Shown here: positions 1 to 64,000 of the stretch, piece after piece | How the letters are laid out: every line of letters begins with the position of its first letter | How positions within the stretch are numbered: position 1 is the stretch's first letter | From: Bacillota bacterium | GTDB lineage: Bacteria > Bacillota > SHA-98 > UBA4971 | NCBI GenBank assembly: GCA_012842395.1 | Contig: DUSX01000002.1 | Span: 248,001 to 312,000, forward strand | DNA: 64,000 nt | Direction: 5' to 3' | The notes under the pieces: model-generated | Databases searched by the model: none | Told to the model about the DNA's origin: nothing | The model's input: only the letters and a program-made list of their open reading frames with translations | Translations under genes and position numbers: made by a program

Positions 1-2
1 TC

Positions 3-341
3 GTTGTGATCGCGCTCACGTCGGTGCAGGCTTCCGCGGCAGCGCGGCCTCGGCACCCGTCAGGGAACCGCCTTTACGAGCTCGCGGACGTCGTGTTGGA
101 TAACCACGCGCCCCCCGGTGATGCGCTAGTGGACGTTCCGGGGTATCCAGGCCTTAGGACGGGGCCCGTGTCGACCATACTGGGAGCGTACATCCTGAAC
201 AACGTCATTGTTCGGGCGGTGGAGAAGCTGGCGGGCATGGGCCAAGAGCCGCCGGTGTTCACCAGCGCCAACGTGCCGGGCAGCGCCGAGAGAAACGCGT
301 GGCTGATCTCGCACTATAGGCGCCAGGTCAAGAGCTTCTAG
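3..341 (+). CDS. SIS-domain sugar isomerase-like protein, C-terminal part (5' end outside window)
   Basis: The reading frame is open from the first bases of the window and ends in TAG, so this is the C-terminal 112 or so residues of a longer protein. The visible part carries the closing half of a SIS (sugar isomerase) fold: a LADVVLDNHAPPGDALV strand-loop, then a helix-rich tail with FTSANVPGSAERN. The complete SIS protein at 40928-41680 has the same layout in its C-terminal half (VADVMIDTHVPLEDALV, then FVSPNVKGVGPDHN), so the two are paralogues. The family (UPF0309-like) binds phosphosugars; its substrates are mostly unknown. It ends 41 bases before the racemase gene and may be cotranscribed with it. 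Confidence 0.75.
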   Translation, partial: VVIALTSVQASAAARPRHPSGNRLYELADVVLDNHAPPGDALVDVPGYPGLRTGPVSTILGAYILNNVIVRAVEKLAGMGQEPPVFTSANVPGSAERNAWLISHYRRQVKSF

Positions 342-382
342 GGTAAGGCTCCGCAAGTCTTCGTTCTTAGGATGGTGCGGAG

Positions 383-1468
383 ATGTCCGTCCGTGGACCT
401 GCGGCAGTCCCGAGAGTTGAAATAGACCTTGCCAAAGTCGAGGGGAACGCCAGAGCAGTCGTTGAAATGTGCGCGAAACACGGCATCCGGGTGGCGGGGG
501 TCACGAAGGTCACCTGCGGTCACCCTGATGTGGCGAGGGCCATGTTGAGGGGCGGGGTGAGATGGATCGCCGAGTCCCGCCTTGCGAATCTTGAGCGTCT
601 TCGCCGCGCCGGCGTCTCGTGCGAGACGATCCTGCTCCGCGCCCCAATGCTCCATGAGGCACGGGATGCCGTGCGCTTCGCAGACATGACGCTCGTCTCG
701 TCAGTGGAGACCGCGAGAGCGCTCGGCGAAGCGGCCAGCGCCCGCGGCACGGAGCACAGGGTTGTTCTCATGGTAGACGTGGGCGACCTGCGCGAAGGAG
801 TCCTCCCGGAGGACGCCATGGATGTTGCGGCCCGCATCGCGGGTCTACGCGGCGTCCGGCTGTATGGTCTAGGAACGAACGTAGCATGCTATGGCGGGGT
901 GATCCCGACCCGCGAGAACATGGGGGTGCTTCTGACCTTACGGGATCGCATCCGTACCGACCTCGGAATAGACCTGGAACTGATATCGGGTGGCAATTCG
1001 AGCGCGCTTCCGCTCGTCAGCGCGGGCGAGGTGCCCCAGGGCATAAACCAGCTTCGCGTCGGCGAGTCCATGCTCCTCGGCAGGGACGTCACGCACCGGC
1101 GGCCGCTCCCGGGCATGCACCTCGACGCGTTCGTCTTCGTGGCCGAGGCGATCGAGGTGGAGAGGAAGCCATCGGTGCCGCGAGGAGAGATCGGGCAGGA
1201 TGCTTTCGGCAAAGTCCGCCGATTCGAGGACAGGGGCGTGAGAACGAGGGCGCTCCTCGCGTGCGGCCGGCAGGATGTGGATCCCGAGGGCCTGAGGCCG
1301 CTGGAACATGGCGTGGAGGTGCTTGGCGCGTCCAGCGACCACCTGATCCTCGATGTGGAGGAGGCTGGGCGAAGGATAAGAGTCGGCGACGAGGTCAGGT
1401 TTACCATGAGTTACGGTTGCCTCCTTGCTGCCATGACTTCGCCGTACGTGCACAAGGTCGTTGTATGA
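383..1468 (+). CDS. orr: PLP-dependent ornithine/alanine racemase family protein
   Basis: This is a fold-III PLP enzyme of 361 residues. The PLP lysine is most likely Lys42 in the early VTKVTCG strand. Family hallmarks in order are VDVGDLREG (about 130), CYGGVIPT (about 170), ISGGNSSALPL (about 200), QDVDPEGL (about 295), GASSDHLILDVE (about 315) and a closing SPYVHKV. These match the ornithine racemase (Orr)/YhfX branch rather than the classical two-domain alanine racemase, which is longer. Orr interconverts L- and D-ornithine in amino-acid fermentation, but the branch also holds enzymes of unknown substrate, so the substrate is inferred. It lies between a SIS protein and the AmmeMemoRadiSam genes on the same strand, 41 and 57 bases apart. 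Confidence 0.8.
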   Translation: MSVRGPAAVPRVEIDLAKVEGNARAVVEMCAKHGIRVAGVTKVTCGHPDVARAMLRGGVRWIAESRLANLERLRRAGVSCETILLRAPMLHEARDAVRFADMTLVSSVETARALGEAASARGTEHRVVLMVDVGDLREGVLPEDAMDVAARIAGLRGVRLYGLGTNVACYGGVIPTRENMGVLLTLRDRIRTDLGIDLELISGGNSSALPLVSAGEVPQGINQLRVGESMLLGRDVTHRRPLPGMHLDAFVFVAEAIEVERKPSVPRGEIGQDAFGKVRRFEDRGVRTRALLACGRQDVDPEGLRPLEHGVEVLGASSDHLILDVEEAGRRIRVGDEVRFTMSYGCLLAAMTSPYVHKVVV

Positions 1469-1525
1469 CTTTGTCGTATATCTGCAGCGCAGGACGGGTG
1501 TTCTGTGTTTGGGGAGGGGTTACAG

Positions 1526-2944
1526 GTGGCAAAAGCCGGGGGTGTCGTGTTGTGTGCGCTTGCCCCGCATCCGCCGCTTCTGATCCCGGAGATCGGCTCC
1601 AGGCATGACCTTGATGCCGTAAAGAACACGACGGAGGCCATGAAGAAGCTCGCGGCCACGGTGAGAGATGCCGACCCCGAGGTTGTGGTCGTGATCAGCC
1701 CACATTCACCGTTGTTCGAGGACGCAGTGGCGATACGGACCGCGAATCCGCTCGAGGGTGACTTCTCCATGTTCATGGCGGGCCAGGTCCGGCTGTCGTT
1801 CGAGAACGACCTGGCTCTGGCGAGCGAGATCGCCAGGCGCGGGGAGATGGAAGACGTTCCCGTGATCCTCTTGGGGGACCGCGAGCGCCGTGCGTACCGG
1901 CTGGAGAACCGCCTGGACCACGGCGTTCTCGTCCCGATGCACTTCGTGGCAGAGGCTGGGGTGAAGGCCCCGCTAGTGGTCATGGGCATGGCGCTGCTGC
2001 CCCGAGAAAAGCTGTACGCGTTCGGCAGAGCGATCGCGAAGGCCGTGGAGGCATTGGGCCGCAGAGCCGTGGTCATCGCGAGCGGTGACATGTCGCACCG
2101 CCTGAGCGCGGAGGCTCCGGCTGGCTACGATCCGCGGGGCGCCGAGTTTGATGCGCGAATAGTCAAGCTTATGCGGGCCGGAGACGTAGAAGGCATCATA
2201 TCCCTCGACAATGTGCTCGTGGAACGCGCGGGAGAGTGCGGGTACAGGTCGCTCCTGATGGCCCTCGGAACCCTCGACGGGCGGCGATTCGAGCCGGAAG
2301 TCTTGTCGTACGAGGGCCCGTTTGGCGTGGGTTATGCCGTCGCCGTTTTCAGGCCTGGTGAGCCCGCCCCAGACAGAGCTTTGGTCGAGAAACTCATCGC
2401 CAGACGCAAGAAGACGCTGTCAAAGACGAGGGAGTCCGAGAGCCCTCTGGTGAGGCTAGCGCGATCGGCGGTGGAGGAGTACGTGAGGACCGGACGCGTG
2501 ATCAAGCCTCCTGAAGACCTTCCCGAGGAGATGCGTGGCAGGGCCGGGGTGTTTTGTTCGATCAAGAAGGCAGGCCAGCTCCGTGGGTGCATCGGGACGA
2601 TCCAGGCCACGACGCGCAACGTTGCCGAGGAGATAATCAGGAACGCCATCGCGGCCGCCACGGACGACCCAAGGTTCATGCCAGTGGAGCCCCGCGAGCT
2701 CGACGAGCTCATCTACTCCGTGGACGTCCTTACCCCTGCCGAGCGGGTCTCCGGCATCGATGAGCTGGATCCCAAGGTGTACGGGGTGATCGTCAAGAAG
2801 GGCCAGAGAAGCGGGCTTCTTTTACCGGATCTCGAGGGCATCGACGATGCGCGGGAGCAGGTGGCGATAGCAAAGCGAAAGGCGGGAATAGCGCCCGACG
2901 AAGACGTCGAGCTCTTCAGGTTCAGAGTAAAGAGGTATACCTGA
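1526..2944 (+). CDS. AmmeMemoRadiSam proteins B and A fused: Memo/LigB-like domain plus AMMECR1 domain
   Basis: The N-terminal 270 or so residues are a Memo/LigB-type dioxygenase-fold domain ([13 protein letters not shown] at the start, [23 protein letters not shown], with metal-type histidines). The C-terminal 165 or so residues are an AMMECR1 domain with the signature LRGCIGTI and a YGVIVKKG strand. In many genomes the two are separate proteins beside a radical SAM enzyme, exactly the arrangement here since the next gene overlaps by one base. The frame opens at GTG 1505, but a GGGGAGGGG ribosome site at 1511-1519 sits 6 bases before GTG 1526, which gives the natural N-terminus [15 protein letters not shown]. 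The biochemical function of the system is not established. Confidence 0.85.
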
Positions 2945-3963
2945 TGCGTGAAGCGTCTTACTGGACAAAGGAGAGCGGAGAGGAGGGCGTTGTAACGTGT
3001 CTCCTCTGTCCGCAGCACTGCAGGATCAGGCCGGGTCACGTCGGAGTGTGCAGAGCCCGCAAGAACGTTGACGGGCGGCTGTACTCTCTGATCTACGGGG
3101 AGGTCACGTCTTTCGGGCTCGACCCCATCGAGAAGAAGCCCCTTTACCATTTCTACCCCGGATGGGCGATCCTCTCAGTCGGCACCAGGGGGTGCAACCT
3201 CGCGTGCGGGTTCTGCCAGAACTGGCACATCTCCCAGGCGGATGCCAGGACTAGCACGCTTACGCCCAAGGAGCTGGCCGCCGTCGCAGCGGAGTACGGC
3301 CGGCGCAGGCGCTCGATCGGCGTAGCGTACACGTACTCCGAGCCTCTCATCTGGTACGAGTTCGTCATTGACGCCGCGAAGCTCGTGCATGATCTTGGGC
3401 TGAAGAACGTCCTGGTCACCAACGGCGAGGTTAACGAGGACCCGCTGAAGGAGCTCCTGCCCCACATCGACGCGATGAACATTGACGTGAAGGCGTTCAC
3501 CGAGTCATTCTACGCGAAGGTGTGTCACGGAAGGCTCGCCCCCGTTCTGCGCACTGCGGAGCGGGCAAAGGCCGCTGGATGTCACGTAGAGATAACGAAC
3601 CTCATAATCCCCGGCCACAACGATGCCCCGGACGAGATACGCAGGCTCGTCCACTGGGTCGCCTCGTCGCTAGGGGATGATACGCCTCTTCACTTTTCGA
3701 GGTACTTCCCGGCGTACAAGTTTGACGCGCCTCCGACGCCCATCAGCACCCTGCGCACAGCGGTAGAGATCGCCAAGGACGAACTCAAGTATGTGTACAT
3801 GGGAAACGTGCCCGGCACCGAAGGGAACGACACCCGTTGCTACATGTGCGGGGAACTGCTCATCGAGCGGAGCGGATTTGACCTCGTGGCGTACAGAATA
3901 AAGGACAGAACGTGCCCAAAGTGCGGGGCGGAGATCCACATCACCGGTGCGCCGCCATCCTAG
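2944..3963 (+). CDS. amrS: AmmeMemoRadiSam system radical SAM enzyme
   Basis: This 339-residue radical SAM protein has the cluster motif CNLACGFC (Cys84, Cys88, Cys91) inside TRGCNLACGFCQNWHIS. It has an N-terminal cysteine-rich segment (CLLCPQHC and a further Cys at about 36) and a C-terminal pair of CxxC motifs (CYMCG and CPKCG, about 300-330) that could bind a further metal or cluster. GEVTSFGLDPIEKKPLYHFYPG before the cluster motif is characteristic of the AmrS/PflA-like group. Its ATG overlaps the stop of the Memo-AMMECR1 gene by one base, so the two are translationally coupled. The reaction is unknown; the family resembles pyruvate formate-lyase activases, but no glycyl-radical partner is visible here. 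Confidence 0.9.
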   Translation: MREASYWTKESGEEGVVTCLLCPQHCRIRPGHVGVCRARKNVDGRLYSLIYGEVTSFGLDPIEKKPLYHFYPGWAILSVGTRGCNLACGFCQNWHISQADARTSTLTPKELAAVAAEYGRRRRSIGVAYTYSEPLIWYEFVIDAAKLVHDLGLKNVLVTNGEVNEDPLKELLPHIDAMNIDVKAFTESFYAKVCHGRLAPVLRTAERAKAAGCHVEITNLIIPGHNDAPDEIRRLVHWVASSLGDDTPLHFSRYFPAYKFDAPPTPISTLRTAVEIAKDELKYVYMGNVPGTEGNDTRCYMCGELLIERSGFDLVAYRIKDRTCPKCGAEIHITGAPPS

Positions 3964-3980
3964 GCTCATCTTCCGTGGTT

Positions 3981-4220
3981 TCAGAGCGGAACCCGGTAGC
4001 CTTCGTCCTCCACGGCCCTCACCATGTCATCGCGAGTGGCCTTGTGCGGATCGAACGTCACTCTCGCGGTTCCCGATGCCAGGTCCACCTGCGCCGTCTT
4101 GACCCCGGGCACCTTGAGCAGCGCCCTTTCCACAGCGGCGCGGCAGTGATTGCAGCTCATCCCCTCGATGCGCAGCACGAGTATGTCTTCGTGATCGGGT
4201 CTGGATACGGTTGGATTCAT
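3981..4220 (-). CDS. HMA-domain metal-binding protein, CopZ-like copper chaperone
   Basis: This 79-residue protein is essentially one heavy-metal-associated domain: LRIEGMSCNHCRAAVERAL contains the MxCxxC copper(I)-binding motif, and VDLASGTARVTFDP and GYRVPL complete the ferredoxin-like fold. Such proteins shuttle Cu(I) to P-type ATPases or repressors. No copper ATPase or CsoR regulator lies in the window, so its partner must be elsewhere. It converges with amrS, with 17 bases between the stops. About 14 residues precede the domain. No strong ribosome site was found before ATG 4220, so a later start is possible. Confidence 0.85.
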   Translation of the reverse strand: MNPTVSRPDHEDILVLRIEGMSCNHCRAAVERALLKVPGVKTAQVDLASGTARVTFDPHKATRDDMVRAVEDEGYRVPL

Positions 4221-4343
4221 GCCGAAGTGCCAAGGCGGCTTCCACTCGCAACCTCAGGCGCGTCGGGACCCCCGGCTACGTCTTCTGATCGAGGAAACCG
4301 CTCCTCCTTCCTGAAAAAGGTATGTCGTCCGGCCGCGAACAGG

Positions 4344-4532
4344 CTATTCGATCTTGATAGCTTCCACAGGGCACGACTCCGCGGCTTCCGCGCAACATGC
4401 AAGCGCGTCACACTTTTCCGGATGCGCGGCGTGGGCCTGCCCGTCATCTCCCATCTCGAACACCTCGGGGCAGATCTCCGAGCACAGTCCGCACCCGATG
4501 CAGAGGCTCTCGTCAACTGTCACTTTCGCCAT
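4344..4532 (-). CDS. Small 4Fe-4S ferredoxin
   Basis: This 62-residue ferredoxin has CIGCGLC followed by a Cys-Pro at about residues 11-21 (C-x2-C-x2-C-x3-CP) and a second cysteine-rich stretch (CDALACCAEAAESCP) near the C-terminus. The first motif binds one [4Fe-4S] cluster. The second keeps a final CP ligand but has no full second CxxCxxC, so a single cluster as in Thermotoga/Clostridium-type monocluster ferredoxins is likely. It would act as a low-potential electron carrier in the cytoplasm. It sits between the HMA gene and codY on the same strand, separated from each by more than 120 bases, so it may be transcribed alone. Confidence 0.9.
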   Translation of the reverse strand: MAKVTVDESLCIGCGLCSEICPEVFEMGDDGQAHAAHPEKCDALACCAEAAESCPVEAIKIE

Positions 4533-4676
4533 GGGTTACGCGCGGCGCCCCGGCTGTTCGGTATCGGCCAGGCCGGGTGCCCGCTGCCCTCCTCTCGCTG
4601 CTCATCGCTCACCCTGGTCATCGCGGGGCGGCGATGTGCTCATCTCATGATGTATGTTCCTACAGGCGACACGGGG

Positions 4677-5627
4677 TTATACATGAGCCGGGCCGCCCAC
4701 GAGCGCCTTGGCTGTGCGTTCGCGGCCCAGTCCTGTGTTCACCCCGCTCCTTTTGATGCCCGTGCGCTCGACGCTGAGCCCGTTGAGACTCCCTTCTGAG
4801 TCCGCGGCCGGGGCGGCCCCAGTGGTGATTTGTGGCCGCGCGCCGCCCCGGCCGATGCCACTATCCTGCAGTTCGCTTCGCAGTTCGGGGTTGAGAAACT
4901 TCACGAACATGCCCTTCATTCCCAGGGATTTTGTTCTGACGAGGCCCGCAGAGGACAGCTTCCGGAGAGCATTGACGACCACAGAACGCGTCATGCCCGC
5001 AGCGTCAGCGATCCTGCCGGCTACGACGAACCCTTGGTCGCCCGTGATGCTGTCAAGGATGGCGTGAACCGCCACGAGTTCGGAGTAGGAGAGGCTCCGG
5101 ATCGCGGACCTCGCAACACGCTGGTTTGTCTCGCGATCCTCTTCGTCCCTCCGGCGTCTCGCCGCGAGCACTGCGCCGGAGGCCGCGGCAAGGGCTCCGA
5201 GCGCATCACGGTCATCTCGCGAGAGCTCGCGATCAAGCTGGACGACAAGCATGCCGAGGGCCTCGCCTAGCACCGTGATGGGCGCCGCCGCGTATGTGTG
5301 GCGATCGATCATCGCCGATACCGGTGTTTTGCGGGCTGCCACCGCCGCGCCGAGCGATGCTATCGTGCGAGGCGTGAGAGCGTCTCCGGAATGGTCCTCA
5401 TGCGCATTGGGGCCTGGGGAATCCGCCAGGGCTTTCGCGGCGGAAGCGCCGGCCGCCATGCCGGCCGCCACGGAGTGCCCGGTGACGTGCCCTTTGGCGT
5501 TCACCAGGTAAACACGGGCACCGCCAAGACAACGGCTCACGACGGAGCACACCCCGTCGCCGATCGGGCCTGGAAAGTCATGCTGGAGGATCTCCGTCAT
5601 AGCCTTCAGGGTTTGCCGGCACTTCAC
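4677..5627 (-). CDS. codY: GTP-sensing global regulator CodY with a C-terminal extension
   Basis: Residues 1-155 form the GAF-like effector domain, which in CodY senses branched-chain amino acids. A linker helix (DEEDRETNQRVARSAIRSL) follows, then the conserved winged helix-turn-helix at about 180-250: LSYSELVAVHAIL, IADAAGMTRSVVVNALRKL and SLGMKGMFVKFLN closely follow known CodY sequences. The start is GTG 5627 with GGGAGG about 8 bases upstream. Known CodY proteins are about 260 residues; this one has roughly 60 extra residues after the DNA-binding domain, rich in Gly, Ser, Ala and Arg and probably disordered. CodY represses amino-acid synthesis, transport and often exopolysaccharide genes during nutrient excess, all of which occur in this window. 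It is not in the usual codY operon with xerC or hslUV. Confidence 0.9.
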   Translation of the reverse strand: MKCRQTLKAMTEILQHDFPGPIGDGVCSVVSRCLGGARVYLVNAKGHVTGHSVAAGMAAGASAAKALADSPGPNAHEDHSGDALTPRTIASLGAAVAARKTPVSAMIDRHTYAAAPITVLGEALGMLVVQLDRELSRDDRDALGALAAASGAVLAARRRRDEEDRETNQRVARSAIRSLSYSELVAVHAILDSITGDQGFVVAGRIADAAGMTRSVVVNALRKLSSAGLVRTKSLGMKGMFVKFLNPELRSELQDSGIGRGGARPQITTGAAPAADSEGSLNGLSVERTGIKRSGVNTGLGRERTAKALVGGPAHV

Positions 5628-6234
5628 TTCAGGCGCCTCCCTTTTGTCTCCGTCTCGTCCCTTCGAACTTCCTTCTAACTAAACGTCCTCTCAAGCCTCC
5701 CTGGGGACGGCTCGCGCAGCACAGGGCATGGTCAACACTGTGTCATCGGCGGTTTCGGACGGGCAAGCAAACCGGCGCTGAGGTGACCCTTGGGCCCGGA
5801 GAGGGCCCTGGACGTACCCGCCGTAGGACACACCTGCCGCAGGCGCCGCAGGCTCAGTTAACCATAAATGGAAAGGTGTTCATGTTTCCGGACACATTTT
5901 ACGACATCGACTTGATGCGTGTCAACGGATGTCGCGCACCATGGCGGTTTATGTCGACTCCCGGCCCGGACGTCCCACGCTTCGGCAAGGTTCGACCGCT
6001 AGACAGATCGCCATGGGTTCGTGCCGGGCTTGAGCGCGCAACCCTGTTCGGGCTTGCCGGCTTTGCCCTCGGGGGATGGCGCGCCTGTGCCGCACCTCGT
6101 TCGAATTCCGCGGGCGAGATAGCTGTTGGCACGGTGGCCGGCGACTCCTTCCGGGAGCCGCGAGCCGGAACCCGGAATCCGGGAACCGAGAGCGTCGTTG
6201 AGCGTTGTTGATGCGCCCCTAAGGAGGTTTCCAC
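5628..6234. other. Non-coding region upstream of codY, holding repeat copy G
   Basis: No convincing gene is present here. The first 80 bases should hold the codY promoter on the minus strand, but I found no good -35/-10 pair. A less GC-rich patch at about 5855-5910 (TTAACCATAAATGG and neighbours) may be a promoter region. The second half is a copy of the dispersed repeat (5999-6223). Open frames of 100-140 codons exist on both strands but have no ribosome site and no recognisable product. Confidence 0.6.
5999..6223 (+). repeat. Dispersed palindromic repeat, copy G
   Basis: The left end, CTAGACAGATCGCCATGGGTT, matches the left ends of copies A, B and E. The interior has GGCGCGCC and the core CTCGTTCGAATTC that is shared with copy B (about 62618). 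A further hairpin, CCCGGAATCCGGG, lies near 6176. The right boundary, CGCCCCTAAG at about 6213-6223, is approximate. It sits between codY and the GH18 gene. Confidence 0.65.
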
Positions 6235-6333
6235 GTGTGTTCCTGGAAGTATCCCAAGAAGGGGGTGCGGAGGAAGAAAGGCATTCTCCCTGCCGCGCGC
6301 TCCGCTGCGACGAGACTGGGGCCGCGAAGCTGA
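6235..6333 (+). CDS. Possible 32-residue basic leader peptide
   Basis: A near-perfect ribosome site, AAGGAGG (6221-6227), lies 7 bases before GTG 6235. The frame gives a 32-residue, lysine- and arginine-rich peptide (MCSWKYPKKGVRRKKG...) that stops at TGA 6331. This is the same frame as the GH18 gene that opens 21 bases later. It may be a leader peptide, the remains of an N-terminal extension of the GH18 protein cut by a nonsense change, or chance, since the ribosome site overlaps the end of repeat copy G. No family is recognised. Confidence 0.35.
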   Translation: MCSWKYPKKGVRRKKGILPAARSAATRLGPRS

Positions 6334-6354
6334 AATGCCGAGACAAAAGGGAGG

Positions 6355-7332
6355 TTGGGATCTCTGGTGGGAAAGCTGGTTTTGGGGTGGCAGGTAGCGG
6401 GCTCCTGTGAGGGCGAGCGCTCATACAGGGAACATGCAGACGTGATAACTCACATCAGCCCTTGTTGGTACTCGATGAGCAGGGACGGAAGCATCAGGAG
6501 AGACGAGAACGGAGCAGCGGGCATCATCGAGCTGGCGAGGGCTTCGGGGACCGCCGTTGTGCCTCTCGTGGCAAATGAAGGCTTCAGCCCTGAGGTTGCC
6601 CACGAGATACTCCTCACAGCGCGTACCAGGCGGCTCGCGGCGGAGGCGATCGCCTCGCTCGTCCTGGAGCGCGGTTTTGATGGCATCAACATGGATTTCG
6701 AGGGCGCTTTCATAAAGGGCGACAGGGAGAGGTACACGCTTTTGATCACCGAGATCGTACATCTCCTCAAGCCTCACGGCAAGCACGTCTCGGTGGATGC
6801 CGTGGCGCAGACGGCGCCTCCACGGCCGGACGAGACAGGATGGGCCCAGGCGTACGACTATCCAGGCCTTGCCGCCGTCGCGGACTTTCTAATCATCATG
6901 GGATACGATTACTCGCCTGCGGGCGGCCCGCCCGGGCCGGTCGCCCCGCTCTGGTGGCTCGAGAAAGTGCTCGACTATGCGACTTCGTGCGTTCCGAGAG
7001 AGAAGATAGTGGTCGGCCTCCCGTTCTACGGGCGTCACTGGACCATTGAGAAGGGCGTGATATCGCAGGGCAGGGGGATTGACGCGAAGAAGGCCGCTGA
7101 GCTTGTGGAGCGGCAGGGGGTCGCTGCGGCCTGGGACGTCCGAGCGGCATGCCCTGTGCTCCGGTACTACGAAGGCGATGTCGAGCACGTGGTGTACTAC
7201 GAGGATGCGGAAAGCCTTAGGCTCAAGCTGAGGCTTGTCAGGGAGTGCGGGATCGGCGGAATAGCGTTCTGGCGGCTTGGTTCAGAAGACCCAAGGATGT
7301 GGGAGGTCGTGCGGGAAGAGTTCCTCTCTTGA
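6355..7332 (+). CDS. Glycoside hydrolase family 18 protein (SleL/YaaH-like catalytic domain)
   Basis: This is a single GH18 barrel of about 320 residues. The catalytic DxxDxDxE-type strand is FDGINMDFEG (about 105-115), with the glutamate as acid/base. Other barrel strands are VLGWQVAG and ITHISPCWYSM at the start, FLIIMGYDYS (about 180), VVGLPFYGRHW (about 225) and GIGGIAFWRLG near the end. The layout resembles the catalytic part of spore-cortex N-acetylglucosaminidases (SleL/YaaH), but no LysM repeats or signal peptide are seen. AAAGGGAGG at 6345-6353 is too close to TTG 6355, so GTG 6367 (MGKLVLGW) is the likelier start. The substrate is inferred to be peptidoglycan or chitin-like N-acetylglucosamine polymers. 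Confidence 0.8.
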   Translation: MGSLVGKLVLGWQVAGSCEGERSYREHADVITHISPCWYSMSRDGSIRRDENGAAGIIELARASGTAVVPLVANEGFSPEVAHEILLTARTRRLAAEAIASLVLERGFDGINMDFEGAFIKGDRERYTLLITEIVHLLKPHGKHVSVDAVAQTAPPRPDETGWAQAYDYPGLAAVADFLIIMGYDYSPAGGPPGPVAPLWWLEKVLDYATSCVPREKIVVGLPFYGRHWTIEKGVISQGRGIDAKKAAELVERQGVAAAWDVRAACPVLRYYEGDVEHVVYYEDAESLRLKLRLVRECGIGGIAFWRLGSEDPRMWEVVREEFLS

Positions 7333-7422
7333 TCCAGAGAATGACTCGCCGGTGAAGGAAGGACTTCGATTCTCATCGTCGAATCAGGTTCTAGACTTAG
7401 ATCCAAACGAGGGGGGATAGTG

Positions 7423-7950
7423 ATGAGGAAGGCGTTCCTATTGACGATCGCCGTGGCCATCGTGTTGGCCCTGGCCGGCGGCGTATCTGCGGCGGGCAAG
7501 ATCGGTGTGGGCTACTACTTCCACCAGAGTGACTCCGCCATGTCGCTCGCGGGCGAACTAGGTCTCTCTGACAGACTGGCATTCGGGTTCGATTATGTGG
7601 CGCAAGCCGGCGAAGAGCCCAGCAAGACCGAGCTATACGGCAAACTTGCGCTGAAGGACCTGGGCGTCACCTCGGTTGGAGCCTTCGGGGGTGTGAAGAT
7701 GACCGGGGCTTCCAATACGAGCTTCAAGGTCGGACTATACGGTGAGCAGCCGATCACGCCGCAGATCGACGCGTACGCCCGGGCGGGCGCGGCATTTGAG
7801 GGCAGCGCCAGCAGCGTATGGCTTGAGGCGCTCGGCGGCGTGAAAGTCAACGTGATGTCTCCGTTCTGGCTCGCGGGTGAGGCTCTTTACAACAGCCGGG
7901 AAGGTGCTGACGGCACTGCCTTCCGCGTGATCGTGGGAATGAACTTCTAG
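7423..7950 (+). CDS. Small secreted protein, probable outer-membrane beta-barrel
   Basis: This 175-residue protein starts with a clear signal peptide (MRKAFLLTIAVAIVLALAGGVSAAG, cut after the AxA near residue 24). The mature part is made of short alternating strands (KIGVGYYF, LAFGFDYVAQ, TELYGKLALK, FKVGLYGEQ, IDAYARAGAAFEG, FRVIVGMNF) and ends in phenylalanine, the pattern of small eight-stranded outer-membrane barrels. No specific family is recognised. GAGGGGGG (7409-7416) favours ATG 7423 over the GTG three bases earlier. The gene stands alone between the GH18 hydrolase and ald. If it is a barrel, the cell has an outer membrane. Confidence 0.6.
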   Translation: MRKAFLLTIAVAIVLALAGGVSAAGKIGVGYYFHQSDSAMSLAGELGLSDRLAFGFDYVAQAGEEPSKTELYGKLALKDLGVTSVGAFGGVKMTGASNTSFKVGLYGEQPITPQIDAYARAGAAFEGSASSVWLEALGGVKVNVMSPFWLAGEALYNSREGADGTAFRVIVGMNF

Positions 7951-8266
7951 GGCCCCGAGTCCTGTGGAGGCGGGCGTCCCGGTACGTGCAGGCGGGCTTT
8001 CGCCGGGCCGGGGCATGAGGACGGAACAACGGCCCGGCAACGCAGGTCGAATGAACGGCGAACAAGAGGTTCATGAGTGGTAAGCAGGCTGCGTCACGCT
8101 TTGTTGCGGGGCGTAGCCTGCTTGGCTTTGCGCTGAGACCGGGCCTGTGTGATCGTTCGTATCGTTTGTTTCCTCGAAGCTGGAAGGATTGCGGTTTCTG
8201 GAGTAGAATCATAGAACAAGCCCGCAGAATCCGGGCCTTCGTGACGTCATCATGGAGGTGGTCGAG
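7951..8266. other. Non-coding region before ald
   Basis: No gene is supported. A GC-rich inverted stretch follows the barrel gene (about 8005-8030). TAGAAT at 8204-8209 could be a -10 box, but no matching -35 hexamer lies 16-18 bases upstream. A short frame at 8073-8270 has no ribosome site. Confidence 0.5.
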
Positions 8267-9382
8267 TTGATAGTCGGGGTCCCGAAAGAGATCAAGAATA
8301 ACGAGAACCGGGTGGCTATCGTGCCATCGGGAGTGATGGCGTTGTCGGACAGAGGCCACACGGTGCTGGTGCAGAAAGGGGCGGGGATGGGAAGCGGCAT
8401 ATCCGACGAGGACTATGCGCGCGCTGGCGCACGCATAGTGGACAACGTAGCTGATTTGTGGGCCGAGGCCGAGATGATTATGAAGATCAAGGAGCCGTTG
8501 CCGCCTGAGTACCCGCTCATGCGGCACGGTCAGGTGATGTTCACGTACTTCCACCTCGCGTCCGACGAGACTCTGACTAGAGCGGTGCTTGATTCCGGCA
8601 TAGTGGCTATCGCCTATGAGACGGTTCAACTTCCCGACGGCAGCCTTCCTCTCCTCTCTCCGATGAGCGAGGTCGCCGGCGCGATGGCGGCCGTTGTGGG
8701 GGCGAACTACCTCGCGGGTCCGAACGGCGGGCGGGGCGTGTTGATGGGCGGCATTCCAGGTGTGGAGCCGGCTCACGTGGTTGTCATCGGGGGAGGGACG
8801 GTCGGGACGAACGCTGCACTCATGGCTGCAGGGCTCGGTGCTCAGGTCACGGTGTTTGAGGTCTCCATCAGCCGCATGCGATACCTCTCCCACGTGTTGC
8901 CCAAGAACGTGAAGATACTGTATTCCAACAGGCATTCGATAGAGGCTGCGCTCGCCGACGCGGACCTCGTGATCGGGGCCGTCCTCATACCCGGGGCGAA
9001 GGCGCCGAAACTCGTCACGCGCGACATGATAAAGCTGATGAAGAAGGGCTCTGTCATCGTGGACGTGGCGGTGGATCAAGGAGGATGCATTGAGACTACC
9101 CACCCGACGACCCATGCCGAGCCCACGTACTTCGTGGACGGCGTGCTCCACTACGCGGTTGCGAATATGCCCGGCGCTTTCCCGAGGACATCGACGTTTG
9201 CCCTCACAAACGCGACTCTTCCGTACGCGATCAGGATCGCGGATCTCGGCGCGGAGGAGGCTATGAGACGTGATCCGGCTCTCAGGCTCGGTCTGAACGC
9301 CTACAAGGGCAAGCTGACGTGTAAAGGCGTGTCCGAGGCGTTCGGGATAGAGTATCATTCACCCGAGGAAGTGCTCGGCTAG
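8267..9382 (+). CDS. ald: Alanine dehydrogenase
   Basis: This is a 371-residue NAD-dependent alanine dehydrogenase, which interconverts L-alanine with pyruvate and ammonia. It has the canonical N-terminus IVGVPKEIKNNENRVA, the substrate-region lysine in MKIKEPLPPEY, the Rossmann motif VVIGGGTVGTNAA (about 170-182), VDVAVDQGGCIETTHPTTH (about 270-290) and the NMPGAFPRTST signature. The ATG at 8252 is in frame, but GGAGGTGG (8254-8261) lies inside that stretch and 5 bases before TTG 8267. TTG 8267 gives the normal family start, so it is preferred. A strong terminator follows at 9436. The enzyme serves alanine catabolism and nitrogen balance, a typical CodY-linked function. Confidence 0.95.
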   Translation: MIVGVPKEIKNNENRVAIVPSGVMALSDRGHTVLVQKGAGMGSGISDEDYARAGARIVDNVADLWAEAEMIMKIKEPLPPEYPLMRHGQVMFTYFHLASDETLTRAVLDSGIVAIAYETVQLPDGSLPLLSPMSEVAGAMAAVVGANYLAGPNGGRGVLMGGIPGVEPAHVVVIGGGTVGTNAALMAAGLGAQVTVFEVSISRMRYLSHVLPKNVKILYSNRHSIEAALADADLVIGAVLIPGAKAPKLVTRDMIKLMKKGSVIVDVAVDQGGCIETTHPTTHAEPTYFVDGVLHYAVANMPGAFPRTSTFALTNATLPYAIRIADLGAEEAMRRDPALRLGLNAYKGKLTCKGVSEAFGIEYHSPEEVLG

Positions 9383-9435
9383 GAAGCCCTCGGCTCAGAG
9401 TGAATCCTAACCAGAGCCGGGTGTGATGTTCCGAC

Positions 9436-9469
9436 CACGGCCGCGGATAGAAAACGGCCGTGTTTTTTT
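9436..9469 (+). terminator. Rho-independent terminator after ald
   Basis: An eight-base-pair stem, CACGGCCG (9436-9443) with CGGCCGTG (9455-9462), closes an 11-base loop and is followed by seven T residues. It separates ald from the arginine operon. Confidence 0.9.
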
Positions 9470-9478
9470 CGCTATGGG

Positions 9479-9508
9479 TTGCATAGATATGCATCAATGA
9501 TGTATAAT
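9479..9508 (+). promoter_or_regulatory. Sigma-A promoter of the arginine operon with overlapping AT-rich dyads
   Basis: TTGCAT (9479-9484), an 18-base spacer and a consensus TATAAT (9503-9508) lie 69 bases before argC and just after the ald terminator. The spacer contains ATATGCAT and a partly repeated GATGTATAAT, a small AT-rich island in GC-rich DNA. ArgR/AhrC operators are AT-rich dyads in this position, so arginine-dependent repression is plausible; the match to the ARG-box consensus is weak. Confidence 0.7.
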
Positions 9509-9576
9509 TACCACAACCCCTGCCCAAACCTGGCTAGCAAGGAAACCACGGGCAGGCGTGGCGGAGGGTGCACTTT

Positions 9577-10803
9577 ATGGTTCGAGTGGGAGTGGTCGGG
9601 GCGTCCGGTTATACCGGCGGGGAGCTTGTGAGGCTCCTCATTGGGCATAGGGAGGCGGCCCTCACAGTCCTCGCTTCTCGCGGAAGCGCCGGGAAAGCGG
9701 CTGCCGAGGTCTACCCGAACCTTCGTGGGTACGACCTTCCCCCTATCTCTGGCATCGCTGCGGACAGCCTCGCTCGCGACTGCGATGTGGTCTTCATCGC
9801 GGCGCCCGCGGGTGTGGCCGCATTGCTTGCGAAGGAGATCCTGACCGCACGCCCTTCGGTGAGGATCGTTGACCTCGGCGCGGATTTTCGGCTCAAGAGC
9901 CCGGCGTCGTATCAGGAGTGGTACGGCGTCCCTCACGAAGCCCCAGATCTTGTTGCGGAGGCTTCGTACGGTCTTCCAGAGCTTTACCGAGACGAGATAC
10001 GCAAGTCGAGGATCGTGGCGAATCCGGGATGCTACCCCACAGCCGCCTTGCTTGCGCTGGCCCCGCTTGTGAGCCGCGGCATCGTTGATTTGCGGAGCCT
10101 CATCATAGACGCGAAGTCCGGGGTGTCCGGTGCCGGAAGGACGCCGTCGCCGGGATACCATTTTCCAGAGTGTGAGGAGAACCTTCGCGCGTACGGAGTC
10201 CCGCGACACCGCCACACGCCCGAGATAGAACAAGAACTGCGGCGGCTCGCCATGCAGGGTCTGGGCCCTCGAGGTGAAGCCGGCTGCGGCACGGGGACGG
10301 CCGCCGGGGCACCCGGCAGGGCTGATACGGATGAGGACGGGATCACAGTCACGTTTACGCCGCATCTCGTTCCGATGAGCCGTGGGATCCTGGTGACGGC
10401 GTACGGCCTGCTTAAGACACCGGCGCCCGCCGTCGCCGTGAGAAGCGGTGCGTCGAACAAGACCGGTCTACCCGGATACGTGCCACGCGATGCGGCTCCT
10501 TGCCCGGAGACCACCGGCGAGGGCCCTCGTCCCGATGCACTTACCGCCCTGTACGAAGAGTTTTATGCCCACGAGAGGTTCGTGAGAGTGCTCCGCGGGA
10601 GTCTCCCCGAGACGAAGGCGGTCCGTGGGTCGAACTTCTGTGACATCGCAGTGAGAATCGACGTGAGGACCGGTCGGGTCGTCGTGTTCTCTGCCCTCGA
10701 CAACCTGGTGAAGGGGGCGGCCGGCCAGGCGATTCAGAACATGAACGTTCTGTTCGGGTTGGAGGAATCAACCGGCCTTGAGGCCCCTCCTGTCTGGCCG
10801 TGA
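9577..10803 (+). CDS. argC: N-acetyl-gamma-glutamyl-phosphate reductase
   Basis: ArgC reduces N-acetylglutamyl phosphate to the semialdehyde with NADPH, the third step of ornithine synthesis. Visible motifs are the Rossmann loop VGVVGASGYTGGELVRLL at the N-terminus, the catalytic cysteine in VANPGCYPTAA (about 150), SGVSGAGRTPSPGYHFPE (about 190) and LVPMSRGIL. At 408 residues it is about 60 longer than usual. The extra length lies in two low-complexity Gly/Ala/Pro insertions, at about 228-252 and 290-325. GGAGGG (9561-9566) supports ATG 9577 rather than the in-frame GTG 9568. It is the first gene of the argCJBDFGH operon. Confidence 0.95.
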   Translation: MVRVGVVGASGYTGGELVRLLIGHREAALTVLASRGSAGKAAAEVYPNLRGYDLPPISGIAADSLARDCDVVFIAAPAGVAALLAKEILTARPSVRIVDLGADFRLKSPASYQEWYGVPHEAPDLVAEASYGLPELYRDEIRKSRIVANPGCYPTAALLALAPLVSRGIVDLRSLIIDAKSGVSGAGRTPSPGYHFPECEENLRAYGVPRHRHTPEIEQELRRLAMQGLGPRGEAGCGTGTAAGAPGRADTDEDGITVTFTPHLVPMSRGILVTAYGLLKTPAPAVAVRSGASNKTGLPGYVPRDAAPCPETTGEGPRPDALTALYEEFYAHERFVRVLRGSLPETKAVRGSNFCDIAVRIDVRTGRVVVFSALDNLVKGAAGQAIQNMNVLFGLEESTGLEAPPVWP

Positions 10804-10859
10804 GAGGCCGTGAGAGGCAGTATTCAAGACGCGAGGCTGAAGGGAAGGGAGCGTGCGGC

Positions 10860-12119
10860 ATGATTTCAGTGGAAGCAGCGGCTATCGAACCAGCGGGCGC
10901 GACCGATTCGACCTGGCGAGAGATTCCTGGCGGGGTTACCGCTCCTCTGGGGTTCCGCGCTGCCGGGCTGCACTGCGGGATAAAGCGAGCGCGTCCTGAT
11001 CTCGCCCTCATCCTCTCGGACGTGCCAGCGGCATGTGCGGCGGTGTTTACCACTAACAGGGTGAAGGCCGCGCCGGTCTTGGTCAGCATGGAGCACGTCA
11101 GGTCCGGAAAGTGCAGGGCTGCTGTGGTGGCGAGCGGCAACGCGAACGCATGCACTGGCCCGAAGGGCCTCGAGGACGCGCGGACCATGGCGAACGTAAC
11201 AGGAGAGGTCCTGGGGATCCCGCCGGACGAAGTCATTGTCGCGTCGACGGGCGTCATAGGGGTCCCTATGCCCATCGAGAAGGTGTGCGAGGGAATCCGC
11301 CTCGCCGCCGGAGCGCTTGACCCGGGACCAACGGGCGGCGCGGCCGCCGCTGAGGCTATCCTCACCACGGATCGCACTCTGAAGGAGGTAGCCGTGGAGG
11401 GGGATGTGGGTGGACATAGGGTGCGGATAGGGGGTATAGCCAAAGGCTCGGGGATGATCCACCCCAACATGGCCACTATGTTGGCGTTCGTGACGACGGA
11501 TGCCGCGATAACCCCCGGCATGTTGCGCCGAGCTCTCGCGCGCTCGGTGGAGAGATCGTTCAACATGATCACGATCGATGGCGATACGAGCACCAACGAT
11601 ATGGCCGTGGCGTTTGCAAACGGGACGGCCGGGAATCCCACGGTTGCGTCGGAGGACGCCTCCTTCGACGCGTTCTCGAAAGGGCTCGATCACGTGACGG
11701 GAACGCTCGCCCGCATGATAGTGCAGGACGGCGAGGGCGCAACCCGCATCATAAAGGTGGAAGTCCGGGGCGGGAAGACGGAGTGGGATGCACGGCGCAT
11801 AGCAAGGACCATCGCTTCATCGAACCTAGTGAAAACCGCGGTATTTGGCGCCGATCCTAACTGGGGCAGGGTGCTGGCGGCGGCAGGGCGCGCGGGGGTG
11901 GAGTTCGATGCGGACCTCGTGGACGTGTTCATCGGCGATGTGCTCGTTGCGCGGTCCGGCGCGGCGGTGGAGTTCGACGAGGGGCGCGCGAGGGACGCAA
12001 TGGCCCGCAAGGAAGTCCTCATCGTTGTTGACCTGCACGCAGGCGCCGAAAGCGCGTGCGCGTATACCTGCGACTTGACATACGAGTACGTGCGTATCAA
12101 CGCAAGCTACAGGAGTTGA
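10860..12119 (+). CDS. argJ: Bifunctional glutamate N-acetyltransferase / ornithine acetyltransferase
   Basis: ArgJ recycles the acetyl group from N-acetylornithine to glutamate, and in the bifunctional form also uses acetyl-CoA. The 419-residue precursor should cleave itself before Thr206 in KGSGMIHPNMATMLAF, giving the alpha and beta chains. Other hallmarks are GFRAAGLHCGIK, the oxyanion-type VASTGVIGVPMP, TIDGDTSTNDM, FGADPNWGR and the C-terminal YTCDLTYEYVRINASYRS. AAGGGAAGGGAG (10840-10851) supports ATG 10860. There is no separate argA or argE in the window, so this enzyme makes the operon a cyclic pathway. It lies 56 bases after argC. Confidence 0.95.
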   Translation: MISVEAAAIEPAGATDSTWREIPGGVTAPLGFRAAGLHCGIKRARPDLALILSDVPAACAAVFTTNRVKAAPVLVSMEHVRSGKCRAAVVASGNANACTGPKGLEDARTMANVTGEVLGIPPDEVIVASTGVIGVPMPIEKVCEGIRLAAGALDPGPTGGAAAAEAILTTDRTLKEVAVEGDVGGHRVRIGGIAKGSGMIHPNMATMLAFVTTDAAITPGMLRRALARSVERSFNMITIDGDTSTNDMAVAFANGTAGNPTVASEDASFDAFSKGLDHVTGTLARMIVQDGEGATRIIKVEVRGGKTEWDARRIARTIASSNLVKTAVFGADPNWGRVLAAAGRAGVEFDADLVDVFIGDVLVARSGAAVEFDEGRARDAMARKEVLIVVDLHAGAESACAYTCDLTYEYVRINASYRS

Positions 12120-12132
12120 GGAGGTGAGACCG

Positions 12133-13092
12133 ATGGACTTTCACAGCGCGATGGCTGGCGCGTCCGTCCCGTCCGTGACACGAGGCCTTTCCGGCGCGGA
12201 CAAGGCGCAGGTCATCGTGGAAGCTCTGCCCTACATACGTACGTTTTTCGGAAAGACGGTGGTCATCAAATACGGCGGTGCTGCGATGACTGACGCGACC
12301 CTCAAGGAAATGGTGGCTCTAGACATAGTCCTTCTAAGGTATATCGGCATGAACCCAGTGATCGTACACGGCGGCGGCAAGGAGATCACCGACGTCATGA
12401 GACGCCTGGGCAAAGAGCCCGTCTTCGTGAACGGCCTGCGGGTCACGGATGGCGAGACGGCCGAGATAGCCGAGATGGTCCTAACTGGCAGGATCAATCA
12501 GGATATCGTCACCTTGATAAACCGGGGCGGCGGCAAGGCACTCGGGCTTTCCGGGAAGGACGCGAACCTGGTCGTGGCGCGGCGGATGGGCACGGAGGTC
12601 TGCGGCGAGACCCACGTCGATCTTGGATATGTTGGGAGCGTGACCTCAATCAATACCGAGATCATCGATGTGGTGTGCCGCGAGGGCTTCGTGCCTGTGA
12701 TATCCCCCGTGGCGTGTGACGACGATGGGGCCACACTCAACATAAACGCCGACCATCTGGCCGGTCACCTCGCTGGGGCGCTCGGCGCGTTTAAGCTCGT
12801 GGTCCTCACCGATGTGGAGGGGATCTTTGCGGATCCAAGCGACCCCAGCTCGCTGCTGCCACAGGTGACCGTGGCCGAGGCAAAGGACATGATCGCCAAG
12901 GGACGCATCGCGTCTGGCATGATCCCTAAAGTGGACGCCTGTGTCACCGCCCTCGAGAGAGGGGTGCCGAGGACCCACATTATCGACGGCAGAAAGCCTC
13001 ACTCGCTCCTGCTGGAGATGTTCACCAATGAGGGCATCGGCACGATGATCATCGGGGGACAGGGATGGCTGCCTGAAGGGGCGGGGCGATGA
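12133..13092 (+). CDS. argB: Acetylglutamate kinase
   Basis: ArgB phosphorylates N-acetylglutamate with ATP. The amino-acid-kinase fold shows VVIKYGGAAM (phosphate-binding lysine and glycines), IVHGGGKEITDVM, LGLSGKDANLVVARR, LNINADHLAGHLAGALGAFKLVVLTDVEGI (nucleotide region) and GGMI-type SGMIPKVDAC. GAGGAGGTGA (12118-12127) lies 5 bases before ATG 12133, which is preferred over the GTG at 12124 that overlaps it. At 319 residues it has a short N-terminal extension typical of arginine-sensitive hexameric enzymes, so feedback inhibition is possible but not shown. It is 13 bases downstream of argJ. Confidence 0.95.
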   Translation: MDFHSAMAGASVPSVTRGLSGADKAQVIVEALPYIRTFFGKTVVIKYGGAAMTDATLKEMVALDIVLLRYIGMNPVIVHGGGKEITDVMRRLGKEPVFVNGLRVTDGETAEIAEMVLTGRINQDIVTLINRGGGKALGLSGKDANLVVARRMGTEVCGETHVDLGYVGSVTSINTEIIDVVCREGFVPVISPVACDDDGATLNINADHLAGHLAGALGAFKLVVLTDVEGIFADPSDPSSLLPQVTVAEAKDMIAKGRIASGMIPKVDACVTALERGVPRTHIIDGRKPHSLLLEMFTNEGIGTMIIGGQGWLPEGAGR

Positions 13093-13269
13093 ACCCCCCG
13101 GGCGTCTCCCCCACCACGCACGAAGGCTCGCGTCCGCTCCAGGGCGGAAATGGTCGGCTTGCGAGATTCGGCTGGCAGGGAAGGGATCCGTCCCGATGTC
13201 AGGCGGCGACATACGGTCGGTAGCGTTTGAACGCTGCACGGCATCGCTGGAGGCAGGGAGGGATTACGC

Positions 13270-14556
13270 ATGGCAGAAACTGGCGTCAAAGAGCGCCGCG
13301 CCGCACCGCGCGACGGGAACACGCCAAGCGGACGTCTGGCGACCGAAAGCATCGCGGAGCTTGCGCGCATGTATCTGATGAACACGTATTCGAGGGCCCC
13401 CGTGGCCCCCGTGCGTGGCTCCGGAGTGCGCATCTGGGACGCTGACGGCAGGGAGTATCTGGACTTTCTCGGCGGGATCGCGGTGTGCGCGCTAGGTCAC
13501 TCCCACCCCGCCGTGGTCTCGGCCATTCAAAAACAAGCCGCCACGCTGCTTCATTGCTCCAATCTGTATCTCGTCGAGCGGCAGGCCCTCCTTGCGAAGG
13601 CGCTCCTGGAGGGAACGCCGTTCGGAAAGGCATTCTTCTGCAACAGCGGGGCGGAGGCCAATGAGGCGGCGATCAAAATCGCCCGAAAATACGCCAGGGT
13701 CGTGCGGCGGGAGCAAGGCCGATACGAGATCATCACCGCGCTCAACTCCTTTCACGGGCGTACCCTGGCGACGGTCACGGCGACCGGCCAGCCCAAGTAC
13801 CGGAAGGATTTCGAGCCCTTGCCGCCCGGGTTCAGGTACGTGCCGTTCAACGATGTTCCTGCCCTCGAGGCGGCCGTTGGCGAGCAGACCGCTGCGGTGC
13901 TTCTCGAGGCGGTCCAGGGCGAGGGCGGGGTCCACGTGGCAGACGAGGCTTACTTGAAGCGTGCGAGAGAGCTCTGCGACGAACGCGGCGCCCTCCTCAT
14001 AATCGACGAGGTTCAGACGGGCATGGGGCGCACCGGGAGGATGTTCGCGTTCGAGCACTACGGGATCGAGCCCGATGCCGTGACGCTTGCCAAGGCCCTC
14101 GGCGGGGGGGTCCCCATAGGAGCGCTGCTCGCGAAGGACGAAGTCGCGGCGGCGTTCACTCCCGGCACGCACGCGTCTACGTTCGGTGGGAACCCTCTGG
14201 CGTGTGCAGCGGCTCTCGCGGTCGTGGAGACCATCAGGAACGAGCGCCTCGCTGAGCGGGCTACGGAAATGGGGGCCTACTTCGCCAAAGCCCTGATGAC
14301 CCTCGCACGCAGATTCCCGCAGGTGGCCGAGGTGAGAGGCAAGGGCCTGATGATCGGCCTCGAGCTCAGGCCATCCGGGTGCCGTAGCGACGCACCGGCG
14401 CGCGCCGTGGCCGCGGCATGTCTTGAGGCGGGGCTGCTCATAAACGCGGTGAGCGACACAACCCTCCGGTTCTTGCCGGCGCTCGTGGTGAGCAAGGCGG
14501 ACATCGACGAGGCGGTAGGCATTCTGGAGCGAGTGATGGAGGATGTGCTCGGCTGA
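13270..14556 (+). CDS. argD: Acetylornithine aminotransferase
   Basis: This class-III PLP aminotransferase (428 residues) converts N-acetylglutamate semialdehyde to N-acetylornithine. The PLP lysine is Lys275 in TLAKALGGG. Further hallmarks are FFCNSGAEANEAAIKIARK (phosphate binding), NSFHGRTLATVTATGQ, IIDEVQTGMGRTG (Asp holding the pyridine ring) and HASTFGGNPLACAAAL. GGAGGG sits about 9 bases before ATG 13270. The first 30 or so residues precede the normal family start and are probably disordered. A 177-base gap after argB holds no gene. Confidence 0.93.
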   Translation: MAETGVKERRAAPRDGNTPSGRLATESIAELARMYLMNTYSRAPVAPVRGSGVRIWDADGREYLDFLGGIAVCALGHSHPAVVSAIQKQAATLLHCSNLYLVERQALLAKALLEGTPFGKAFFCNSGAEANEAAIKIARKYARVVRREQGRYEIITALNSFHGRTLATVTATGQPKYRKDFEPLPPGFRYVPFNDVPALEAAVGEQTAAVLLEAVQGEGGVHVADEAYLKRARELCDERGALLIIDEVQTGMGRTGRMFAFEHYGIEPDAVTLAKALGGGVPIGALLAKDEVAAAFTPGTHASTFGGNPLACAAALAVVETIRNERLAERATEMGAYFAKALMTLARRFPQVAEVRGKGLMIGLELRPSGCRSDAPARAVAAACLEAGLLINAVSDTTLRFLPALVVSKADIDEAVGILERVMEDVLG

Positions 14557-14811
14557 TGCTGATCCCTTCTCGCGATGTCAATGAGCCTTGTCACGTGAGT
14601 GCCGGCGGGCGCGACATGCGAGGTTGGTCGATTTTGTGCGCTGGCGCGGGCTGGGAGGTGAGGGCTAGGGACACGTGAGCGCCGTCCTCCTCGGTGTGCT
14701 GGCAGATCGAGGCCGGGAAGGAGTTTCTACCCGATCCTTGAATATATGTCGGTGCGCCGCGAGATACAAATGGCGGACGCACGGCTGGGATAGCACTTCA
14801 CGAAAAGGACG

Positions 14812-15819
14812 GTGTTCAGCGTGACGGAGACACGGGATTACCTTCAGGACGAAGTCGCCCTCGGGATGAGGGGCAGGAGCCTCCTATCCATCCACGATCT
14901 CTCCGTGGCTGAGGTCGAGAAGATCTTCGAAGTCTCGGCGAGGCTGAAGGAGGAGACGAAGGCCGGGGTTGAGCACCATCTGCTGCGGGGGAAGACCCTC
15001 GCGATGATATTCACCAAGCCCTCCACACGCACAAGGGTTTCGTTCGAAGTTGCCATGTGGCAGCTGGGAGGGTACGGGCTCTTCCTCAGCGCGCAGGAGC
15101 TGCAGCTCCGGAGAGGGGAGACCATCGCTGACACGGCGCGCGTGCTTTCGCGCTACGTGGACGGCATCATGATACGAACGTTCGATCACAGGGATGTCGA
15201 GGACCTTGCCAGGTACGGCACGGTGCCTGTGATAAACGGCCTGACAGATCTCTTACATCCCTGCCAGGTTCTAGCTGACTACTTTACCGTGTACGAAAAG
15301 AAAGGCAGGACGAAGGGCCTGAAGATGGTGTACGTGGGGGACGGCAACAACGTCGCGCACAGCCTCATGTTCGGCGGCGCGAAGGTCGGCATGAACGTCA
15401 CGGTGGCGTGCCCGCCGGGATACGAGCCCCTGTCTCACATCGTCGAGCTCGCCCGGGAGGACGCCAGGGCCACTGGCGCCACTATCGAGGTGACGCACGA
15501 TCCTGTGGACGCCGTGAGGGGCGCTGACGTGATATACACTGATGTGTGGGCGAGCATGGGGCAGGAAGCCGAGCACGAGAAGAAGGCGCAAGCGCTCGCG
15601 GGGTTCCAGGTGAACGAGGCGCTCGTCAAGGCGGCAGGCAAGGAGGACGTCATGGTGATGCACTGCCTCCCCGCGCACCGGGGCGAGGAGATCACCGACG
15701 AGGTGATGGACGGCCCTCATTCGGTGGTGTTTGACGAGGCCGAAAACCGGCTCCACGTTCAGAAGGCCATCCTTGTCCTGCTGATGCAAGGGAGGAAGGC
15801 CGGTGAAAGCGGCTTGTAA
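14812..15819 (+). CDS. argF: Ornithine carbamoyltransferase
   Basis: This 335-residue enzyme makes citrulline from ornithine and carbamoyl phosphate. It has the carbamoyl-phosphate loop STRTRVSF, the second-domain [14 protein letters not shown], and the ornithine-binding cysteine loop [15 protein letters not shown]. These mark ornithine rather than aspartate carbamoyltransferase. The start is GTG 14812 or GTG 14821; AAAAGGA (14803-14809) fits the second better by spacing. A 255-base gap separates it from argD, so an internal promoter is possible, though no good hexamer pair was seen. Carbamoyl-phosphate synthase genes are absent from the window. Confidence 0.95.
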
Positions 15820-17101
15820 ATCAGCTCGTAAGGTTGTGCTGGCTTATTCGGGGGGCCTGGACACATCCGTGGCCATCCGGTGGATCAGCGAGCGTTACTC
15901 GGCGGAGGTCATCGCCGTCGCGGTCGACGTCGGCGCCAAGAAAGACCTGGATTTCATCAAGGAAAAGGCCCTCAAGGTAGGGGCGTCTCGTTCGTACGTG
16001 GTGGATGCGCGGCGGGAGTTCTTGGAGGACTATGCGTTCAAGAGCCTCAAGGCCAACGGGCTGTATGAGGGCAAGTACCCCTTGAGCGCCGCGCTTTCCA
16101 GGCCCCTCATAGCAAAGATCCTGGTGGACATAGCGCGTGCTGAGGGCGCGGACGCCGTCGCCCACGGGTGCACCGGGAAGGGCAATGACCAGGTACGGTT
16201 CGACGTGTCCATAGCCGCGCTCGCCCCTGACCTACGGGTCATAGCCCCGGTGCGCGAGTGGCCCATGTCACGCGAAGACGAGATAGAGTACGCGAAGGAG
16301 CACGGCATACCCGTCCCCGTGACGTCAGCAAGCCCTTACAGCATAGACGAGAACCTCTGGGGCAGGAGCATAGAGTGCGGCGTTCTCGAGGACCCGTGGT
16401 GCGAGCCTCCGGAGGACGCCTTCATTTGGACGTCCGGGCCGGACCAGTGCCCAGATAGCCCCACTTATGTCGAGATCGGGTTTGAGGCCGGCGTTCCGGT
16501 GAGCCTTGACGGCGTAGAGATGGACCCGGTGGAGATAGTCACCCGACTGAACATGCTCTGCGGTGCGTGCGGGGTGGGCAGGATAGACCAGGTGGAGAAC
16601 AGGCTCGTGGGCATCAAGTCCAGGGAGGTCTACGAGGCCCCGGCGGCTGTCGCGCTCATCGCGGCCCATAAAGACCTGGAGAGCCTGACGCTCCCGCGGG
16701 AGACGTATCACATGAAACAGCTCATAGACCAGAAGTACGCTGAGATGGCCTACTTCGGTTTGTGGTTCTCGCCGCTCCGCGAGGCCCTTGATGCGTTCAT
16801 AGAAAAGACCCAGGAGACGGTGACGGGCGTCGTTCGCCTGCGGCTGTTCAAAGGTTCGGTGGCCGTGGCTGGACGGAAGTCGCCGCATTCTCTCTACGAC
16901 CACGCGCTCGCCACGTACGACAAGGACGACGCCTTCAACCACGCTGCGTCCGAGGGCTTCATCCAGATCTTCGGGCTTCCCACGGTCGTCGCCGCGAGGG
17001 CGAGGATGCGCGCAGCGGGTGCCGCGGAAGCCCTTTCGCCGGCTGCGGCGACGTCCGCGGCTGTCTCGGCCGCGACCGCGGGGCGTCGCGTCGCGCCGTG
17101 A
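15803..17101 (+). CDS. argG: Argininosuccinate synthase
   Basis: ArgG condenses citrulline and aspartate using ATP. The ATP pyrophosphatase loop is [15 protein letters not shown] near residue 15. [14 protein letters not shown], the [12 protein letters not shown] segment and YEAPAA follow the family order. The GTG start overlaps the last 17 bases of argF and is preceded by GGGAGGAAGG inside that gene, so translation is coupled. At 432 residues it has about 30 extra Ala-rich residues at the C-terminus ([16 protein letters not shown]), probably unstructured. Confidence 0.95.
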
Positions 17102-17278
17102 CGGCTGACTTGGCCGGAAAGAGGATTCAGAAGGGTTGCGGAAGGGCGACGCCCTGTGGGTGGCGGGATCATGTCCCCGACGAGCCACGAGCCGGGCGCG
17201 CGGTTCTCGGCGGCGCACGGCTCGTGGTCTTGGTCTTTGGGGAGGGCGGGCCCGGGAAGGGGAGCGGAGGCGAGGCCG

Positions 17279-18706
17279 TTGAAGCTGTGGGCTGGGAGAT
17301 TTGAGAAGGAGACCTGTGGTAAAGTCGAGGAGTTCACCGCGTCGGTCCGATTTGACAGGAGGCTCTATCGTGAGGACATCGCGGGAAGCGTCGCCCACGC
17401 GCGCGCGCTTGCCGCGTGCGGCGCGATTTCCGCCGAGGAGGCCGAGACGCTCGTCGCGGGCCTCGGCGAGGTGCTTCGCGACATCCAATCGGGGGCTGCT
17501 GACTTCTCAGCGTCCGACGAGGACATCCACACCGCGGTTGAGAGGATGCTCGCTGCCAAGGTTGGTGAGGTCGCCAAGAAGCTGCACACGGGGAGGAGCC
17601 GCAACGACCAGGTCGCTCTCGACACGAGGCTGTACGTGACGAGCGAGGCCCGGCGATTGGCCGCGCTCATCGATGACGTGCGCCGCGCGCTCGTGGACGT
17701 GGCGGAGGCCAACGCGGATGCGGTTATGCCTGGGTATACCCACATGCAGCACGCCCAGCCTGTGCTTTTCGCCCATCACATGCTCGCCTATTTCGAGATG
17801 TTCACGAGGGACAAGGAAAGGCTGGCGGATGCCGCGCGCCGAGCGAACGTCTCGCCATTGGGTTCGGGCGCCATCGCAGGCACCGCTTACCAGGTGGACC
17901 GGGCGAAGGTGGCACGCGAGCTCGGATGCCTCGGAATTACGAGGAACAGCATCGACGCTGTCTCCGACAGGGACTTCGTCATGGAGTTCCTTGCTGCGGC
18001 CGCGATCATCATGATCCATCTCAGCCGACTGGCTGAAGAGCTGGTCCTTTGGTCGTCGCAGGAGTTCGGGTTCATTGAGCTGGATGACGCTTTCTGCACG
18101 GGCAGCAGCATGATGCCGCAGAAGAAGAACCCCGATGTGGCCGAGCTCGTGAGGGGCAAGGCGGGACGGGTCGTGGGAGACCTCGTGGCAGTGCTCACCG
18201 TGATGAAGGGGCTACCTCTGGCGTACAACCGGGACATGCAGGAAGACAAGGAGAGCCTCTTCGATGCGGTGGACACCGTCGCATCGTGCCTTGAGATAGT
18301 GGCGCCCATGCTCCGAACGATGAAAGTGAAGTCTGAGGTGATGCGGGAAGCCGCCGGGCGCGGGTTCACGACGGCCACCGACATTGCGGATTACCTGGTG
18401 CGGAGGGGCGTGCCGTTTCGGGAGGCTCATGCGGCCGTGGGACGGCTGGTGCTGAAGTGCGTACGCGAAGGGAAGAGATTCGAGGACCTTCCGCTGGATG
18501 ACTGGAAAGCGTTGGCGCCATCGGTATCTGAGGATGTGTTGCGAGCAGCAAGCTTGGAGGCGTCTTTGGAAGCTCGAGCCGTTCCGGGTGGAACCGCGCC
18601 GGAGCGGGTGAGGGCGGCCATTCAGGAAGCCAGGGCCGCGCTTGAGATCGGGGACAAGAGCCGCCTGCTGGCGCGGCGCGGCGCTGAGGGCGGAGACAAC
18701 GCATAA
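17279..18706 (+). CDS. argH: Argininosuccinate lyase
   Basis: ArgH splits argininosuccinate to arginine and fumarate, the last step of the pathway. The fumarase-superfamily signature is GSSMMPQKKNPDVAEL (about 275-290); LHTGRSRNDQVA and PGYTHMQHAQPV are further active-site blocks. The frame is open from 17156, but TTG 17279 gives the family start MKLWAGRFEKE and has GCGGAGGCGAGG just upstream, so the first 41 codons are taken as untranslated. The resulting 475 residues match the usual length. It closes the argCJBDFGH operon, 177 bases after argG. Confidence 0.95.
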   Translation: MKLWAGRFEKETCGKVEEFTASVRFDRRLYREDIAGSVAHARALAACGAISAEEAETLVAGLGEVLRDIQSGAADFSASDEDIHTAVERMLAAKVGEVAKKLHTGRSRNDQVALDTRLYVTSEARRLAALIDDVRRALVDVAEANADAVMPGYTHMQHAQPVLFAHHMLAYFEMFTRDKERLADAARRANVSPLGSGAIAGTAYQVDRAKVARELGCLGITRNSIDAVSDRDFVMEFLAAAAIIMIHLSRLAEELVLWSSQEFGFIELDDAFCTGSSMMPQKKNPDVAELVRGKAGRVVGDLVAVLTVMKGLPLAYNRDMQEDKESLFDAVDTVASCLEIVAPMLRTMKVKSEVMREAAGRGFTTATDIADYLVRRGVPFREAHAAVGRLVLKCVREGKRFEDLPLDDWKALAPSVSEDVLRAASLEASLEARAVPGGTAPERVRAAIQEARAALEIGDKSRLLARRGAEGGDNA

Positions 18707-19199
18707 GGTACAAATGAGTGTCGCCTCGCCGATATCCCAACAATTGTTCTTTCATTTCCAGGGCCCGTTGTGTTATCCTCGTTGCGAAGCAGATCGCCAT
18801 AAGCTTGCGCCACCTTTCGGCGCGCGGGTTCCGCCGAAGGCCGCTGGCCTCGGTCTCCCGGGCGGTACGCCCGCCGTGCGCGTCGTCCGAGCTCGGCGCG
18901 CCCTCTGCGAGATTCCAGGCGCGCCGCCGAACAAGAGCACCGGGGAGTACCGGCGACTCCAGCGCCCTCGGGGAAGGAGACGAGAGCTTATGGAGCCAGA
19001 CTCAACGCTGCCGACCACGCGGGTTTTTTATTTTGGGGCCACGGCCCGGCAGGACAACGTCGTTTTTCGGCGTATCCTTATGCAACACCCATATGCATCG
19101 AGGCAGCGCGCGACCGGGGCGAAGGGGCGTGACGGTACGAAGCCCCGTGTCGGCTTCCCGATGTCTAGCATGAGGGGTACGGGAGGTTCGTGACGAACG
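18707..19199. other. Non-coding region between argH and aspartokinase, holding repeat copy H
   Basis: There is no supported gene. AACAATTGTT (a small palindrome near 18738) and a possible weak promoter (TATCCT at 18775-18780) precede repeat copy H. A T-rich stretch near 19023-19033 follows a weak GC stem and might act as a terminator, but the stem is too short to be sure. Confidence 0.5.
18785..19004 (-). repeat. Dispersed palindromic repeat, copy H
   Basis: The left part, ATCGCCATAAGCTTGCGCC then TTTCGGCG, aligns with copy C (GTCGCCACAAGTTTGCGCC then TTTTCAGCG). The centre has TCCGAGCTCGGCGCGCC, and the right part, GCGCCCTCGGGGAAGGAGACG, matches the CCTCAAGAAAAGAGGCG arm of copies C and D. 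It is in the same orientation as C and D, opposite to A, B, E and G. Confidence 0.65.
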
Positions 19200-20405
19200 G
19201 TGCGTGTGATTGTGCAGAAATTCGGAGGAACGTCCGTCGGAGACGATGAGGCGCGCCTGAAGGCGCGCGACAGGGTGGTCTTCGCAAAGAAGCAGGGATT
19301 CGACCCGGTTGTCGTCGTATCAGCCATGGGGAGGCGTCCCGGGCCCTATGCCACCGACTCGCTCCTTGACCTCGTAAGGGCCAAGGACTTGCCCGTGGAC
19401 GCGAGGAGTCTCGACCTCCTCGCATCCTGCGGGGAGGTGATAAGCTGTGTGGTGATGGCGGGATATCTCAGGGCGGCGGGGTACGAGGCGGTCCCGCTCA
19501 CTGGGGCTCAGGCCGGCATAAGGACGGACGCTCAGTTCGGCGATGCGAGCATTCAGGGCATCAACACAGCGCGGCTGCTCGATGTGCTTGCGTCCGGACG
19601 GATACCGGTTGTGGCGGGCTTTCAGGGCGTGACCGACGACGGGGAGGTCACGACGCTCGGGCGGGGCGGGAGCGATACCACTGCGACCGCGCTCGGGGTC
19701 GCGTTGAGGGCTGAGTGTGTTGAGATCTACACTGACGTTGAGGGCGTCATGACCGTGGACCCGAAGATTGTCCCCGAAGCTAGGCTCATCTCGGCTATAA
19801 CCTATTTCGAAGTCGAAGAACTCGCCAACAACGGCGCGAAGGTGGTCCACCCACGGGCGGTGCAGATAGCGCAGCAAGGCGGCATCCCGGTGAGAGTCAG
19901 GAGCACCTTCGCGGAGTCCGAGGGGACCTTCATCACAGATGACGTTGCCCGCCGGGTGATAACCGGCATCGCCCATGTGGACGGGCTCGCCCGCGTCGAA
20001 GCGTTGTACCCGAACCCTGCCGAACCGTCCAAAGCGAGGGTGGCTATACTGAAGGCTATAAGTACCATAGGGATCAACGTTGACTTCATCAACGTCACGC
20101 CTAGGGCCATTTTGTTCACAGTGAAGGATGAGGTGGCCAAGGCGGCTGAGGAGGCGCTGAGGTCGGAAGGTTTCGCGTGCCACGTGATGGCCGAGTGCGC
20201 CAAGGTATCGGTGGTTGGCGCGGGCATGCAGGAAGTGCCAGGAGTCATGGCGAGAGTGGTCGAGGCCCTTCACCGCGCGGGAGTCCACATCATGCAGACG
20301 GTCGACTCGGAGATAACCATCTCGTGCTTGATAGACCAGGCAAGCGTGACGCGGGCCGTGCGGGCCCTCTACGAGGAGTTCGATCTCGGCCGTCCGAGCG
20401 CGTGA
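19200..20405 (+). CDS. lysC: Aspartate kinase, DapG/LysC-type monofunctional
   Basis: This is the first enzyme of the lysine, threonine and methionine branch, phosphorylating aspartate. It has VQKFGGTSVG at the N-terminus, ASCGEVISCVVMAGYL, GFQGVTDDGEVTTLGRGGSDTTA (about 140-162) and EIYTDVEGVMTVDP, followed by two ACT regulatory domains (about 265-400). The 401-residue size and KFGGTSV start fit the Bacillus DapG/LysC group. The C-terminal ACT pair predicts allosteric feedback, probably by lysine, threonine or meso-diaminopimelate. The GTG start has GGGAGG about 13 bases upstream, which is a long spacing. A strong terminator follows at 20568. Confidence 0.93.
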   Translation: MRVIVQKFGGTSVGDDEARLKARDRVVFAKKQGFDPVVVVSAMGRRPGPYATDSLLDLVRAKDLPVDARSLDLLASCGEVISCVVMAGYLRAAGYEAVPLTGAQAGIRTDAQFGDASIQGINTARLLDVLASGRIPVVAGFQGVTDDGEVTTLGRGGSDTTATALGVALRAECVEIYTDVEGVMTVDPKIVPEARLISAITYFEVEELANNGAKVVHPRAVQIAQQGGIPVRVRSTFAESEGTFITDDVARRVITGIAHVDGLARVEALYPNPAEPSKARVAILKAISTIGINVDFINVTPRAILFTVKDEVAKAAEEALRSEGFACHVMAECAKVSVVGAGMQEVPGVMARVVEALHRAGVHIMQTVDSEITISCLIDQASVTRAVRALYEEFDLGRPSA

Positions 20406-20986
20406 GCGCTTGAGAGCGCTGGCACCAGCCGGCACTGCCGGCGTTCGGAGGCCCAGATCGCGCGGCGTCCGCACGCTGGGAGTCGGCAGAGGCGGGAGGA
20501 CGAGGGGGCTGACGGCTCCGCTCGCGCACGGGAATCGCGCCCGCCGCCGGGGCGCTCGGGAGTGCGTTGCCAGGACAGGAGACATCATCCTGTCCTGGCA
20601 TTTTGCTTCCCATGATGCCATCACTTACATCGGCGCAATAACGAGCTCCATAGAGGAATAACGAGCAATGCGGAGAATTACGGGAATCAAAGGGGCCGCG
20701 CAACCAACGCTTGCGCCTGACAACTGCATAAGCCATGATCGCCGAAACAGGCATGACAGCAAGACACGCACAACAGACGAGGACTAGACGCAGCAGGAAT
20801 TCCAGGCCCGGCAGGCGCGGGAAAGGAGGTGCTCCCTGAAGGGCGCCGGAGGCCGGCATCGATAATACGCACAACACGACGCAGCCGGGGACCGAAGCAA
20901 GGAAACGAGGATACTTGCCTCGCTCCCCAATCGCAGCATCAGTTGCAGCAGGTTCGGACCAGAAGACACACCAAGGGGGATGAACA
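20406..20986. other. Non-coding region with terminator before the porin-like gene
   Basis: This stretch holds the aspartokinase terminator (20568-20604). Downstream is a less GC-rich stretch (20600-20720) that should carry the porin-like gene promoter, though I could not assign hexamers with confidence. No open frame here has both a ribosome site and a recognisable product. Confidence 0.5.
20568..20604 (+). terminator. Strong rho-independent terminator after aspartokinase
   Basis: A perfect 13-base-pair stem, TGCCAGGACAGGA (20568-20580) with TCCTGTCCTGGCA (20588-20600), encloses a 7-base loop and is followed by TTTT. Because the stem is symmetrical it could in part act on both strands, but only the plus side has the T run. 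Confidence 0.9.
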
Positions 20987-22480
20987 ATGAAGAAAACAGT
21001 CGCTGCACTAGCCGTCATCATGGCACTCGCCATAACGGCGCCGGTGTGCGCGGCCCCCAACATCGACTTGGGCGGGTCTCTCGAGACCACGCTCCAGATT
21101 GCACCACAGAACGCGCAGGACATGGGGCTTAGCGCCACATCGGATCTTCGTCTCAACTTCTCCATGGAGCTGTCCGGCGGCCAGCAGATCCGGGCGTTCG
21201 TCGGATTTGAGCCTCTGGAATACGCTCCCTTCGGCCCGACAGCCGCTCCGAACCCGGGCTCGGACGACCTGGTGGGCGGCAACATGGACCAGAAGGGCCT
21301 GACGCCGGTGACGCTCGGCCAGCCGAATCTGACCATCGAGAAGGCCTACCTCGAGACCACAGGGCCGTTCTACACGGGCGGACAGGACATCACCACCAGG
21401 TTCGGAGACCTTGCCATTGACTACTCGCCTTACATCGCCGATGTCTCTGCAACCGACGGCGAGATCGAGGGCGCTCAGCTGAGCGGCGTGCAGGTCGGCC
21501 CGGTGGAACTCGGTGCGTTCTACGGCTGGGCGAATCGCGAGGTCGCGGAAAACCAGCAAGAGAGGTTCGCGGCGGCCGGCGTGTCGGCAAAAGCTGACAT
21601 CCAAGGCATCAGCCTTGCTGGTGCGGCTCTGAGGACGGGCAAGGACATAGCTCTTGCGGGGTCCGTTCAGCTTGCGCCCCTCCCGGGCCTCGACTTGGTC
21701 GGCGCGGCGGCGTGGGACGGCGCGAACGAGGCTTCGGCGGTAAAAGCCGAGGCGGGCATAGCCCAATTGCCCATGCTCCCTGGAGTCAGCGCGAAGCTAG
21801 GCTTCCGGAACTTCGATCCGAAGTTCAACCCGCTCTACCGCGATGACAGCCAGGACGAGGACGGCAACGACATCAACGTTGTGGACCTCAATGCGGGCAA
21901 GCGCGGCGTGAGCGGCCAGATCGCCACCACAATCAGCGGCGTGAAGCTGGTCGGGACCGCCGACTGGCACGAGCAGAGGAATGCCGATCGCCAGCTCGTT
22001 GGCGAGAGGAAGACCATCGGAGCCACCGCCGCCACCCAATACGCCGGCCTGGACATCGAGGCGGGCGTGACGAGCATGTGGTCTACGGTGAACGCGGACT
22101 ACACCATACTCGACCGGCAGGAGAAGGCCGACCCTGGGCAGGAGACCACCGTGACGCTTGGTCTCGGGTATGACATCCCGGTCGGTCCCGTCGTGGTGGA
22201 TGCCAGGTATGACCTGACGATGTCCACCGTGGATTCGACCGTCCACGAACTCGCGGCTTCCACAACCTTCGACACGCCCATGTTCTCGGGCGTCGGGTTG
22301 TCGGGCAACGCTAAGTGGGCGAACGGGGAGCTGGCGTACATCGGCCAAGCGCAGTACACGGCGCCCTGCGGCATCCAGTTCATCGGCAGCTACGCTAGCT
22401 ACGATGAGAATAACTTCGAGGACTTCACGACCAGGCCGAATGGGCTCTGCCTGACGGCCGGCATGAAGGTCGAGTTCTAA
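20987..22480 (+). CDS. Secreted porin-like outer-membrane beta-barrel protein
   Basis: This 497-residue protein has a clear signal peptide (MKKTVAALAVIMALAITAPVCAAP, cut near residue 23). The mature chain is dominated by amphipathic strands with alternating hydrophobic residues (LRLNFSMELSGGQQIRAFVGFE, VELGAFYGWANREV, AAAWDGANEASAVKAEAGIA) and ends in GMKVEF, a C-terminal Phe typical of barrels. No S-layer homology or cell-wall anchor was seen. Several acidic loops (DDSQDEDGNDIN) could bind calcium. It starts 9 bases after an AAGGGGG ribosome site and is flanked by terminators on both sides, so it is a single-gene unit, probably highly expressed. The family is not recognised; porin is inferred from architecture. 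Confidence 0.6.
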   Translation: MKKTVAALAVIMALAITAPVCAAPNIDLGGSLETTLQIAPQNAQDMGLSATSDLRLNFSMELSGGQQIRAFVGFEPLEYAPFGPTAAPNPGSDDLVGGNMDQKGLTPVTLGQPNLTIEKAYLETTGPFYTGGQDITTRFGDLAIDYSPYIADVSATDGEIEGAQLSGVQVGPVELGAFYGWANREVAENQQERFAAAGVSAKADIQGISLAGAALRTGKDIALAGSVQLAPLPGLDLVGAAAWDGANEASAVKAEAGIAQLPMLPGVSAKLGFRNFDPKFNPLYRDDSQDEDGNDINVVDLNAGKRGVSGQIATTISGVKLVGTADWHEQRNADRQLVGERKTIGATAATQYAGLDIEAGVTSMWSTVNADYTILDRQEKADPGQETTVTLGLGYDIPVGPVVVDARYDLTMSTVDSTVHELAASTTFDTPMFSGVGLSGNAKWANGELAYIGQAQYTAPCGIQFIGSYASYDENNFEDFTTRPNGLCLTAGMKVEF

Positions 22481-22536
22481 GACAGAAAACCCACCTTCTC
22501 ACTTGTCACGCCGCCGGGTGCGTCGAACCCGGCAAC

Positions 22537-22570
22537 GCCCCCGGGCCTGTTCGTTGGGCCCGGGGGCTTT
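22537..22570 (+). terminator. Rho-independent terminator after porin-like gene
   Basis: GCCCCCGGGCC (22537-22547) pairs with GGCCCGGGGGC (22557-22567) around a short loop, followed by TTT. The stem is very stable; the T run is short. Confidence 0.8.
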
Positions 22571-22648
22571 CGCACGTTGTGGCGGCGTCGCGAGGCAGGC
22601 CATCCGTCTCCATGAATGCCAGTTTCAGATCTGGTTAGCAAGTGTTGC

Positions 22649-22678
22649 TTGACATGGCTTATGGCTGGATCCTATAAT
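22649..22678 (+). promoter_or_regulatory. Consensus sigma-A promoter of the lacI-sugar operon
   Basis: TTGACA (22649-22654), an 18-base spacer and TATAAT (22673-22678) are both perfect consensus hexamers. The predicted start of transcription is near 22685, immediately before the palindromic operator. A promoter this strong suggests that it is normally held off by the repressor. Confidence 0.9.
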
Positions 22679-22686
22679 GAGGGTGG

Positions 22687-22702
22687 GCTACAACGTTGTA
22701 GC
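22687..22702. promoter_or_regulatory. Perfect palindromic LacI-family operator
   Basis: GCTACAACGTTGTAGC is a perfect 16-base palindrome with the central CG that LacI/GalR operators have. It begins 9 bases after the -10 box, overlapping the predicted transcription start, so a bound repressor would block initiation. The adjacent lacI-family gene is the natural ligand, which implies autorepression. I did not see a second copy in the window. Confidence 0.8.
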
Positions 22703-22935
22703 AGCGGCGGCTGCGACGTGCGACAATGAATCGACAACGAATCGGCCTGGGCGCGGGCTGAACGGTGAGCACGTGCCGAACGCCCTGAGTCGGTCGGGCT
22801 GATTCGGGCGGACCGGGCGCACACTCGGCGCGGGCGCCAGTCCAAGCAGGCCCACGGGCACATGAGACTGACGTGGCGAAGAGGGGCGAGGCATTCAAGG
22901 CAGCAAAGCAGCAAGGCAGCAAAGGAGCTACAAGC

Positions 22936-24006
22936 GTGGCGACCATAAAAGACATCGCGAAGAGAGCGGGTGTGTCCGTTAGTACGGTTTCCCACGTACT
23001 GAACGGCTATGGTGACATAAGCGCAGACACCGAGAAGCGTGTACGCGCGGTCATGAGAGAGCTGAACTATCACCCGAGCGCCTTGGCGCGGCGCCTCGTG
23101 CGGAAGAGAAGCTATGTTGTTGAGTTGATGCTCTTTTCCGTGGAGGGCTTGCGCCATCCGTTCTTCTATGAGGTCATATGCGGTATCACCGCTGAGATAG
23201 AAAAGGCTGGCTACGACCTGGTGTTGAGCGTGAAGGATGCAGGGGACAGACGCTGGAGGGAGAGTCTGAGAAGGTGCTATGAATCCAAGGTGGAGGGACT
23301 TTTCCTTATGGGAACCCTACCAGGGCCCGCGATTCTCGATGAGGTCGCGGCCAGCGGCATTCCTACGGTGCTCATTGACATACCCTACGAGGGTCCGAGA
23401 ATGACCTACGTTACCTCAGACAACGTCGGCGGTGCTGCGTCTGCTGTGGAGCATCTGATATCCCTGGGGCACCGGCGGATTGCATACATAGACGGACACA
23501 CTCCGTCCGCCATTTCTGAGGGAAGGTTCATCGGGTACAGACAGGCGCTTCTCCGACACGGCCTGCCGCTTGATGCTGCGCTTGTTGCGAACGGCGACTT
23601 CACCGAGGAAGGCGGCAGGGCGGCCATGAAACGTATCCTTGAGGCCTCCCCTGACATCACGGGAGTCTTCGCGGCGAGCGACCTCATGGCGATAGGTGCA
23701 ATGAAGGCGCTGCGCGAAGCGGGGCGAAAGATCCCGCACGACGTGGCGGTCATTGGCTTCGACGACATAGAGGCGGCGTCGTACGTGAGGCCCGCGCTGT
23801 CCACCATAAAGCAGCAAGGAGATGTCATGGGCAGGAGCGCGGCCAAGGAGGTTCTGAAGCTCATAAACAACCCCGCCAGGAAGCCGAGGAAGATCGTTCT
23901 CCCCACCACCCTTGTGGTCAGGGAGTCATGCGGGGCGAAAGCCAGGTCGTCCGAGGGAGGTGGTGCGGTGGAAAAGGCCGGTTCAGCCTCAGGTGATCGA
24001 GCGTGA
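22936..24006 (+). CDS. LacI-family transcriptional regulator of the sugar uptake operon
   Basis: The 356-residue repressor starts with the LacI helix-turn-helix and hinge (TIKDIAKRAGVSVSTVSHVLNG, then HPSALARRL), followed by a periplasmic-binding-protein-like sensor domain (FFYEVICGITAEIEKAGYDLVLS, YVTSDNVGGAASAVEHLISLGHRRIAYI, GVFAASDLMAIGAMKALREAGRKIP, VIGFDDIEAASYVRPALSTI). The frame opens at 22873, but AAAGGAG (22921-22927) 8 bases before GTG 22936 gives the standard family N-terminus. It should bind the operator at 22687 and respond to a sugar or sugar phosphate imported by the downstream transporter. It is the first gene of the operon. Confidence 0.92.
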   Translation: MATIKDIAKRAGVSVSTVSHVLNGYGDISADTEKRVRAVMRELNYHPSALARRLVRKRSYVVELMLFSVEGLRHPFFYEVICGITAEIEKAGYDLVLSVKDAGDRRWRESLRRCYESKVEGLFLMGTLPGPAILDEVAASGIPTVLIDIPYEGPRMTYVTSDNVGGAASAVEHLISLGHRRIAYIDGHTPSAISEGRFIGYRQALLRHGLPLDAALVANGDFTEEGGRAAMKRILEASPDITGVFAASDLMAIGAMKALREAGRKIPHDVAVIGFDDIEAASYVRPALSTIKQQGDVMGRSAAKEVLKLINNPARKPRKIVLPTTLVVRESCGAKARSSEGGGAVEKAGSASGDRA

Positions 24007-24127
24007 CTCGGTGAGCGCCGGCCTGGATCATCAGGTTTCTTCGGGGTGCGGCGGACGCTCGTGGTCTAGTGGATCTCAGTGGGCAGCGATTGCGGAACAC
24101 GCGAAACGATAAGGGAGGGGACCCATA

Positions 24128-25387
24128 GTGAGAAGGACTGTTGTTTGTGTGCTGGTTCTTCTGATGCTGGTTGCCCTGATCGTGCCCGCCGGTGCGATGG
24201 CCCAGAAAAAGGTGTCCCTTACGATCTGGACCAAAGAGGGTGAGGCAGAAGGCGTTCTGCAGGAGATCATCGCGCTTACACAGGAGTATTCTAAGAGCCA
24301 CGCGGGCGTGACGTTCGAAGTGGTGAACTATGGTGTCGAGGACTTGCGCCAGAACTTCCAGTCCGCGGCGTTCGCGGGCACGGGCCCGGACCTTCTTTGG
24401 ACAGTCTCCGACCATGCCGGTCCGTTCACGGCCATGAAGCTCATCAAGCCAGTGGATGAGATCTTCCCCGCAGGCTACATGGGGAAATTCGTGAAGCCGG
24501 GCGTGGAGGCCGTCGAACTCAATGGGAAGGTTTGGGGAGTCCCTCTCAGCGTTGGCAACCACCTGATGCTGTTGTACAACAAGAAGCTTATCAAGACGCC
24601 TCCCAAGGACACGGACGAACTCATCAAGGTCGGCAAGGAGCTTACCAAGGATCTCAACAACGACGGCAAGCCCGACCAGTACGGGCTCGTGTATAACCTC
24701 AATGAGCCTTTCTGGCTCGCTCCATGGTTGGGTGGGTTCGGTGGATGGCCTCTCGACGGGACGAAGCCCACTCTCAACACTCAGGCCATGGTTGACACGC
24801 TCCAGTTCCTCCACGACCTGAAGTTCGTGCACAAGATAGTGCCGACTGAAGCGGATTACAACGCTGCCGATTCCCTCTTCAAGGAGGGGAAGGCAGCCAT
24901 GATCATCAATGGCGACTGGTCCCTTGGTGCCTATGTCACAGAGGACGTCAAGAAGAACGTGGACCTTGGGGTCGCCCGGATTCCAAAGGTCACGAAGACC
25001 GGCCTGTGGCCTTCACCCATGACCAGCGGGATCTACCTCATGTTCCCGGAGTACCTTGAGGGCGATAAGTTGGACGCCGTGAAAGGGTTCGTGGATTTCC
25101 TCGTTTCTGACGAGGTGCAACTCAGGTTCTTGCAGAAGTTCAAGAGGCTTCCGGCGACGGATAGCGCGCTCAAGAACCCCCTTGTTACACAGGACCCGAT
25201 CCTCAAGGGCTCCTCTGACCAGATGGTCGTGGGCAAGCCCATGCCGACGGTGCCTGAGATGCGAGCTTGCTGGGACGCCATCAGACCCAACCAGGAGGCC
25301 GTGATGGCTGGGAAGATGTCCCCGAAGGATGCTGCCAAGGCGATGCAGGAAGCCGCTGAGAAGGCCATACGCGAGATGACCAAGTAA
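24128..25387 (+). CDS. Sugar ABC transporter substrate-binding protein (MalE-like, family 1)
   Basis: This is a 419-residue family-1 solute-binding protein. It has a signal peptide (MRRTVVCVLVLLMLVALIVPAGAMA, cut before QKK) without a lipobox cysteine, LTIWTKEGEAEGVLQEII at the start of the mature protein, the GKVWGVPLSVGNHLMLLYNKKL segment typical of MalE-type proteins and FKEGKAAMIINGDW (about 255). Maltose, trehalose or other alpha-glucosides are likely ligands because the operon continues with phosphoglucose isomerase and glucokinase, but this is inference. The absence of a lipid anchor is unusual for a one-membrane Firmicute and fits a periplasm. GGGAGGGG precedes the GTG start. Confidence 0.9.
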   Translation: MRRTVVCVLVLLMLVALIVPAGAMAQKKVSLTIWTKEGEAEGVLQEIIALTQEYSKSHAGVTFEVVNYGVEDLRQNFQSAAFAGTGPDLLWTVSDHAGPFTAMKLIKPVDEIFPAGYMGKFVKPGVEAVELNGKVWGVPLSVGNHLMLLYNKKLIKTPPKDTDELIKVGKELTKDLNNDGKPDQYGLVYNLNEPFWLAPWLGGFGGWPLDGTKPTLNTQAMVDTLQFLHDLKFVHKIVPTEADYNAADSLFKEGKAAMIINGDWSLGAYVTEDVKKNVDLGVARIPKVTKTGLWPSPMTSGIYLMFPEYLEGDKLDAVKGFVDFLVSDEVQLRFLQKFKRLPATDSALKNPLVTQDPILKGSSDQMVVGKPMPTVPEMRACWDAIRPNQEAVMAGKMSPKDAAKAMQEAAEKAIREMTK

Positions 25388-25693
25388 ACGAGCTTTCGCA
25401 CGACAGGGCTCGATGCACAGGGCGGGCCCGGAGACCGAACTTGCCAAGCGCGGCGCCATGGGTTTTCATCTCCTTTCTTGACGGCGCCAGGGTTACCGGT
25501 GGTTGGACGACGGGGCGGGAAGAATCTCGCTATCTCGCGCGCCGAATTCGAACGGGGCGCGCCGTGAGCGTGCCGTTCCTCCCCGGATGGTGGCACCGGC
25601 AACCCTGGGCGGCGGCCCCGGGCCGGAAAGTGGCGCGAACTTCTGGTGGTGTGCTTGGTTCGCCCGGGCCCGCTCGTTTCCAAGGTGGTGATA
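25388..25693. other. Intra-operon gap occupied by repeat copy A
   Basis: The 306-base gap between the binding-protein and first permease genes is filled mainly by repeat copy A (25444-25658). Hairpins formed by the repeat in the mRNA could end or slow transcription or protect the upstream message, which would keep the binding protein more abundant than the permeases. No gene is present. Confidence 0.6.
25444..25658 (+). repeat. Dispersed palindromic repeat, copy A
   Basis: The left end is CCAAGCGCGGCGCCATGGGTT, followed by TCTCCTTTCTTGACGGCG. The core GCGCGCCGAATTCGAAC is palindromic. The arms AGGGTTACCGGT (about 25490) and ACCGGCAACCCTGG (about 25597) pair with each other. The right end is GGCGCGAACTTCTGGTGGTGTGCTTGG. 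It closely matches copy B at 62530-62739. Confidence 0.85.
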
Positions 25694-26722
25694 GTGTTGA
25701 TCCCTTTGACCTGGGATGTCGTCGTGCGGGGACTAGGCGAGATCGGTAGGCTCCTCGGGATCGTTGCCGCAGTCGTAGTTGTCCTCGAGATCGCGGCTTA
25801 CATCGTCCTTCACAAGCTTCTGAAGTGTAAGTACTCGTTGCCGCTCATGCTGCTGCTCCCCGCGCTGGTCGGGGTGATGGCGCTGATCGTGTATCCATTT
25901 GGGTTCAACATCTACCTTGCCTTCAGCAACATGAACATGTTCCGGTTCAAGGATTTCTCTGTGGGCCTCTCGTACGGTATCAGCAACTTCCTGGACGTCT
26001 TCAGGTCGCCTGTGCTTCAGAAAGTCACCTTTTTCCAGCTCCTTGGGCGGACGATCCTTTGGACGGTCGTCAACGTGGTGTGTCATGTGCTGGGCGGCCT
26101 GGGCCTCGCGCTTCTCCTCAACAGACCCATGAGGGGAAAGGGCGTTTACAGGACACTCCTAGTTGTGCCGTGGGCGCTTCCGCAGGTTATCTCGGCGCTC
26201 GCATGGCGTGGCGAATTCCACTACCAATACGGTTTCGTCAACCTCTTGCTGGAGAGGCTGGGCGTTCAACCGGTGCCGTGGCTGAGCGACCCGAAGTGGG
26301 CTTTTGTGGCTGTCGTGCTTGTCAACGTGTGGCTTGGGATCCCGTTCATGATGGTGGTGCTGCTGGGCGGGCTGCAGAGCATCTCTCAGGATTATTACGA
26401 CGCAGCCCAGATCGACGGGGCGTCAGGATGGCAGCAGTTCCGGTCCATCACGATGCCTCTCTTGAAGCCGGTCCTGACGCCCGCCGTGATCCTCGGGGTG
26501 GTGTGGACCTTCAACAATTTCAACGTCATTTACCTTGTGACGAAGGGCGGTCCAATGGAGGGCACCGACCTCCTTGTGACATCCATGTTCAAGGCGGTGT
26601 TCGAGTTCTATCGTTACGGGTTCGGAGCCGCATACGCTATGGTCATCTTCGTGTTCCTGTTCATATTCTCCGCCGTGTACCTGCGTCTTAGCGGTGGCTT
26701 CAAGGGGGCCTGGGAGTCGTGA
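25694..26722 (+). CDS. Sugar ABC transporter permease, MalF-like
   Basis: This inner-membrane permease of about 340 residues has six to seven hydrophobic helices and the EAA loop YYDAAQIDGASGWQQFRSITMPLLKP (about 235-260) that docks on the ATPase. The N-terminal part has an extra helix before the core (VVRGLGEIGRLLGIVAAVVVVLEIAAYIVL). The frame opens at 25646, inside the repeat. AAGGTGG at 25682-25688 instead supports GTG 25694 or TTG 25697. It overlaps the next permease by 4 bases (GTGA), so the two are translated together. With its partner it forms the membrane channel for the sugar bound by the 24128 product. Confidence 0.88.
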   Translation: MLIPLTWDVVVRGLGEIGRLLGIVAAVVVVLEIAAYIVLHKLLKCKYSLPLMLLLPALVGVMALIVYPFGFNIYLAFSNMNMFRFKDFSVGLSYGISNFLDVFRSPVLQKVTFFQLLGRTILWTVVNVVCHVLGGLGLALLLNRPMRGKGVYRTLLVVPWALPQVISALAWRGEFHYQYGFVNLLLERLGVQPVPWLSDPKWAFVAVVLVNVWLGIPFMMVVLLGGLQSISQDYYDAAQIDGASGWQQFRSITMPLLKPVLTPAVILGVVWTFNNFNVIYLVTKGGPMEGTDLLVTSMFKAVFEFYRYGFGAAYAMVIFVFLFIFSAVYLRLSGGFKGAWES

Positions 26723-27588
26723 AACTAGTGGCGAGGCGAAGCTTCTTCAGGAGGGCGAGGGGCGACAGCCCGGCAAAGAGGATAGCGATTCACGCCGTGC
26801 TTATACTTGCCAGCATCATTTCGATCTACCCGTTCCTTCGCGTCATCAGCATATCTTTGCGCCCGAGCAACCAGTTGCTCTCGACGAGCCTCGCGATCAT
26901 ACCGCCCGGTGCAAGCCTTGAGAACTACCGTGCGCTCATCTTCGAGAGAGACTTCACGATATGGGTTTGGAACAGCCTAATAGTGAGCGCGGCATCGGTT
27001 CTCGTGGGGCTCATGCTTGCTGCGACGGCCGCGTACGCGTTTTCGCGCTGGCAGTTTCCTGGCCGAAGGCAAGGGCTGCTCTTTCTCCTGACCACTCAGA
27101 TGATCCCCGCAGGGATGCTGCTTCTTCCGATATGCATCATGGTGGTGAGACTGAAGCTTTTCAACACGTACACCGGCATGGCTATCGCCTACTCGGTGGG
27201 GTCAGTCCCGTTTTCCATTTGGATCCTCAAAGGATACTATGATACAATACCACGAGAGCTTGAGGAAGCGGCCCTTGTGGATGGGGCTAGCCCGCTCGGC
27301 GCGTTCTGGCGGGTCGTGATACCTCTTTCCACGCCGGCGCTGGCTATTGCCGGCCTCTTCAGCTTCATGACAGCCTGGAACGACTATATGATGGCCCGGG
27401 TGATGCTGCAGAAGCCGGACATGTTTACGTGGCCGGTGGGCTTCCAGAAGTTGATGGACCAATTCCAGACCGCATGGGGCCAGTTCGCCGCCGCTTCTGT
27501 GCTCGTGGCCATTCCAGCACTCGCGTTGTTCCTGTACTCCTCGAAGTGGCTGGTGTCTGGTATGACCCTTGGTGGGGTCAAGGGATAG
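26719..27588 (+). CDS. Sugar ABC transporter permease, MalG-like
   Basis: This 289-residue permease has the CUT1-family pattern: an N-terminal helix (AVLILASIISIYPFLRVISISL), FTIWVWNSLIVSAASVLVGLMLAATAAYAFSRW, and the EAA loop ELEEAALVDGASPLGAFWRVVIPLSTPALA (about 190-220). It forms the heterodimeric channel with the upstream permease, whose stop it overlaps by 4 bases. The C-terminus ends in GMTLGGVKG, the usual MalG-type ending. Confidence 0.9.
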   Translation: MKLVARRSFFRRARGDSPAKRIAIHAVLILASIISIYPFLRVISISLRPSNQLLSTSLAIIPPGASLENYRALIFERDFTIWVWNSLIVSAASVLVGLMLAATAAYAFSRWQFPGRRQGLLFLLTTQMIPAGMLLLPICIMVVRLKLFNTYTGMAIAYSVGSVPFSIWILKGYYDTIPRELEEAALVDGASPLGAFWRVVIPLSTPALAIAGLFSFMTAWNDYMMARVMLQKPDMFTWPVGFQKLMDQFQTAWGQFAAASVLVAIPALALFLYSSKWLVSGMTLGGVKG

Positions 27589-27653
27589 GAAGTACGGCTC
27601 AAGGGCGTAAAGAAGGATTGTGGACCGATTTGTTGAATAGTTTTTCGGAGCGT

Positions 27654-27671
27654 CGGAGAACGAATTCTCCG
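27654..27671. promoter_or_regulatory. Small hairpin between permease and ATPase genes
   Basis: CGGAGAA (27654-27660) pairs with TTCTCCG (27665-27671) around a CGAA loop. There is no T run, so it is not a terminator. It may be an mRNA stabilising or processing site in the 248-base gap between the MalG-like gene and the ATPase gene, which holds no other gene. Confidence 0.35.
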
Positions 27672-27836
27672 GCATGTCTCGTGCGGAGGTGGTGTTGGGG
27701 GTCGCGGTAAAGCGGCATGGTTGGCGAAGTCTCTTGTGCTGGCGTTTACGCGTGTGCGGCTTGTTATCTCGAATTACGCTGCCTTGGGAGTGCGCTACGC
27801 ACGGCTCCGCAAGACGGCACAGGGGGTAAGCAACAA

Positions 27837-28937
27837 ATGGCAAGAGTTTATCTGGAGCATGTGACCAAGAAGTTCGGTAATGTCGTCGCGGTGAACGACG
27901 CTACGCTCGAGATCAAGGACAAGGAGTTTCTGATCCTGGTCGGCCCGTCCGGGTGCGGCAAGTCTACCACGCTCCGGATGGTAGCAGGCCTTGAGGAGGT
28001 CACCGAGGGGAACATCTATATCGGCGACACGATCGTGAACGACATCCCGCCGAAGGACCGAGACATCGCGATGGTCTTCCAGAACTACGCCTTGTATCCT
28101 CACATGGATGTATACAACAACATGGCCTTCGGCCTCAAGCTCCGCAAGTTCCCGCGCGCTGAGATCGACAAGCGGGTCAAAGAGGCCGCGGCGATCCTCG
28201 GCATCGAGAACTTATTGAAGAGAAAGCCGAAGGAGCTTTCGGGAGGCCAGAGGCAAAGGGTGGCGCTGGGAAGGGCGATCGTGCGCGAGCCCAAGGTGTT
28301 CCTCATGGACGAGCCTCTCTCAAACCTCGATGCGAAGCTCCGCGTCCAGATGAGGGCGGAACTCGCGAAGCTTCATAACAGGCTCCAGACGACGATCATC
28401 TACGTTACCCACGACCAGACGGAGGCCATGACCATGGGCGACCGCATAGTCGTCATGAGAGACGGCTTTATCCAGCAGGTGGGCGCGCCTATGGAAATCT
28501 ATGATCATCCCGACAATGTGTTCGTTGCGGGGTTCATCGGAAGCCCTGCGATGAACTTCCTGGACGCTGTCATCCTGAGAGAGGACGGCGAACTGTGGGT
28601 CGATGCCAAGAGCTTCAAGGTGAAGCTGCCACCGACGAGGTTTGAGACGGTCGGGGAGTATATCGGCAAAGAGGTCATTTTCGGAATCAGACCCGAGGAT
28701 ATCGACGACAGGGACTTCGTCCCCGATGCGCCGGCTGACCGGATAGTGACGGCCGATATCGATGTGACCGAGCCGATGGGCTCCGAGGTATACCTCTACG
28801 CAACCGTCGGACCCCACTCGTTCATAGCCAGGGTGGATGCGCGCACGACGGCAAGAGACGGGTCGTCCCACCAGCTTGTGTTCAATACCGACAAGGCCCA
28901 CTTATTTGATAAGACTACGCAAAAGGCCATCAGGTAA
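27837..28937 (+). CDS. msmK: Sugar ABC transporter ATP-binding protein, MalK/MsmK/UgpC type
   Basis: This 366-residue ATPase has Walker A GPSGCGKST (about 36-44), Q-loop VFQNYALYPHMDVYNN, signature LSGGQRQRVALGRAIV, Walker B VFLMDEPLSNLDAKLR and the switch histidine in IIYVTHDQTEAM. A C-terminal TOBE/OB region (about 240-366) follows, as in MalK and MsmK. The frame is open from 27717, but AGGGGG before ATG 27837 and the family start MARVYLEHVTKKFG fix the start. Such ATPases often energise several sugar transporters. The second sugar transporter in this window (34080-37480) has no ATPase, so sharing is likely. Confidence 0.95.
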   Translation: MARVYLEHVTKKFGNVVAVNDATLEIKDKEFLILVGPSGCGKSTTLRMVAGLEEVTEGNIYIGDTIVNDIPPKDRDIAMVFQNYALYPHMDVYNNMAFGLKLRKFPRAEIDKRVKEAAAILGIENLLKRKPKELSGGQRQRVALGRAIVREPKVFLMDEPLSNLDAKLRVQMRAELAKLHNRLQTTIIYVTHDQTEAMTMGDRIVVMRDGFIQQVGAPMEIYDHPDNVFVAGFIGSPAMNFLDAVILREDGELWVDAKSFKVKLPPTRFETVGEYIGKEVIFGIRPEDIDDRDFVPDAPADRIVTADIDVTEPMGSEVYLYATVGPHSFIARVDARTTARDGSSHQLVFNTDKAHLFDKTTQKAIR

Positions 28938-28987
28938 CCTGGCGCAGCCTCGCGCCCAGCGTTCCCATGGCGAGAGCGATTGTGCCT

Positions 28988-29027
28988 GGGGATAGTTGGG
29001 GAGAATATCTCCAGCTATCCCCTTTTT
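28988..29027 (+). terminator. Intrinsic terminator between ATPase and isomerase genes
   Basis: GGGGATAGTTGGGG pairs with CCAGCTATCCCC (ending at 29022), with wobble pairs near the loop, and TTTTT follows. It would partly separate the transporter genes from the isomerase and glucokinase genes. It also argues that the isomerase start lies after it, at 29065. Confidence 0.85.
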
Positions 29028-29064
29028 CATGGTGGATGTGGTTTCGGTCAAGGAGGGCAATGAG

Positions 29065-30177
29065 GTGGCTGCCGACGTAAGAGATTCTGAACATGGCGAT
29101 GGCGATATTGAAGGCAGGGCCGTTCTCGATAGCGTGGAACGAATGACTCGGCTGGACCCAGGCGGGATGCTGAAGACAGTGAGCGACCTTCCCCAGCAGA
29201 TCCGGGATGCGCAGAACATCGCACGGCACGTGGAACTCCCGGAGGATTTCTCCGGGGCGCGCTCTATTGTCGCGGCGGGGCTCGGTGGATCCGCCATCGG
29301 CGGAGACGTTGTTCGCGAACTGGTCGCTGGCGAGCTCAAGGTGCCGATGTTCGTCGTGCGGGACTACGATCTCCCCGCGTTCGTGGACAAGGACACCTTG
29401 GTATTCGTGTCGAGTTACTCTGGAAACACGGAGGAGACGCTGAGCGCATACGGCATCGCGCGTGAGCGGGGTGCCCGGATACTGTGCATCACGAGTGGAG
29501 GGCGTCTTGCGGAGCTTGGGGCGCGCGATGGAGTGCCCGTGGTCACCATCCCACCGGGGCTCCCGCCTCGAACAGCGCTAGGGTACATGTTCGTTCCCAT
29601 GCTGGTCGCTCTCGCACGGCTCGGGTATGTGAAAGAGGCTGGCGAGGGGTTTGACGAGGCGGAGCTTATTCTCCGTGACCTTGCGCTCGTGTTGGGTCCA
29701 GAGTCGCCTACTTCGGTCAACCAGGCGAAGCGGCTCGCGCTTGCGATGTACGGCAAGATCCCGCTTATCTACGGAGCGTCCGGGATCACTGCCGCAGCGG
29801 CGCTGAGGTGGAAGACCCAGATCAACGAGAACAGCAAAACGCACGCTTTCTGGAACGCATTCCCCGAGCTAAACCACAACGAGACCGTTGGGTGGGGGGC
29901 GAGGAAAGACATCGCGGGTGCTCTGCGGGTCGTGCTCCTCAGAGACAAGGGAGATCACCCCAGAGTGCAGCGAAGGATGGAGATAACCTCAACTCTGATG
30001 AGTAACGCAGCTGGCATAGACGAGGTTTACAGCCTCGGAAGGTCGAAGATAGCCAGGCTGCTGTCTCTGGTGTACGTCGGTGATTTCGCCAGCATTTACC
30101 TGGCCTTCCTCTATGGTGTAGACCCTAAACCCGTGAAGGTGATAGACTATCTCAAGGGTGAGCTCGCCAAGGGCTGA
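29065..30177 (+). CDS. Bifunctional phosphoglucose/phosphomannose isomerase
   Basis: This 370-residue, two-SIS-domain protein converts glucose 6-phosphate or mannose 6-phosphate to fructose 6-phosphate. The first SIS domain has AAGLGGSAIGGDVVREL (about 70) and FVSSYSGNTEETLSAY (phosphate-binding serines and threonine). ENSKTHAFWNAFPELNHNE (about 245-265) is the signature region of the bifunctional PGI/PMI family first known from archaea. The frame opens before the terminator, but AAGGAGGG (29050-29057) 7 bases before GTG 29065 fixes the start. The first 30 residues are not conserved in the family. With the next gene it channels imported hexose into glycolysis. Confidence 0.9.
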   Translation: MAADVRDSEHGDGDIEGRAVLDSVERMTRLDPGGMLKTVSDLPQQIRDAQNIARHVELPEDFSGARSIVAAGLGGSAIGGDVVRELVAGELKVPMFVVRDYDLPAFVDKDTLVFVSSYSGNTEETLSAYGIARERGARILCITSGGRLAELGARDGVPVVTIPPGLPPRTALGYMFVPMLVALARLGYVKEAGEGFDEAELILRDLALVLGPESPTSVNQAKRLALAMYGKIPLIYGASGITAAAALRWKTQINENSKTHAFWNAFPELNHNETVGWGARKDIAGALRVVLLRDKGDHPRVQRRMEITSTLMSNAAGIDEVYSLGRSKIARLLSLVYVGDFASIYLAFLYGVDPKPVKVIDYLKGELAKG

Positions 30178-30264
30178 CCCCTCCGCCTCCGGGTTGTTCG
30201 TTCGTGAGAGGATGCACGGGCGGAAGGCTCGAGAGCCCGTGGAGAGGAGATGTGGGGGTAAGAG

Positions 30265-31272
30265 ATGGCTGAACCTCTCGTCGTTGGGGTGGATTTGGGG
30301 GGCACGAAGGTTGCGACGGCGGTCGCCCGGCTGGACGCCACCATCGTTTCGCGGGTGACCAGACCGACCTTGCCCGAGCGCGGCGTGGATGCCGTCGTGG
30401 CAACCATAACGGATTCGGTGCGCGAGGCCGTCAAAGAAGCCGGCCTGACGCTTGACCGTGTGGCGGGGGTCGGGGTGGGAAGTCCGGGCCCGCTCAATCC
30501 CGAGAGCGGTGTCGTGACGTTCGCACCCAACCTGAAGTGGCACGATGTGCCGCTTGCGGCGTTGATGAGAGAGGCGCTCGGAGTGCCCGTGTATCTCGAG
30601 AACGACGCAAACCTCGCCGCACTCGGCGAAGCCCGTTACGGTGCGGGTCGCGGCTCCAAGAACATGATCTACATCACGGTCAGCACGGGCATCGGTGGTG
30701 GGCTCATTCTGGGCGGACAGATCTACAACGGCTCCTCGTTCGTGGCGGGTGAGGTCGGGCACATGACCATCACGGACGAGGACGGCAGCCCGCAGTGCGG
30801 GTGTGGAAACTACGGGTGCCTTGAAGCCTTGGCGTCAGGTCCTGCCATCGCGCGGATGGCCCGTGAGCTCATACGTCATGGCGAGGAGACGATGATACTC
30901 GACCTTGTCCATGGGGATATCGAGCTCGTAACCTCAGAGGTTGTTGGCAGGGCCGCGCTGGCCGGCGACGCAGCAGCCATCGCAATCCTCGGCAAGGCAG
31001 CGGACTACCTCGGGATAGGGATTGCGAACCTCGTGAACATCCTCAATCCCGACACCGTGGTGATAGGGGGAGGGGTCTCCAAGGTAGGGGAGATACTCCT
31101 CAAGCCGGTTCGCAAGGTAGTGGCCGAGCGCGCGCTCAGGTCGGCGTTCGAGGCGGTGAGGATAGTCCAGGCAGAGCTCGGTCAAGACGCTGGGGTGGTC
31201 GGCGCCGCATGTCTCGTCTTGTCAAAGCTGGGGATGCCCGGCCTCGGAAATGCGGGCTGTTCGCTAAGCTAG
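30265..31272 (+). CDS. glcK: ROK-family glucokinase
   Basis: The N-terminal ATP loop is VGVDLGGTKVATAV. The catalytic aspartate is in LENDANLAALGEARYG (about 105-120), followed by ITVSTGIGGGLILGG and GEVGHMTI. The ROK zinc motif is complete: the histidine in GEVGHM and the cysteines of CGCGNYGCLEALASG (about 175-190). This combination marks bacterial ROK glucokinases, which phosphorylate glucose with ATP. The 335-residue length is normal plus a short tail. A GGAGAG-type ribosome site lies upstream. Together with the isomerase it follows the sugar transporter, so a glucose-containing sugar is the likely substrate. Confidence 0.92.
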   Translation: MAEPLVVGVDLGGTKVATAVARLDATIVSRVTRPTLPERGVDAVVATITDSVREAVKEAGLTLDRVAGVGVGSPGPLNPESGVVTFAPNLKWHDVPLAALMREALGVPVYLENDANLAALGEARYGAGRGSKNMIYITVSTGIGGGLILGGQIYNGSSFVAGEVGHMTITDEDGSPQCGCGNYGCLEALASGPAIARMARELIRHGEETMILDLVHGDIELVTSEVVGRAALAGDAAAIAILGKAADYLGIGIANLVNILNPDTVVIGGGVSKVGEILLKPVRKVVAERALRSAFEAVRIVQAELGQDAGVVGAACLVLSKLGMPGLGNAGCSLS

Positions 31273-31407
31273 CCTGGATGCCTCTCACAGAGGCCTGCGG
31301 GCGCCATGTGCCGGGCTCATTTCCCACCTTGGAAGTCCGCATTACGCGATGCATGCCCGAATATGTTCATTAAGGGCGAGCGCCACTCTCGAGCGGAGAT
31401 GGGGGGC

Positions 31408-32337
31408 ATGTGTGCGATGCGGCGTGTGTTTCTGGCTGTGGCGGCACTTGTCGTGACGGCGCTTGTAGGTGCGGGGCTGGGCGGCTTCGTCGGTCGCGCG
31501 GCGTTGGCCGAGCCGCTCGTCGTCCTCGAAATGGACGATCCCGTCGGCGACGATTACGGGCCGGGCACGTACGTGTATCCCACGCACAAGGCTTTCGTGC
31601 CGGGTCTCTTCGATCTCACCCATTTCAAAGTGAGTCATGATGCGGAGTACGTCTATTTCGACGCCACGTTTCGAGAGGTCACGAACCCGTGGAATGCGCC
31701 GGAGGGGTTCAGCCACCAACTCATCAACATATACATCGACACGACGCCCGGGGCTGGGCGAACGGACACCATTCGGAAAGGCGCACTTGTCGCCTTCGAA
31801 AGGAAGCATGCCTGGGACCTCGTTATCAAAGCCCTCGGTTGGGGCGGGTGCAGGGTCTTTACGGCGCAGGATACCGCGGAGGCCAGGGGGATATCCGAGG
31901 GGCTCTCCGCGAGCGTGCTGCCGGACGGCAAGACCGTCAGGGTCGCGGTGCCGAAAGCGATCATTGGCGAGCCGGGAAAGGGCTGGGGATATTACGTGCT
32001 CGTTGGTTCGCAGGACGCGTTCGGCGACGACGACTTCCGCCCGGTGATGGAGGAAGCTGGCTCCTGGACGTTCGGTGGCGGGACCGACCTCGACATAGAT
32101 CCTAACGTCATCGACATGCTTGCCCCGGCAAGAGGACGGGGTTCGCAGGAGCGGCTTCTCGGGTCGTATGATGTGCAGAAGGGAACGCTTGCAGTGCTCA
32201 CTCCCGTCGTTGCCGGTGCCGCGGGCGGCTCGCGGGTATTTCCCGCGGTTGTCGTAGTAGGCGTCGCCGTCGTGGCCGCTGGACTGGCGGCTTGGTACGT
32301 CAGGCGCCGGAGGCCGACATCGCCGCCGCGAGCGTAA
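31408..32337 (+). CDS. Secreted, C-terminally anchored protein with Glucodextranase_C (DOMON-like) domain
   Basis: A signal peptide (MRRVFLAVAALVVTALVGAGLGGF..ALAEP) is followed by a beta-rich domain beginning MDDPVGDDYGPGTYVYPTHKAF and continuing FDLTHFKVSHDAEYVYFDATF, INIYIDTTPGAG and FGDDDFRPVMEEAGSWTFGGG. This matches the C-terminal domain of glucodextranase and amylopullulanases (a sugar- or surface-binding module). No catalytic domain is present. A C-terminal hydrophobic helix (VFPAVVVVGVAVVAAGLAAWYV) with RRRR behind it should anchor it in a membrane. The start is ATG 31408 or ATG 31417; a GGAG site fits 31408. It may gather or sense glucans at the cell surface beside the glucose operon. 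Confidence 0.7.
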   Translation: MCAMRRVFLAVAALVVTALVGAGLGGFVGRAALAEPLVVLEMDDPVGDDYGPGTYVYPTHKAFVPGLFDLTHFKVSHDAEYVYFDATFREVTNPWNAPEGFSHQLINIYIDTTPGAGRTDTIRKGALVAFERKHAWDLVIKALGWGGCRVFTAQDTAEARGISEGLSASVLPDGKTVRVAVPKAIIGEPGKGWGYYVLVGSQDAFGDDDFRPVMEEAGSWTFGGGTDLDIDPNVIDMLAPARGRGSQERLLGSYDVQKGTLAVLTPVVAGAAGGSRVFPAVVVVGVAVVAAGLAAWYVRRRRPTSPPRA

Positions 32338-32369
32338 GCAGAACTCTTTGCCGGTGTCGGAGGGTCACA

Positions 32370-32864
32370 ATGGGCACAAGGGAACTCGTCTTTGGAGCAT
32401 TACTCGTAGCACTGGCGCTCGTTATCCCGTTGGCATTCGGTGGTTTTCTGGGCGTCGTTGTGCCGCCGTTTTCAGCGACGCTAGCGTCCCACGTGCCGGT
32501 CATGATCTCCATGCTCCTGGGCCCTTGGACGGCCGTGTTAGTGGGCTTGGGCTCCGCCTTGGGTTTTCTCGTCAAGCTGGGGCCTGTGATCGCCGCCAGG
32601 GCCGCCATGCACGCGGTATTTGCCGGGGCCGGGGCGGTCCTCGTGAAGAGGGGCCTGCCGTTTTGGAAGGCGCTCGCGTGGACGCTCCCGGTCCACGCAT
32701 TCACGGAGGCCCTCATAGTATTGCCCTTTGGATTTACGCTGGAGAGGGCCGGAATCGTGGTCGGCCTCGGCACCGCTCTTCATCATCTCGTCGACGCCGT
32801 GATAGCTCTTGCAGTTGTGAGAGCCGTGGGGCTAGCGCAGCGGTCTCTCGGTAAGACAAGCTAA
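32370..32864 (+). CDS. ECF transporter S-component-like membrane protein
   Basis: This 164-residue, very hydrophobic protein has about five helices (LVFGALLVALALVIPLAFGG, VPVMISMLLGPWTAVLVGLGSALGFLV, AAMHAVFAGAGAVLV, VHAFTEALIVLPFGF and a C-terminal helix). The pattern, with an inward GPWTAVLVGLGSAL loop and a conserved MHAVFAG stretch, fits substrate-binding S-components of ECF vitamin transporters. The ligand cannot be told. The energising EcfA, EcfA' and EcfT are not in the window, as usual for group II systems. GGAGGGT (32359-32365) fixes ATG 32370. A terminator follows. Confidence 0.65.
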   Translation: MGTRELVFGALLVALALVIPLAFGGFLGVVVPPFSATLASHVPVMISMLLGPWTAVLVGLGSALGFLVKLGPVIAARAAMHAVFAGAGAVLVKRGLPFWKALAWTLPVHAFTEALIVLPFGFTLERAGIVVGLGTALHHLVDAVIALAVVRAVGLAQRSLGKTS

Positions 32865-32892
32865 CGCCGAAAAAGCAGGGGTTTGCCGGAGG

Positions 32893-32924
32893 CACCAGGT
32901 CTCGTACGACCTGGTGTTTCTGTT
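32893..32924 (+). terminator. Rho-independent terminator after the S-component gene
   Basis: A perfect nine-base-pair stem, CACCAGGTC (32893-32901) with GACCTGGTG (32908-32916), has a six-base loop and is followed by TTTCTGTT. It separates the glucose region from the GntR regulon. Confidence 0.85.
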
Positions 32925-32947
32925 GTCTCAAAGGAGGAATTCGCGCA

Positions 32948-32998
32948 GGCATATAGTATATATCATAATGCCAAGTGCATCATTGTTGTTATATCAAC
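32948..32998. promoter_or_regulatory. AT-rich promoter/operator region of the GntR gene
   Basis: Two dyads lie in an AT-rich island within GC-rich DNA. GGCAT...ATGCC spans 32948-32972 with an ATAGTATATAT centre. GTTGTTATATCAAC (32985-32998) is a 14-base dyad with one mismatched pair. HutC-subfamily GntR repressors bind AT-rich dyads of this size. TATAGT (32952) or CATAAT (32964) may be a -10 box, but no convincing -35 is in place. Confidence 0.5.
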
Positions 32999-33072
32999 GC
33001 CCGGCCGTGTGTGCAGCGCGAAAGAAAGGACACGCCTTTTTGCGATGGTATGATGATGAGGAGGTCCGCAGG

Positions 33073-33801
33073 ATGATTCCAAACAGAGGCATTTCGACCC
33101 CCCTGTACCACCAAATCCGCGATTTCCTGCGGGACGAGCTGCAGAACGGTACGTTCAAACCTGGCGAGAAGATTCCCTCGGAGGCAGAGCTGAGCGCGAG
33201 ATACCATGTGAGCCGGATTACCGTCAAGCAGGCGATTCAGAGCCTGGTCCAGGAAGGGCTCCTTTACAGGATCCAGGGCAAGGGCACATTCGTGGCGCGC
33301 CCCAAGGTTGCTCACAGTTTGAATCGCATTACCAGTTTCAGCCAGCAAATGCGCGATCGGGGAATGGAGCCTTCCACGAAGATACTCGAGATAGAGATCG
33401 TCGCGGCAAGAGGACGAGTGCGTGAGGCGCTGGCGGTGTCTGACGGGACCCTCGTTACCAAAGTGCGCCGCCTGCGCCTTGCGGACGGCGAGATCATGGG
33501 AGTGCAGACCGCGTATGTGCCGGTGGATATGTGTCCAGACCTTGCCGATCACTTGGAAGAGAATGTATCGCTGTATGAGTTGCTGAGCGCGAGGTACGGG
33601 CTTGTGCCTGCCCGGGCCATCGAGAACTACACCGCCATCGTGTTGGACTCATACGACGCGAAGCTTCTGGAGGTGGCTGAAGGGTCGCCGGCTCTTTTTG
33701 CGGAGCGTATGACCTATCTTGCTGACAATAGAGCTCTTGAGTACGTCGTTTCCATCCTCCGCGCAGACAGGTACACGCTGAGCGTGGATCTGCAGGGCTA
33801 G
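33073..33801 (+). CDS. GntR-family regulator with UTRA sugar-sensing domain
   Basis: This 242-residue protein has a winged helix domain (STPLYHQIRDFLRDELQNG, PSEAELSARYHVSRITVKQAIQSLVQEGLLYRIQGKGTFV) and a UTRA effector domain (about 80-240: LRLADGEIMGVQTAYVP, then AEGSPALFAERMTYLADNRALEYVVSILRADRY). HutC/YvoA-type members sense amino sugars or sugar phosphates. GAGGAGG (33058-33064) fixes ATG 33073 against an open frame that runs back to 32914. It heads the second sugar cluster and probably controls it and itself. Its stop codon TAG lies in CTAG, which looks like the end of a degenerate dispersed repeat. Confidence 0.9.
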   Translation: MIPNRGISTPLYHQIRDFLRDELQNGTFKPGEKIPSEAELSARYHVSRITVKQAIQSLVQEGLLYRIQGKGTFVARPKVAHSLNRITSFSQQMRDRGMEPSTKILEIEIVAARGRVREALAVSDGTLVTKVRRLRLADGEIMGVQTAYVPVDMCPDLADHLEENVSLYELLSARYGLVPARAIENYTAIVLDSYDAKLLEVAEGSPALFAERMTYLADNRALEYVVSILRADRYTLSVDLQG

Positions 33802-33970
33802 CGTTTGCCATTTCAAGACGGGGCATCGGCGAGAGGGCGATGCCGCGCAAGGAGCCGAGGGCATATCTGCCGACTGCCGGCACGCGGATGATTGCGCCAT
33901 GGTGGGCGAGGCAGGCTCGCGGCCCGGTCGGTCGCAAAGGGGGTGAGGTACGCAGAGCTGAGGAGTTGCT
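33798..33970 (+). repeat. Possible degenerate copy F of the dispersed repeat
   Basis: It begins CTAGCGTTTGCCATTT and ends GAGTTGCTTAG, resembling the ends of the family, and contains short GC-rich inverted segments (GGCATCGGCGAGAGGGCGATGCC near 33822). The interior is too diverged for a firm assignment. Confidence 0.3.
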
Positions 33971-34079
33971 TAGACCGCGGACGCCATGTGGAGATATCCA
34001 GAGGTTCCGACCGGTAAGCCGTTTCGTGACTCGGCCAAGGGAAACACACCTAGTATGGTGAAGGAGGCTGCGGTGAACC

Positions 34080-35399
34080 ATGAGAAGGTGTGTCGCGCTC
34101 GTCGTTTGCCTCTGCGTGTTGCTTTGGCTTGGTGCAACCACCGGCAGCGTCGCGGCAGCCAAGACCAAACTGGTATGGCAGGTGCACTGGAGCGACTTTC
34201 AAGTGGAAGGTGTGTATACAGGGGAGGGCGCCAACAGGAAGCTGGTGAGCAAAGGGCTCCGCCAGTACGTCGAAGAGTATATGAAGTTGCACCCTGACAT
34301 CGAGATCGAGATCCAGTCGGTCCCCATGGAAGAGTACCTGCAAAAAGTGCTGGTGGCGCGTTCGTCCGGCGTCGCGCCCGACATATACGGCATATACTCG
34401 CTCTGGGGAGTCCAGCTTGTGCAGAACGGCATTCTGGACGCGCCGCCTCAGGCTGTGGTGAACGACGTCAAGCAGAACTATACCCCGGTGTCCGTGGCAG
34501 GTGCGACGATTGATGGCAAGATCTGGGGAATCCCGATGGAGGTAGGCAACTACTGCCTGGTGTACAACAAGGAGCTTCTTAAGGCGAAAGGCTATACCTC
34601 CCCTCCGAAGACATGGAAAGAGCTGGTTGACATGGCTTCGAAGCTCACCGTGCGTGATAAGTCCGGTGTCATCACCCAGTATGGCTTCGCGTTCTTAGCA
34701 GGTTGGGAGTCAGCTGTCGTTCATCCGTACTTCGGACTCCTCTGGGACCTGGGCGGTGACTTCCTGTCGCCCGACTTCAAGAAATGTGTGGTAAACAGCC
34801 CGGAAGGTGTGCAAGCGCTTGAGGCCGAGCTTGAACTCTTCAAGACCGGTGGCACCGACCCTGCAGGGAGCGTGTGGGCGTTTCCCGAGGGAAAAGTTGC
34901 GATGATGATAATGGCTTCGTGGTATGAACAGAGCTTGAAGCAGGGGCTCGGCAACAAGTATGACAAGGTGGTCGGCGTTGCCCCGGTTCCGTACGTAAAG
35001 AAGCCGGTGAACGCCGGGTACACTTGGTTCCTGGCGGTGGACAGTGCTTCAAAGAACAAGAAGGCCGCGTGGGACTTCCTGATGTGGTTCACTGCGGAGG
35101 TTCAAAAACCCAAGAACACCACGCGCCTGGGTGACCTAATGGTTGAGACCATAGGAAGCCTACCATGCCGAGAGATCGACCTCGCCAATCATCCGGATAC
35201 CCTGAACGATCTTTACACGAAGACTTTCGTCGAAGAGCTCAAGAACTCGAGGCCTGAGCCCAACGTCGCCCAGGGGGCCGAGGTGAAAACGATCCTCGCC
35301 AACGAGATCGTGGAGGCATGGCACGGGCGAAAGACGGCGAAGCAGGCGCTGGATGATGCTGCGCTCAAGATCAATGAGATCCTTGCGGAGTTCTATTAA
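34080..35399 (+). CDS. Sugar ABC transporter substrate-binding protein (family 1), second system
   Basis: The 439-residue protein has a signal peptide (MRRCVALVVCLCVLLWLGATTGSVAAAK, cut near residue 27) and no lipobox. The mature part has LVWQVHWSDFQVEGV, YMKLHPDIEIEIQSVPMEEYLQKVL, GKIWGIPMEVGNYCLVYNKELL and a WAFPEGKVAMMIMASWYEQS segment, all in family-1 order. It differs clearly from the first system's binding protein, so a different sugar is likely; the following GH42-like enzyme points to a galactoside or other beta-linked oligosaccharide. GGAGG lies 13 bases before ATG 34080, a rather long spacing. Confidence 0.9.
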   Translation: MRRCVALVVCLCVLLWLGATTGSVAAAKTKLVWQVHWSDFQVEGVYTGEGANRKLVSKGLRQYVEEYMKLHPDIEIEIQSVPMEEYLQKVLVARSSGVAPDIYGIYSLWGVQLVQNGILDAPPQAVVNDVKQNYTPVSVAGATIDGKIWGIPMEVGNYCLVYNKELLKAKGYTSPPKTWKELVDMASKLTVRDKSGVITQYGFAFLAGWESAVVHPYFGLLWDLGGDFLSPDFKKCVVNSPEGVQALEAELELFKTGGTDPAGSVWAFPEGKVAMMIMASWYEQSLKQGLGNKYDKVVGVAPVPYVKKPVNAGYTWFLAVDSASKNKKAAWDFLMWFTAEVQKPKNTTRLGDLMVETIGSLPCREIDLANHPDTLNDLYTKTFVEELKNSRPEPNVAQGAEVKTILANEIVEAWHGRKTAKQALDDAALKINEILAEFY

Positions 35400-35562
35400 T
35401 GTGAGGGCGGCGAAGCCCGAAATGTAATGTGTCCCTTGCAGCGGCTCGCGAGAGGCGGGCTCTCATCGGGTCCGCCTCTCGCGGAGGATCGCCAAGGTCG
35501 GGACGCGGCGCGACGAGAGACGGGCGTAACCGCTGGTTACAGGCCGCCGGGAGGTGAGGGCG

Positions 35563-36495
35563 TTGAGGCCTAGTGCAGTCTCCGCCAGGAGGAGTGTCCT
35601 CAGACGGACCTTCACAGGTTACCTGTTTCTTTCCCCGGCACTCGTTTTCTATCTGGTCTTTCTTGTGATACCGATTGGGATGTCCTTGTATATCTCGTTC
35701 CGAGACTGGAACATGCTCGTCCCCTTGACGAGTTCACGGTTCGTGGGGCTAAGGAACTATACGTATCTCCTGACCAGGGATGAGCTGTTCCTTATCGCCG
35801 TGAAGAATACGATCATCTACGCCACTGGGACCGTTTTTATCGGCATGGTGCTCGCTCTCGGTCTCGCCATCATGCTCTTGAGGGTGCGTGGCGCGACTTT
35901 CTGGAGATTTGTGATGTTCGCGCCGGTTGTGACACCCTCCGTCGCGGTGGCGCGGATCTGGGGAGGCCTGTACCGTCCGGCAGAAGGTCTGGCCAACGCC
36001 ATATTGAAGATAGTTCACCTTCCGCCCCAACAGTGGTTGGCAGATCCCCGGATCTGCCTGTACTCCATAATGCTGATAGCGATATGGAGCGGGATCGGTT
36101 CCACAGTGATCGTGTTCACAGCGGGCCTGAAGGGTATCCCTGATGTTTACTACGATGCTGCGAAGCTGGACGGTGCGAGCCCATGGGCGGAGTTCAGGCA
36201 CATCACCGTGCCGATGCTCAGGCCGACCATCCTTTTCCTGTCCGTGACCGGCCTCATAGGCGCATGGCAGGCCTTCGACCTCATTTTCATGCTCGCGGTG
36301 GGTGGCACTGAGTCAGGCACGAGCCCTGTCAGGAGCGTGATCGTGCTCGCTCTCTATCTCTACCAGATGGCGTTCAAGAACCTGCGCATGGGGAGGGCCT
36401 GCGCGGGAGCATTTCTCCTCTTCCTGATAGTGCTGGGATTCTCCTTCATAGTGTTGAGGGTGCTCAGGAAAGGAGGCGTAGAGTCCTATGAGTGA
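35563..36495 (+). CDS. Sugar ABC transporter permease, MalF-like, second system
   Basis: This 310-residue inner-membrane permease has six helices, beginning GYLFLSPALVFYLVFLVIPIGMSLYISF, and the EAA loop YYDAAKLDGASPWAEFRHITVPMLRP (about 200-225). GGGAGGTG (35549-35556) fits TTG 35563 rather than GTG 35554. It overlaps the next gene by 8 bases. It forms the channel for the ligand of the 34080 binding protein. Confidence 0.9.
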   Translation: MRPSAVSARRSVLRRTFTGYLFLSPALVFYLVFLVIPIGMSLYISFRDWNMLVPLTSSRFVGLRNYTYLLTRDELFLIAVKNTIIYATGTVFIGMVLALGLAIMLLRVRGATFWRFVMFAPVVTPSVAVARIWGGLYRPAEGLANAILKIVHLPPQQWLADPRICLYSIMLIAIWSGIGSTVIVFTAGLKGIPDVYYDAAKLDGASPWAEFRHITVPMLRPTILFLSVTGLIGAWQAFDLIFMLAVGGTESGTSPVRSVIVLALYLYQMAFKNLRMGRACAGAFLLFLIVLGFSFIVLRVLRKGGVESYE

Positions 36496-37480
36496 GCAAC
36501 TGCCTCCAACCGTGTTGCTGGCGGCCGACGGTAAGCTCGCACAAGTGAGCGAACGAGGCGGTCGAGGCAAGCGAAAAGGGCGAATAAAGAGACAAGGTGG
36601 CCACCGTGCGCGGTTCATCCGCCGGATCATGTTGCATGTAGCGGTGATCATCATCGGGCTTGCCATGTTTCTGCCTTTCTATTGGATTCTATCTGCGTCA
36701 GTAATGACGTACGAGGAGATCACGGCGATACCTCCGAGGTGGGTGCCGTCGGTTCCTCAGTGGGGCAACTACAGCGCCGTCCTTCATGATCCCAACGTGC
36801 CGCTCTTCAAGTACTTCAAAAACAGCTTCATCGTCTCTACAGCCGTTACCCTGGCGGTGCTCTTAACGAGCTCGCTCGCGGGATACGCCCTTGCGAAGCT
36901 CAAGTTCCCAGGGCGTGACGCCGTGTTCACGTTCACTCTCTCCACGATGATGTTTCCGGTGTTCCTGTTTCTGATCCCTGTGTACTACATCCTGAAGAGG
37001 TTCCCCCTGCTCGGTGGGAACGACATCTTTGGCATCGGAGGGACGGGAGCTCTTCAGTCGTACGTGTCGCTCATTCTGCCCTTCGTGGTGAGCGCGTGGG
37101 GGATATTCTTGATGCGACAGTTCATGATGACCATCCCTGACGAGCTCATCGACGCTGCGAGGATAGATGGCGCTTCCGATCTGGGCATCTTCGGCAGGGT
37201 CATGATGCCACTAGTGAAGCCAGCCCTCGCGACGCTCGCGATATTCACCTTCATCGGGCAATGGAACTACTTCCTCTGGCCGATGATCGTGACCACGTCC
37301 GCCCCGCACCTAATGACGGTTCCGGTGGGCCTGCGGCTTATGGGAACGGCTTACAGCACAGCTGTGAACATGAACAAACTCCTTGCGGCGACCGTGATGG
37401 CGATAGCGCCCTCTGTGTGCGTGTTCCTCGCGCTCCAGCGGTATTACATCAGAGGGTTCGTCCTGAGCGGGTTCAAATGA
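36488..37480 (+). CDS. Sugar ABC transporter permease, MalG-like, second system
   Basis: This 330-residue permease has a long, positively charged N-terminal tail (about 40 residues, RGGRGKRKGRIKRQGGHRARFIRR) before the first helix (IMLHVAVIIIGLAMFLPFYWILSAS). The EAA loop is ELIDAARIDGASDLGIFGRVMMPLVKPALA. AAAGGAGG precedes ATG 36488 inside the upstream gene. No ATP-binding protein follows, so the transporter must borrow one, most simply the MsmK-type protein at 27837. The basic tail is unusual for the family. Confidence 0.9.
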   Translation: MSEQLPPTVLLAADGKLAQVSERGGRGKRKGRIKRQGGHRARFIRRIMLHVAVIIIGLAMFLPFYWILSASVMTYEEITAIPPRWVPSVPQWGNYSAVLHDPNVPLFKYFKNSFIVSTAVTLAVLLTSSLAGYALAKLKFPGRDAVFTFTLSTMMFPVFLFLIPVYYILKRFPLLGGNDIFGIGGTGALQSYVSLILPFVVSAWGIFLMRQFMMTIPDELIDAARIDGASDLGIFGRVMMPLVKPALATLAIFTFIGQWNYFLWPMIVTTSAPHLMTVPVGLRLMGTAYSTAVNMNKLLAATVMAIAPSVCVFLALQRYYIRGFVLSGFK

Positions 37481-37525
37481 GATCGCCATGGCGGCGGGTG
37501 GACGAGGGCGAGAGGAGGCATCGGG

Positions 37526-39769
37526 GTGAAGAAGCACTTTCCAATGGCCGTGTGGTATGGAGGCGGTCGCACGCGGGCAACGATGGTGAAGCATCCCGGG
37601 CCCGGCGCGGCCGACGAATGGCGGCGGGACATTGCTAACATCAAGGAATGCGGGTTCAACACGATTCGCTGCTGGGTTGACTGGGCGGCGAGCGAACCGC
37701 TGCCGGGTGAGTACAGGTTTGACGCGCAGGATCTCGTCATGGATCTCGCGCGCGAGGCGGGCCTTCAGGTCATAATCCAGCTCTACCTTGATTCTGCGCC
37801 CGACTGGCTTCTCGACGAGTTCCCGGACTCCGCGTACGTGTCACAAAGTGGTGACACGGTCATCTCACAGGGGTCGCCCGGGTACTGCTACGACCACCCT
37901 GGCGTGCGACGGAGGGCGGAGGACTTCATGACTGCCGTCGCAGCGCACGTGAGGGATCGCGAGGAGTTCTTCGGATGGGACCTTTGGAGCGAGCCGCACG
38001 TGGTCCAGTGGGCCTACTTCGATTACCTTCCGCAGCCCGCCGTGTTCTGCTACTGCCATTATACCGTGAGGCGCTTCCGCGAATGGCTTAAGGCCAAGTA
38101 TGGGACCATAGACGCGCTCAATGAGGCATGGTATCGCACGTACTCGAGTTGGGACGTGGTGGACGCGCCTCGTTTTATCTCGCTCATGACGTACACCGAC
38201 TTCATTGACTGGCAGGAATTCATCCTCGATAAGATCGTTCAGGACCTCGCGTGGCGGGCTAGGACGGTCAAGGCCGCCGACCCGCACCACGTGGTCACCA
38301 GCCACTCGGACATCCCGTGCATCATGACCCTTCCAATGCTCGGCCAAGGGGCGCCAGACGACTGGCGGATGGCGAAAGTCGTGGACGTGTGGGGAACCTC
38401 TTTCTACCCCAAACACGTTGGTGCGAAAGAGACCAATGACCCCTCGCTTCGCTCCGCCATGCTGTGCTCGACGCGCTCGGCGTGTGCATCGGCGGGGAGT
38501 CCCTTCTGGCTGGGGGAGCTGCAGGGCGGCCACGGGTACGTGGGGGCGTTCGCGACCACCGCGACCGCCCAGGATGAAGCCGAGTGGACGTGGCAACCAA
38601 TCAGCCATGGCGCGAAGGGTTTGTGCTTTTACGCATGGTACCCCATGACACGAGGCTACGAATCCGCCGGATTCGGCCTTGCTGGACTGGACGGCACACC
38701 TAGCGAGCGGGCGAAGGTCGCAGGGGCGGTGGGGAAGATCGTGAGCGCCAACATGGAGCTCTTCCTCGAGGCCAAGCCTCCAAAGGCCGATGTGGCGATA
38801 CTATACAACGTCCTCGCGAACATCATGTGGACAGCCATGCGGGAGAAGTCTACGTACATCCCCTCAAGGTCCCTGGCCGGGGCTTACCGGCCGCTCTTCG
38901 AGGAGAACATTCCCGCGGATTACGTCCATTTGGACGAGGTCGAACAGGGTGCCCTTGCGAGGTACAGAGTCCTGTACATGCCCTTCTCGCTCATGGTGAC
39001 GCGCAAGTCCGCCGAGAGGATCGCTGAGTTCGTGCGCAACGGCGGCACGGTGGTGGCCGAAGCGCGTACGGGTTGGAACGATGAGATGGGTGCATGCGGG
39101 AATGCCGTGCCCGGGTTCGGCCTCGAGGACGTGTTCGGATGCAGAGAAACCGGCGCGTGCAAGGTGGACGACACCGTAACCCTAGTGATGACTCCCGAGG
39201 GGGCCGGGTGTGTTGCTTCCGTGCGATCAGGGGACGAGCTTAGAGGGTACGGCATCAAACAGGCCTTGGAGGTAACAGCGCCTTCCGCCCATGTGGTGGC
39301 CACCTTCGACGACGGCGCGCCCGCCGTGGTGGCAAACAGGTACGGCAAGGGGTTAGCCGTGCTAGCCGGCACTTTCCTGAGCTTCGCCTATGAAACGCGG
39401 CGCCATGTCGCAACCGGCAGATTCCTTGCGAGCTTCGCGGAGAGTGCAGGCGTTGCGCGCCCCGTCATCGTGGAGACCGCCGCTCCCCGCGGGACCGTGG
39501 AGGCGCGGGTGCTCCAGTCCGGACTGGGTACCGCTCGGGAGACGCACATCCTCTTCGTCTTCAACCACGGCGGTGAGCCAGTGACCGCGCGATTCCTGGT
39601 TGCGCTGGGTGGTCTGGAGGGCCGCGGGGCAGTCGCAGGCGTGAACCTCGTCACTTCCGAAAGGGTGAACGTGAGCGTGCGCAACGGTCAGGAGCGCTGC
39701 GCGGAACTGTGGAAGCGGCTCGACGGAGGAGAGATCTGGGTTGTCAAAATCGGCTTCGGACTTGAATGA
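37526..39769 (+). CDS. GH42-like beta-galactosidase/glycosidase
   Basis: This 747-residue enzyme has the GH42 plan: a TIM barrel (about 1-380) with the likely acid/base Glu156 in WDLWSEPHVVQW and the likely nucleophile Glu331 in FWLGELQGG, then a Rossmann-like trimerisation domain (about 390-600; VAILYNVLANIMW, YRVLYMPFSLMVTRKSAERIAEFVRNGGTVVAEAR) and a small beta C-terminal domain. There is no signal peptide, so it acts in the cytoplasm on imported oligosaccharides. Typical GH42 enzymes have Asn-Glu at the acid/base; here Ser precedes Glu, so specificity may differ from lactose. GAGAGGAGG lies 7 bases before GTG 37526. Confidence 0.82.
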   Translation: MKKHFPMAVWYGGGRTRATMVKHPGPGAADEWRRDIANIKECGFNTIRCWVDWAASEPLPGEYRFDAQDLVMDLAREAGLQVIIQLYLDSAPDWLLDEFPDSAYVSQSGDTVISQGSPGYCYDHPGVRRRAEDFMTAVAAHVRDREEFFGWDLWSEPHVVQWAYFDYLPQPAVFCYCHYTVRRFREWLKAKYGTIDALNEAWYRTYSSWDVVDAPRFISLMTYTDFIDWQEFILDKIVQDLAWRARTVKAADPHHVVTSHSDIPCIMTLPMLGQGAPDDWRMAKVVDVWGTSFYPKHVGAKETNDPSLRSAMLCSTRSACASAGSPFWLGELQGGHGYVGAFATTATAQDEAEWTWQPISHGAKGLCFYAWYPMTRGYESAGFGLAGLDGTPSERAKVAGAVGKIVSANMELFLEAKPPKADVAILYNVLANIMWTAMREKSTYIPSRSLAGAYRPLFEENIPADYVHLDEVEQGALARYRVLYMPFSLMVTRKSAERIAEFVRNGGTVVAEARTGWNDEMGACGNAVPGFGLEDVFGCRETGACKVDDTVTLVMTPEGAGCVASVRSGDELRGYGIKQALEVTAPSAHVVATFDDGAPAVVANRYGKGLAVLAGTFLSFAYETRRHVATGRFLASFAESAGVARPVIVETAAPRGTVEARVLQSGLGTARETHILFVFNHGGEPVTARFLVALGGLEGRGAVAGVNLVTSERVNVSVRNGQERCAELWKRLDGGEIWVVKIGFGLE

Positions 39770-40778
39770 GACTGCGAGCAAGGCGGCGGTGGGTGTTGAC
39801 GTCGGTGGCACGAAGATTGCGTGCGGTCTTGTCGATGCGACAGGGGCGGTGCTCGAGAGCCGACGCGTGACCATCGACGCGAACGACCCGACAGGGAAGG
39901 GCCCGTTCAGGCAGATAGCCGAGATGGTTTGTCAAGCCGTTGACGCGGCGCGCGGCATGAGACTCGCCGTGGTCGGGTGCGGTGTCGCGGTGCCCGCGGT
40001 CCTCGACAGGGGGAGTGGCGTGGTGATTTGGGCGCCCAACATCGCCGGATGGCGGGGCTTCCCCCTCGGCGATCTTCTCCAGGATGCGACCGGCGTGCCG
40101 GTGCTGCTGGACCATGACGGTCCTGCCGCTGTCCTGGGCGAACAGTGGATGGGGGCCGCACGAGGCTGCGACCACGTGGTGTTGCTGATCATCGGCACGG
40201 GAGTGGGAGCTGGCTTCATCCTTGACGGCCGGGTGTACAGGGGGGCCCGTGGCATCGCGGGGGCGGTGGGATGGTCGTGTCTCGAGCCAGAGGCTGTCGA
40301 GGATCCGGTATATCGCGAAAAGGGCTTCCTCGAGACCGTGGCCGCCGGCCCGGGCATAGCGCGGCAATTGCGCGAGAGGATCACACGCGGGGAGCCGAGC
40401 ATCGCGTTGGATATCGCGGGCGGGGACGTGTGCGCGATCACCGCGGAGGTGGTATTCAGTTCCGCGGAGAAAGGCGACGAGACGGCGAGACGGGTTGTCG
40501 GTAGGGCCGTGAGGTACATAGGTATGGCTGTCTCGAACCTGGTGAGCGCGTTCAACCCCGAGGTGGTCGTGCTGGGCGGCGGCGTCGGCCACAGGCTCGG
40601 ACCTTACCTCGGAGAGATTCGACGTGTCGTTGATGCCACGGCCCAGCCCCAGTCCGCTCCCGTGGTGAGGGTCACATGCGCCAAGCTCGGCGACGACGCA
40701 GGTGTGATCGGCGCTGCAAGGCTGGCCATGGAAGCTTTCGGACCGGGCGTGAGGGCGTCGCACCATGAGGCACACTGA
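39741..40778 (+). CDS. ROK-family sugar kinase-like protein lacking the zinc motif
   Basis: This 345-residue protein has the ROK ATP loop VGVDVGGTKIACGLV and a catalytic-loop equivalent, LLDHDGPAAVLGEQW (Asp kept; normal ROK has ENDANAAALGE). The zinc site is missing: the usual GEVGH histidine is replaced in IAGAVGWSCLEPEA, and there is no CxCGxxGCxE cluster. It may be a sugar kinase with changed specificity. TTG 39741 with GGAGGAGAG 8 bases upstream lies inside the GH42 gene, overlapping it by 29 bases, so the pair is translated together. It probably acts on the monosaccharide released by the glycosidase. Confidence 0.8.
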   Translation: MSKSASDLNETASKAAVGVDVGGTKIACGLVDATGAVLESRRVTIDANDPTGKGPFRQIAEMVCQAVDAARGMRLAVVGCGVAVPAVLDRGSGVVIWAPNIAGWRGFPLGDLLQDATGVPVLLDHDGPAAVLGEQWMGAARGCDHVVLLIIGTGVGAGFILDGRVYRGARGIAGAVGWSCLEPEAVEDPVYREKGFLETVAAGPGIARQLRERITRGEPSIALDIAGGDVCAITAEVVFSSAEKGDETARRVVGRAVRYIGMAVSNLVSAFNPEVVVLGGGVGHRLGPYLGEIRRVVDATAQPQSAPVVRVTCAKLGDDAGVIGAARLAMEAFGPGVRASHHEAH

Positions 40779-40927
40779 TGCGCTGATGTGCTGGCTGCAG
40801 GCGGTGGACGCGACGGACGCCTGCGGCGATCCCGGCTACACGGTGAACGCCGCGGCATGAGAAAGGGATTTCCTGTTGTGGCCGTCCACGCAATACGAGA
40901 CGCCGGTGCGCAGGACAGGAGGCAGAA

Positions 40928-41680
40928 ATGATGGGTGCAATCACGTATTTTCGAAGGATCGAGGAGATCATGGACGAGATCCGAGTCAGTGAGTTGCGCA
41001 ACATCCAGAAGGCGGCCGAGCTCATGGCAGGTTCCATAAGAAGCGGCCACCTGGTGCACCTCTTCGGGAGCGGTCACTCCGTGATCCCTGTCATGGACGT
41101 GTTCCCACGCTATGGCAGTTTCGTCGGATTCCATCCGTTGCTCGACCCTAGACTGATGTGGTGTAACGTCGTTGGCCCGGGCGGCGCCCGGGAGCTCCTC
41201 TGGCTCGAGCGCCAGGAGGGTTACGTCGCCACGTTCCTTCAGAGCTTTGAGCTTCGTCCGCAGGACACTATGTGCGTGTTCTCTCACGGCGGGCTCAACG
41301 CTGCGCCTGTCGAGGCGGCGCTGTACGCACGGGAGAGGGGTCTCCCTGTGGTAGCAGTGGTGTCCGGCGACAACCACAGAAAGGCGAAGCCCACCCACTC
41401 GAGCGGCAAGAAACTCGGCGACGTTGCCGACGTGATGATCGACACCCATGTGCCCCTCGAGGACGCACTGGTGCATGTGGACGGTCTCAACGCCCCGGTA
41501 GCAGCCGGATCCACGGTGGCAGTTGTGGCCATCTCGTGCGCCATCGTCGCGGAAGTGGCGAAGCTGCTCGTGGAGGCGGGGATGAAGCCTTCGACCTTCG
41601 TCTCTCCGAACGTGAAGGGCGTCGGCCCCGACCACAACGCGGCTGTCTTCGACGAGTACGCCTCGCGGGTGCGGAGATGA
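40928..41680 (+). CDS. SIS-domain phosphosugar-binding protein (UPF0309-like)
   Basis: This complete SIS protein of 250 residues has HLFGSGHSVIPVMDVFPRYG (sugar-phosphate loop, about 39-58), CVFSHGGLNAAPVEAALYARERGLPVVAVVSG (about 118-148) and VADVMIDTHVPLEDALV. AGGAGG sits 5 bases before ATG 40928. The family includes N-acetylmuramate 6-phosphate etherase relatives and uncharacterised isomerases. Being last in the GH42-ROK operon suggests that it isomerises or deaminates the phosphorylated sugar made by the ROK protein. It is a paralogue of the partial protein at the window start. Confidence 0.82.
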   Translation: MMGAITYFRRIEEIMDEIRVSELRNIQKAAELMAGSIRSGHLVHLFGSGHSVIPVMDVFPRYGSFVGFHPLLDPRLMWCNVVGPGGARELLWLERQEGYVATFLQSFELRPQDTMCVFSHGGLNAAPVEAALYARERGLPVVAVVSGDNHRKAKPTHSSGKKLGDVADVMIDTHVPLEDALVHVDGLNAPVAAGSTVAVVAISCAIVAEVAKLLVEAGMKPSTFVSPNVKGVGPDHNAAVFDEYASRVRR

Positions 41681-41696
41681 CACACGCTTCGGCAAA

Positions 41697-41903
41697 ATAG
41701 GTCGCCACAAGTTTGCGCCGCTTTTCAGCGTGCAGACCTTGCCTGGGGCTGTCGGACTCGCCCTTCAGGGCGAGGCGCTTGCAGTGCGCCTGGTTCGGAT
41801 TTGGCGCGCAGGCTGGCCAAATTCTCGACCCCCCATTTGTGCAAGCACTGGCAACCCCGGTGCCCTCAAGAAAAGAGGCGAAAGCTTGTGGCGTCATACC
41901 TAG
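41697..41903 (-). repeat. Dispersed palindromic repeat, copy C
   Basis: It runs from ATAGGTCGCCACAAG to GTGGCGTCATACCTAG. The core, CTTGCAGTGCGCCTGGTTC then TTTGGCGCGCAGGCTGGCC, matches copy B, and GTGCAAGCACTGGCAACCCC matches GTGCAAGCACCGGCAACCCT of copy B. The CCTCAAGAAAAGAGGCG arm marks the orientation as opposite to A and B. It separates the SIS gene from the convergent glycosyltransferase gene. Confidence 0.85.
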
Positions 41904-41921
41904 GCCGGGCGCTCGGATGCC

Positions 41922-43145
41922 TCACGAACCCAGGCGGGAGTGTCGTTCTGGTCGGGCGATATGGTCGGACACCGGCGCACGCGCGGATGCGCGCGCCAGG
42001 ACGCGCTTGTACACTTCGAGAGTCTGGCGAGCCATCGCGTCCGCGGTGAGAGAGGCCTCGAAGCGGGTGCGCCCCAGTGCGCCCATTTCCCGCCTTTTCT
42101 CGGGGTCGCTGGCGAGGGTGAGCAGTGCTGAGGCCAGGGCCGCATTGTCTCCCGGTGGCACGAGCAGTCCGGTCTCACCGTGGACCACCGCTTCAGGGAT
42201 GCCCCCGACGGGCGTAGCCACCACGGGCTTCGCCCTGGCCATAGCCTCCAAAATGGCCATTCCAAGCGCCTCCCGGAATGAAGGGAGGGCGAAGATGTCC
42301 ATCGCTTCCAAGGCGTCGCTGGGGTCGTCGAGGGCACCGGTGAATACGACCCTGTCACTGATGCCGAGGCTGCTGGCAAGGCGCTCGAGCTTCGGCCTCA
42401 TCGTCCCATCCCCGACTATCAGCAGGCGAGCACCAGGGCACCGTTGGGTGATGCGGGCGAACGCCGATATGAGATGTGACGTGCCTTTCCCGCGCTCAAG
42501 GCGCGACACGGTTCCGATGACAACCGCGTCTTGTTGAAAGCCAAGGCGTTCTCGGAGCTGGCGCCCCCGGGAAGACGCGGCGGGCATCGGCGGGGCAACG
42601 CCGTTTCGGATCACCGTAAGACGATCCTTTCTGAACCCATACCTCTGTGCCGTTCGCCGCTCCGCCTCGGAGACGCAGATGACCTCCTCTACGATACGGT
42701 TAGCGAACAGGCCGCTTATGACGTAGCTTGCCACGTCGGGATACCCGTGGATCGTGAAGACGATCGGCACTTTTGGGGCCGCGAGGTGTGCGGCGACGGC
42801 GCATTCCATGCCACCGTGGACGTGAATGAGGCTTGGCCGGAACTCGGTCACAAGCTCTCGGAGAGCTGTGCTATGCGCCCTCAGCTCGCGGCGCGTGCCC
42901 AAACCCAGGCTCAGGGGTTGTACGGTGCGGTAAGGCACCCCGAGGTCTCGGAAGAGCCGGAGCGCGTCTCCGTGCGGTGCAATGAGACATGGGACCACCT
43001 CGTGATGAAGCGCGCTGACCAGGGTGAGCAGGTGTTTTTCCGTCCCTCCGAGGTTTGCGAACGGAAGCTCATAGAGCACGGCAAGTTTACCCTGTGTTTC
43101 GATGATGCCTCCCTCCAAATCGTCCATACCGCAGGCTTGAGTCAA
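41922..43145 (-). CDS. Glycosyltransferase family 4 (GT-B) protein
   Basis: The 407-residue enzyme has an N-terminal acceptor domain (LPFANLGGTEKHLLTLVSAL, then LIHVHGGMECAVAAHL) and a C-terminal nucleotide-sugar domain: VIRNGVAPP, IGTVSRLERGKGTSHLISAFA, LLIVGDGTMRPKLE and the EX7E motif in FREALGMAILEAMARAKPVVATPVGGIPEAV. It transfers a sugar from a nucleotide donor, most likely to the lipid-linked repeat unit of the exopolysaccharide made by this locus; donor and acceptor are unknown. The start is uncertain: TTG 43145 or ATG 43127. Its upstream region carries part of a dispersed repeat, so it may have been rearranged into place. Confidence 0.88.
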   Translation of the reverse strand: MTQACGMDDLEGGIIETQGKLAVLYELPFANLGGTEKHLLTLVSALHHEVVPCLIAPHGDALRLFRDLGVPYRTVQPLSLGLGTRRELRAHSTALRELVTEFRPSLIHVHGGMECAVAAHLAAPKVPIVFTIHGYPDVASYVISGLFANRIVEEVICVSEAERRTAQRYGFRKDRLTVIRNGVAPPMPAASSRGRQLRERLGFQQDAVVIGTVSRLERGKGTSHLISAFARITQRCPGARLLIVGDGTMRPKLERLASSLGISDRVVFTGALDDPSDALEAMDIFALPSFREALGMAILEAMARAKPVVATPVGGIPEAVVHGETGLLVPPGDNAALASALLTLASDPEKRREMGALGRTRFEASLTADAMARQTLEVYKRVLARASARAPVSDHIARPERHSRLGS

Positions 43146-43149
43146 GCGA

Positions 43150-43248
43150 GGCGCGCCACAGGCAGGCCGCCCCGAAGGGCGAGGTCGACAGCCTCAGGCG
43201 AGACCCCCGCGCCGAAAGGTTAGCGCGAACCTTTGGCGATTCACCTAG
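43150..43248 (+). repeat. Dispersed repeat, partial copy J
   Basis: Only the right portion is clear: ACCCCCGCGCCGAAAGG then TAGCGCGAACCTTTGGCGATTCACCTAG. This matches the right end of copy E (CGCCCCCGTACCGAAAGG, GCAGCGCGAACTCCCGGCG, TATACCTAG). The left part is lost or overlaps the glycosyltransferase 5' end. Confidence 0.6.
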
Positions 43249-43378
43249 ATTGTACCATGGGATTCGTGCTTGGCAACGTGCAGCATCGGTTAGTGAAGCC
43301 GCAGACACTTCGCGCATGCATGTTCCGTCAGGGGGATCTCAAGGTCATTCTTTTGCGTTAAAATAAAGCTGAAAGGGG

Positions 43379-43539
43379 CTAGCTCACATCCGCGCAGCCG
43401 CTCAAGCGCAAGCGCCGCGTGCGCACGTTGCGTCGGGGCGACGCGAGGCGCACGACGCGACGAGGCAGGCAACCAGGTCCGTTCCGTCGACAGGACTTGC
43501 GCGTTGGGAAGCAGCGCGAACTCGTGGCGATCTGCTTGG
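43379..43539 (+). repeat. Dispersed repeat, partial or diverged copy I
   Basis: The right end, GGGAAGCAGCGCGAACTCG then TGGCGATCTGCTTGG, matches copies A, B and E. The left end CTAGCTCACATCCGCGC and the GGCAACCAGG arm are weaker matches. The copy ends 15 bases before the ATG at 43555. The 43249-43378 stretch between copies J and I contains a short AT-rich patch (GCGTTAAAATAAAGC) and no gene. Confidence 0.5.
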
Positions 43540-43554
43540 GGAGGTGAAGGCGGG

Positions 43555-44133
43555 ATGATAAGCCGGGCGAAGAAGCTCGAGGCGCTTCAGAACTTCACCA
43601 TGATGGTTGGAGGCGACCCTGCGTTTGCCTACCTCATGGGATTCTTGACCGGCCAGGTGGACCGAGTTCACTTCGTCCAGGACCCCACGGGCGCGGACAT
43701 TGCGGTCAGGCTGTCGCAGGGAAGGCTCACGGTTTGGCCCGCCGAGCCGTTTCGCGCAACCGTAGGTGGAGTGATCATGCCGAATCCCATAGCTTTTGTG
43801 GCGGCGGCAAGCAGAAGCGACAGACAGATCTGTGTCTCCTTGAATTTCGAGAGACAAGACGAGGCTTCATGGTATCAGGAGGTGCTCGTCCCAGACGTAT
43901 CGCATGTGAAGGGCCCTTCGGAGGCGGCCGAGGAACAGGCAAAAGCGCTGCGCGCAGAGATGGATCGCGCGCTTGACATATACGCCGAGTGCAAGCGGAT
44001 GCTCGAGAAAGACGAAGAAGGGCGCAAGAAGGAACTCGATTACTATATGAAGCTTGCCCAGGAGCAGATGAGGCAGCTCAGCAGCAAGCTGGAAGAGGTG
44101 AACGCGGAGCTTCGGCGTTTGGCGGCCAAGTGA
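43555..44133 (+). CDS. Unrecognised cytoplasmic protein with C-terminal coiled coil
   Basis: This 192-residue protein has no signal peptide or membrane helix. Residues 1-110 form a mixed globular part (ALQNFTMMVGGDPAFAYLMGFLTGQVDRVHFV, then GRLTVWPAEPFRATVGGVIMP). Residues 125-192 are a charged helix with heptads (EEQAKALRAEMDRALDIYAECKRM, MKLAQEQMRQLSSKLEEVNAELRRL), predicted to be a coiled coil. I do not recognise the family. GGGGAGGTGAAGG before ATG 43555 supports this start over an upstream in-frame start at 43504, which lies in the repeat. It sits with a lipase-like gene and a DUF456 gene as a plus-strand island inside the minus-strand exopolysaccharide locus. Confidence 0.7.
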   Translation: MISRAKKLEALQNFTMMVGGDPAFAYLMGFLTGQVDRVHFVQDPTGADIAVRLSQGRLTVWPAEPFRATVGGVIMPNPIAFVAAASRSDRQICVSLNFERQDEASWYQEVLVPDVSHVKGPSEAAEEQAKALRAEMDRALDIYAECKRMLEKDEEGRKKELDYYMKLAQEQMRQLSSKLEEVNAELRRLAAK

Positions 44134-44359
44134 AGTCCGCTGTTCGGTTGGCAGGTGATGCCGACGCTGCTCACTCAACCACCGCCCCGGCCCTGACGGA
44201 GCACCGTCTTCTCCGCGGGGACCTTGGGGATGACGCGGCCCCATCGAGATCCTGCGAAATGCCACCGGTCTTCCATAAGCAGGGACTTGGAAACCTCTCG
44301 CGAACTAGTCAGTGGGGGATGCCATGATACCGTGAGACGGAAGGCGGGGGAGGATATCC

Positions 44360-45226
44360 ATGGAGGCAAGCGCGACAGGGTTTATCGATGGGGCCGGTGG
44401 GGTCAAGCTGTTTTACCAGTGCTGGCTACCGGGGGCGGGTGAAGGGCGGCCGCGAGCCGCTGTGGTGATCACGCACGGGGGCGCGGAGCACTCGGGACGC
44501 TACCAAAACGTGGTGGGCTACCTGGTGCCACAGGGTTATGCTGTCTGGGGGCTCGACAACCGGGGGCATGGAAGGTCCGAGGGTAGACGCGGGCACGTGG
44601 ACGCGTACGACCAGCTTGTGGATGACCTCTCATTATTCTGCCAGCTTGTGCGAGAGAGAACGCCGAGCGAGGCCAAGGTGTTCCTCTTGGGCCATAGCAT
44701 CGGAGGGCTTACTGCGCTGTCTTATGCAGTGAAATACGGGGCGCGCGATGGGTCATGCCCGATCGACGGCGTGATCGTCTCCGGACCGTGCCTGGCCCTG
44801 TCCATGAAGGTGCCAAGACTCAAAGAGGCCCTCGGGCGGGCGGCGGCATATCTCTTCCCAAGGGTGACGGTGGACGCCGGGATCCCAGCTCAAGCCATAT
44901 CGCGGGATCCCGACGTGGTAGCAGCATATGTGAGCGACCCGCTGAGATATCCTCGCATCACGTTGCGTTTCTACGTGGAACTGGCGAAGCAGATGAAGAA
45001 GACCATGGCGGCCGCACCCTTTGTCAAACTTCCGTGCCTCATCCTTCAAGGGGGCAAAGACGCTTTGGTCTCTCCATACGCCACAAGGCGTTTCTACTCA
45101 GCCATGACCTGCCGAGACCGCGAACTGCGGTTTTACCCCGACAGCTTTCACGAGCTCTTTAACGACGTCAATCGCGAAGAGGTGCTGGCGGACGTCGGGA
45201 GTTGGCTGGCACGGCACGGCGCCTGA
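44360..45226 (+). CDS. Alpha/beta hydrolase, monoacylglycerol lipase-like
   Basis: This 288-residue serine hydrolase has the oxyanion-region HGGAEHSGRYQNVVGYL, the D-N-R-G-H-G-R-S-E-G loop typical of monoacylglycerol lipases, the nucleophile elbow GHSIGG (Ser113), an acid in LILQGGKDALVSP (about 235) and the final histidine in DSFHELFNDVNRE (about 264). It has no signal peptide and probably cleaves monoacylglycerols or lysophospholipids in the cytoplasm. GGGGGAGGA lies just before ATG 44360. A 226-base gap without a gene precedes it. A link to envelope polysaccharide is not shown by sequence. Confidence 0.85.
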   Translation: MEASATGFIDGAGGVKLFYQCWLPGAGEGRPRAAVVITHGGAEHSGRYQNVVGYLVPQGYAVWGLDNRGHGRSEGRRGHVDAYDQLVDDLSLFCQLVRERTPSEAKVFLLGHSIGGLTALSYAVKYGARDGSCPIDGVIVSGPCLALSMKVPRLKEALGRAAAYLFPRVTVDAGIPAQAISRDPDVVAAYVSDPLRYPRITLRFYVELAKQMKKTMAAAPFVKLPCLILQGGKDALVSPYATRRFYSAMTCRDRELRFYPDSFHELFNDVNREEVLADVGSWLARHGA

Positions 45227-45307
45227 CCGCGCCGCGGGTCTCGGCCCGCGACCAGGGCGCGACCAGGGTGCCTGTGTCGGTTACAATAAGCACCGGAGTG
45301 ATCGCTT

Positions 45308-45793
45308 GTGGCCGCAATCGGGATGATCCTGGCAGTCCTCTTGTTTCTGCTCGGCCTTGCCGGGACCGCGCTGCCGATCCTGCCTGGAGCCCCGCTGGTT
45401 TGGCTCGGGATGCTTGTGTACGGCCTATTCACGGGCTTTGCGAAGCTGACAGCGGGGTTTTACGTGTGGCAGGCAGTCGCGGTCGCCCTGACATTGGTCA
45501 TCGATTACGCTGCAACAGCGTACGGCGCTCGGCGATACGGAGGATCGTCAGCGGCCATCTACGGCAGCCTCGCGGGGCTCGTGATTGGCCCGCTCATCCT
45601 CGGTCCGATCGGTTTCGTCATCGGGCCCTTTGCGGGAGCGCTCATGGGCGAGCTCGCGACAGGAAAGCGGCTGCAAGGCGCGTTTAGGGCAGCTTTTGGG
45701 ACTCTCGTGGGCATGATCGGCGGCACCCTCCTCAAAGTCGCGGTGGAACTAGTCATGATCGTGTGGTTCTTTGTGGTAGTGCTTAGTGCGTGA
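45308..45793 (+). CDS. DUF456-family small membrane protein
   Basis: This 161-residue integral membrane protein has about four to five helices: IGMILAVLLFLLGLAGTALPILPGAPLVWLGMLVYGLF, FYVWQAVAVALTLVIDYAATAYGARRYGGS, a glycine-rich hairpin GLVIGPLILGPIGFVIGPFAGALMGEL and LKVAVELVMIVWFFVVVLSA. The glycine-rich middle and the LPILPGAPLVW start are hallmarks of DUF456. No function is known for the family. GGAG precedes GTG 45308. It lies 81 bases after the hydrolase and may be cotranscribed. Confidence 0.82.
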   Translation: MAAIGMILAVLLFLLGLAGTALPILPGAPLVWLGMLVYGLFTGFAKLTAGFYVWQAVAVALTLVIDYAATAYGARRYGGSSAAIYGSLAGLVIGPLILGPIGFVIGPFAGALMGELATGKRLQGAFRAAFGTLVGMIGGTLLKVAVELVMIVWFFVVVLSA

Positions 45794-45889
45794 GACCGTC
45801 GGACCCCTGCCCAGATTGTGCCATTTCGGCCCAGTTGAAGCCGCAGAGCCGTCGATGCGGTTGCGCAAATCGGCAGTGACTTGCGAAGT

Positions 45890-47149
45890 TCAACAGTCTT
45901 GCGGTTCTCGCGACGGGCCAGGCGCGCTGCGCCAGTAGTGCACGAGGAAGACTCCGAAGACGCTCACCATCAAGCCAAGCACGCCCGCTATCGTGACGTT
46001 GAGGAGCTTTCTCGGGCCCGAAGGCCTAGTGGGCAAAGTCGCCGGCGCGACGACGCCGACGGCGGCCTGGACTATCGCCCCTGCGTCCTGTCCCTCAAAG
46101 TTCTGAAGCTCGGCTGCGAGCTCAATCGACCGCGACTGAGCGCTGTTGAGGGCGCTTTCCAACGCTTCTTCGACGGCCCTTTGTCTCACCAGCTCGGCCT
46201 TTAATCTCGAGATGTCTGCCTCGAGCGTGGGTATCGCCTGCCGAGTCGCTTCGAGGCGCGCCTGGATGTCGGCGAGGTCGGCGCGTTTCCGTGAGACTTC
46301 TTCCAGCAAGGATATGTACGCAGGATTGACCTGGGTCATTGTATATGCTTCACTTGCAGGCGGTTGCTGGGCGCCGCCCGCGCTGGATGACCAGCCGAGC
46401 TGGATCGTGTGGGGAATTGCGGCGAGCTGTTGCTCAAGCACCTTGAGAGCCTCTGTTGCGGCTCGCGCTTCACTGGTGAGTTGGTCAGACTCCCACCGGT
46501 AGTTCGCAAGCGCCGCGGTCTTCGCGTTGATCTCTTCTGTGATGAGGTCGCTTCCGCCGGATTCCTGCACGAGCTTCTCGACCTTCTCGACCTCCTCTGA
46601 GGCAACCGCCTTTTGGCCTGCCAATGCCTCAGAGATCGCCTGCCTGCGCGAGGTGAGCCGGGAAGCTACGAGTTCAGACAAGTAGTCCTTGTATGACTCG
46701 ATGACGGCCTTCGCAAGGGCCTGTGCGTTCTCCGGAACGGAGTCCCTTACCGTGACCTCGACCAGCCGGTCTCCCTTTGCGGCATCTCCCACGACCCTGG
46801 CCGTGACTCTGTCCGCGAGCGCCGCTGCACTCAAGGAACCGTCCCTCAGTGATCGGGCAGCCCTCTCAAGAACGGCCGGATCCTGCAGAAGCCGCATCTG
46901 TGCCTGTGGCGTGCCTCCAAGGATGCCGGCAATGACGGGGTCTTTGAGACTATCCTGCACCTCCTGAGGAAGGCTCACTGTGAACATCACGCTGGACTCA
47001 TACACCGGGTCCAATACGAACAAGCTTACAAGCCCGGCCGAAATCATGGCGCAGACGGTCACCGCGAGAATGAGCCATTTCCCACGCCATAAGATCTCGA
47101 TGTACTGTCTCAGGTCTATTTCGTCCAGATACGCGTTATCTTGCTCCAT
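45890..47149 (-). CDS. Wzz/chain-length-determinant-type polysaccharide co-polymerase, second copy
   Basis: The 419-residue protein has the Wzz plan: a short N-terminal segment (DLRQYIEILWRGKWLILAVTVCAMISAGLVSLF, first membrane helix), a long extracytoplasmic coiled-coil region (about 80-370, with paired EEVEKVEKLVQES and EEVSRKRADLADIQARLE helices), then GPRKLLNVTIAGVLGLMVSVFGVFLVHYW (second helix). It has no attached kinase domain. It regulates the chain length of the polymer assembled at this locus. The frame is open further upstream, to 47263, but the family start is MEQDNAYLDEIDLRQY at ATG 47149; the ribosome site is weak. It is the last gene of the minus-strand block after the barrel gene. 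Confidence 0.85.
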   Translation of the reverse strand: MEQDNAYLDEIDLRQYIEILWRGKWLILAVTVCAMISAGLVSLFVLDPVYESSVMFTVSLPQEVQDSLKDPVIAGILGGTPQAQMRLLQDPAVLERAARSLRDGSLSAAALADRVTARVVGDAAKGDRLVEVTVRDSVPENAQALAKAVIESYKDYLSELVASRLTSRRQAISEALAGQKAVASEEVEKVEKLVQESGGSDLITEEINAKTAALANYRWESDQLTSEARAATEALKVLEQQLAAIPHTIQLGWSSSAGGAQQPPASEAYTMTQVNPAYISLLEEVSRKRADLADIQARLEATRQAIPTLEADISRLKAELVRQRAVEEALESALNSAQSRSIELAAELQNFEGQDAGAIVQAAVGVVAPATLPTRPSGPRKLLNVTIAGVLGLMVSVFGVFLVHYWRSAPGPSREPQDC

Positions 47150-47384
47150 GCCTTGTGCCACACTCGATTTCGCCCGCGCATGAGGCGAGAGCGACGTAGC
47201 TGTCTCTCCTTTCTTGCGGAGTCTGGGAATCCGAAGACTGCGGGAGCACTCCCACCCAACCACCAGTTTCGCGCTACGGGGCTGAATTCCTTCCTCCGCA
47301 GCGCAACCGTCTGTAATCAGTTCTTGCTCCCGCGCTCACGGATTCTGGGGCGTACGCCTGCCGGGATTCACAGGGCGAGAGCTG

Positions 47385-48497
47385 TCAGAACGCGACGCGC
47401 CCTGTGACCATCACCCTGCTTGCCACGGCGAGCGTATCATCGAAGGCGAGGGCGACGTCCGTCGATACCCGGCCCATCCGGAGCCCGACTCCCGCTGTTG
47501 CGCTAGGGCCTCGGCTCGGAGACAAATAGAGGTATCCTGTGCCTGTGAACCCGGGCATGACCTCGAATTGAGCCCCCAAGCCAACGCGCCACGGCGCTGC
47601 ATATGGGACGACACCCGCCGTTCTCAACAGATCTCCCCCGCCTCCGGATGACTCGAATGAGGCTCTGAGGGCACGGAGTGTGTTAAGTGACGGCCTCATT
47701 TCCAGGGACATCGCGAAGCAAGGCGAAACGCCTTCATCTCGGCTCCATGCTTGAGTCGTCCCGTCCGAGGTAATCGAGCCTCGCCACGCCATCACACCCG
47801 CCACGCTCATCAACCCGGCCTCTGCAGCGATTTCCCTGGCAGGGTTCGCAGCGACCCTGGCTCTCAGCGCGAGGTCTACAGAGTAGCCGCGCCCACGTGC
47901 CAGAAGGGTTGTGCCCTCGGTTGACTGGCTGGAGAGGTGGTCCTCGAGCGACCCATCCAGCAGATGGACCCTTGCCCCCAAGGAGAGACTCCCCACGGGG
48001 AGTCCTGCCTCCACGACCCAGGCATTGACCGTCCGGATCTCGCCGGCCCGTTCTTCATCCTCGGACCATCCTAGCGCCAAACCCGTCTCGGTCCTGATGA
48101 GTCCCAGTCTCAGCGCGCCGGCACCGGGCACGATGAGGTCTCTCATGCCCCATGCACGACTCACTCCAGCGAGGAACCGGTAGTCGCCAGCGGGCTCTCC
48201 ACGTATCAGCTCGAGACCGCGAGACCACGATATTCCTTTCGTTCCCTCTGGGACCCAGGCGCCCGCCGAAAGAACAAGCGTTCCGGGGGTGTCGGCCCCT
48301 GAGAGCTGACCAGGCCACACGGCCGGACCGGGCCATACGGCCACTGAACCACCGGCCAGTTCCGGCGCGCTGAGGGGTAAATACCACGCGCCCGTCAGGG
48401 TTTCCGTGAGCAACTCGCCAGGAACCGGCGCGGTCGCTGCGTGGCACGGTGTGGACCCTAGAGCTAGGATCATCATGAGCACGACGAGCCGTCGCAC
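47385..48497 (-). CDS. Secreted beta-rich protein, probable outer-membrane barrel in the export locus
   Basis: AAAGGAG lies 7 bases before GTG 48497, giving a 370-residue protein with a signal peptide (MRRLVVLMMILALGSTPCHAATAP). The mature part is Gly- and aromatic-rich with repeated amphipathic strands: LVLSAGAWVPEG, YRFLAGVSRAWGM, LRLGLIRTETGLALGW, GYSVDLALRARVAAN and WRVGLGAQFEVMPGFTGTGYLYL. It ends with VMVTGRVAF, a C-terminal Phe. No enzyme motif is seen. No family is recognised. It lies between the Wzi-like protein and the second Wzz, so it may be an outer-membrane part of polysaccharide export or attachment. Confidence 0.6.
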   Translation of the reverse strand: MRRLVVLMMILALGSTPCHAATAPVPGELLTETLTGAWYLPLSAPELAGGSVAVWPGPAVWPGQLSGADTPGTLVLSAGAWVPEGTKGISWSRGLELIRGEPAGDYRFLAGVSRAWGMRDLIVPGAGALRLGLIRTETGLALGWSEDEERAGEIRTVNAWVVEAGLPVGSLSLGARVHLLDGSLEDHLSSQSTEGTTLLARGRGYSVDLALRARVAANPAREIAAEAGLMSVAGVMAWRGSITSDGTTQAWSRDEGVSPCFAMSLEMRPSLNTLRALRASFESSGGGGDLLRTAGVVPYAAPWRVGLGAQFEVMPGFTGTGYLYLSPSRGPSATAGVGLRMGRVSTDVALAFDDTLAVASRVMVTGRVAF

Positions 48498-48591
48498 GCT
48501 CTCACTCCTTTCGGCGCCTCCGCTCCTGCGCCCGATACGCTGCCTCCCGGGCGCCTGCACTGCGCTCTCGTCCGTCAGAGCCATGGCCTCG

Positions 48592-49923
48592 TCATTGACC
48601 CCAGACGAACTTGAGCGATAAGCCGACGCTTGCCTCAAACGTCTCTGCTGAGGGCACATGACCTGCGTTCCGCACCTTTTCGACGATCGTCGCGAACTCG
48701 AGGGCGCAGTGGGGAGCGCCAGGGACAGCGCAGAGGGCCGAGCCCAACTGGCCCGTGGCCCACACTCCAAGGCTGGCGCGGGTCTCGACAGTGCCTGCGA
48801 GGAACTCGCGGCTTACGCCCTCCGAGGGGCTCCATGCGTGTCCGACGATGCCTTCACCGTGGCGCTCGTATCCGAGCCTGCCCGTCACCTCAACGTCTCG
48901 GCACGGCCCGAACCCGATGGTGTCATCTAGGTCGACTCTACGACTCACGAAGAGATAAAGAGCGTCCGCATCCGGGCCGAGCGGGTGCCCGATAAGCTTG
49001 CCGTCTGCGACTACGTAGGTGTTCTCCGGGTTCTTGTGGGAATACACATAGTTGTTGATCCTCACATATTCCACGGCCACACGGCACGGGTTGGTCTGAC
49101 GAGGCACGTCCACCTGAATGCCTGCAAGTCCGCCGACCATGTACGGGACCCGGCCCCGCGCGCTTGGCGCCCACGGGAAGTCGTCCGCCATGAACTCTCC
49201 GTATAGCTTGACACCACGAGTCACGTCAAGACTCGCGTCGAGCGCCGCTAGGACGTTTGACCACCAGTCCTGGGTCCTCTCATCCTGCATGCTCAGGTGT
49301 TGGGCCAAGAAGTACGGGCATCCAGGAATGAGGTGGTAGGGCTGAAGGTGAAAGCCCGAAGAAACGGAGCAGGCTTCCGATATACCCACCTCGGCGCTGC
49401 TGCCAAGACGTCCCACGATGCGGTGTGCGAAGAGCCATTTGCCTTCCGACGCGTCTCGCGCCGCGGCGAGTTGCTCATAGAGAAGGCGACCGTCTGAGAC
49501 CGATAAGGATACCCCATCGAGCGGGGTTGAGCCGGAGAGAAGCAACGACCCCGAGACCCCTGGGCCCCATTTCCAGGTCTGACGTCCTATTGTGATGGTG
49601 CTGCCAGGCAGCCACCTGTCTAGCGCCCCCGCAATGGTGGCGCTTACCTTGTCAAGCGAAAGATGCAGTTCATGGGCGGTGGAATCCCATTCCGCCCCAA
49701 CATCGAGCGAACACGATTGAAAGAGAGCTGGCAGGGTCGCAGCGGCGCACGCCTCCAAGCTGAACAAACCTAGAGCCGCAGCAACGAGGGCTGCGAGGAC
49801 ATGCGGGGTGGCCGCCCCAATTACGCGCGGATGCCAGCGCTCCCTCGGCTGCCAAAGGCACCCTTTTTCTTTGTGTAGACCCTTTCGGCCGCTCTTAGGG
49901 CTTCGTTCGACCCTTGCGTCCAT
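48592..49923 (-). CDS. Capsule-assembly Wzi-family outer-membrane protein
   Basis: The 443-residue protein has an N-terminal hydrophobic export segment (about 38-62), preceded by an unusually long charged stretch. Family blocks follow in order: WKWGPGVSGSLLLSGSTPLDGVSL, LFAHRIVGRLG, VGISEACSVSS, VKLYGEFMADDFPW (YGE..DD motif), VAVEYVRINNYVYSHKNPENTYVV and GKLIGHPLGPDADALYLFVSRRV. This is the pattern of Wzi-type outer-membrane lectin barrels that hold capsule at the surface. Such proteins are known from diderms; finding one in a CodY-bearing genome supports an outer membrane. GAGGATGG precedes ATG 49923. Confidence 0.7.
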   Translation of the reverse strand: MDARVERSPKSGRKGLHKEKGCLWQPRERWHPRVIGAATPHVLAALVAAALGLFSLEACAAATLPALFQSCSLDVGAEWDSTAHELHLSLDKVSATIAGALDRWLPGSTITIGRQTWKWGPGVSGSLLLSGSTPLDGVSLSVSDGRLLYEQLAAARDASEGKWLFAHRIVGRLGSSAEVGISEACSVSSGFHLQPYHLIPGCPYFLAQHLSMQDERTQDWWSNVLAALDASLDVTRGVKLYGEFMADDFPWAPSARGRVPYMVGGLAGIQVDVPRQTNPCRVAVEYVRINNYVYSHKNPENTYVVADGKLIGHPLGPDADALYLFVSRRVDLDDTIGFGPCRDVEVTGRLGYERHGEGIVGHAWSPSEGVSREFLAGTVETRASLGVWATGQLGSALCAVPGAPHCALEFATIVEKVRNAGHVPSAETFEASVGLSLKFVWGQ

Positions 49924-49967
49924 GTGAAGCCATCCTCTCCGCCCAGGGCAAGGGCTCGGGTATCTGC

Positions 49968-50188
49968 CTGAGCATGGCGCAACGAGTTCTCGTCTCTCAT
50001 CTTGAGGGCGCGATGGTCACCGGTCCTTGGCACGACGGGACGCTCGGAATTCGGCCGGCTTACGCGCCAGATCCCGACGAGGCGCGCAGCGAGCACGCCG
50101 TCCCCAGAGGGTAAGGCCGATAGTATTATTAGGCAGGACCCCCGCCCCCGTACCGAAAGGCAGCGCGAACTCCCGGCGGTATACCTAG
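49968..50188 (+). repeat. Dispersed palindromic repeat, copy E
   Basis: It begins CTGAGCATGGCGCAAC, then TCGTCTCTCATCTTGAGGGCG. The core is CTCGGAATTCGGCCGG, and it ends GCAGCGCGAACTCC then GGCGGTATACCTAG. The last bases contain the stop codon of the minus-strand cpsB gene (CTA at 50185-50187). It separates the Wzi-like gene from cpsB. Confidence 0.75.
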
Positions 50189-51006
50189 CCAAACAGGAAC
50201 CACTTTCTCCGCACGAACTTTTCCGGGCTTTCTAGCTGCACCGTCTCCGCGCGAACGACCGCACGTGGGATGTCGCGCACGGCACGCAAGGCGGCCTCGC
50301 GTCCCACGAGCCTGGACGCGGCCGCAAATGCTAGGTCAAGCCTGCAGGGCCGATCCTCGGGTGAGTGTCCATCGCTTGCTATGAGATGGGCAAGCCCGTG
50401 TCTAAGAAGGGTTTCCGCCGCCTGCCGGACGGACCTGCCGAACGCGCCGGTGAGGCTTCCGGCGTTCACTTGGCCCATGGCGCCTGCCCGCACCAGCCGG
50501 TACATACGGTTCGGGTCGGTCGCGACCTCGGAGCACCGTTCGGGGTGAGCGATCACCGGGACATAGCCCGCGCTGGATAGGTCGAACACGGCTTTCTCGG
50601 CGTACGTGGGAATCTGCTGAAACGGCAGCTCAACGAGGACGTACTTTCCAGCATCCCCTATGGTCAGTGCGTCGCCGTGTCTTAGCAGTTCCAGGACCCG
50701 AGGGTGCATCGCGATCTCCATCCCCGGCAAGACCTTCACGGACAAGCCCGAGGACTCGAACACGGCGTTGAGAGCGGCAACCCTGCTTCGGATGGTGCTG
50801 GCCACACCCTGCCACCGGCGCCCCGCGAAATCGGCATGAGGCGTTGCCACCATGAGGACGCTGCCGCGCTCCTGCGCTGCCTTTGCCATGACGATGGCCT
50901 CATTCAGGTTCCTGGCACCGTCGTCCACCCCTGGGAGGATGTGTGTATGGATGTCGACGGCTCCCGGAACAGCGCTGTCACGGCTCAACCGCATCTCACC
51001 CGCCAC
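50185..51006 (-). CDS. cpsB: PHP-type protein-tyrosine phosphatase CpsB/YwqE
   Basis: This 273-residue PHP-fold metallophosphatase has VDIHTHILPGVDDGA (metal-binding HxH), VATPHADFAG, GMEIAMHP, VIAHPERC and HLIASDGHSP, all metal ligands of the CpsB/YwqE family. It dephosphorylates the tyrosine cluster of the partner kinase encoded by the upstream overlapping gene (CpsD), cycling polysaccharide synthesis on and off. It overlaps cpsD by 11 bases, so the pair is translated together. The stop codon lies in the terminal CTAG of repeat copy E, and the family C-terminus (KFVRRKWFLFG) looks complete. Confidence 0.93.
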   Translation of the reverse strand: MAGEMRLSRDSAVPGAVDIHTHILPGVDDGARNLNEAIVMAKAAQERGSVLMVATPHADFAGRRWQGVASTIRSRVAALNAVFESSGLSVKVLPGMEIAMHPRVLELLRHGDALTIGDAGKYVLVELPFQQIPTYAEKAVFDLSSAGYVPVIAHPERCSEVATDPNRMYRLVRAGAMGQVNAGSLTGAFGRSVRQAAETLLRHGLAHLIASDGHSPEDRPCRLDLAFAAASRLVGREAALRAVRDIPRAVVRAETVQLESPEKFVRRKWFLFG

Positions 51007-51751
51007 CGCTGGCTTCTCCGTTCGAGACCGCCGCGGCCTCCTTGCTGGAGAGCGCGGAGCCGGAATCGCCCTTGTAATAGTAGTAATAGTAATAGCCGTA
51101 CCCTCGACCTGGCTTTACCTGATTCAGCACCACCCCGAGAAGTCTCGAATGCGCGCCAGAAAGCAGCTGTTTAGTCCTCTTGGCGGCGTCTCTCGACGTC
51201 ACTCCGATCCTGATGGTCAGAAGCACGCCATCGAGCCGGGGCGCGAGGAGTATGGCGTCAGTCACTGCCATCACCGGCGGCGCGTCGTATATCACAAAAT
51301 CTGCCTCCGACGCGAACGCGTCGATGAGTGCGCCCATTGTGCTTGAGCCAAGGAGCTCCGCGGGGTTCGGAGGAATGGGCCCGCTCGTGACCAACCGCAA
51401 ACCGGGAACAAACGTGTCCTGGTAGATGTCAGGCACCACCCCTTTGACAAGGGCTGTCGTGAGCCCCACGGCGTTTGGAAGCGAGAAAAGCTCATGCTGA
51501 ACGGGCTTGCGCATGTCAGCGTCGACGAGCACCACCTGTTTTCCGCCCTGAGCTATCGAGATCGCAAGATTGGCTGCTACCGTGCTCTTGCCCTCGGACG
51601 GACCAGGGCTCGTTATCAGGAGAGAACGCACAGGTCTGTCAGGTGACACGAATTCAAGGTTCGTTCGAAAAGTTCGAAATGCCTCTGACACGGGAGACCT
51701 CGGGTCATGGTAGACTATGAGGCTCCTGTGGCGGCTCCTAGACTGTGGCAA
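50996..51751 (-). CDS. cpsD: Bacterial tyrosine kinase CpsD/CapB-type
   Basis: The 251-residue kinase has EAFRTFRTNLEF (BY-kinase oligomerisation motif), Walker A SPGPSEGKSTVAANLA, Walker A' VVLVDADMRKP, Walker B DFVIYDAPPVMAVTDA and a C-terminal tyrosine cluster YGYYYYYYYK, followed by a short Ser/Gly tail. The cluster is the autophosphorylation site read by CpsB. It needs a Wzz-type membrane activator, supplied by one of the two separate Wzz proteins. TTG 51751 has AGGAGGG 10 bases upstream. This split kinase/activator arrangement is the Firmicute type, in contrast to single-chain Wzc of Proteobacteria. Confidence 0.93.
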   Translation of the reverse strand: MPQSRSRHRSLIVYHDPRSPVSEAFRTFRTNLEFVSPDRPVRSLLITSPGPSEGKSTVAANLAISIAQGGKQVVLVDADMRKPVQHELFSLPNAVGLTTALVKGVVPDIYQDTFVPGLRLVTSGPIPPNPAELLGSSTMGALIDAFASEADFVIYDAPPVMAVTDAILLAPRLDGVLLTIRIGVTSRDAAKRTKQLLSGAHSRLLGVVLNQVKPGRGYGYYYYYYYKGDSGSALSSKEAAAVSNGEASGGG

Positions 51752-51812
51752 TTCAGAAAAACCCTCCTCTCGCGCAGGGTCAACGCGTCAACAGTGCTGA
51801 AGGAGCGGGATT

Positions 51813-52042
51813 CCAAGCAGGACACAACAAGTTGGCGTTGCCTCTCAGTTGCGTGCGTCCCGCCCCAGATCATTGCCCTCACCCTACGGGGACGGAGCGT
51901 TCGCGGCGCCCAGCTCGAATCCGGACGGTGCTCAGGCCATGTTCGGCCCATGCTCGGCCGCCGCGCCGTGCCTGCGCCGACAACCCTTGCGACCCTCAAG
52001 AAAAGAGACGAATACCGCGCCTCCCTATTGCGTCACGCTTAG
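51813..52042 (-). repeat. Dispersed palindromic repeat, copy D
   Basis: It begins CCAAGCAGGACACAAC, then AAGTTGGCGTTGC. The centre is CAGCTCGAATCCGGAC, and CCTCAAGAAAAGAGACGAA matches copy C. It ends ATTGCGTCACGCTTAG. The terminal CTTAG (52038-52042) contains the TAA stop of the minus-strand wzz gene. It lies between wzz and cpsD. Confidence 0.75.
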
Positions 52043-53496
52043 GACGCTGCGGGTTCGCCCCCTCCCAATGGCTCGCCTTTCGGATGCTTGCGACGGAACC
52101 TCCGCATATCGGGGACAACCCCGAGCACGGGAAGCTCAAGGAGCCGTTCGACCTCCTCCTGGGTTTTGAATGACGTGTCCACGTACTCCATGACGAACGC
52201 GACACCTACTGCGACGAAGAGCCCGAGAAACGCGGCGATAGCCGTGTTGAGCAGCTTCCTCGGCTTGATGGGCTTCTCGGGAACCACCGCGCTATCTATC
52301 ACGTAGACGTCCGACACTTTCATGGCCTCTGTGATCCGCATTTCCTCGTACTTCGTGCGCAGCATCACGTAGATTTCTTCATCTACACGCTGCTCTCTCA
52401 TGAGGCGTGCGACGTCCATTTCTTTCTCCGGGATCGCCGCCAGTTTCGCCTCGGCGTCAAGAAGCATTCCGCGGAGCGCGGCTTGTTTCGCTTCGAGCCC
52501 CACGATGCGAGATTCGTTCTCCACTAGTTGCGTGCGCAGTGCCTGATAAATGGGGTTGAGGGAGCTAGTCTGCGAGCCGACCACGTTCTCCACTTCTTGG
52601 GCGAGTTTGGCCTTCACATCAGCGATCTGTGCCTTCAGGCTGATGACAGCCGGGTGGTTATCGGTGTATCGCTCGCGTGCTCCTGCTAGCTCGGTCTCAA
52701 GGTCCGACAGCCGGATCTTGTATTGCTGCACGAGCGGGTTATTCACAAGTGTCGTCGACGTGACGAGCGTCGGATCCGCCGACCTAAGGTTGCGCTCTAT
52801 CTCCTGCCTCTCCGCCATGGCCGCGTTGAGCTCTACCTGGGCCGCGGCGAGCTCTTTCTCGATCTCGGCGATCTTGTCTATCTGAGCTTTCGTTTCTTCT
52901 GTCGGCTCCACAACCATGCTGGACTTCTTGTATTGAAGGAGGGCATCCTCGGCCTTCCGGAGCGCTTGTTCGGAGATGGAAAGCTGCTGCGCGACAAACT
53001 CCCTTGCCGCACGCGCCGATTCCTGGTTCATCTTCTGGCTGTGTTCCCTGAAGACCTCGATCAGGGCATTCAGAAACGCGGCCGACCTCTCAGCATTGTC
53101 TGATTCCACGGAGAGCTTTGCCACGTTCGTTCCCTGGACTTGCTGGACCGATAGGCTCTTCTGCCACAGGGCGACGTCCTCGGGGGACACGGGAGTGTAC
53201 CAGCCCAACCGCGTTAGGACTGACTCCACAATGGTTCGGCTCTTAAGGAATTCCATGTAGTTTCTGATGTCATTTCCCGAAGTGCCCATCATCTCCTCCA
53301 TGAACGGCATCGTGCCCACCGCGCTATCAGTTCTCACCATTATCGTCGCAGTGGCTTGATAGATCTCGGTCATCCCGGCGCTGACCACGTACGCGGTCAG
53401 CGCACTGGTGAGAACAAGCGCAAGTATGAGCCATTTCCTGCGGGCGAGCACCCTCAGGTATTCGAGGAGATCAACTTCCTGCTCAAGCTGATCCAT
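52039..53496 (-). CDS. Wzz/GNVR-domain polysaccharide co-polymerase (CpsC-like), first copy
   Basis: The 485-residue protein has an N-terminal Wzz domain (DLLEYLRVLARRKWLILALVLTSALTAYVV, first helix), a long coiled-coil ectodomain (about 150-400; REFVAQQLSISEQALRKAEDALLQYKK, QIDKIAEIEKELAAAQVELNAAMAERQEI) with a GNVR-type segment (EKEMDVARLMREQRVDEEIYVMLRTKYEE), then PIKPRKLLNTAIAAFLGLFVAVGVAFVMEY (second helix) and a cytoplasmic tail of about 45 residues. The tail (TSFKTQEEVERLLELPVLGVVPDM) is the part that activates CpsD-type kinases. It is followed by cpsD after repeat copy D. Its stop codon is within the repeat end. Confidence 0.92.
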   Translation of the reverse strand: MDQLEQEVDLLEYLRVLARRKWLILALVLTSALTAYVVSAGMTEIYQATATIMVRTDSAVGTMPFMEEMMGTSGNDIRNYMEFLKSRTIVESVLTRLGWYTPVSPEDVALWQKSLSVQQVQGTNVAKLSVESDNAERSAAFLNALIEVFREHSQKMNQESARAAREFVAQQLSISEQALRKAEDALLQYKKSSMVVEPTEETKAQIDKIAEIEKELAAAQVELNAAMAERQEIERNLRSADPTLVTSTTLVNNPLVQQYKIRLSDLETELAGARERYTDNHPAVISLKAQIADVKAKLAQEVENVVGSQTSSLNPIYQALRTQLVENESRIVGLEAKQAALRGMLLDAEAKLAAIPEKEMDVARLMREQRVDEEIYVMLRTKYEEMRITEAMKVSDVYVIDSAVVPEKPIKPRKLLNTAIAAFLGLFVAVGVAFVMEYVDTSFKTQEEVERLLELPVLGVVPDMRRFRRKHPKGEPLGGGEPAAS

Positions 53497-53533
53497 AAGG
53501 CTTCGTCATCTCTCCTTAAAGCCCCGCACCACG

Positions 53534-56500
53534 CTATGGTGCGACAATGTCCTTGATAAGCTTCAGGCCGGATAGGAACGACAGCACTTTTTCCCAATCT
53601 ATCTTGGACGTGGCCGGCACGTAAACGATGTCGCCGCCCAACACGGGCGGGTTATCCTCAGCCTTGCCGGCGAAAAACAGGTCGTCCCGGCCGAGCACGA
53701 TTTCCTCACCTGCCGCGACCTGGCCGTTTCTGAAGATGCACACAGACTCAAGCGCCGCGCGCTTGGTAGGGCCGCCTGCAAGGGCCAGGGCGTCCATGAG
53801 CCGAGCGCTTTCGCGGATCGTGTAAACGCCGGGTCTGGCGACCTCGCCCACTACCACCACCTCGCGCCGGGCCTTGGGAACGAAGATGGTGTCCTGGTCG
53901 GATACGATCCGGTTGGAAGCGGGGTCTGAGCCTTTTAGAATCTTGTCCGCGTCGAGGAGGTACACCTGAGCGCCGTGTTCAGCTGACGCGGACGTGCCCG
54001 TGCCGTTCGTATGGGTTGTGAGCGTTACTTGCGAGCGGTCTGCGTCGTCAGTGAGCCCTCCCGCTACCGCCAAGGCGTCGGCAACGGAGCTCCCTGCCTT
54101 CAAATAGTAAAGGCCGGGCTTCGCCACCTCGCCGACGACATGTACTGCGATGGACCTTGGCACGTAAACGACTTCGCCCCCACGTAGAACCCACGAGGAA
54201 GCGTCCGCAGCCTCAGTCGGATGTCCCACGTCGAACTCGACGGCGTGCGGCGACCCATCTGCCCCCTGGGTCGTGACCCTCACTGCGCGGTCGTCGCCCA
54301 GTTGGGTGACTCCTCCCGCCATCGCCAGAACCTCGAGAAGAGTCGTGCCCTCGCGTATCGGATATACTCCGGGTCTTGCCACCTCACCGAGCACTGAAAC
54401 CTGCCGCACGTTCAACGGGACGAACACTGTATCACCGTGATGAACGATGATGTCCCGATCGAGGCTCTCAACGTCCACTTCAAGCACTTCGCCGGCGCCG
54501 TCTTGGGTCCGCCTCGTGAGCCTGATGGCGCTGTCGTCGCCCGTGTCGGTGACACCCCCTGCCATTGCGAGCACTTCGAGCAACGTCGTCCCGTCGCGTA
54601 TCTTGTATACCCCGGGCTTCATCACCTGGCCCATGACCGAGACCTCTCTCACGAGCTCGGGCACGAAGATGATGTCGCCGTCCCGAAGCGAGATGTTCTG
54701 ATCCTCAGCGCCCGCCATTATAGACCGCATGTCGACGGTGTGTACCCTCGCGGTCTCGCCCTGTCGTGTGAGGGTGACTGCTGACGGGTCGCCGTCCTCG
54801 GCGACTCCCCCCGCCCGCGAGATGGCGTCCATGAACCGAGCCGTGGCTCGGAGGCTGTAAGTCCCCGGCGCTTTCACTTTCCCGAGGATCATGACTGAGA
54901 TCGCCTTAGGGACATAAAGGACGTCGCCGTTTCTGACAATGTAGTTTTCATCGCCCCCGCCGGCGGCTTGGAGCCTGTCCAGGTCGACCGTGCGGCGCAC
55001 CTCGCCGTCAGGGCCCTTACTGGTAAGGACCGCGCTTGTTGCATCACCCTCCGGCCGCACGCCGCCCGCGAGCGCCAGCACGTCGAGAACGCGCGTTTCC
55101 TTGTGAATCTTGTACGTGCCCGGGCGGTCCACTTCTCCGAGGACTGACACCTCCTGGATGAGTTCTGGGATGGAGATGATGTCCTGGTCTTGAAGAACGA
55201 CGTTGTCCTCAGGCTTGGCACCGTTGAGTATCCCTTCGAGGTCGAGGACTCTGGCCGTCACGGATGCCGCGGCACTCGCGTTCTTTGCGGACGTGCGCGT
55301 GAGGGAAACCTGCGACGAGTCCGCGACGTCCGTGGGCCCACCAGCCTTAGCGACGGCGTCGACCAGGCGGCTGCCTGCGCGCAATCGGTAAGTGCCGGGG
55401 GATTTCACCTGCCCGAGCACCTGCACCTCAATGGCTCTCGGCACATAAACCATGTCGCCGGGTTCCAGCTTGAAGGCGCTGCCCATGATGATGCGCGAGT
55501 CACCGCCTTGGCTCGCGATGTTGCCGGAATCGCTCAAGTCTATCTCGAATACCTGGGTCGTTCCGCCCTTGCTCCGGCTCACTCGGACGCAAGTGATGTC
55601 GCCATCGAGCCCGGGCCCTCCCGCCGCCGCGATGGCGTCGAAGACTTTGGTGTCGGGGCCGACGGGGTACACACCAGGCTTTTCAACTTCGCCCAGCACG
55701 GAGATGGTACGCACCGCCTCCGGGACGTGGATTATGTCGCCGTCCGCGAGAAGGAGGTTGTCCCTGCTGTCTGGAGCGGCGACAGCAGCCCTGAGGTCCA
55801 CGGTCCGCGCGCCGTCCTGTCGCGACACCGAGACATTGCTGGGGTCGCCCTCGGGAAGCACGTCTCCAGCTCTCGCGATGGCATCGGCGAGGCGGGCTCC
55901 ACGCTCCAGGTAGTACGTGCCCGGTGCCCGGACCATTCCCATGACTTTGACTGCGAGCGCCCTGGGCACGAAGACCGTGTCGCCGTCGGCGAGAACGCAT
56001 GCTGAGGGTTCTGCGGTGCCTGCAAGCACGGCGCGCAAGTCGACGGTGGTCGGCTCCGCGCCGGGGCCGGGCGCGGCCCCCGAAGGCGTCGCAAGCCCCG
56101 CCCTGTGCGTGACCTTGATACAAGTCACGTCAGCCTCAGCTGTGTCTCCTCCGGCCGCCGCGATCACATCCAGAATGTTGGGTGGCTCGGGAAAGCTGAA
56201 CGTTCCGGGGGAGCGGACGCTTCCCATGACGTTTACGCGGACGAGCCGCGACTCGCGGACCGACACTGTGACCCTGGGATTCTTGAGATAATAGGAGAGT
56301 TTCTCGGTGAGGACCTCCTGGAGCCCTGGCACGGTCAACCCAGCCGCCTGGACCTCTTCTATGAGGCTTGTGAACGATATCTTCCCGTCCTCCCTGACCC
56401 TTACCATCGCGGACAGGTCTTCATAACCCCATACGGCTATATCGAGCAGGTCGCCGGCGGAGATGATGTAGCCCGCTGGCGACTCACGAGCGGCCGACGA

Positions 56501-56641
56501 GGCGACCTGGGCAGATGTGGTCTGCACGAACGCCGCGAGAAGCACGCAGATGCAGACAAGGAGCGCGGGAACACCTGTTGGCAGCGCGGGCGATACGAAA
56601 ACAGAACGCAACCGCTTCATCATATCGTGTGGACGTGTCAC
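53534..56641 (-). CDS. Polysaccharide export protein with about ten SLBB repeats (Wza-like)
   Basis: This 1035-residue secreted protein has a signal peptide (about 20-45) without lipobox, a polysaccharide-export (Poly_export) domain (YIISAGDLLDIAVWGYEDLSAMVRVREDGKISF, LTEKLSYYLKNPRVTVSV; about 55-140), and then ten SLBB blocks. Each has a strand like VSVLGEVxxPGVYxI, a helix like LLEVLAMAGGVT and a closing DGDxIFVP strand. The blocks begin near residues 145, 235, 320, 405, 490, 575, 660, 745, 835 and 935. Wza has about two SLBB domains and no Wza-type C-terminal helix is seen here. It should form the export channel or a long periplasmic conduit. The start may be GTG 56641 or the ATGs at 56623 and 56620. 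Confidence 0.9.
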   Translation of the reverse strand: MTRPHDMMKRLRSVFVSPALPTGVPALLVCICVLLAAFVQTTSAQVASSAARESPAGYIISAGDLLDIAVWGYEDLSAMVRVREDGKISFTSLIEEVQAAGLTVPGLQEVLTEKLSYYLKNPRVTVSVRESRLVRVNVMGSVRSPGTFSFPEPPNILDVIAAAGGDTAEADVTCIKVTHRAGLATPSGAAPGPGAEPTTVDLRAVLAGTAEPSACVLADGDTVFVPRALAVKVMGMVRAPGTYYLERGARLADAIARAGDVLPEGDPSNVSVSRQDGARTVDLRAAVAAPDSRDNLLLADGDIIHVPEAVRTISVLGEVEKPGVYPVGPDTKVFDAIAAAGGPGLDGDITCVRVSRSKGGTTQVFEIDLSDSGNIASQGGDSRIIMGSAFKLEPGDMVYVPRAIEVQVLGQVKSPGTYRLRAGSRLVDAVAKAGGPTDVADSSQVSLTRTSAKNASAAASVTARVLDLEGILNGAKPEDNVVLQDQDIISIPELIQEVSVLGEVDRPGTYKIHKETRVLDVLALAGGVRPEGDATSAVLTSKGPDGEVRRTVDLDRLQAAGGGDENYIVRNGDVLYVPKAISVMILGKVKAPGTYSLRATARFMDAISRAGGVAEDGDPSAVTLTRQGETARVHTVDMRSIMAGAEDQNISLRDGDIIFVPELVREVSVMGQVMKPGVYKIRDGTTLLEVLAMAGGVTDTGDDSAIRLTRRTQDGAGEVLEVDVESLDRDIIVHHGDTVFVPLNVRQVSVLGEVARPGVYPIREGTTLLEVLAMAGGVTQLGDDRAVRVTTQGADGSPHAVEFDVGHPTEAADASSWVLRGGEVVYVPRSIAVHVVGEVAKPGLYYLKAGSSVADALAVAGGLTDDADRSQVTLTTHTNGTGTSASAEHGAQVYLLDADKILKGSDPASNRIVSDQDTIFVPKARREVVVVGEVARPGVYTIRESARLMDALALAGGPTKRAALESVCIFRNGQVAAGEEIVLGRDDLFFAGKAEDNPPVLGGDIVYVPATSKIDWEKVLSFLSGLKLIKDIVAP

Positions 56642-56987
56642 CCTTCCGTTACCGTCTCACGTTCGTGAGTTCCGGGCACTGGCACGGTGCCGGAGACTCT
56701 TACGACACCAGAATTCTACCATCTCCGAGCGATTCCTTCCTGCGAGTCGCATTTCCTCGGATCGGCTTTTCGTCAATGCCTCTATCCTTGAGGATTTTAG
56801 AAAATGTTTTCATCTAGTCGTGTCCCGGCACTTGACACATGAAGGAAATCCTGGCGCTTGCGACGAACACATCAACGCACGGTGTTTCCGCGCGGTCGGC
56901 GCCTGTGCGGGAGCGGGCGTGGCGGTGAGGAGCCGCGGCTCGTGGCGCAAGATCCCGCTCAACCACGGAGTTGGAGTGTGAGGTCCC
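56642..56987. promoter_or_regulatory. Divergent regulatory region of the polysaccharide locus
   Basis: This 346-base gap separates the minus-strand export operon from the plus-strand CapD-like gene, so both promoters should be here. It has the clearest AT-rich patch of the region (about 56775-56815), including ATTTTAGAAAATG, a partial match to a CodY box with one base missing in the centre. TTGACA occurs at 56832-56837 on the plus strand, without a good -10 partner. No gene is supported. Confidence 0.5.
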
Positions 56988-58943
56988 ATGACTCGCAGGG
57001 CAAGGAGAGCTATCCTTGTGAGCTGCGACATTGCGTGCTGCCTTGCAAGCGTCTTTATGGCACTGCTCGTGCGCTTTGAGTTCAACCAGGCACGAGCACT
57101 GCCATATCTCAATATGATCTCGCCACGCCTGCCTGCACTGCTGGTACTTAGGATCGCTTCGTACCAGGCATTCGGCCTTTACGATAGACTGTGGCAATTC
57201 GCAAGCGTCCGGGAGCTCGTGGCCATCGCTGAAGCCGGCACCGTGGCATCGATCGGCGATTACTTCCTGCTACACCTAATCCATGGACCTGGCTTTCCTC
57301 GAAGCGCCACCATTCTCATGTGGCTATTCAACATCAGCCTTGCTGGCGGGCTGCGCCTCTTCGCCCGGCTGAGGCGGGAATGGATTCTGACGGGCAGGTC
57401 CCGGGCCTGGGCGACCAACGGAGCGGCGCCTACACGACCTGGGCCTGGGCCGGGTGGCGCTGAGTGGCAGGTCGGCCCGTGCCGGCGTGCTCTCATCATA
57501 GGTGCCGGCGAGGCTGGCGTGCTGGTGGCGAAGGAGCTCCGAGCCCATCCGGAGCTGTGTTACGACATAGTCGGGTTTGTGGATGACGACCGTTCAAAGC
57601 AGGGATATATGGTCGCAGACTTGCGAGTGCTGGGCACGCGCGCTGATCTCCCGAGCCTTGTCGCGCGGCACGACGTGGACGAGATCATCATAGCCATGCC
57701 GTCGGTGCCTGGCCGTGTCGTGAAGGAGATCGTGGCCGCGTGCGAAGGGCTCGGGACGCGCGTCAAGACTCTTCCAGGAGTGTACGAGCTCATTGACGGC
57801 AAAGTGGATGTGAGCCGTATCCGCGACGTCCAGATAGAAGACTTGCTGAGGCGGGAACAAGTCAGGGTGGACCTCGACAAGATCGGCGGTTACTTGACAG
57901 GTCGGCCGGTACTCGTGACGGGCGCCGGCGGATCTATAGGACAGGAGCTGTGCCGACAGATCGCGAGGTTCCAACCGGCAAGCCTCGTGCTCTTGGGGCA
58001 TGCAGAAAACGACATATACGACATCGACCTCGAGCTCAGGGAGACGTGTCCCTCTCTCAACGTCGTGCCCGTCATAGGCGATATACGGGACGCGGCGCGC
58101 ATGGAAAGCGTGTTCGCACGCTACAAGCCGGACGTGGTCTTTCACGCGGCCGCCCACAAGCATGTGCCGCTCATGGAGATGCATCCCGAAGAGGCGATAA
58201 ACAACAACGTTTTCGGCACTTGGAATGTTGCGTGCGCGGCCGATCGGCACGCTGCTTCCAGGTTCGTGCTCATTTCGACTGACAAGGCCGTGAACCCCGT
58301 GAGCATCATGGGCAGCACCAAGCGGGCGGCTGAGCTCCTCATCCAGGCCTTGAACGAGCATAGCAACACGAGATTCATGGCGGTCAGGTTCGGGAACGTC
58401 CTTGGGAGCAGGGGGAGTGTGATACCGCTCTTCAAGCGGCAGATCGCAGCGGGCGGCCCGATCACGGTGACCCACCCCGATATGGTGCGCTACTTCATGA
58501 CCATCCCCGAAGCTGTCCAACTCGTTATACAGGCTGCCGCAATGGGTGAAGGCGGAGAGGTCTTCGTGCTCGATATGGGGGAGCCTGTCCGCATAGTTGA
58601 CCTCGCTCGCGATCTCGTGCGACTGTCTGGCCTTGACCCGGACAAGGACATAGAGATCAAGTTCACGGGCGTGCGTCCTGGTGAAAAGCTCTTTGAAGAG
58701 TTGCTTACGGCGGAGGAAGGGACGGTAGCCACCTGTCACGAACGGATATTCATAGCGAGGAGCACGGCTACGCTTGACGGGAGCGTCGAGGAGTTCCTCA
58801 AGACCTGCCGTGAGCTTGCGGCAGCGGGCGAAGCAGGCGGAGCCCAGTTCGTGAGCTGGGTTCGTGAGCTCACGAGCCATGACGGGGCCCGCCGTGCTGG
58901 GGCGTCAGGGGTGCGTCCCCTGGCAGCGAGGAGCGGCACGTGA
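56988..58943 (+). CDS. capD: Membrane-bound UDP-N-acetylhexosamine 4,6-dehydratase (CapD/PglF-like)
   Basis: The 651-residue protein has four N-terminal membrane helices (about 8-130), a CoA-binding-like Rossmann domain (LIIGAGEAGVLVAKELRAHP, DIVGFVDDD, about 165-290) and a short-chain dehydrogenase domain (LVTGAGGSIGQELCRQI, about 305; VFHAAAHKHVPLMEMHPEEAINNNVFGT; ISTDKAVNPVSIMGSTKRAAE with Lys and a Met in place of Tyr, as in PglF/CapD; RFGNVLGSRGSVIPLFKRQI). It makes UDP-4-keto-6-deoxy-hexosamine for rare amino sugars of the exopolysaccharide. ATG 56988 is supported only by a weak GAGGT site. The tail (about 620-651) is Arg/Ala-rich and not conserved. Confidence 0.92.
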   Translation: MTRRARRAILVSCDIACCLASVFMALLVRFEFNQARALPYLNMISPRLPALLVLRIASYQAFGLYDRLWQFASVRELVAIAEAGTVASIGDYFLLHLIHGPGFPRSATILMWLFNISLAGGLRLFARLRREWILTGRSRAWATNGAAPTRPGPGPGGAEWQVGPCRRALIIGAGEAGVLVAKELRAHPELCYDIVGFVDDDRSKQGYMVADLRVLGTRADLPSLVARHDVDEIIIAMPSVPGRVVKEIVAACEGLGTRVKTLPGVYELIDGKVDVSRIRDVQIEDLLRREQVRVDLDKIGGYLTGRPVLVTGAGGSIGQELCRQIARFQPASLVLLGHAENDIYDIDLELRETCPSLNVVPVIGDIRDAARMESVFARYKPDVVFHAAAHKHVPLMEMHPEEAINNNVFGTWNVACAADRHAASRFVLISTDKAVNPVSIMGSTKRAAELLIQALNEHSNTRFMAVRFGNVLGSRGSVIPLFKRQIAAGGPITVTHPDMVRYFMTIPEAVQLVIQAAAMGEGGEVFVLDMGEPVRIVDLARDLVRLSGLDPDKDIEIKFTGVRPGEKLFEELLTAEEGTVATCHERIFIARSTATLDGSVEEFLKTCRELAAAGEAGGAQFVSWVRELTSHDGARRAGASGVRPLAARSGT

Positions 58944-59033
58944 TGGCTCCAGCGCAAGCCGTTCCTCGGAGCCTGAGGTGAGGAGAGAGCTGGAAGAGCG
59001 AAGCCGAGGCGAGCGGGGGCTGACGAAGGGAAA

Positions 59034-60620
59034 ATGGTGACTCCTCTTGAAGCGTTGTTCGTCCTGGCTGCCGCTGGGTACGTCCTTGGCGGCATCAGTG
59101 TGGGAAGCATGCAGCTCGGGACGTCGGGGGTGCTGCTCGCGGCGCTGTACTTCGGGCACCTGGGATACGAGATACCAGGCATCGTGCGCGATCTCGGGCT
59201 TGCGCTGTTTGTAGGTTCCGTGGGTCTCACGGCGGGCCCAAGGTTTTTCAGGAACCTTAGGCGAAACGCGCTATCGTACGGCGCGATAGCTCTTCTCATA
59301 GTGGGTTCGGGAGCAGCGGCAACGGTGCTTCTTGCAAGGGCTCTCGACATCCCGCGGGCGCTTGCAGTGGGCATTTACACGGGCGCCCTCACCACCACGC
59401 CGGGCCTTGCCGTGGCGCTTGAGGCCACGGGCGACAATGCGGCGTCGATCGGGTACGGGATAGCCTACCCCTTCGGCGTGGTAGGCGTTGTACTCTTCGT
59501 GCAGCTCATGCCGCAAATCCTTCGAAGGAATCTGAAGGAAGAGGTAGCAAGGCTATCGCGGGCGCCAGAGAGAGGCGTGAAACTCGCGGAGACGCTCCTT
59601 GTGCGTGAATTCATCGTGGAAAATCCCGATGTGGAGCGCAAAACCCTCGCTGAGCTCGGTGTGCTCTCGCGCACGGGGGCCGTGGTGTCCCGTGTGCAAA
59701 GAGGGCGCCAAGTCTTCGCGGCGCTCGGCGATACCGTGCTCATGAGGGGGGACGGAATACGTGCCGTTGGGACCGACGAGGCGCTTGCGAAGCTGGAGGC
59801 GCTCGTCGGGCGCCGCGCGTACCTCTCCATGGACGAGCCGGGGGTGGATCTGCGCGACCTTACCCTGGAGAGCCGCGAGGTCGCTGGGACCACCGTCCGC
59901 GAGCTAAATCCCAGCGAGCGTTACGGGGTGGTGCTTACCAGGGTCAGACGGGCCGGCGTTGAGTTCACGCCACGCGCAGACACCCTGCTCGAGCAAAAGG
60001 ACGTCGTGCGAGCGGTGGGCGCACCGCACGCGCTTGATAAGTTCGAGGCGGCCTTGGGGCGTCAGAGGCGGCCGCTAGAACGGACGGGCATGCTCGCTTT
60101 GACGCTTGTGTTGGCCGCAGGGCTGCTCATAAGCCGGCTACGCGTGCAGATTCCCGGTGTCGGACCCCTGAGCCTTGGCATCGCCGGCGGACCTCTCATG
60201 GCAGGGCTCGTGGTCGGGCATTTCGGCGGCGTGGGACGGTGGTCCCTTAGGCCGCCAGGGCACACGCTCGGGATCACGCGCGAGATGGGTCTCATGCTCT
60301 TTCTAGCTGGCGCGGGCGTTGCTGCAGGGCGTGGGTTCGTAGCCACCGTGGCGAAATACGGTTGGCTGCTCTTCGCGAGCGGCGCGCTCATCACGTTGGT
60401 TCCGATGGTGCTCGGGTTCGCTGCATCGGCGTGGCTTTTCAAGCTCAACCTGCCCGACAACCTAGGAAGCATCTGCGGAGGGATGACGAGCACGCCGGCT
60501 CTCGGAGCACTCATAACTGCCGCCGGAAGCGACGAGGTCGCGGCTCCATACGCGGCCACTTACCCGTTCGCACTCGTGTTCGTGGTGCTCGCCACCCAGG
60601 CCCTCGCGATCGTCTTGTAG
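59034..60620 (+). CDS. Aspartate:alanine exchanger family (AspT/YidE-like) transporter
   Basis: The 528-residue membrane protein has two homologous halves of hydrophobic helices (about 1-170 and 345-528), each with a GL..GxxxAG type stretch (LGLALFVGSVGLTAGPRFF and MGLMLFLAGAGVAAGRGFV) and a glycine-rich TTTPGLA or TSTPALGAL loop. Between them are two RCK-C/TrkA-C regulatory domains (about 185-265 and 275-345). This is the AspT/YidE architecture. AspT exchanges aspartate for alanine; many relatives have unknown substrates. The gene lies 90 bases after capD and may be cotranscribed, but a role in polysaccharide is not indicated. Confidence 0.85.
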   Translation: MVTPLEALFVLAAAGYVLGGISVGSMQLGTSGVLLAALYFGHLGYEIPGIVRDLGLALFVGSVGLTAGPRFFRNLRRNALSYGAIALLIVGSGAAATVLLARALDIPRALAVGIYTGALTTTPGLAVALEATGDNAASIGYGIAYPFGVVGVVLFVQLMPQILRRNLKEEVARLSRAPERGVKLAETLLVREFIVENPDVERKTLAELGVLSRTGAVVSRVQRGRQVFAALGDTVLMRGDGIRAVGTDEALAKLEALVGRRAYLSMDEPGVDLRDLTLESREVAGTTVRELNPSERYGVVLTRVRRAGVEFTPRADTLLEQKDVVRAVGAPHALDKFEAALGRQRRPLERTGMLALTLVLAAGLLISRLRVQIPGVGPLSLGIAGGPLMAGLVVGHFGGVGRWSLRPPGHTLGITREMGLMLFLAGAGVAAGRGFVATVAKYGWLLFASGALITLVPMVLGFAASAWLFKLNLPDNLGSICGGMTSTPALGALITAAGSDEVAAPYAATYPFALVFVVLATQALAIVL

Positions 60621-60947
60621 TGCGCCGGTCGCGGGCGCAGGTAGTGATGGTCTTTCTCGTGGGCCCTGCCAACATGTGCGGAGCACGGCGACTAGGGGCC
60701 GCCCGAGAAGTGCATGGCGGGAACGAAAGGAACCTGCCATCGGGCGCCAGCCCGAACCTTGCGCGAAACTGGCTGGAGGAGTCGCTCGCCAAGAACTGCT
60801 GGATTCGCATAGCCGCACTTTAACCTCCCACCCATAGCTTGCCACAGTCGCCGTCCATCCGGGATCCCCCGACCTGGCTAGGACCACATTCCTGTCCTTT
60901 GTGTCTTACATGTGCCTTACAGAATCCGCGATTGTTGCGGAAAACCA
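60621..60947. other. Non-coding region after the AspT-like gene
   Basis: This 327-base stretch has several overlapping frames without ribosome sites or known products and a GC-rich stretch near 60700. No clear terminator follows the transporter. It leads into the metK promoter. Confidence 0.5.
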
Positions 60948-60977
60948 TTGCACTTCGCGCGGCTGGGGTAGTATAAT
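60948..60977 (+). promoter_or_regulatory. Sigma-A promoter of metK
   Basis: TTGCAC (60948-60953), an 18-base spacer and TATAAT (60972-60977) lie about 35 bases before the SAM riboswitch. Transcription should begin near 60985, so the riboswitch is fully inside the leader. Confidence 0.85.
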
Positions 60978-61011
60978 ACTGCCAGCAGCCTGGAAAACAC
61001 AATATGGAAGG

Positions 61012-61121
61012 CTCTTATCAAGAGCGGCGGAGGGACTGGCCCGATGAAGCCCGGCAACCGGCGGCGGACTCGCCTGCACGGTGCCAATTCCTGCAGAACT
61101 TTCCGTTCTGGGAGATGAGAG
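61012..61121 (+). ncRNA. SAM-I (S-box) riboswitch
   Basis: The leader carries the S-box core in order: CTCTTATCAAGAGCGG, GGAGGGACTGGCCCGATGAA, GCCCGGCAACCGG and the closing GATGAGAG. P1 pairs CTCTTATC (61012-61019) with GATGAGAG (61114-61121), eight pairs with one wobble. GCGGCGG...CGCCTGC and CAGAACTTTCCGTTCTG form internal stems. High S-adenosylmethionine stabilises P1 and favours the terminator that follows, so metK is turned off when its product is abundant. Confidence 0.97.
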
Positions 61122-61127
61122 ATGCAG

Positions 61128-61159
61128 CGCCTCTTCCTGAACGCGGAAGGGGCGTTTTT
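61128..61159 (+). terminator. SAM riboswitch expression-platform terminator
   Basis: CGCCTCTTCC (61128-61137) pairs with GGAAGGGGCG (61145-61154) around a 7-base loop, with one T-G wobble, and is followed by TTTTT. It lies immediately after the aptamer P1, the layout of a transcriptional OFF switch. Confidence 0.93.
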
Positions 61160-61284
61160 GTGCGTCTCGGGTGCAGCTGCGCGGTGCGATCGAGCGGCGC
61201 GACTCGCCGGGACAATGCTGGGCCGATTGAGACGGTTGGGCTTAGGTGACAGGTTCCGAAATACAGAGCAGGAGGGGTGCTGAC

Positions 61285-62508
61285 ATGGGAGAAACGACAG
61301 GGAGATGCTCAACAAAGGCGAGGAGGCTTGTTACGTCAGAGTCAGTGACCGAAGGTCACCCGGACAAGCTCTGCGACAAGATCGCCGACTCCGTGCTCGA
61401 TGCTATCCTGAAGGAGGACGCTAATGCCCGCGTGGCGTGCGAGGTTGCCGCGACGACGGGCGTGGTCTTCGTCATTGGTGAGATCACCACGTCTTGCTAC
61501 GTGGAGATCCCAGAGATCGTCCGCAATACAGTGCGGGAGATCGGGTACACCAGGGCCAAGTACGGATTTGACGCTGATACCTGCGGCGTTATCACGTCCA
61601 TCCACGAGCAGTCGGAGGACATTGCCATGGGAGTGAACCGGTCGCTCGAGGTTAGACAGCTCGAAGCGGCCGGGGTCGCAAACGGTTTCGAACATTTGGG
61701 CGCTGGCGACCAGGGCTTGATGTACGGGTTTGCCACACGTGAGACCCCGGAACTGATGCCCATGCCGATAATGCTTGCGCACAAGCTGGCCCGGCGGCTC
61801 GCGGAGATCCGTAAGCAGGAGATCGTGGACTATCTGCGCCCGGACGGGAAGACGCAGGTCACCGTGGAGTATGACGGCGACACGCCTGTGAGGGTGGACG
61901 CCGTGGTGATCTCCGCCCAGCACCACCCGGAGGTCGACTATGAGACACTCAGGCGCGACATTATCGAAAAGGTAATTCGCCACGTGATCCCGCCGTCTCT
62001 CCTCGATGAGCGCACGAGGTTCTTGATCAACAACACAGGCCGGTTCGTCGTAGGCGGCCCCCACGGCGACTCGGGGCTCACGGGCCGAAAGATCATCGTG
62101 GACACGTACGGAGGTGCGGCACGCCACGGTGGCGGATCGTTTTCGGGCAAAGACCCGACCAAGGTTGACAGGTCGGCGTCCTACGCTTTGAGGTGGGTAG
62201 CGAAGAACCTCGTCGCTGCGGGCCTTGCGGACAAATGCGAGGTGCAGGCGTCTTACGTCATCGGGTCCTCGCGTCCCGTTTCGGTCGGCGTTGAGACCTT
62301 CGGCACGGGTAAGCTGGATGACGACGATATTCTGGCGCTCGTTCGCAAGCATTTCGACTTGCGTCCGGCCGCCATCATTGAGAGGCTGGACCTTCGGAGG
62401 CCGATTTACAGCCCTGTGGCGGCGTACGGCCATTTCGGAAGGACCGATCTGGACCTCCCATGGGAGAGGCTGGACAAGGTCGACGACCTGAAAGCCGATG
62501 CCTTCTAG
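61285..62508 (+). CDS. metK: S-adenosylmethionine synthetase
   Basis: MetK makes S-adenosylmethionine from methionine and ATP. The 407-residue protein has [25 protein letters not shown] near the start, [21 protein letters not shown] (signature 1, about 125-145), [42 protein letters not shown] (signature 2, about 265-305) and the C-terminal GHFGR. AGGAGGGG precedes ATG 61285; the frame is open from 61246 but that part has no site. It is controlled by the SAM-I riboswitch upstream. Confidence 0.97.
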
Positions 62509-62529
62509 CGCAACCACCGGTGATCCTGT

Positions 62530-62739
62530 CTAAGTACGGCGCCATAGGTCTTCGTCTCCTTTCTTGACGGCGGTAGGGTTGCCGGCCACGCCCTCCAGGC
62601 ACGGCGCGCTTGCGGCGCGCCTCGTTCGAATTCGGCGCGCAAGCCTGCCGGACTCTCCACGCCCCGTCGTGCAAGCACCGGCAACCCTGGGCAGGATCCC
62701 TCGGCCGGAAGTAGCGCGGACTCTTGGCAACATACTTAG
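62530..62739 (+). repeat. Dispersed palindromic repeat, copy B
   Basis: The ends form an imperfect inverted repeat: CTAAGTACGGCGCC (62530-62543) and GGCAACATACTTAG (62726-62739). The interior has TCGTCTCCTTTCTTGACGG, AGGGTTGCCGG pairing with CCGGCAACCCT, and a core of GCGCGCCTCGTTCGAATTC followed by GGCGCGC. This is the most complete copy and the best reference for the family. Confidence 0.88.
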
Positions 62740-63213
62740 AACCTCGGAAAACGAGAGGGGACTAACGGGCGCGCGCGGCCCCGAGCTCCGGGGCGGGGAG
62801 GCACGGCGTGCCAAGCGCGCTGAGCTGCGGCCGCATGTCATATGCGCGCCCGCGTGCTTCGTACAGCGCTCCATCAGTGCTTTATGTAGTCTGTGCAGGG
62901 GCGCTTCGTGCAGCCCCGCTTTACGTGTGCGGCCCTGTCGGTGGGGGAAAGGGACGCAAAACGAGGCGGGGTTGCGCGAGGTCCAGCGCTTTTGTGACGG
63001 CAGGGACATACTAGGAAGAGGAATTCGGGGCTTTATGTAGAAGTAGACGTGGACATTGGCTTGCCGCGGGTGGACGCAAGCCTGTCTCATGGAGGTTCTG
63101 GTGACGGTGCGGGCTCGACCGCATCGGTCGAGTTCTATGTTGTGGTGTGTCGGCCCGTCCTGCCATGTAGCGTCGGCCTGTCGCCTCCGGGCATTGTGAG
63201 GAGGATAACCAGC
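62740..63213. other. Non-coding region before the dehydrogenase gene
   Basis: There are no recognised genes. Short palindromes occur (GGCACGGCGTGCC near 62801), and GGGACATACTAG near 63010 resembles a repeat end but lacks the rest of the family. A frame at 62564-63040 covers both repeat B and this stretch and has no family resemblance. The final 40 bases hold the ribosome site for the next gene. Confidence 0.5.
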
Positions 63214-64000
63214 GTGGTGAATGTGGGTGTGATCGGGTGTGGTAACTGGGGGAAGAACTATGTCAGGAACTTTTCCGAGATCTCCGAGGCGAAGCTGGTA
63301 GTCTGCTGTGACACCAATCAGGCCAGGCTTGCGGCAATCAGAGAGAGATACCCGCTTGTGAGGCTGACTAGGAATTTCCAGGCGGTGGCGTCTGATCCGA
63401 AGATAGATGCGGTGGTGGTGGCGACTCCCCCCGCAACTCATTACAGTATAGCTCGTGCGTGCCTTCTTCGGGGGAAGCATGTCCTCGTGGAGAAGCCGTT
63501 CACGCTTTCCTCGGAGGACGCGGATCACCTTGTGGATATCGCCGAGAAGGCGGGCAAGGTCCTGATGGTTGGGCACATCATGGACTATCACCCTGCGATG
63601 CGCGTGGTCAAGGAGTACGTCGACTCAGGCGAGCTGGGAAAGATCTACTACATGCATGCTGCCCGCACGAGCCTCGGGATCGTGCGCGAAGACGTAAGTG
63701 TGTTGTGGGACAAGGCTCCACACGACATAGCGACCCTTCTCTATTTGCTGGGCGATGAGCCAGTGAGCGTGGCGGCTACTGGTCAGGCCTACGTGAACGA
63801 CGGCATTGAGGACGTGGCCTTCGTGACCATCCGCTTTGGCTCGGGAGTGATGGCGAACATCCATCTAAGCTGGCTTGACCCGTGTAAGACGAGCCGGACG
63901 ACGATAATCGGCGAGAAGAAGATGATAGTGTTCGACGACGCGGAAACGCTGGAAAAGGTCAAGGTTTACAACAAAGGTGTGAACCGCCGGCGCGACTTCA
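63214..64000 (+). CDS. Gfo/Idh/MocA-family NAD-dependent dehydrogenase (3' end outside window)
   Basis: The visible 262 residues start with the Rossmann motif VGVIGCGNWGKNYVRNF, then VVCCDTNQARLAAIRERYP, DAVVVATPPATHYSIARACLLRGKHVLVEKPFTLS (EKP motif, with the catalytic-region lysine), and MVGHIMDYHPAMRVVKEYVDSGELGKI. This is the Gfo/Idh/MocA family; the GCGNWGKNYVRNF start is often seen in UDP-sugar 3-dehydrogenases of surface-sugar pathways (WlbA/WbpB-like), which suits the neighbouring polysaccharide genes. AGGAGG lies 9 bases before GTG 63214. The frame runs open to the window end, so the C-terminus is missing. Confidence 0.88.
   Translation, partial: MVNVGVIGCGNWGKNYVRNFSEISEAKLVVCCDTNQARLAAIRERYPLVRLTRNFQAVASDPKIDAVVVATPPATHYSIARACLLRGKHVLVEKPFTLSSEDADHLVDIAEKAGKVLMVGHIMDYHPAMRVVKEYVDSGELGKIYYMHAARTSLGIVREDVSVLWDKAPHDIATLLYLLGDEPVSVAATGQAYVNDGIEDVAFVTIRFGSGVMANIHLSWLDPCKTSRTTIIGEKKMIVFDDAETLEKVKVYNKGVNRRRDF

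Follow-up and report, generated by a model that had tools for sequence, protein, structure and literature searches.

The RUP element of Streptococcus pneumoniae is a short, intergenic, high-copy MITE related to IS630-Spn1 that has IS630-like TIRs and a TA target (PMC2229807, PMC3049150). Duplication of TA is the hallmark of IS630/Tc1-mariner-type chemistry and accompanies insertion of both IS630 of Shigella and ISY100 (PMC2170065), and a preference of IS630 for TA within CTAG was described by Tenzen and Ohtsubo (1991), as cited in PMC2170065. CTAG also can be targeted by MITEPsy1, a 100-bp MITE of Pseudomonas syringae (PMC3189936). The Correia/NEMIS elements of Neisseria are intergenic MITEs that fold back strongly and may contain an internal functional motif (PMC2229807), and inversion of these elements has been reported, as cited in PMC10969869. 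ERIC and the enterobacterial RU elements are palindromic intergenic repeats that resemble MITEs (PMC2759123).

A family of near-palindromic repeats was noted by a first-pass annotation in a 64,000-bp stretch of DNA (the window) from a Bacillota bacterium, the draft assembly of which consists of 61 contigs (G000). The repeats are very probably 211-bp non-autonomous MITEs of the IS630/Tc1-mariner type that are moved in trans and duplicate the TA of CTAG. The annotation had offered a miniature inverted-repeat element as one of two readings, and this reading is upheld by empty sites, by duplication of TA within CTAG, by ends that resemble those of IS630 and by a gradation in copy age. The family belongs to a known kind of element; the family itself, which was absent from the literature searched, and some of its habits appear to be undescribed.

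Census, ends and copies in the window

The family profile was built from 11 copies in the same orientation and comprises 211 positions. When the genome was searched with copy A, the best 40 of 169 candidate matches were 73-85% identical to it (A itself excepted), and alignment of 30 matches revealed sharp common ends and unrelated flanks. The profile identified 83 non-redundant places, including 25 full-length copies, in an 864-kb sample of G000 that comprised the window and stretches of three contigs chosen for their top matches and was thus slightly biased. This density of one per 10.4 kb extrapolates to roughly 250-300 copies genome-wide. The family constitutes roughly 2% of the genome and occupies many intergenic spacers. 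Identity to the consensus reaches 97% in the best copies.

The ends read CTAAGT...ACTTAG, the left being CTAAGTATGTCGCCAAAAGTTCGCGC and the right, reversed, CTAAGTATGGCGCCATAAGTTTTCG. A 21-bp end pattern with ≤3 mismatches occurred at 112 places in the genome compared to none for the reversed control; among the end pairs listed, 25 were spaced by 206-221 bp and the commonest spacing was exactly 211. The empty control shows that the matches do not arise by chance. At 211 bp, non-coding, in high copy number and with the TIR CTAAGTATG[T/G]CGCCA[A/T]AAGTT, the family fits the description of bacterial MITEs (50-500 bp). Pairs of ends spaced by 1153 bp (C9:65186-66318) or 1839 bp (C4:5304-7122) were considered as candidate autonomous elements and rejected, as host genes lie between ends of separate elements. 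The copies in the window are as follows.

Copy A, 25444..25658, minus strand: full length, canonical arm/core order; ends at 25444 (CCAAGC) and 25658 (GCTTGG)
Copy B, 62530..62739, minus strand: full length; arms on minus, core (about 62590-62675) on plus, i.e., flipped core
Copy C, 41693..41903, plus strand: full length; absent from G004
Copy D, 51813..52042, plus strand: full length, old
Copy E, 49968..50188, minus strand: full length
Copy G, 5999..6223 (right end putative), plus strand: degenerate; profile match restricted to 6008-6124 (profile positions 10-127)
Copy H, 18785..19005, plus strand: full length, degenerate
Copy I, 43140..43248, minus strand: partial; profile positions 1-109

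Thus, of the seven copies originally regarded as clear, six (A through E, and H) span the full length, whereas G was matched by the profile in its first half alone. The left boundary of copy C moved from 41697 to 41693. Among up to three degenerate copies proposed, I was recovered as a partial element, but the 11-copy profile did not recover F or J as such in the window. Copies lie on both strands, in the window and in the wider sample, as had been noted; the spacing given as about 7 kb holds locally in the window, but the average in the sampled genome is about 10 kb. The scan that the annotation had suggested for the genome and its relatives also located the full element in most of the genus.

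Insertion into CTAG with duplication of TA

The inserted state reads C-TA[AGT...ACT]TA-G, and empty orthologous sites in congeners are an intact CTAG. The site of the young copy at C18:115668-115878 is empty in syntenic positions of G005 (..GGGGACTAGGGC..) and G002 (..GGATGGACTAGAGC..). At the locus of copy D, CGCTAG lacks an element in G002, G003 and G005, and the element in G000 ends in ..GCTTAG. A nested case provides a third junction: the family copy at C34:393375-393685 is split by a different 112-bp MITE, CTAAGTGAGG...CCTCCACTTAG, such that the consensus GCAACC-CTAG-CGCC became ...CC-C-TA[AGTGAGG...CCTCCACT]TA-G-CGCC with duplication of TA. The comparison of filled and empty sites that had been advocated in the annotation therefore was informative at two orthologous loci and in one nested insertion of a related element, and establishes that the target is CTAG with TA duplicated, as is characteristic of IS630-mobilized MITEs. 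These natural empty sites provide evidence for the target at the nucleotide level. The spacer orthologous to that of copy C measures 102 bp in G004 compared to 103 bp in G000 when the element is subtracted; congener spacers for copies C, E and I are too diverged for a clean junction to be read.

In G003 and G004, the site at C18:115668 holds another CTAAGTGAGGG MITE inside the very same CTAG. Two different MITEs inserted independently in the same gene-end CTAG in sister species (L159, the G000 locus, versus L206, L207, L209 and L210), and the CTAG at this stop codon is a natural insertion hotspot.

Palindromes of the REP/BIME type, which are mobilized by a Y1 (RAYT) transposase, also are intergenic and present in high copy number. 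However, they comprise 20-40 nt, possess a GTAG/CGTC tag and produce no target duplication, whereas the 211-bp elements described here have long TIRs with CTAAGT ends that lack this tag, and duplicate TA at CTAG. That the family is of this type is extremely improbable.

Placement between genes and on stop codons

Placement was assessed against gene predictions made by simple codon-usage calls. Overlap with predicted genes was limited to 10 of 105 copies compared to 86% of random positions, which substantiates the between-gene location recognized at the outset. Some elements abut genes precisely: at 25 of 147 typed ends, a reading frame with ≥150 open codons stops at the position of the element's TAA, compared to 9 and 8 for the remaining two frames (P = 0.0003). 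At about a sixth of typed ends, therefore, the TAG of the upstream frame has been converted to the TAA of the element. The right end of copy D provides the TAA stop codon (52039-52041) of the gene at 52039-53496 on the minus strand, and that of copy E gives the gene at 50185-51006 on the same strand its stop codon, which now reads TAG. Among CTAG sites outside gene interiors, 23% are on stop codons. Target choice combined with removal of harmful insertions is a sufficient explanation for this placement, and conversion of a CTAG at a stop codon to the element's TAA offers a mobile element a simple and harmless route onto gene ends. CTAG is scarce in the 864-kb sample of G000, with 846 occurrences observed versus about 3000 predicted by base composition (about 3.5-fold rarer), and this rarity alone steers such elements toward spacers and stop codons.

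Flipping and swapping of the core

Inside the arms, the inverted repeat AGGGTTGCCGGTG/CACCGGCAACCCT encloses a 112-bp core which on either strand folds as two hairpins, GGCGCGC-TTGCG-GCGCGCC and GAATTCGGC-loop-GCCGAATTC. The whole element is a predicted T-shaped foldback with a calculated folding energy of about -115 kcal/mol that is strong on both strands. In a subfamily with the left stem AGGCTATCGG(C/T), pairing with CACCGGCAACCC is incomplete, yet several copies are well preserved (e.g., L021, L039 and L044).

When the orientations of arms and core were scored separately in 73 typed copies, 67 showed the canonical order, whereas in six the core runs opposite to the arms. The latter include copy B of the window and the nearly pristine copy at C34:89652-89859. 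The flip boundaries coincide with the AGGGTTGCCGGTG inverted repeat. The suspicion that the palindromic center had flipped between copies A and B thus proved correct, with A canonical and the core of B inverted relative to its own arms, and the event is recurrent. Loop types TTAAG, CAGGCTTG and TATCTCGCG are found in flipped copies and each is present also in unflipped copies; inspection of these types suggests that there likely were at least three separate flips or conversions.

A second MITE family possesses ends CTAAGTGAGGGTGC and several internal versions, most with a GTTGCCGGTG stem.

Second MITE family: C34:17945-18140, 229060-229198 and 393417-393528 in G000; L206, 586-784 and 3440-3565; L207, 3483-3607

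The CTAAGTGAGGGTGC arms carry the core of the principal family (core I; C34:364293-364484 and C29 near 100318), a homologous and likewise T-shaped core II, or a short core. The shared stem is a natural breakpoint for both flips and swaps, which may result from hairpin-templated switching or short-homology recombination. Inversion by a dedicated site-specific invertase, instead of rearrangement driven by homology or hairpins, would agree with breakpoints that fall within the same 12-13 bp inverted repeat. Nevertheless, only about 8% of copies are flipped and this stem is also where cores are exchanged between families, as short-homology exchange predicts, and the action of an invertase is very improbable. 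The recurrent flips and swaps make the remodeling of MITEs by inverted-repeat exchange directly testable.

Conservation of the core and decay of pairing

The full element is present in most of the genus. The core extends to 15 of the 17 genomes from the class; in the other genera that were examined, it is flanked by different outer arms. Core identity between species, genera and families is 80-94%, whereas the outer arms diverge. No match was detected in 44 genomes searched elsewhere in the phylum, in plasmid and phage searches, or in viral contigs with the exact 24-bp core pattern; a copy is present in one further named MAG, Bacillota Yes71-24.

This conservation, together with strong folding of both strands, might indicate that the repeats are structured RNAs, the second reading in the first-pass annotation, or cis-regulatory elements that function within transcripts of neighboring genes. 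Base pairs were counted directly and separately for copies of different age (young, mid and old). In 59 cores, standard pairs occupy 88% of the designated pair cells compared to 34-48% when the pairing is slid. Two-sided pair changes across the class number 51 cells versus 18 in shuffles, an excess that is not proof of selection as relatedness and hairpin-templated correction could yield the same result. Within G000, however, broken and compensated pairs match those in shuffles at all ages (8 versus 7.9, 19 versus 19.7 and 65 versus 59.4), such that individual genomic copies do not preserve pairs beyond this expectation. The folding and covariance analysis that had been proposed therefore yielded a strong fold and a class-wide excess, but not preservation within the genome. 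Furthermore, copy orientation between genes transcribed in the same direction is random (35 versus 38), presence varies between congeners at orthologous sites with TA duplication, and RNAalifold retained four pairs in the class-wide alignment and thus almost no consensus. The sole match in an Rfam search of the window was a SAM riboswitch (RF00162, 94 bits; 61012-61121, plus strand) upstream of a 420-aa ORF (61246-62508); the repeats matched no family. As pairs decay as in shuffles and orientation is random, there is no sign of retained RNA function in individual copies, and the RNA or regulatory reading is very improbable. Conservation of the core would belong to the lineage that is still moving.

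A different interpretation of the core supplements, and does not contradict, the MITE explanation. The 112 bp may themselves form a functional, conserved module that is carried by and exchanged among replaceable MITE arms; a structural or binding site that assists transposition is one example. Conservation across the class while arms differ, the occurrence of either core I or T-shaped core II in the second-family arms, and variation in young copies that is lower at paired (3.1%) than at unpaired (10.2%) core positions are consistent with such a role. By contrast, neither a cognate protein nor an activity is known, hairpin-templated correction can both conserve palindromes and generate paired changes when selection is absent, and second-family elements with a short, different core exist. 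The proposal is therefore tentative. More speculative is a specific version in which the T-shaped core would be selected for its foldback in the mobile lineage, for example as a host-factor site or a cruciform that assists transposition, and, as a transferable module, would have been swapped class-wide among MITEs with different IS630-specific arms; flip and flop, as at the ends of AAV, would then record hairpin intermediates.

Candidate partner transposase

Searches of the G000 draft with IS630 profiles disclosed no intact IS630 transposase, but a fragment and weak matches. The best match is to a fragment of 71 positions, located in a frame of 97 codons that contains TAG. Repeated IS copies often are missing from draft assemblies, and it is possible that the cognate transposase is missing from this draft or recently became extinct. 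The result weakens the claim of current mobility, but does not affect the mechanism of insertion.

Relics in the same host lineage are informative. The congeners G004 and G005 possess IS630 derivatives with internal deletions that measure about 390 and 514 bp, respectively, and are bounded by CTAAGT...ACTTAG. Beyond CTAAGT, the left ends of these relics agree with the right end of the MITE at 13 of 18 positions (P about 5e-5 each), and thus are homologous to the TIRs, whereas their right ends match weakly. G015 contains a nearly complete 1143-bp element of the IS630 type (L127, 1321-2463) with CTAAGT...ACTTAG ends and one in-frame TGA in the transposase gene. An intact IS630 element with AGTATGKCGCCAWAAGTT ends in long-read sequence would identify the partner.

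Overall, the observations are accommodated by a scheme in which an IS630-family transposase would recognize the CTAAGT-proximal TIRs in trans and paste the element into the TA of CTAG. Selection presumably would purge genic insertions, leaving survivors between genes or on TAG stop codons preceded by C, which the element's TAA replaces. Copies then would decay neutrally, with the T-shaped foldback maintained solely in the mobile lineage. The stem is an inverted repeat common to related MITE families at which recombination or template switching may occasionally flip or swap the core.

Comparison with known systems

The G000 family is set apart from RUP by size, composition and host: RUP is 107 bp and AT-rich, whereas the family is 211 bp and GC-rich, inserts in CTAG and has a T-shaped core that flips and swaps. 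RUP also has a related IS, whereas no intact partner was found in the G000 draft. IS630 and ISY100 differ in being autonomous, transposase-encoding elements of about 1.1 kb. ERIC and the enterobacterial RU elements likewise duplicate TA, but have other sequences and other hosts; to our knowledge, neither a partner IS nor core exchange is known for them. MITEPsy1, which possibly is related to IS5, duplicates all four bases of CTAG, whereas the G000 family duplicates TA alone. Correia/NEMIS elements are of other sequence and 105-155 bp in length, and in the G000 family it is the inner core that inverts relative to its own arms. The notable features of the G000 MITE family are an unusually modular, flip-prone core and landing on stop codons.

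Follow-up and report, generated by a model that had tools for sequence, protein, structure and literature searches.

Genes for a Wzi-Wza polysaccharide exporter and an outer-membrane gene cluster in an apparently diderm Firmicute

The window, a stretch of 64,000 nucleotides from a Bacillota genome (contig DUSX01000002.1), contains an operon-like block, all on one strand, in which a Wzi-family gene and a second barrel-like gene lie together with genes for a Wza-like exporter, two Wzz proteins, CpsD and CpsB. The features considered here are listed with their positions in the window.

45890-47263, minus strand: second Wzz-family protein (PF02706, E 1.3e-14)
47385-48584, minus strand: barrel-like exported protein downstream of Wzi, 399 aa, ending in Phe and confined to one genus (beta score, AlphaFold model, homologue count)
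48592-49923, minus strand: Wzi-family outer-membrane beta-barrel, putative polysaccharide surface-attachment protein, 443 aa (PF14052, AlphaFold fold)
50185-51006, minus strand: CpsB/CapC PHP-type tyrosine phosphatase (PF19567, E 2.2e-50)
50996-51751, minus strand: CpsD-type BY-kinase with the tyrosine-rich tail YYYYYYY, a split Wzc (TIGR01007, E 3e-53, over cut-off)
52039-53496, minus strand: Wzz/GNVR chain-length or kinase-adaptor protein (PF02706, E 6.8e-14; PF13807, E 4.7e-20)
53534-56641, minus strand: Wza/EpsE-type polysaccharide export protein, 1035 aa (PF02563, E 9.9e-20; TIGR03028 EpsE, 456 bits)
4677-5627, minus strand: divergent CodY-family regulator (PF08222, CodY HTH, E 5.3e-19; NF003170, E 6.6e-42)
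7420-7950, plus strand: small possible outer-membrane barrel, 176 aa (OMP_b-brl, under cut-off)
20987-22480, plus strand: porin-like outer-membrane protein with a terminal Phe, 497 aa (homologues; rank 10 of 123 in the beta score)
61012-61121, plus strand: SAM-I riboswitch (RF00162, 94.3 bits)

The initial annotation, made from the letters alone, had placed a Wzi-family protein in this export locus. PF14052 (Caps_assemb_Wzi) matched 48592-49923 with 38.9 bits against a cut-off of 30.1 (E 7e-10), and an AlphaFold model computed from an alignment of 14 Wzi sequences was strand-rich, with a pLDDT of 78.5. When this model was compared with the PDB by VIA-align, the top match was E. coli Wzi (2ynk; Z 23.0, rmsd 3.6, 292 residues aligned), and the runner-up, AlgE, scored four units lower (Z 19.1). 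Foldseek ranked AlgE first and did not return 2ynk among its top 50 PDB matches, but its superpositions were poor (rmsd mostly about 10, TM below 0.55). Since the second aligner ranked 2ynk first, the AlgE identity was dropped. Neither a profile search of the PDB sequences with the Wzi alignment nor a search of the NCBIfam models with the protein gave a match. On the evidence of the family profile and the predicted barrel fold, the protein is a Wzi, as annotated.

The open reading frame directly downstream had been called a second barrel-like protein. A mechanical search placed its start at a TTG codon at position 48770. We preferred the ATG at 48584, because it lies 7 bases past the Wzi stop codon and because, in three further genomes of the genus, the homologues have comparable starts and agree with the protein over most of its length. 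The protein ends in SRVMVTGRVAF, matched no Pfam or NCBIfam model, and was found in 4 of 61 genomes, its own included, all of one genus. Its AlphaFold model, for which the alignment held only four sequences, was strand-rich with low confidence (pLDDT 47.5). The gene itself is real, and its product is a candidate barrel backed by a beta score and a low-confidence model.

This beta score was a home-made measure of alternating hydrophobicity, computed over 123 open reading frames. The second barrel-like protein ranked 4, the 497-aa porin-like protein 10, Wzi 13 and the 176-aa protein 23, and five proteins encoded on another contig of the genome (C10), used as positives, ranked 2, 3, 5, 6 and 12. 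The score is crude: it gave high ranks to beta proteins of the periplasm, namely TamB, one TonB-C protein and one LptD_N-domain protein, and placed one SLH-barrel protein only at 44, so we used it as supporting evidence only. Two further porin-like proteins had been proposed. Both, at 7420-7950 and 20987-22480, are real open reading frames with signal-peptide-like N-terminal stretches and a terminal Phe, and no NCBIfam model matched either. For the longer one the proposal gains from its rank and from its distribution: a homologue is present in 22 of the 61 relatives, and all but one of these, 21 in number, are BamA-positive; the exception, G010, is a member of the same family with an LptD homologue, and no BamA was found in it. 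The shorter one reached 14.7 bits with OMP_b-brl against a cut-off of 28.7 (E 0.034), below the threshold of the barrel family, and its rank is not convincing. Barrel prediction on the four candidates came to a predicted barrel for Wzi, the low-confidence model of its neighbor and the simple score for all; three of the four are supported by sequence or predicted fold. A 643-aa exported protein (L015:12741-14672), which has no Pfam match, ends in Phe and ranks 15 of 123, is a further outer-membrane candidate.

Several features of the window are of Firmicute type. The SAM-I riboswitch and the split CpsB/CpsD system are present as annotated. The CodY assignment holds at the level of the family, through the HTH domain, but not at that of the equivalog, whose model gave 143.6 bits, short of its cut-off of 255; as this alignment nevertheless ran over residues 25-255, we regard the protein as a divergent CodY. 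Both sugar-binding proteins of the window are real, and inspection of their N-termini revealed no consensus lipobox, in agreement with what had been noted from the sequence.

E. coli group 1 capsules are assembled by Wza, Wzb, Wzc and Wzi. The locus resembles that system in the Wzi barrel fold, the Wza-type exporter, the BY-kinase/phosphatase pair and the Wzz domains, all encoded by adjacent genes. It differs in having a split kinase and, as its phosphatase, a PHP-type CpsB, both in Firmicute style, and in that a second barrel-like protein follows Wzi. The Wza-like protein differs as well: E. coli Wza is far shorter than 1035 aa, whereas the protein encoded at 53534-56641 contains about ten SLBB stretches and shows no lipobox at its N-terminus. 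Its size, its repeats and the apparent lack of a lipobox would be in keeping with a lineage that has few lipoproteins in its outer membrane. The same order of export genes, judged from the starts and lengths of the reading frames, was found in a sister genome (G003). RNA folding of the gap between CpsB and Wzi gave nothing unusual (z 0.41).

The initial annotation had proposed an outer membrane in this CodY-bearing lineage and had named BamA, LptD, TamB, the Lpx genes and SLH-Omp anchors as the genes to look for. The genome (3.14 Mb, 98.3% complete, 61 contigs) carries genes of each of these kinds on contig C10, with LptD and SLH-barrel matches that are partly under cut-off. Genes on C10 were called with a simple script and assigned by Pfam; those discussed individually are as follows.

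C10:6225-13991: TamB (E 6.9e-44)
C10:14982-15896: the single Omp85/BamA of the whole genome (PF01103, E 2.5e-55)
C10:16046-16654: OmpH/Skp (E 1.4e-9)
C10:22736-25057 (L003:2736-5057): LptD candidate, 774 aa, inside the outer-membrane cluster (PDB and NCBIfam matches)
C10:45957-48746: SLH-OmpM-like protein (SLH, E 1.6e-12; weak C-terminal OMP_b-brl, E 6.8e-5, under cut-off)
C10:55615-57585 (L013:15615-17582): second LptD-like protein, with DUF3769

BamA scored 302.8 bits with TIGR03303 against a cut-off of 297.15 and contains three POTRA stretches; its presence means that the genome has the kind of assembly gene whose absence would have spoken against an outer membrane. The cluster reads TamB, BamA, OmpH/Skp, LpxD, LptF/G, an LptD_N-domain protein, LptA, an ABC ATPase, LpxC, FabZ, LpxA, LpxI and LpxB, followed by an ABC exporter at the MsbA position. 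Further along come one more LptD_N-domain protein, an LptB-like ATPase together with the second LptF/G, and three SLH proteins. The two further SLH matches lie at 49398 and 52914, and two of the three SLH proteins have weak C-terminal barrel matches. Among the features by which diderm, LPS-bearing Firmicutes are recognized, the genome has BamA with TamB and Skp next to it, the lipid A enzymes LpxA, B, C, D and I, the transport proteins LptA, LptF/G and LptD, and SLH-OmpM anchors. The 774-aa LptD candidate matched LptD in the PDB (8h1r, E 3.8e-6) and fell under the cut-off of the LptD models (NF003358, E 4.7e-12). Homologues of this in-cluster protein are kept through most of the class; the count of LptD in 25 of 61 genomes takes in partial matches to the OstA domain alone. 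The second LptD-like protein carries DUF3769, a domain that occurs in cyanobacterial LptD. In the accessible part of the literature on LptD, our search gave no report of two LptD-like proteins in one genome.

Other genes of the genome deserve mention. A SpoIVB-type peptidase gene (C10:3875-6061) adjoins TamB, and two Spo0A C-terminal domains are encoded at C34:265289-265600 and C18:212641-212955; these matches point to probable sporulation control in a diderm. Genes for ExbB, ExbD and a TonB C-terminal protein occur on another contig (L017:7298-12821), with a cohesin-domain gene and an SLH gene beside them.

We also analyzed the distribution of Wzi relative to that of BamA. Among 61 relatives, Wzi homologues were present in 14 and BamA in 26, and all 14 Wzi carriers had BamA (p 4e-7). 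Among 299 genomes of the phylum, PF14052 was matched in 29 (20 over cut-off) and Omp85 in 77 (all over cut-off except G254), and 28 of the 29 PF14052 carriers also had Omp85 (p 1e-17). Both p-values treat the genomes as independent and, given their kinship, overstate the significance. The lone exception, G187, has Wzi and neither Omp85 nor LpxC. In composition its Wzi contig (G187:C10, L169) stands apart from four of the five contigs with which it was compared (r 0.70-0.75, versus 0.88-0.93 among those four), which suggests that it is a contaminant or a transferred island; the fifth, only 7 kb long, is also a compositional outlier.

We consider it very likely that this Firmicute is a diderm, apparently with LPS, and that Wzi and its barrel-like neighbor form the outer-membrane end of a surface-polysaccharide exporter. 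The outer membrane that had been proposed from the window is supported by BamA and by the Lpx, Lpt, TamB and SLH genes of C10, by the co-occurrence of Wzi with BamA, and by the ExbB, ExbD and TonB C-terminal genes. It might be argued that the genome is that of a monoderm Firmicute into whose bin Gram-negative contigs have strayed, the outer-membrane cluster being foreign: the assembly is in 61 contigs, and the oddly composed Wzi contig of G187 is an example from another genome of the phylum. However, the window, C10, C18 and C34 are alike in tetranucleotide composition (r 0.86-0.92) and in GC content (0.62-0.65), BamA recurs in 12 of the 13 genomes of the family, this one included, and in all four further genomes of the class, and the porin and Wzi genes share a contig with CodY and the SAM riboswitch. 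Composition and the recurrence of BamA through family and class led us to reject contamination, which we judge extremely improbable.

It is equally hard to believe that the flagged proteins are surface or cell-wall beta proteins of a monoderm, CpsABCD-type capsule system. The Firmicute-type split of CpsB and CpsD would fit such a system, but the match of the Wzi fold to 2ynk, the Wza-type exporter in the same block and the co-occurrence of Wzi with BamA all speak against it. A different question is whether an outer membrane could be present without true LPS, the lipid A genes serving another glycolipid. LpxK, the Kdo transferase WaaA and the late acyltransferases were absent among the C10 genes scanned, as this would predict. 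That absence concerns only those genes, and LpxA, B, C, D and I, LptA, two LptF/G and LptD are present; we regard an outer membrane without LPS as unlikely.

With a diderm, apparently LPS-bearing cell as the preferred reading, we infer by analogy an export route that draws on the observed genes, domains and co-occurrence. After synthesis in the cytoplasm, the polymer would be flipped into the periplasm, its length being set by the Wzz proteins together with the CpsD kinase and the CpsB phosphatase. The Wza-like channel would then carry it across the periplasm and the outer membrane, where the Wzi barrel, again by analogy, would hold it on the cell surface. The second barrel-like protein might be a lineage-specific accessory of the Wza-Wzi machine, although this is a guess. 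BamA would fold all of these barrels into the outer membrane, and the SLH-OmpM proteins would tie that membrane to the wall.

Firmicutes are usually regarded as single-membrane bacteria, but diderm members are established in print for Negativicutes, Halanaerobiales and Limnochordia, and the genome is therefore a further example rather than a surprise. According to the available sections of Antunes et al. 2016 (PMC5007114), the diderm Negativicutes and Halanaerobiales have an outer-membrane locus of similar logic. Shared with it are a single BamA with TamB and Skp as neighbors, FabZ adjoining LpxC, LpxI in the cluster, SLH-OmpM within the locus, an MsbA-like ABC transporter and a mixture of monoderm and diderm features. 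By contrast, those sections describe a single LptF/G and no LptD homologue in either group, whereas here LptF/G is duplicated and an LptD homologue lies in the cluster; in Negativicutes, lptD is located outside it, as far as the consulted part of a 2017 paper indicates (PMC5491611). The accessible text of PMC11456536 reports, citing Taib et al. 2020, that each of the 46 uncultivated Limnochordia genomes has the cluster. It also reports that cultured Limnochordia show two membranes by electron microscopy. Our organism resembles these as a deep diderm Firmicute with outer-membrane markers. The orthology of Firmicute BamA to proteobacterial BamA is disputed in the section of PMC8871954 available to us. 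The least documented part is the exporter that combines Wzi and Wza with a Firmicute-style CpsB/CpsD: among the papers listed by a literature search none was evidently on this combination in a diderm Firmicute, and a search within the text of one of them, PMC11784454, gave nothing on it. No literature was found on UBA6811, a close relative.

It is possible, though less likely than not, that the genome and its relatives represent a class-level lineage of diderm Firmicutes beyond Negativicutes, Halanaerobiales and Limnochordia. Such a lineage would combine a complete Lpt bridge, in which two LptD-like barrels occur (one of LptD type in the cluster, one with DUF3769), with a non-lipoprotein Wza, a hybrid Wza-Wzi/CpsB-CpsD exporter and Spo0A-type sporulation control. 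If so, its envelope would serve well as a proxy for that of the ancestral Firmicute. The tight link between Wzi and BamA across 299 genomes makes Wzi usable as an outer-membrane marker in the phylum. The genome adds a well-sampled case in favor of two membranes at the origin of the Firmicutes. It also shows an outer-membrane exporter, with Wza and Wzi, joined to a Firmicute-style CpsB/CpsD switch.
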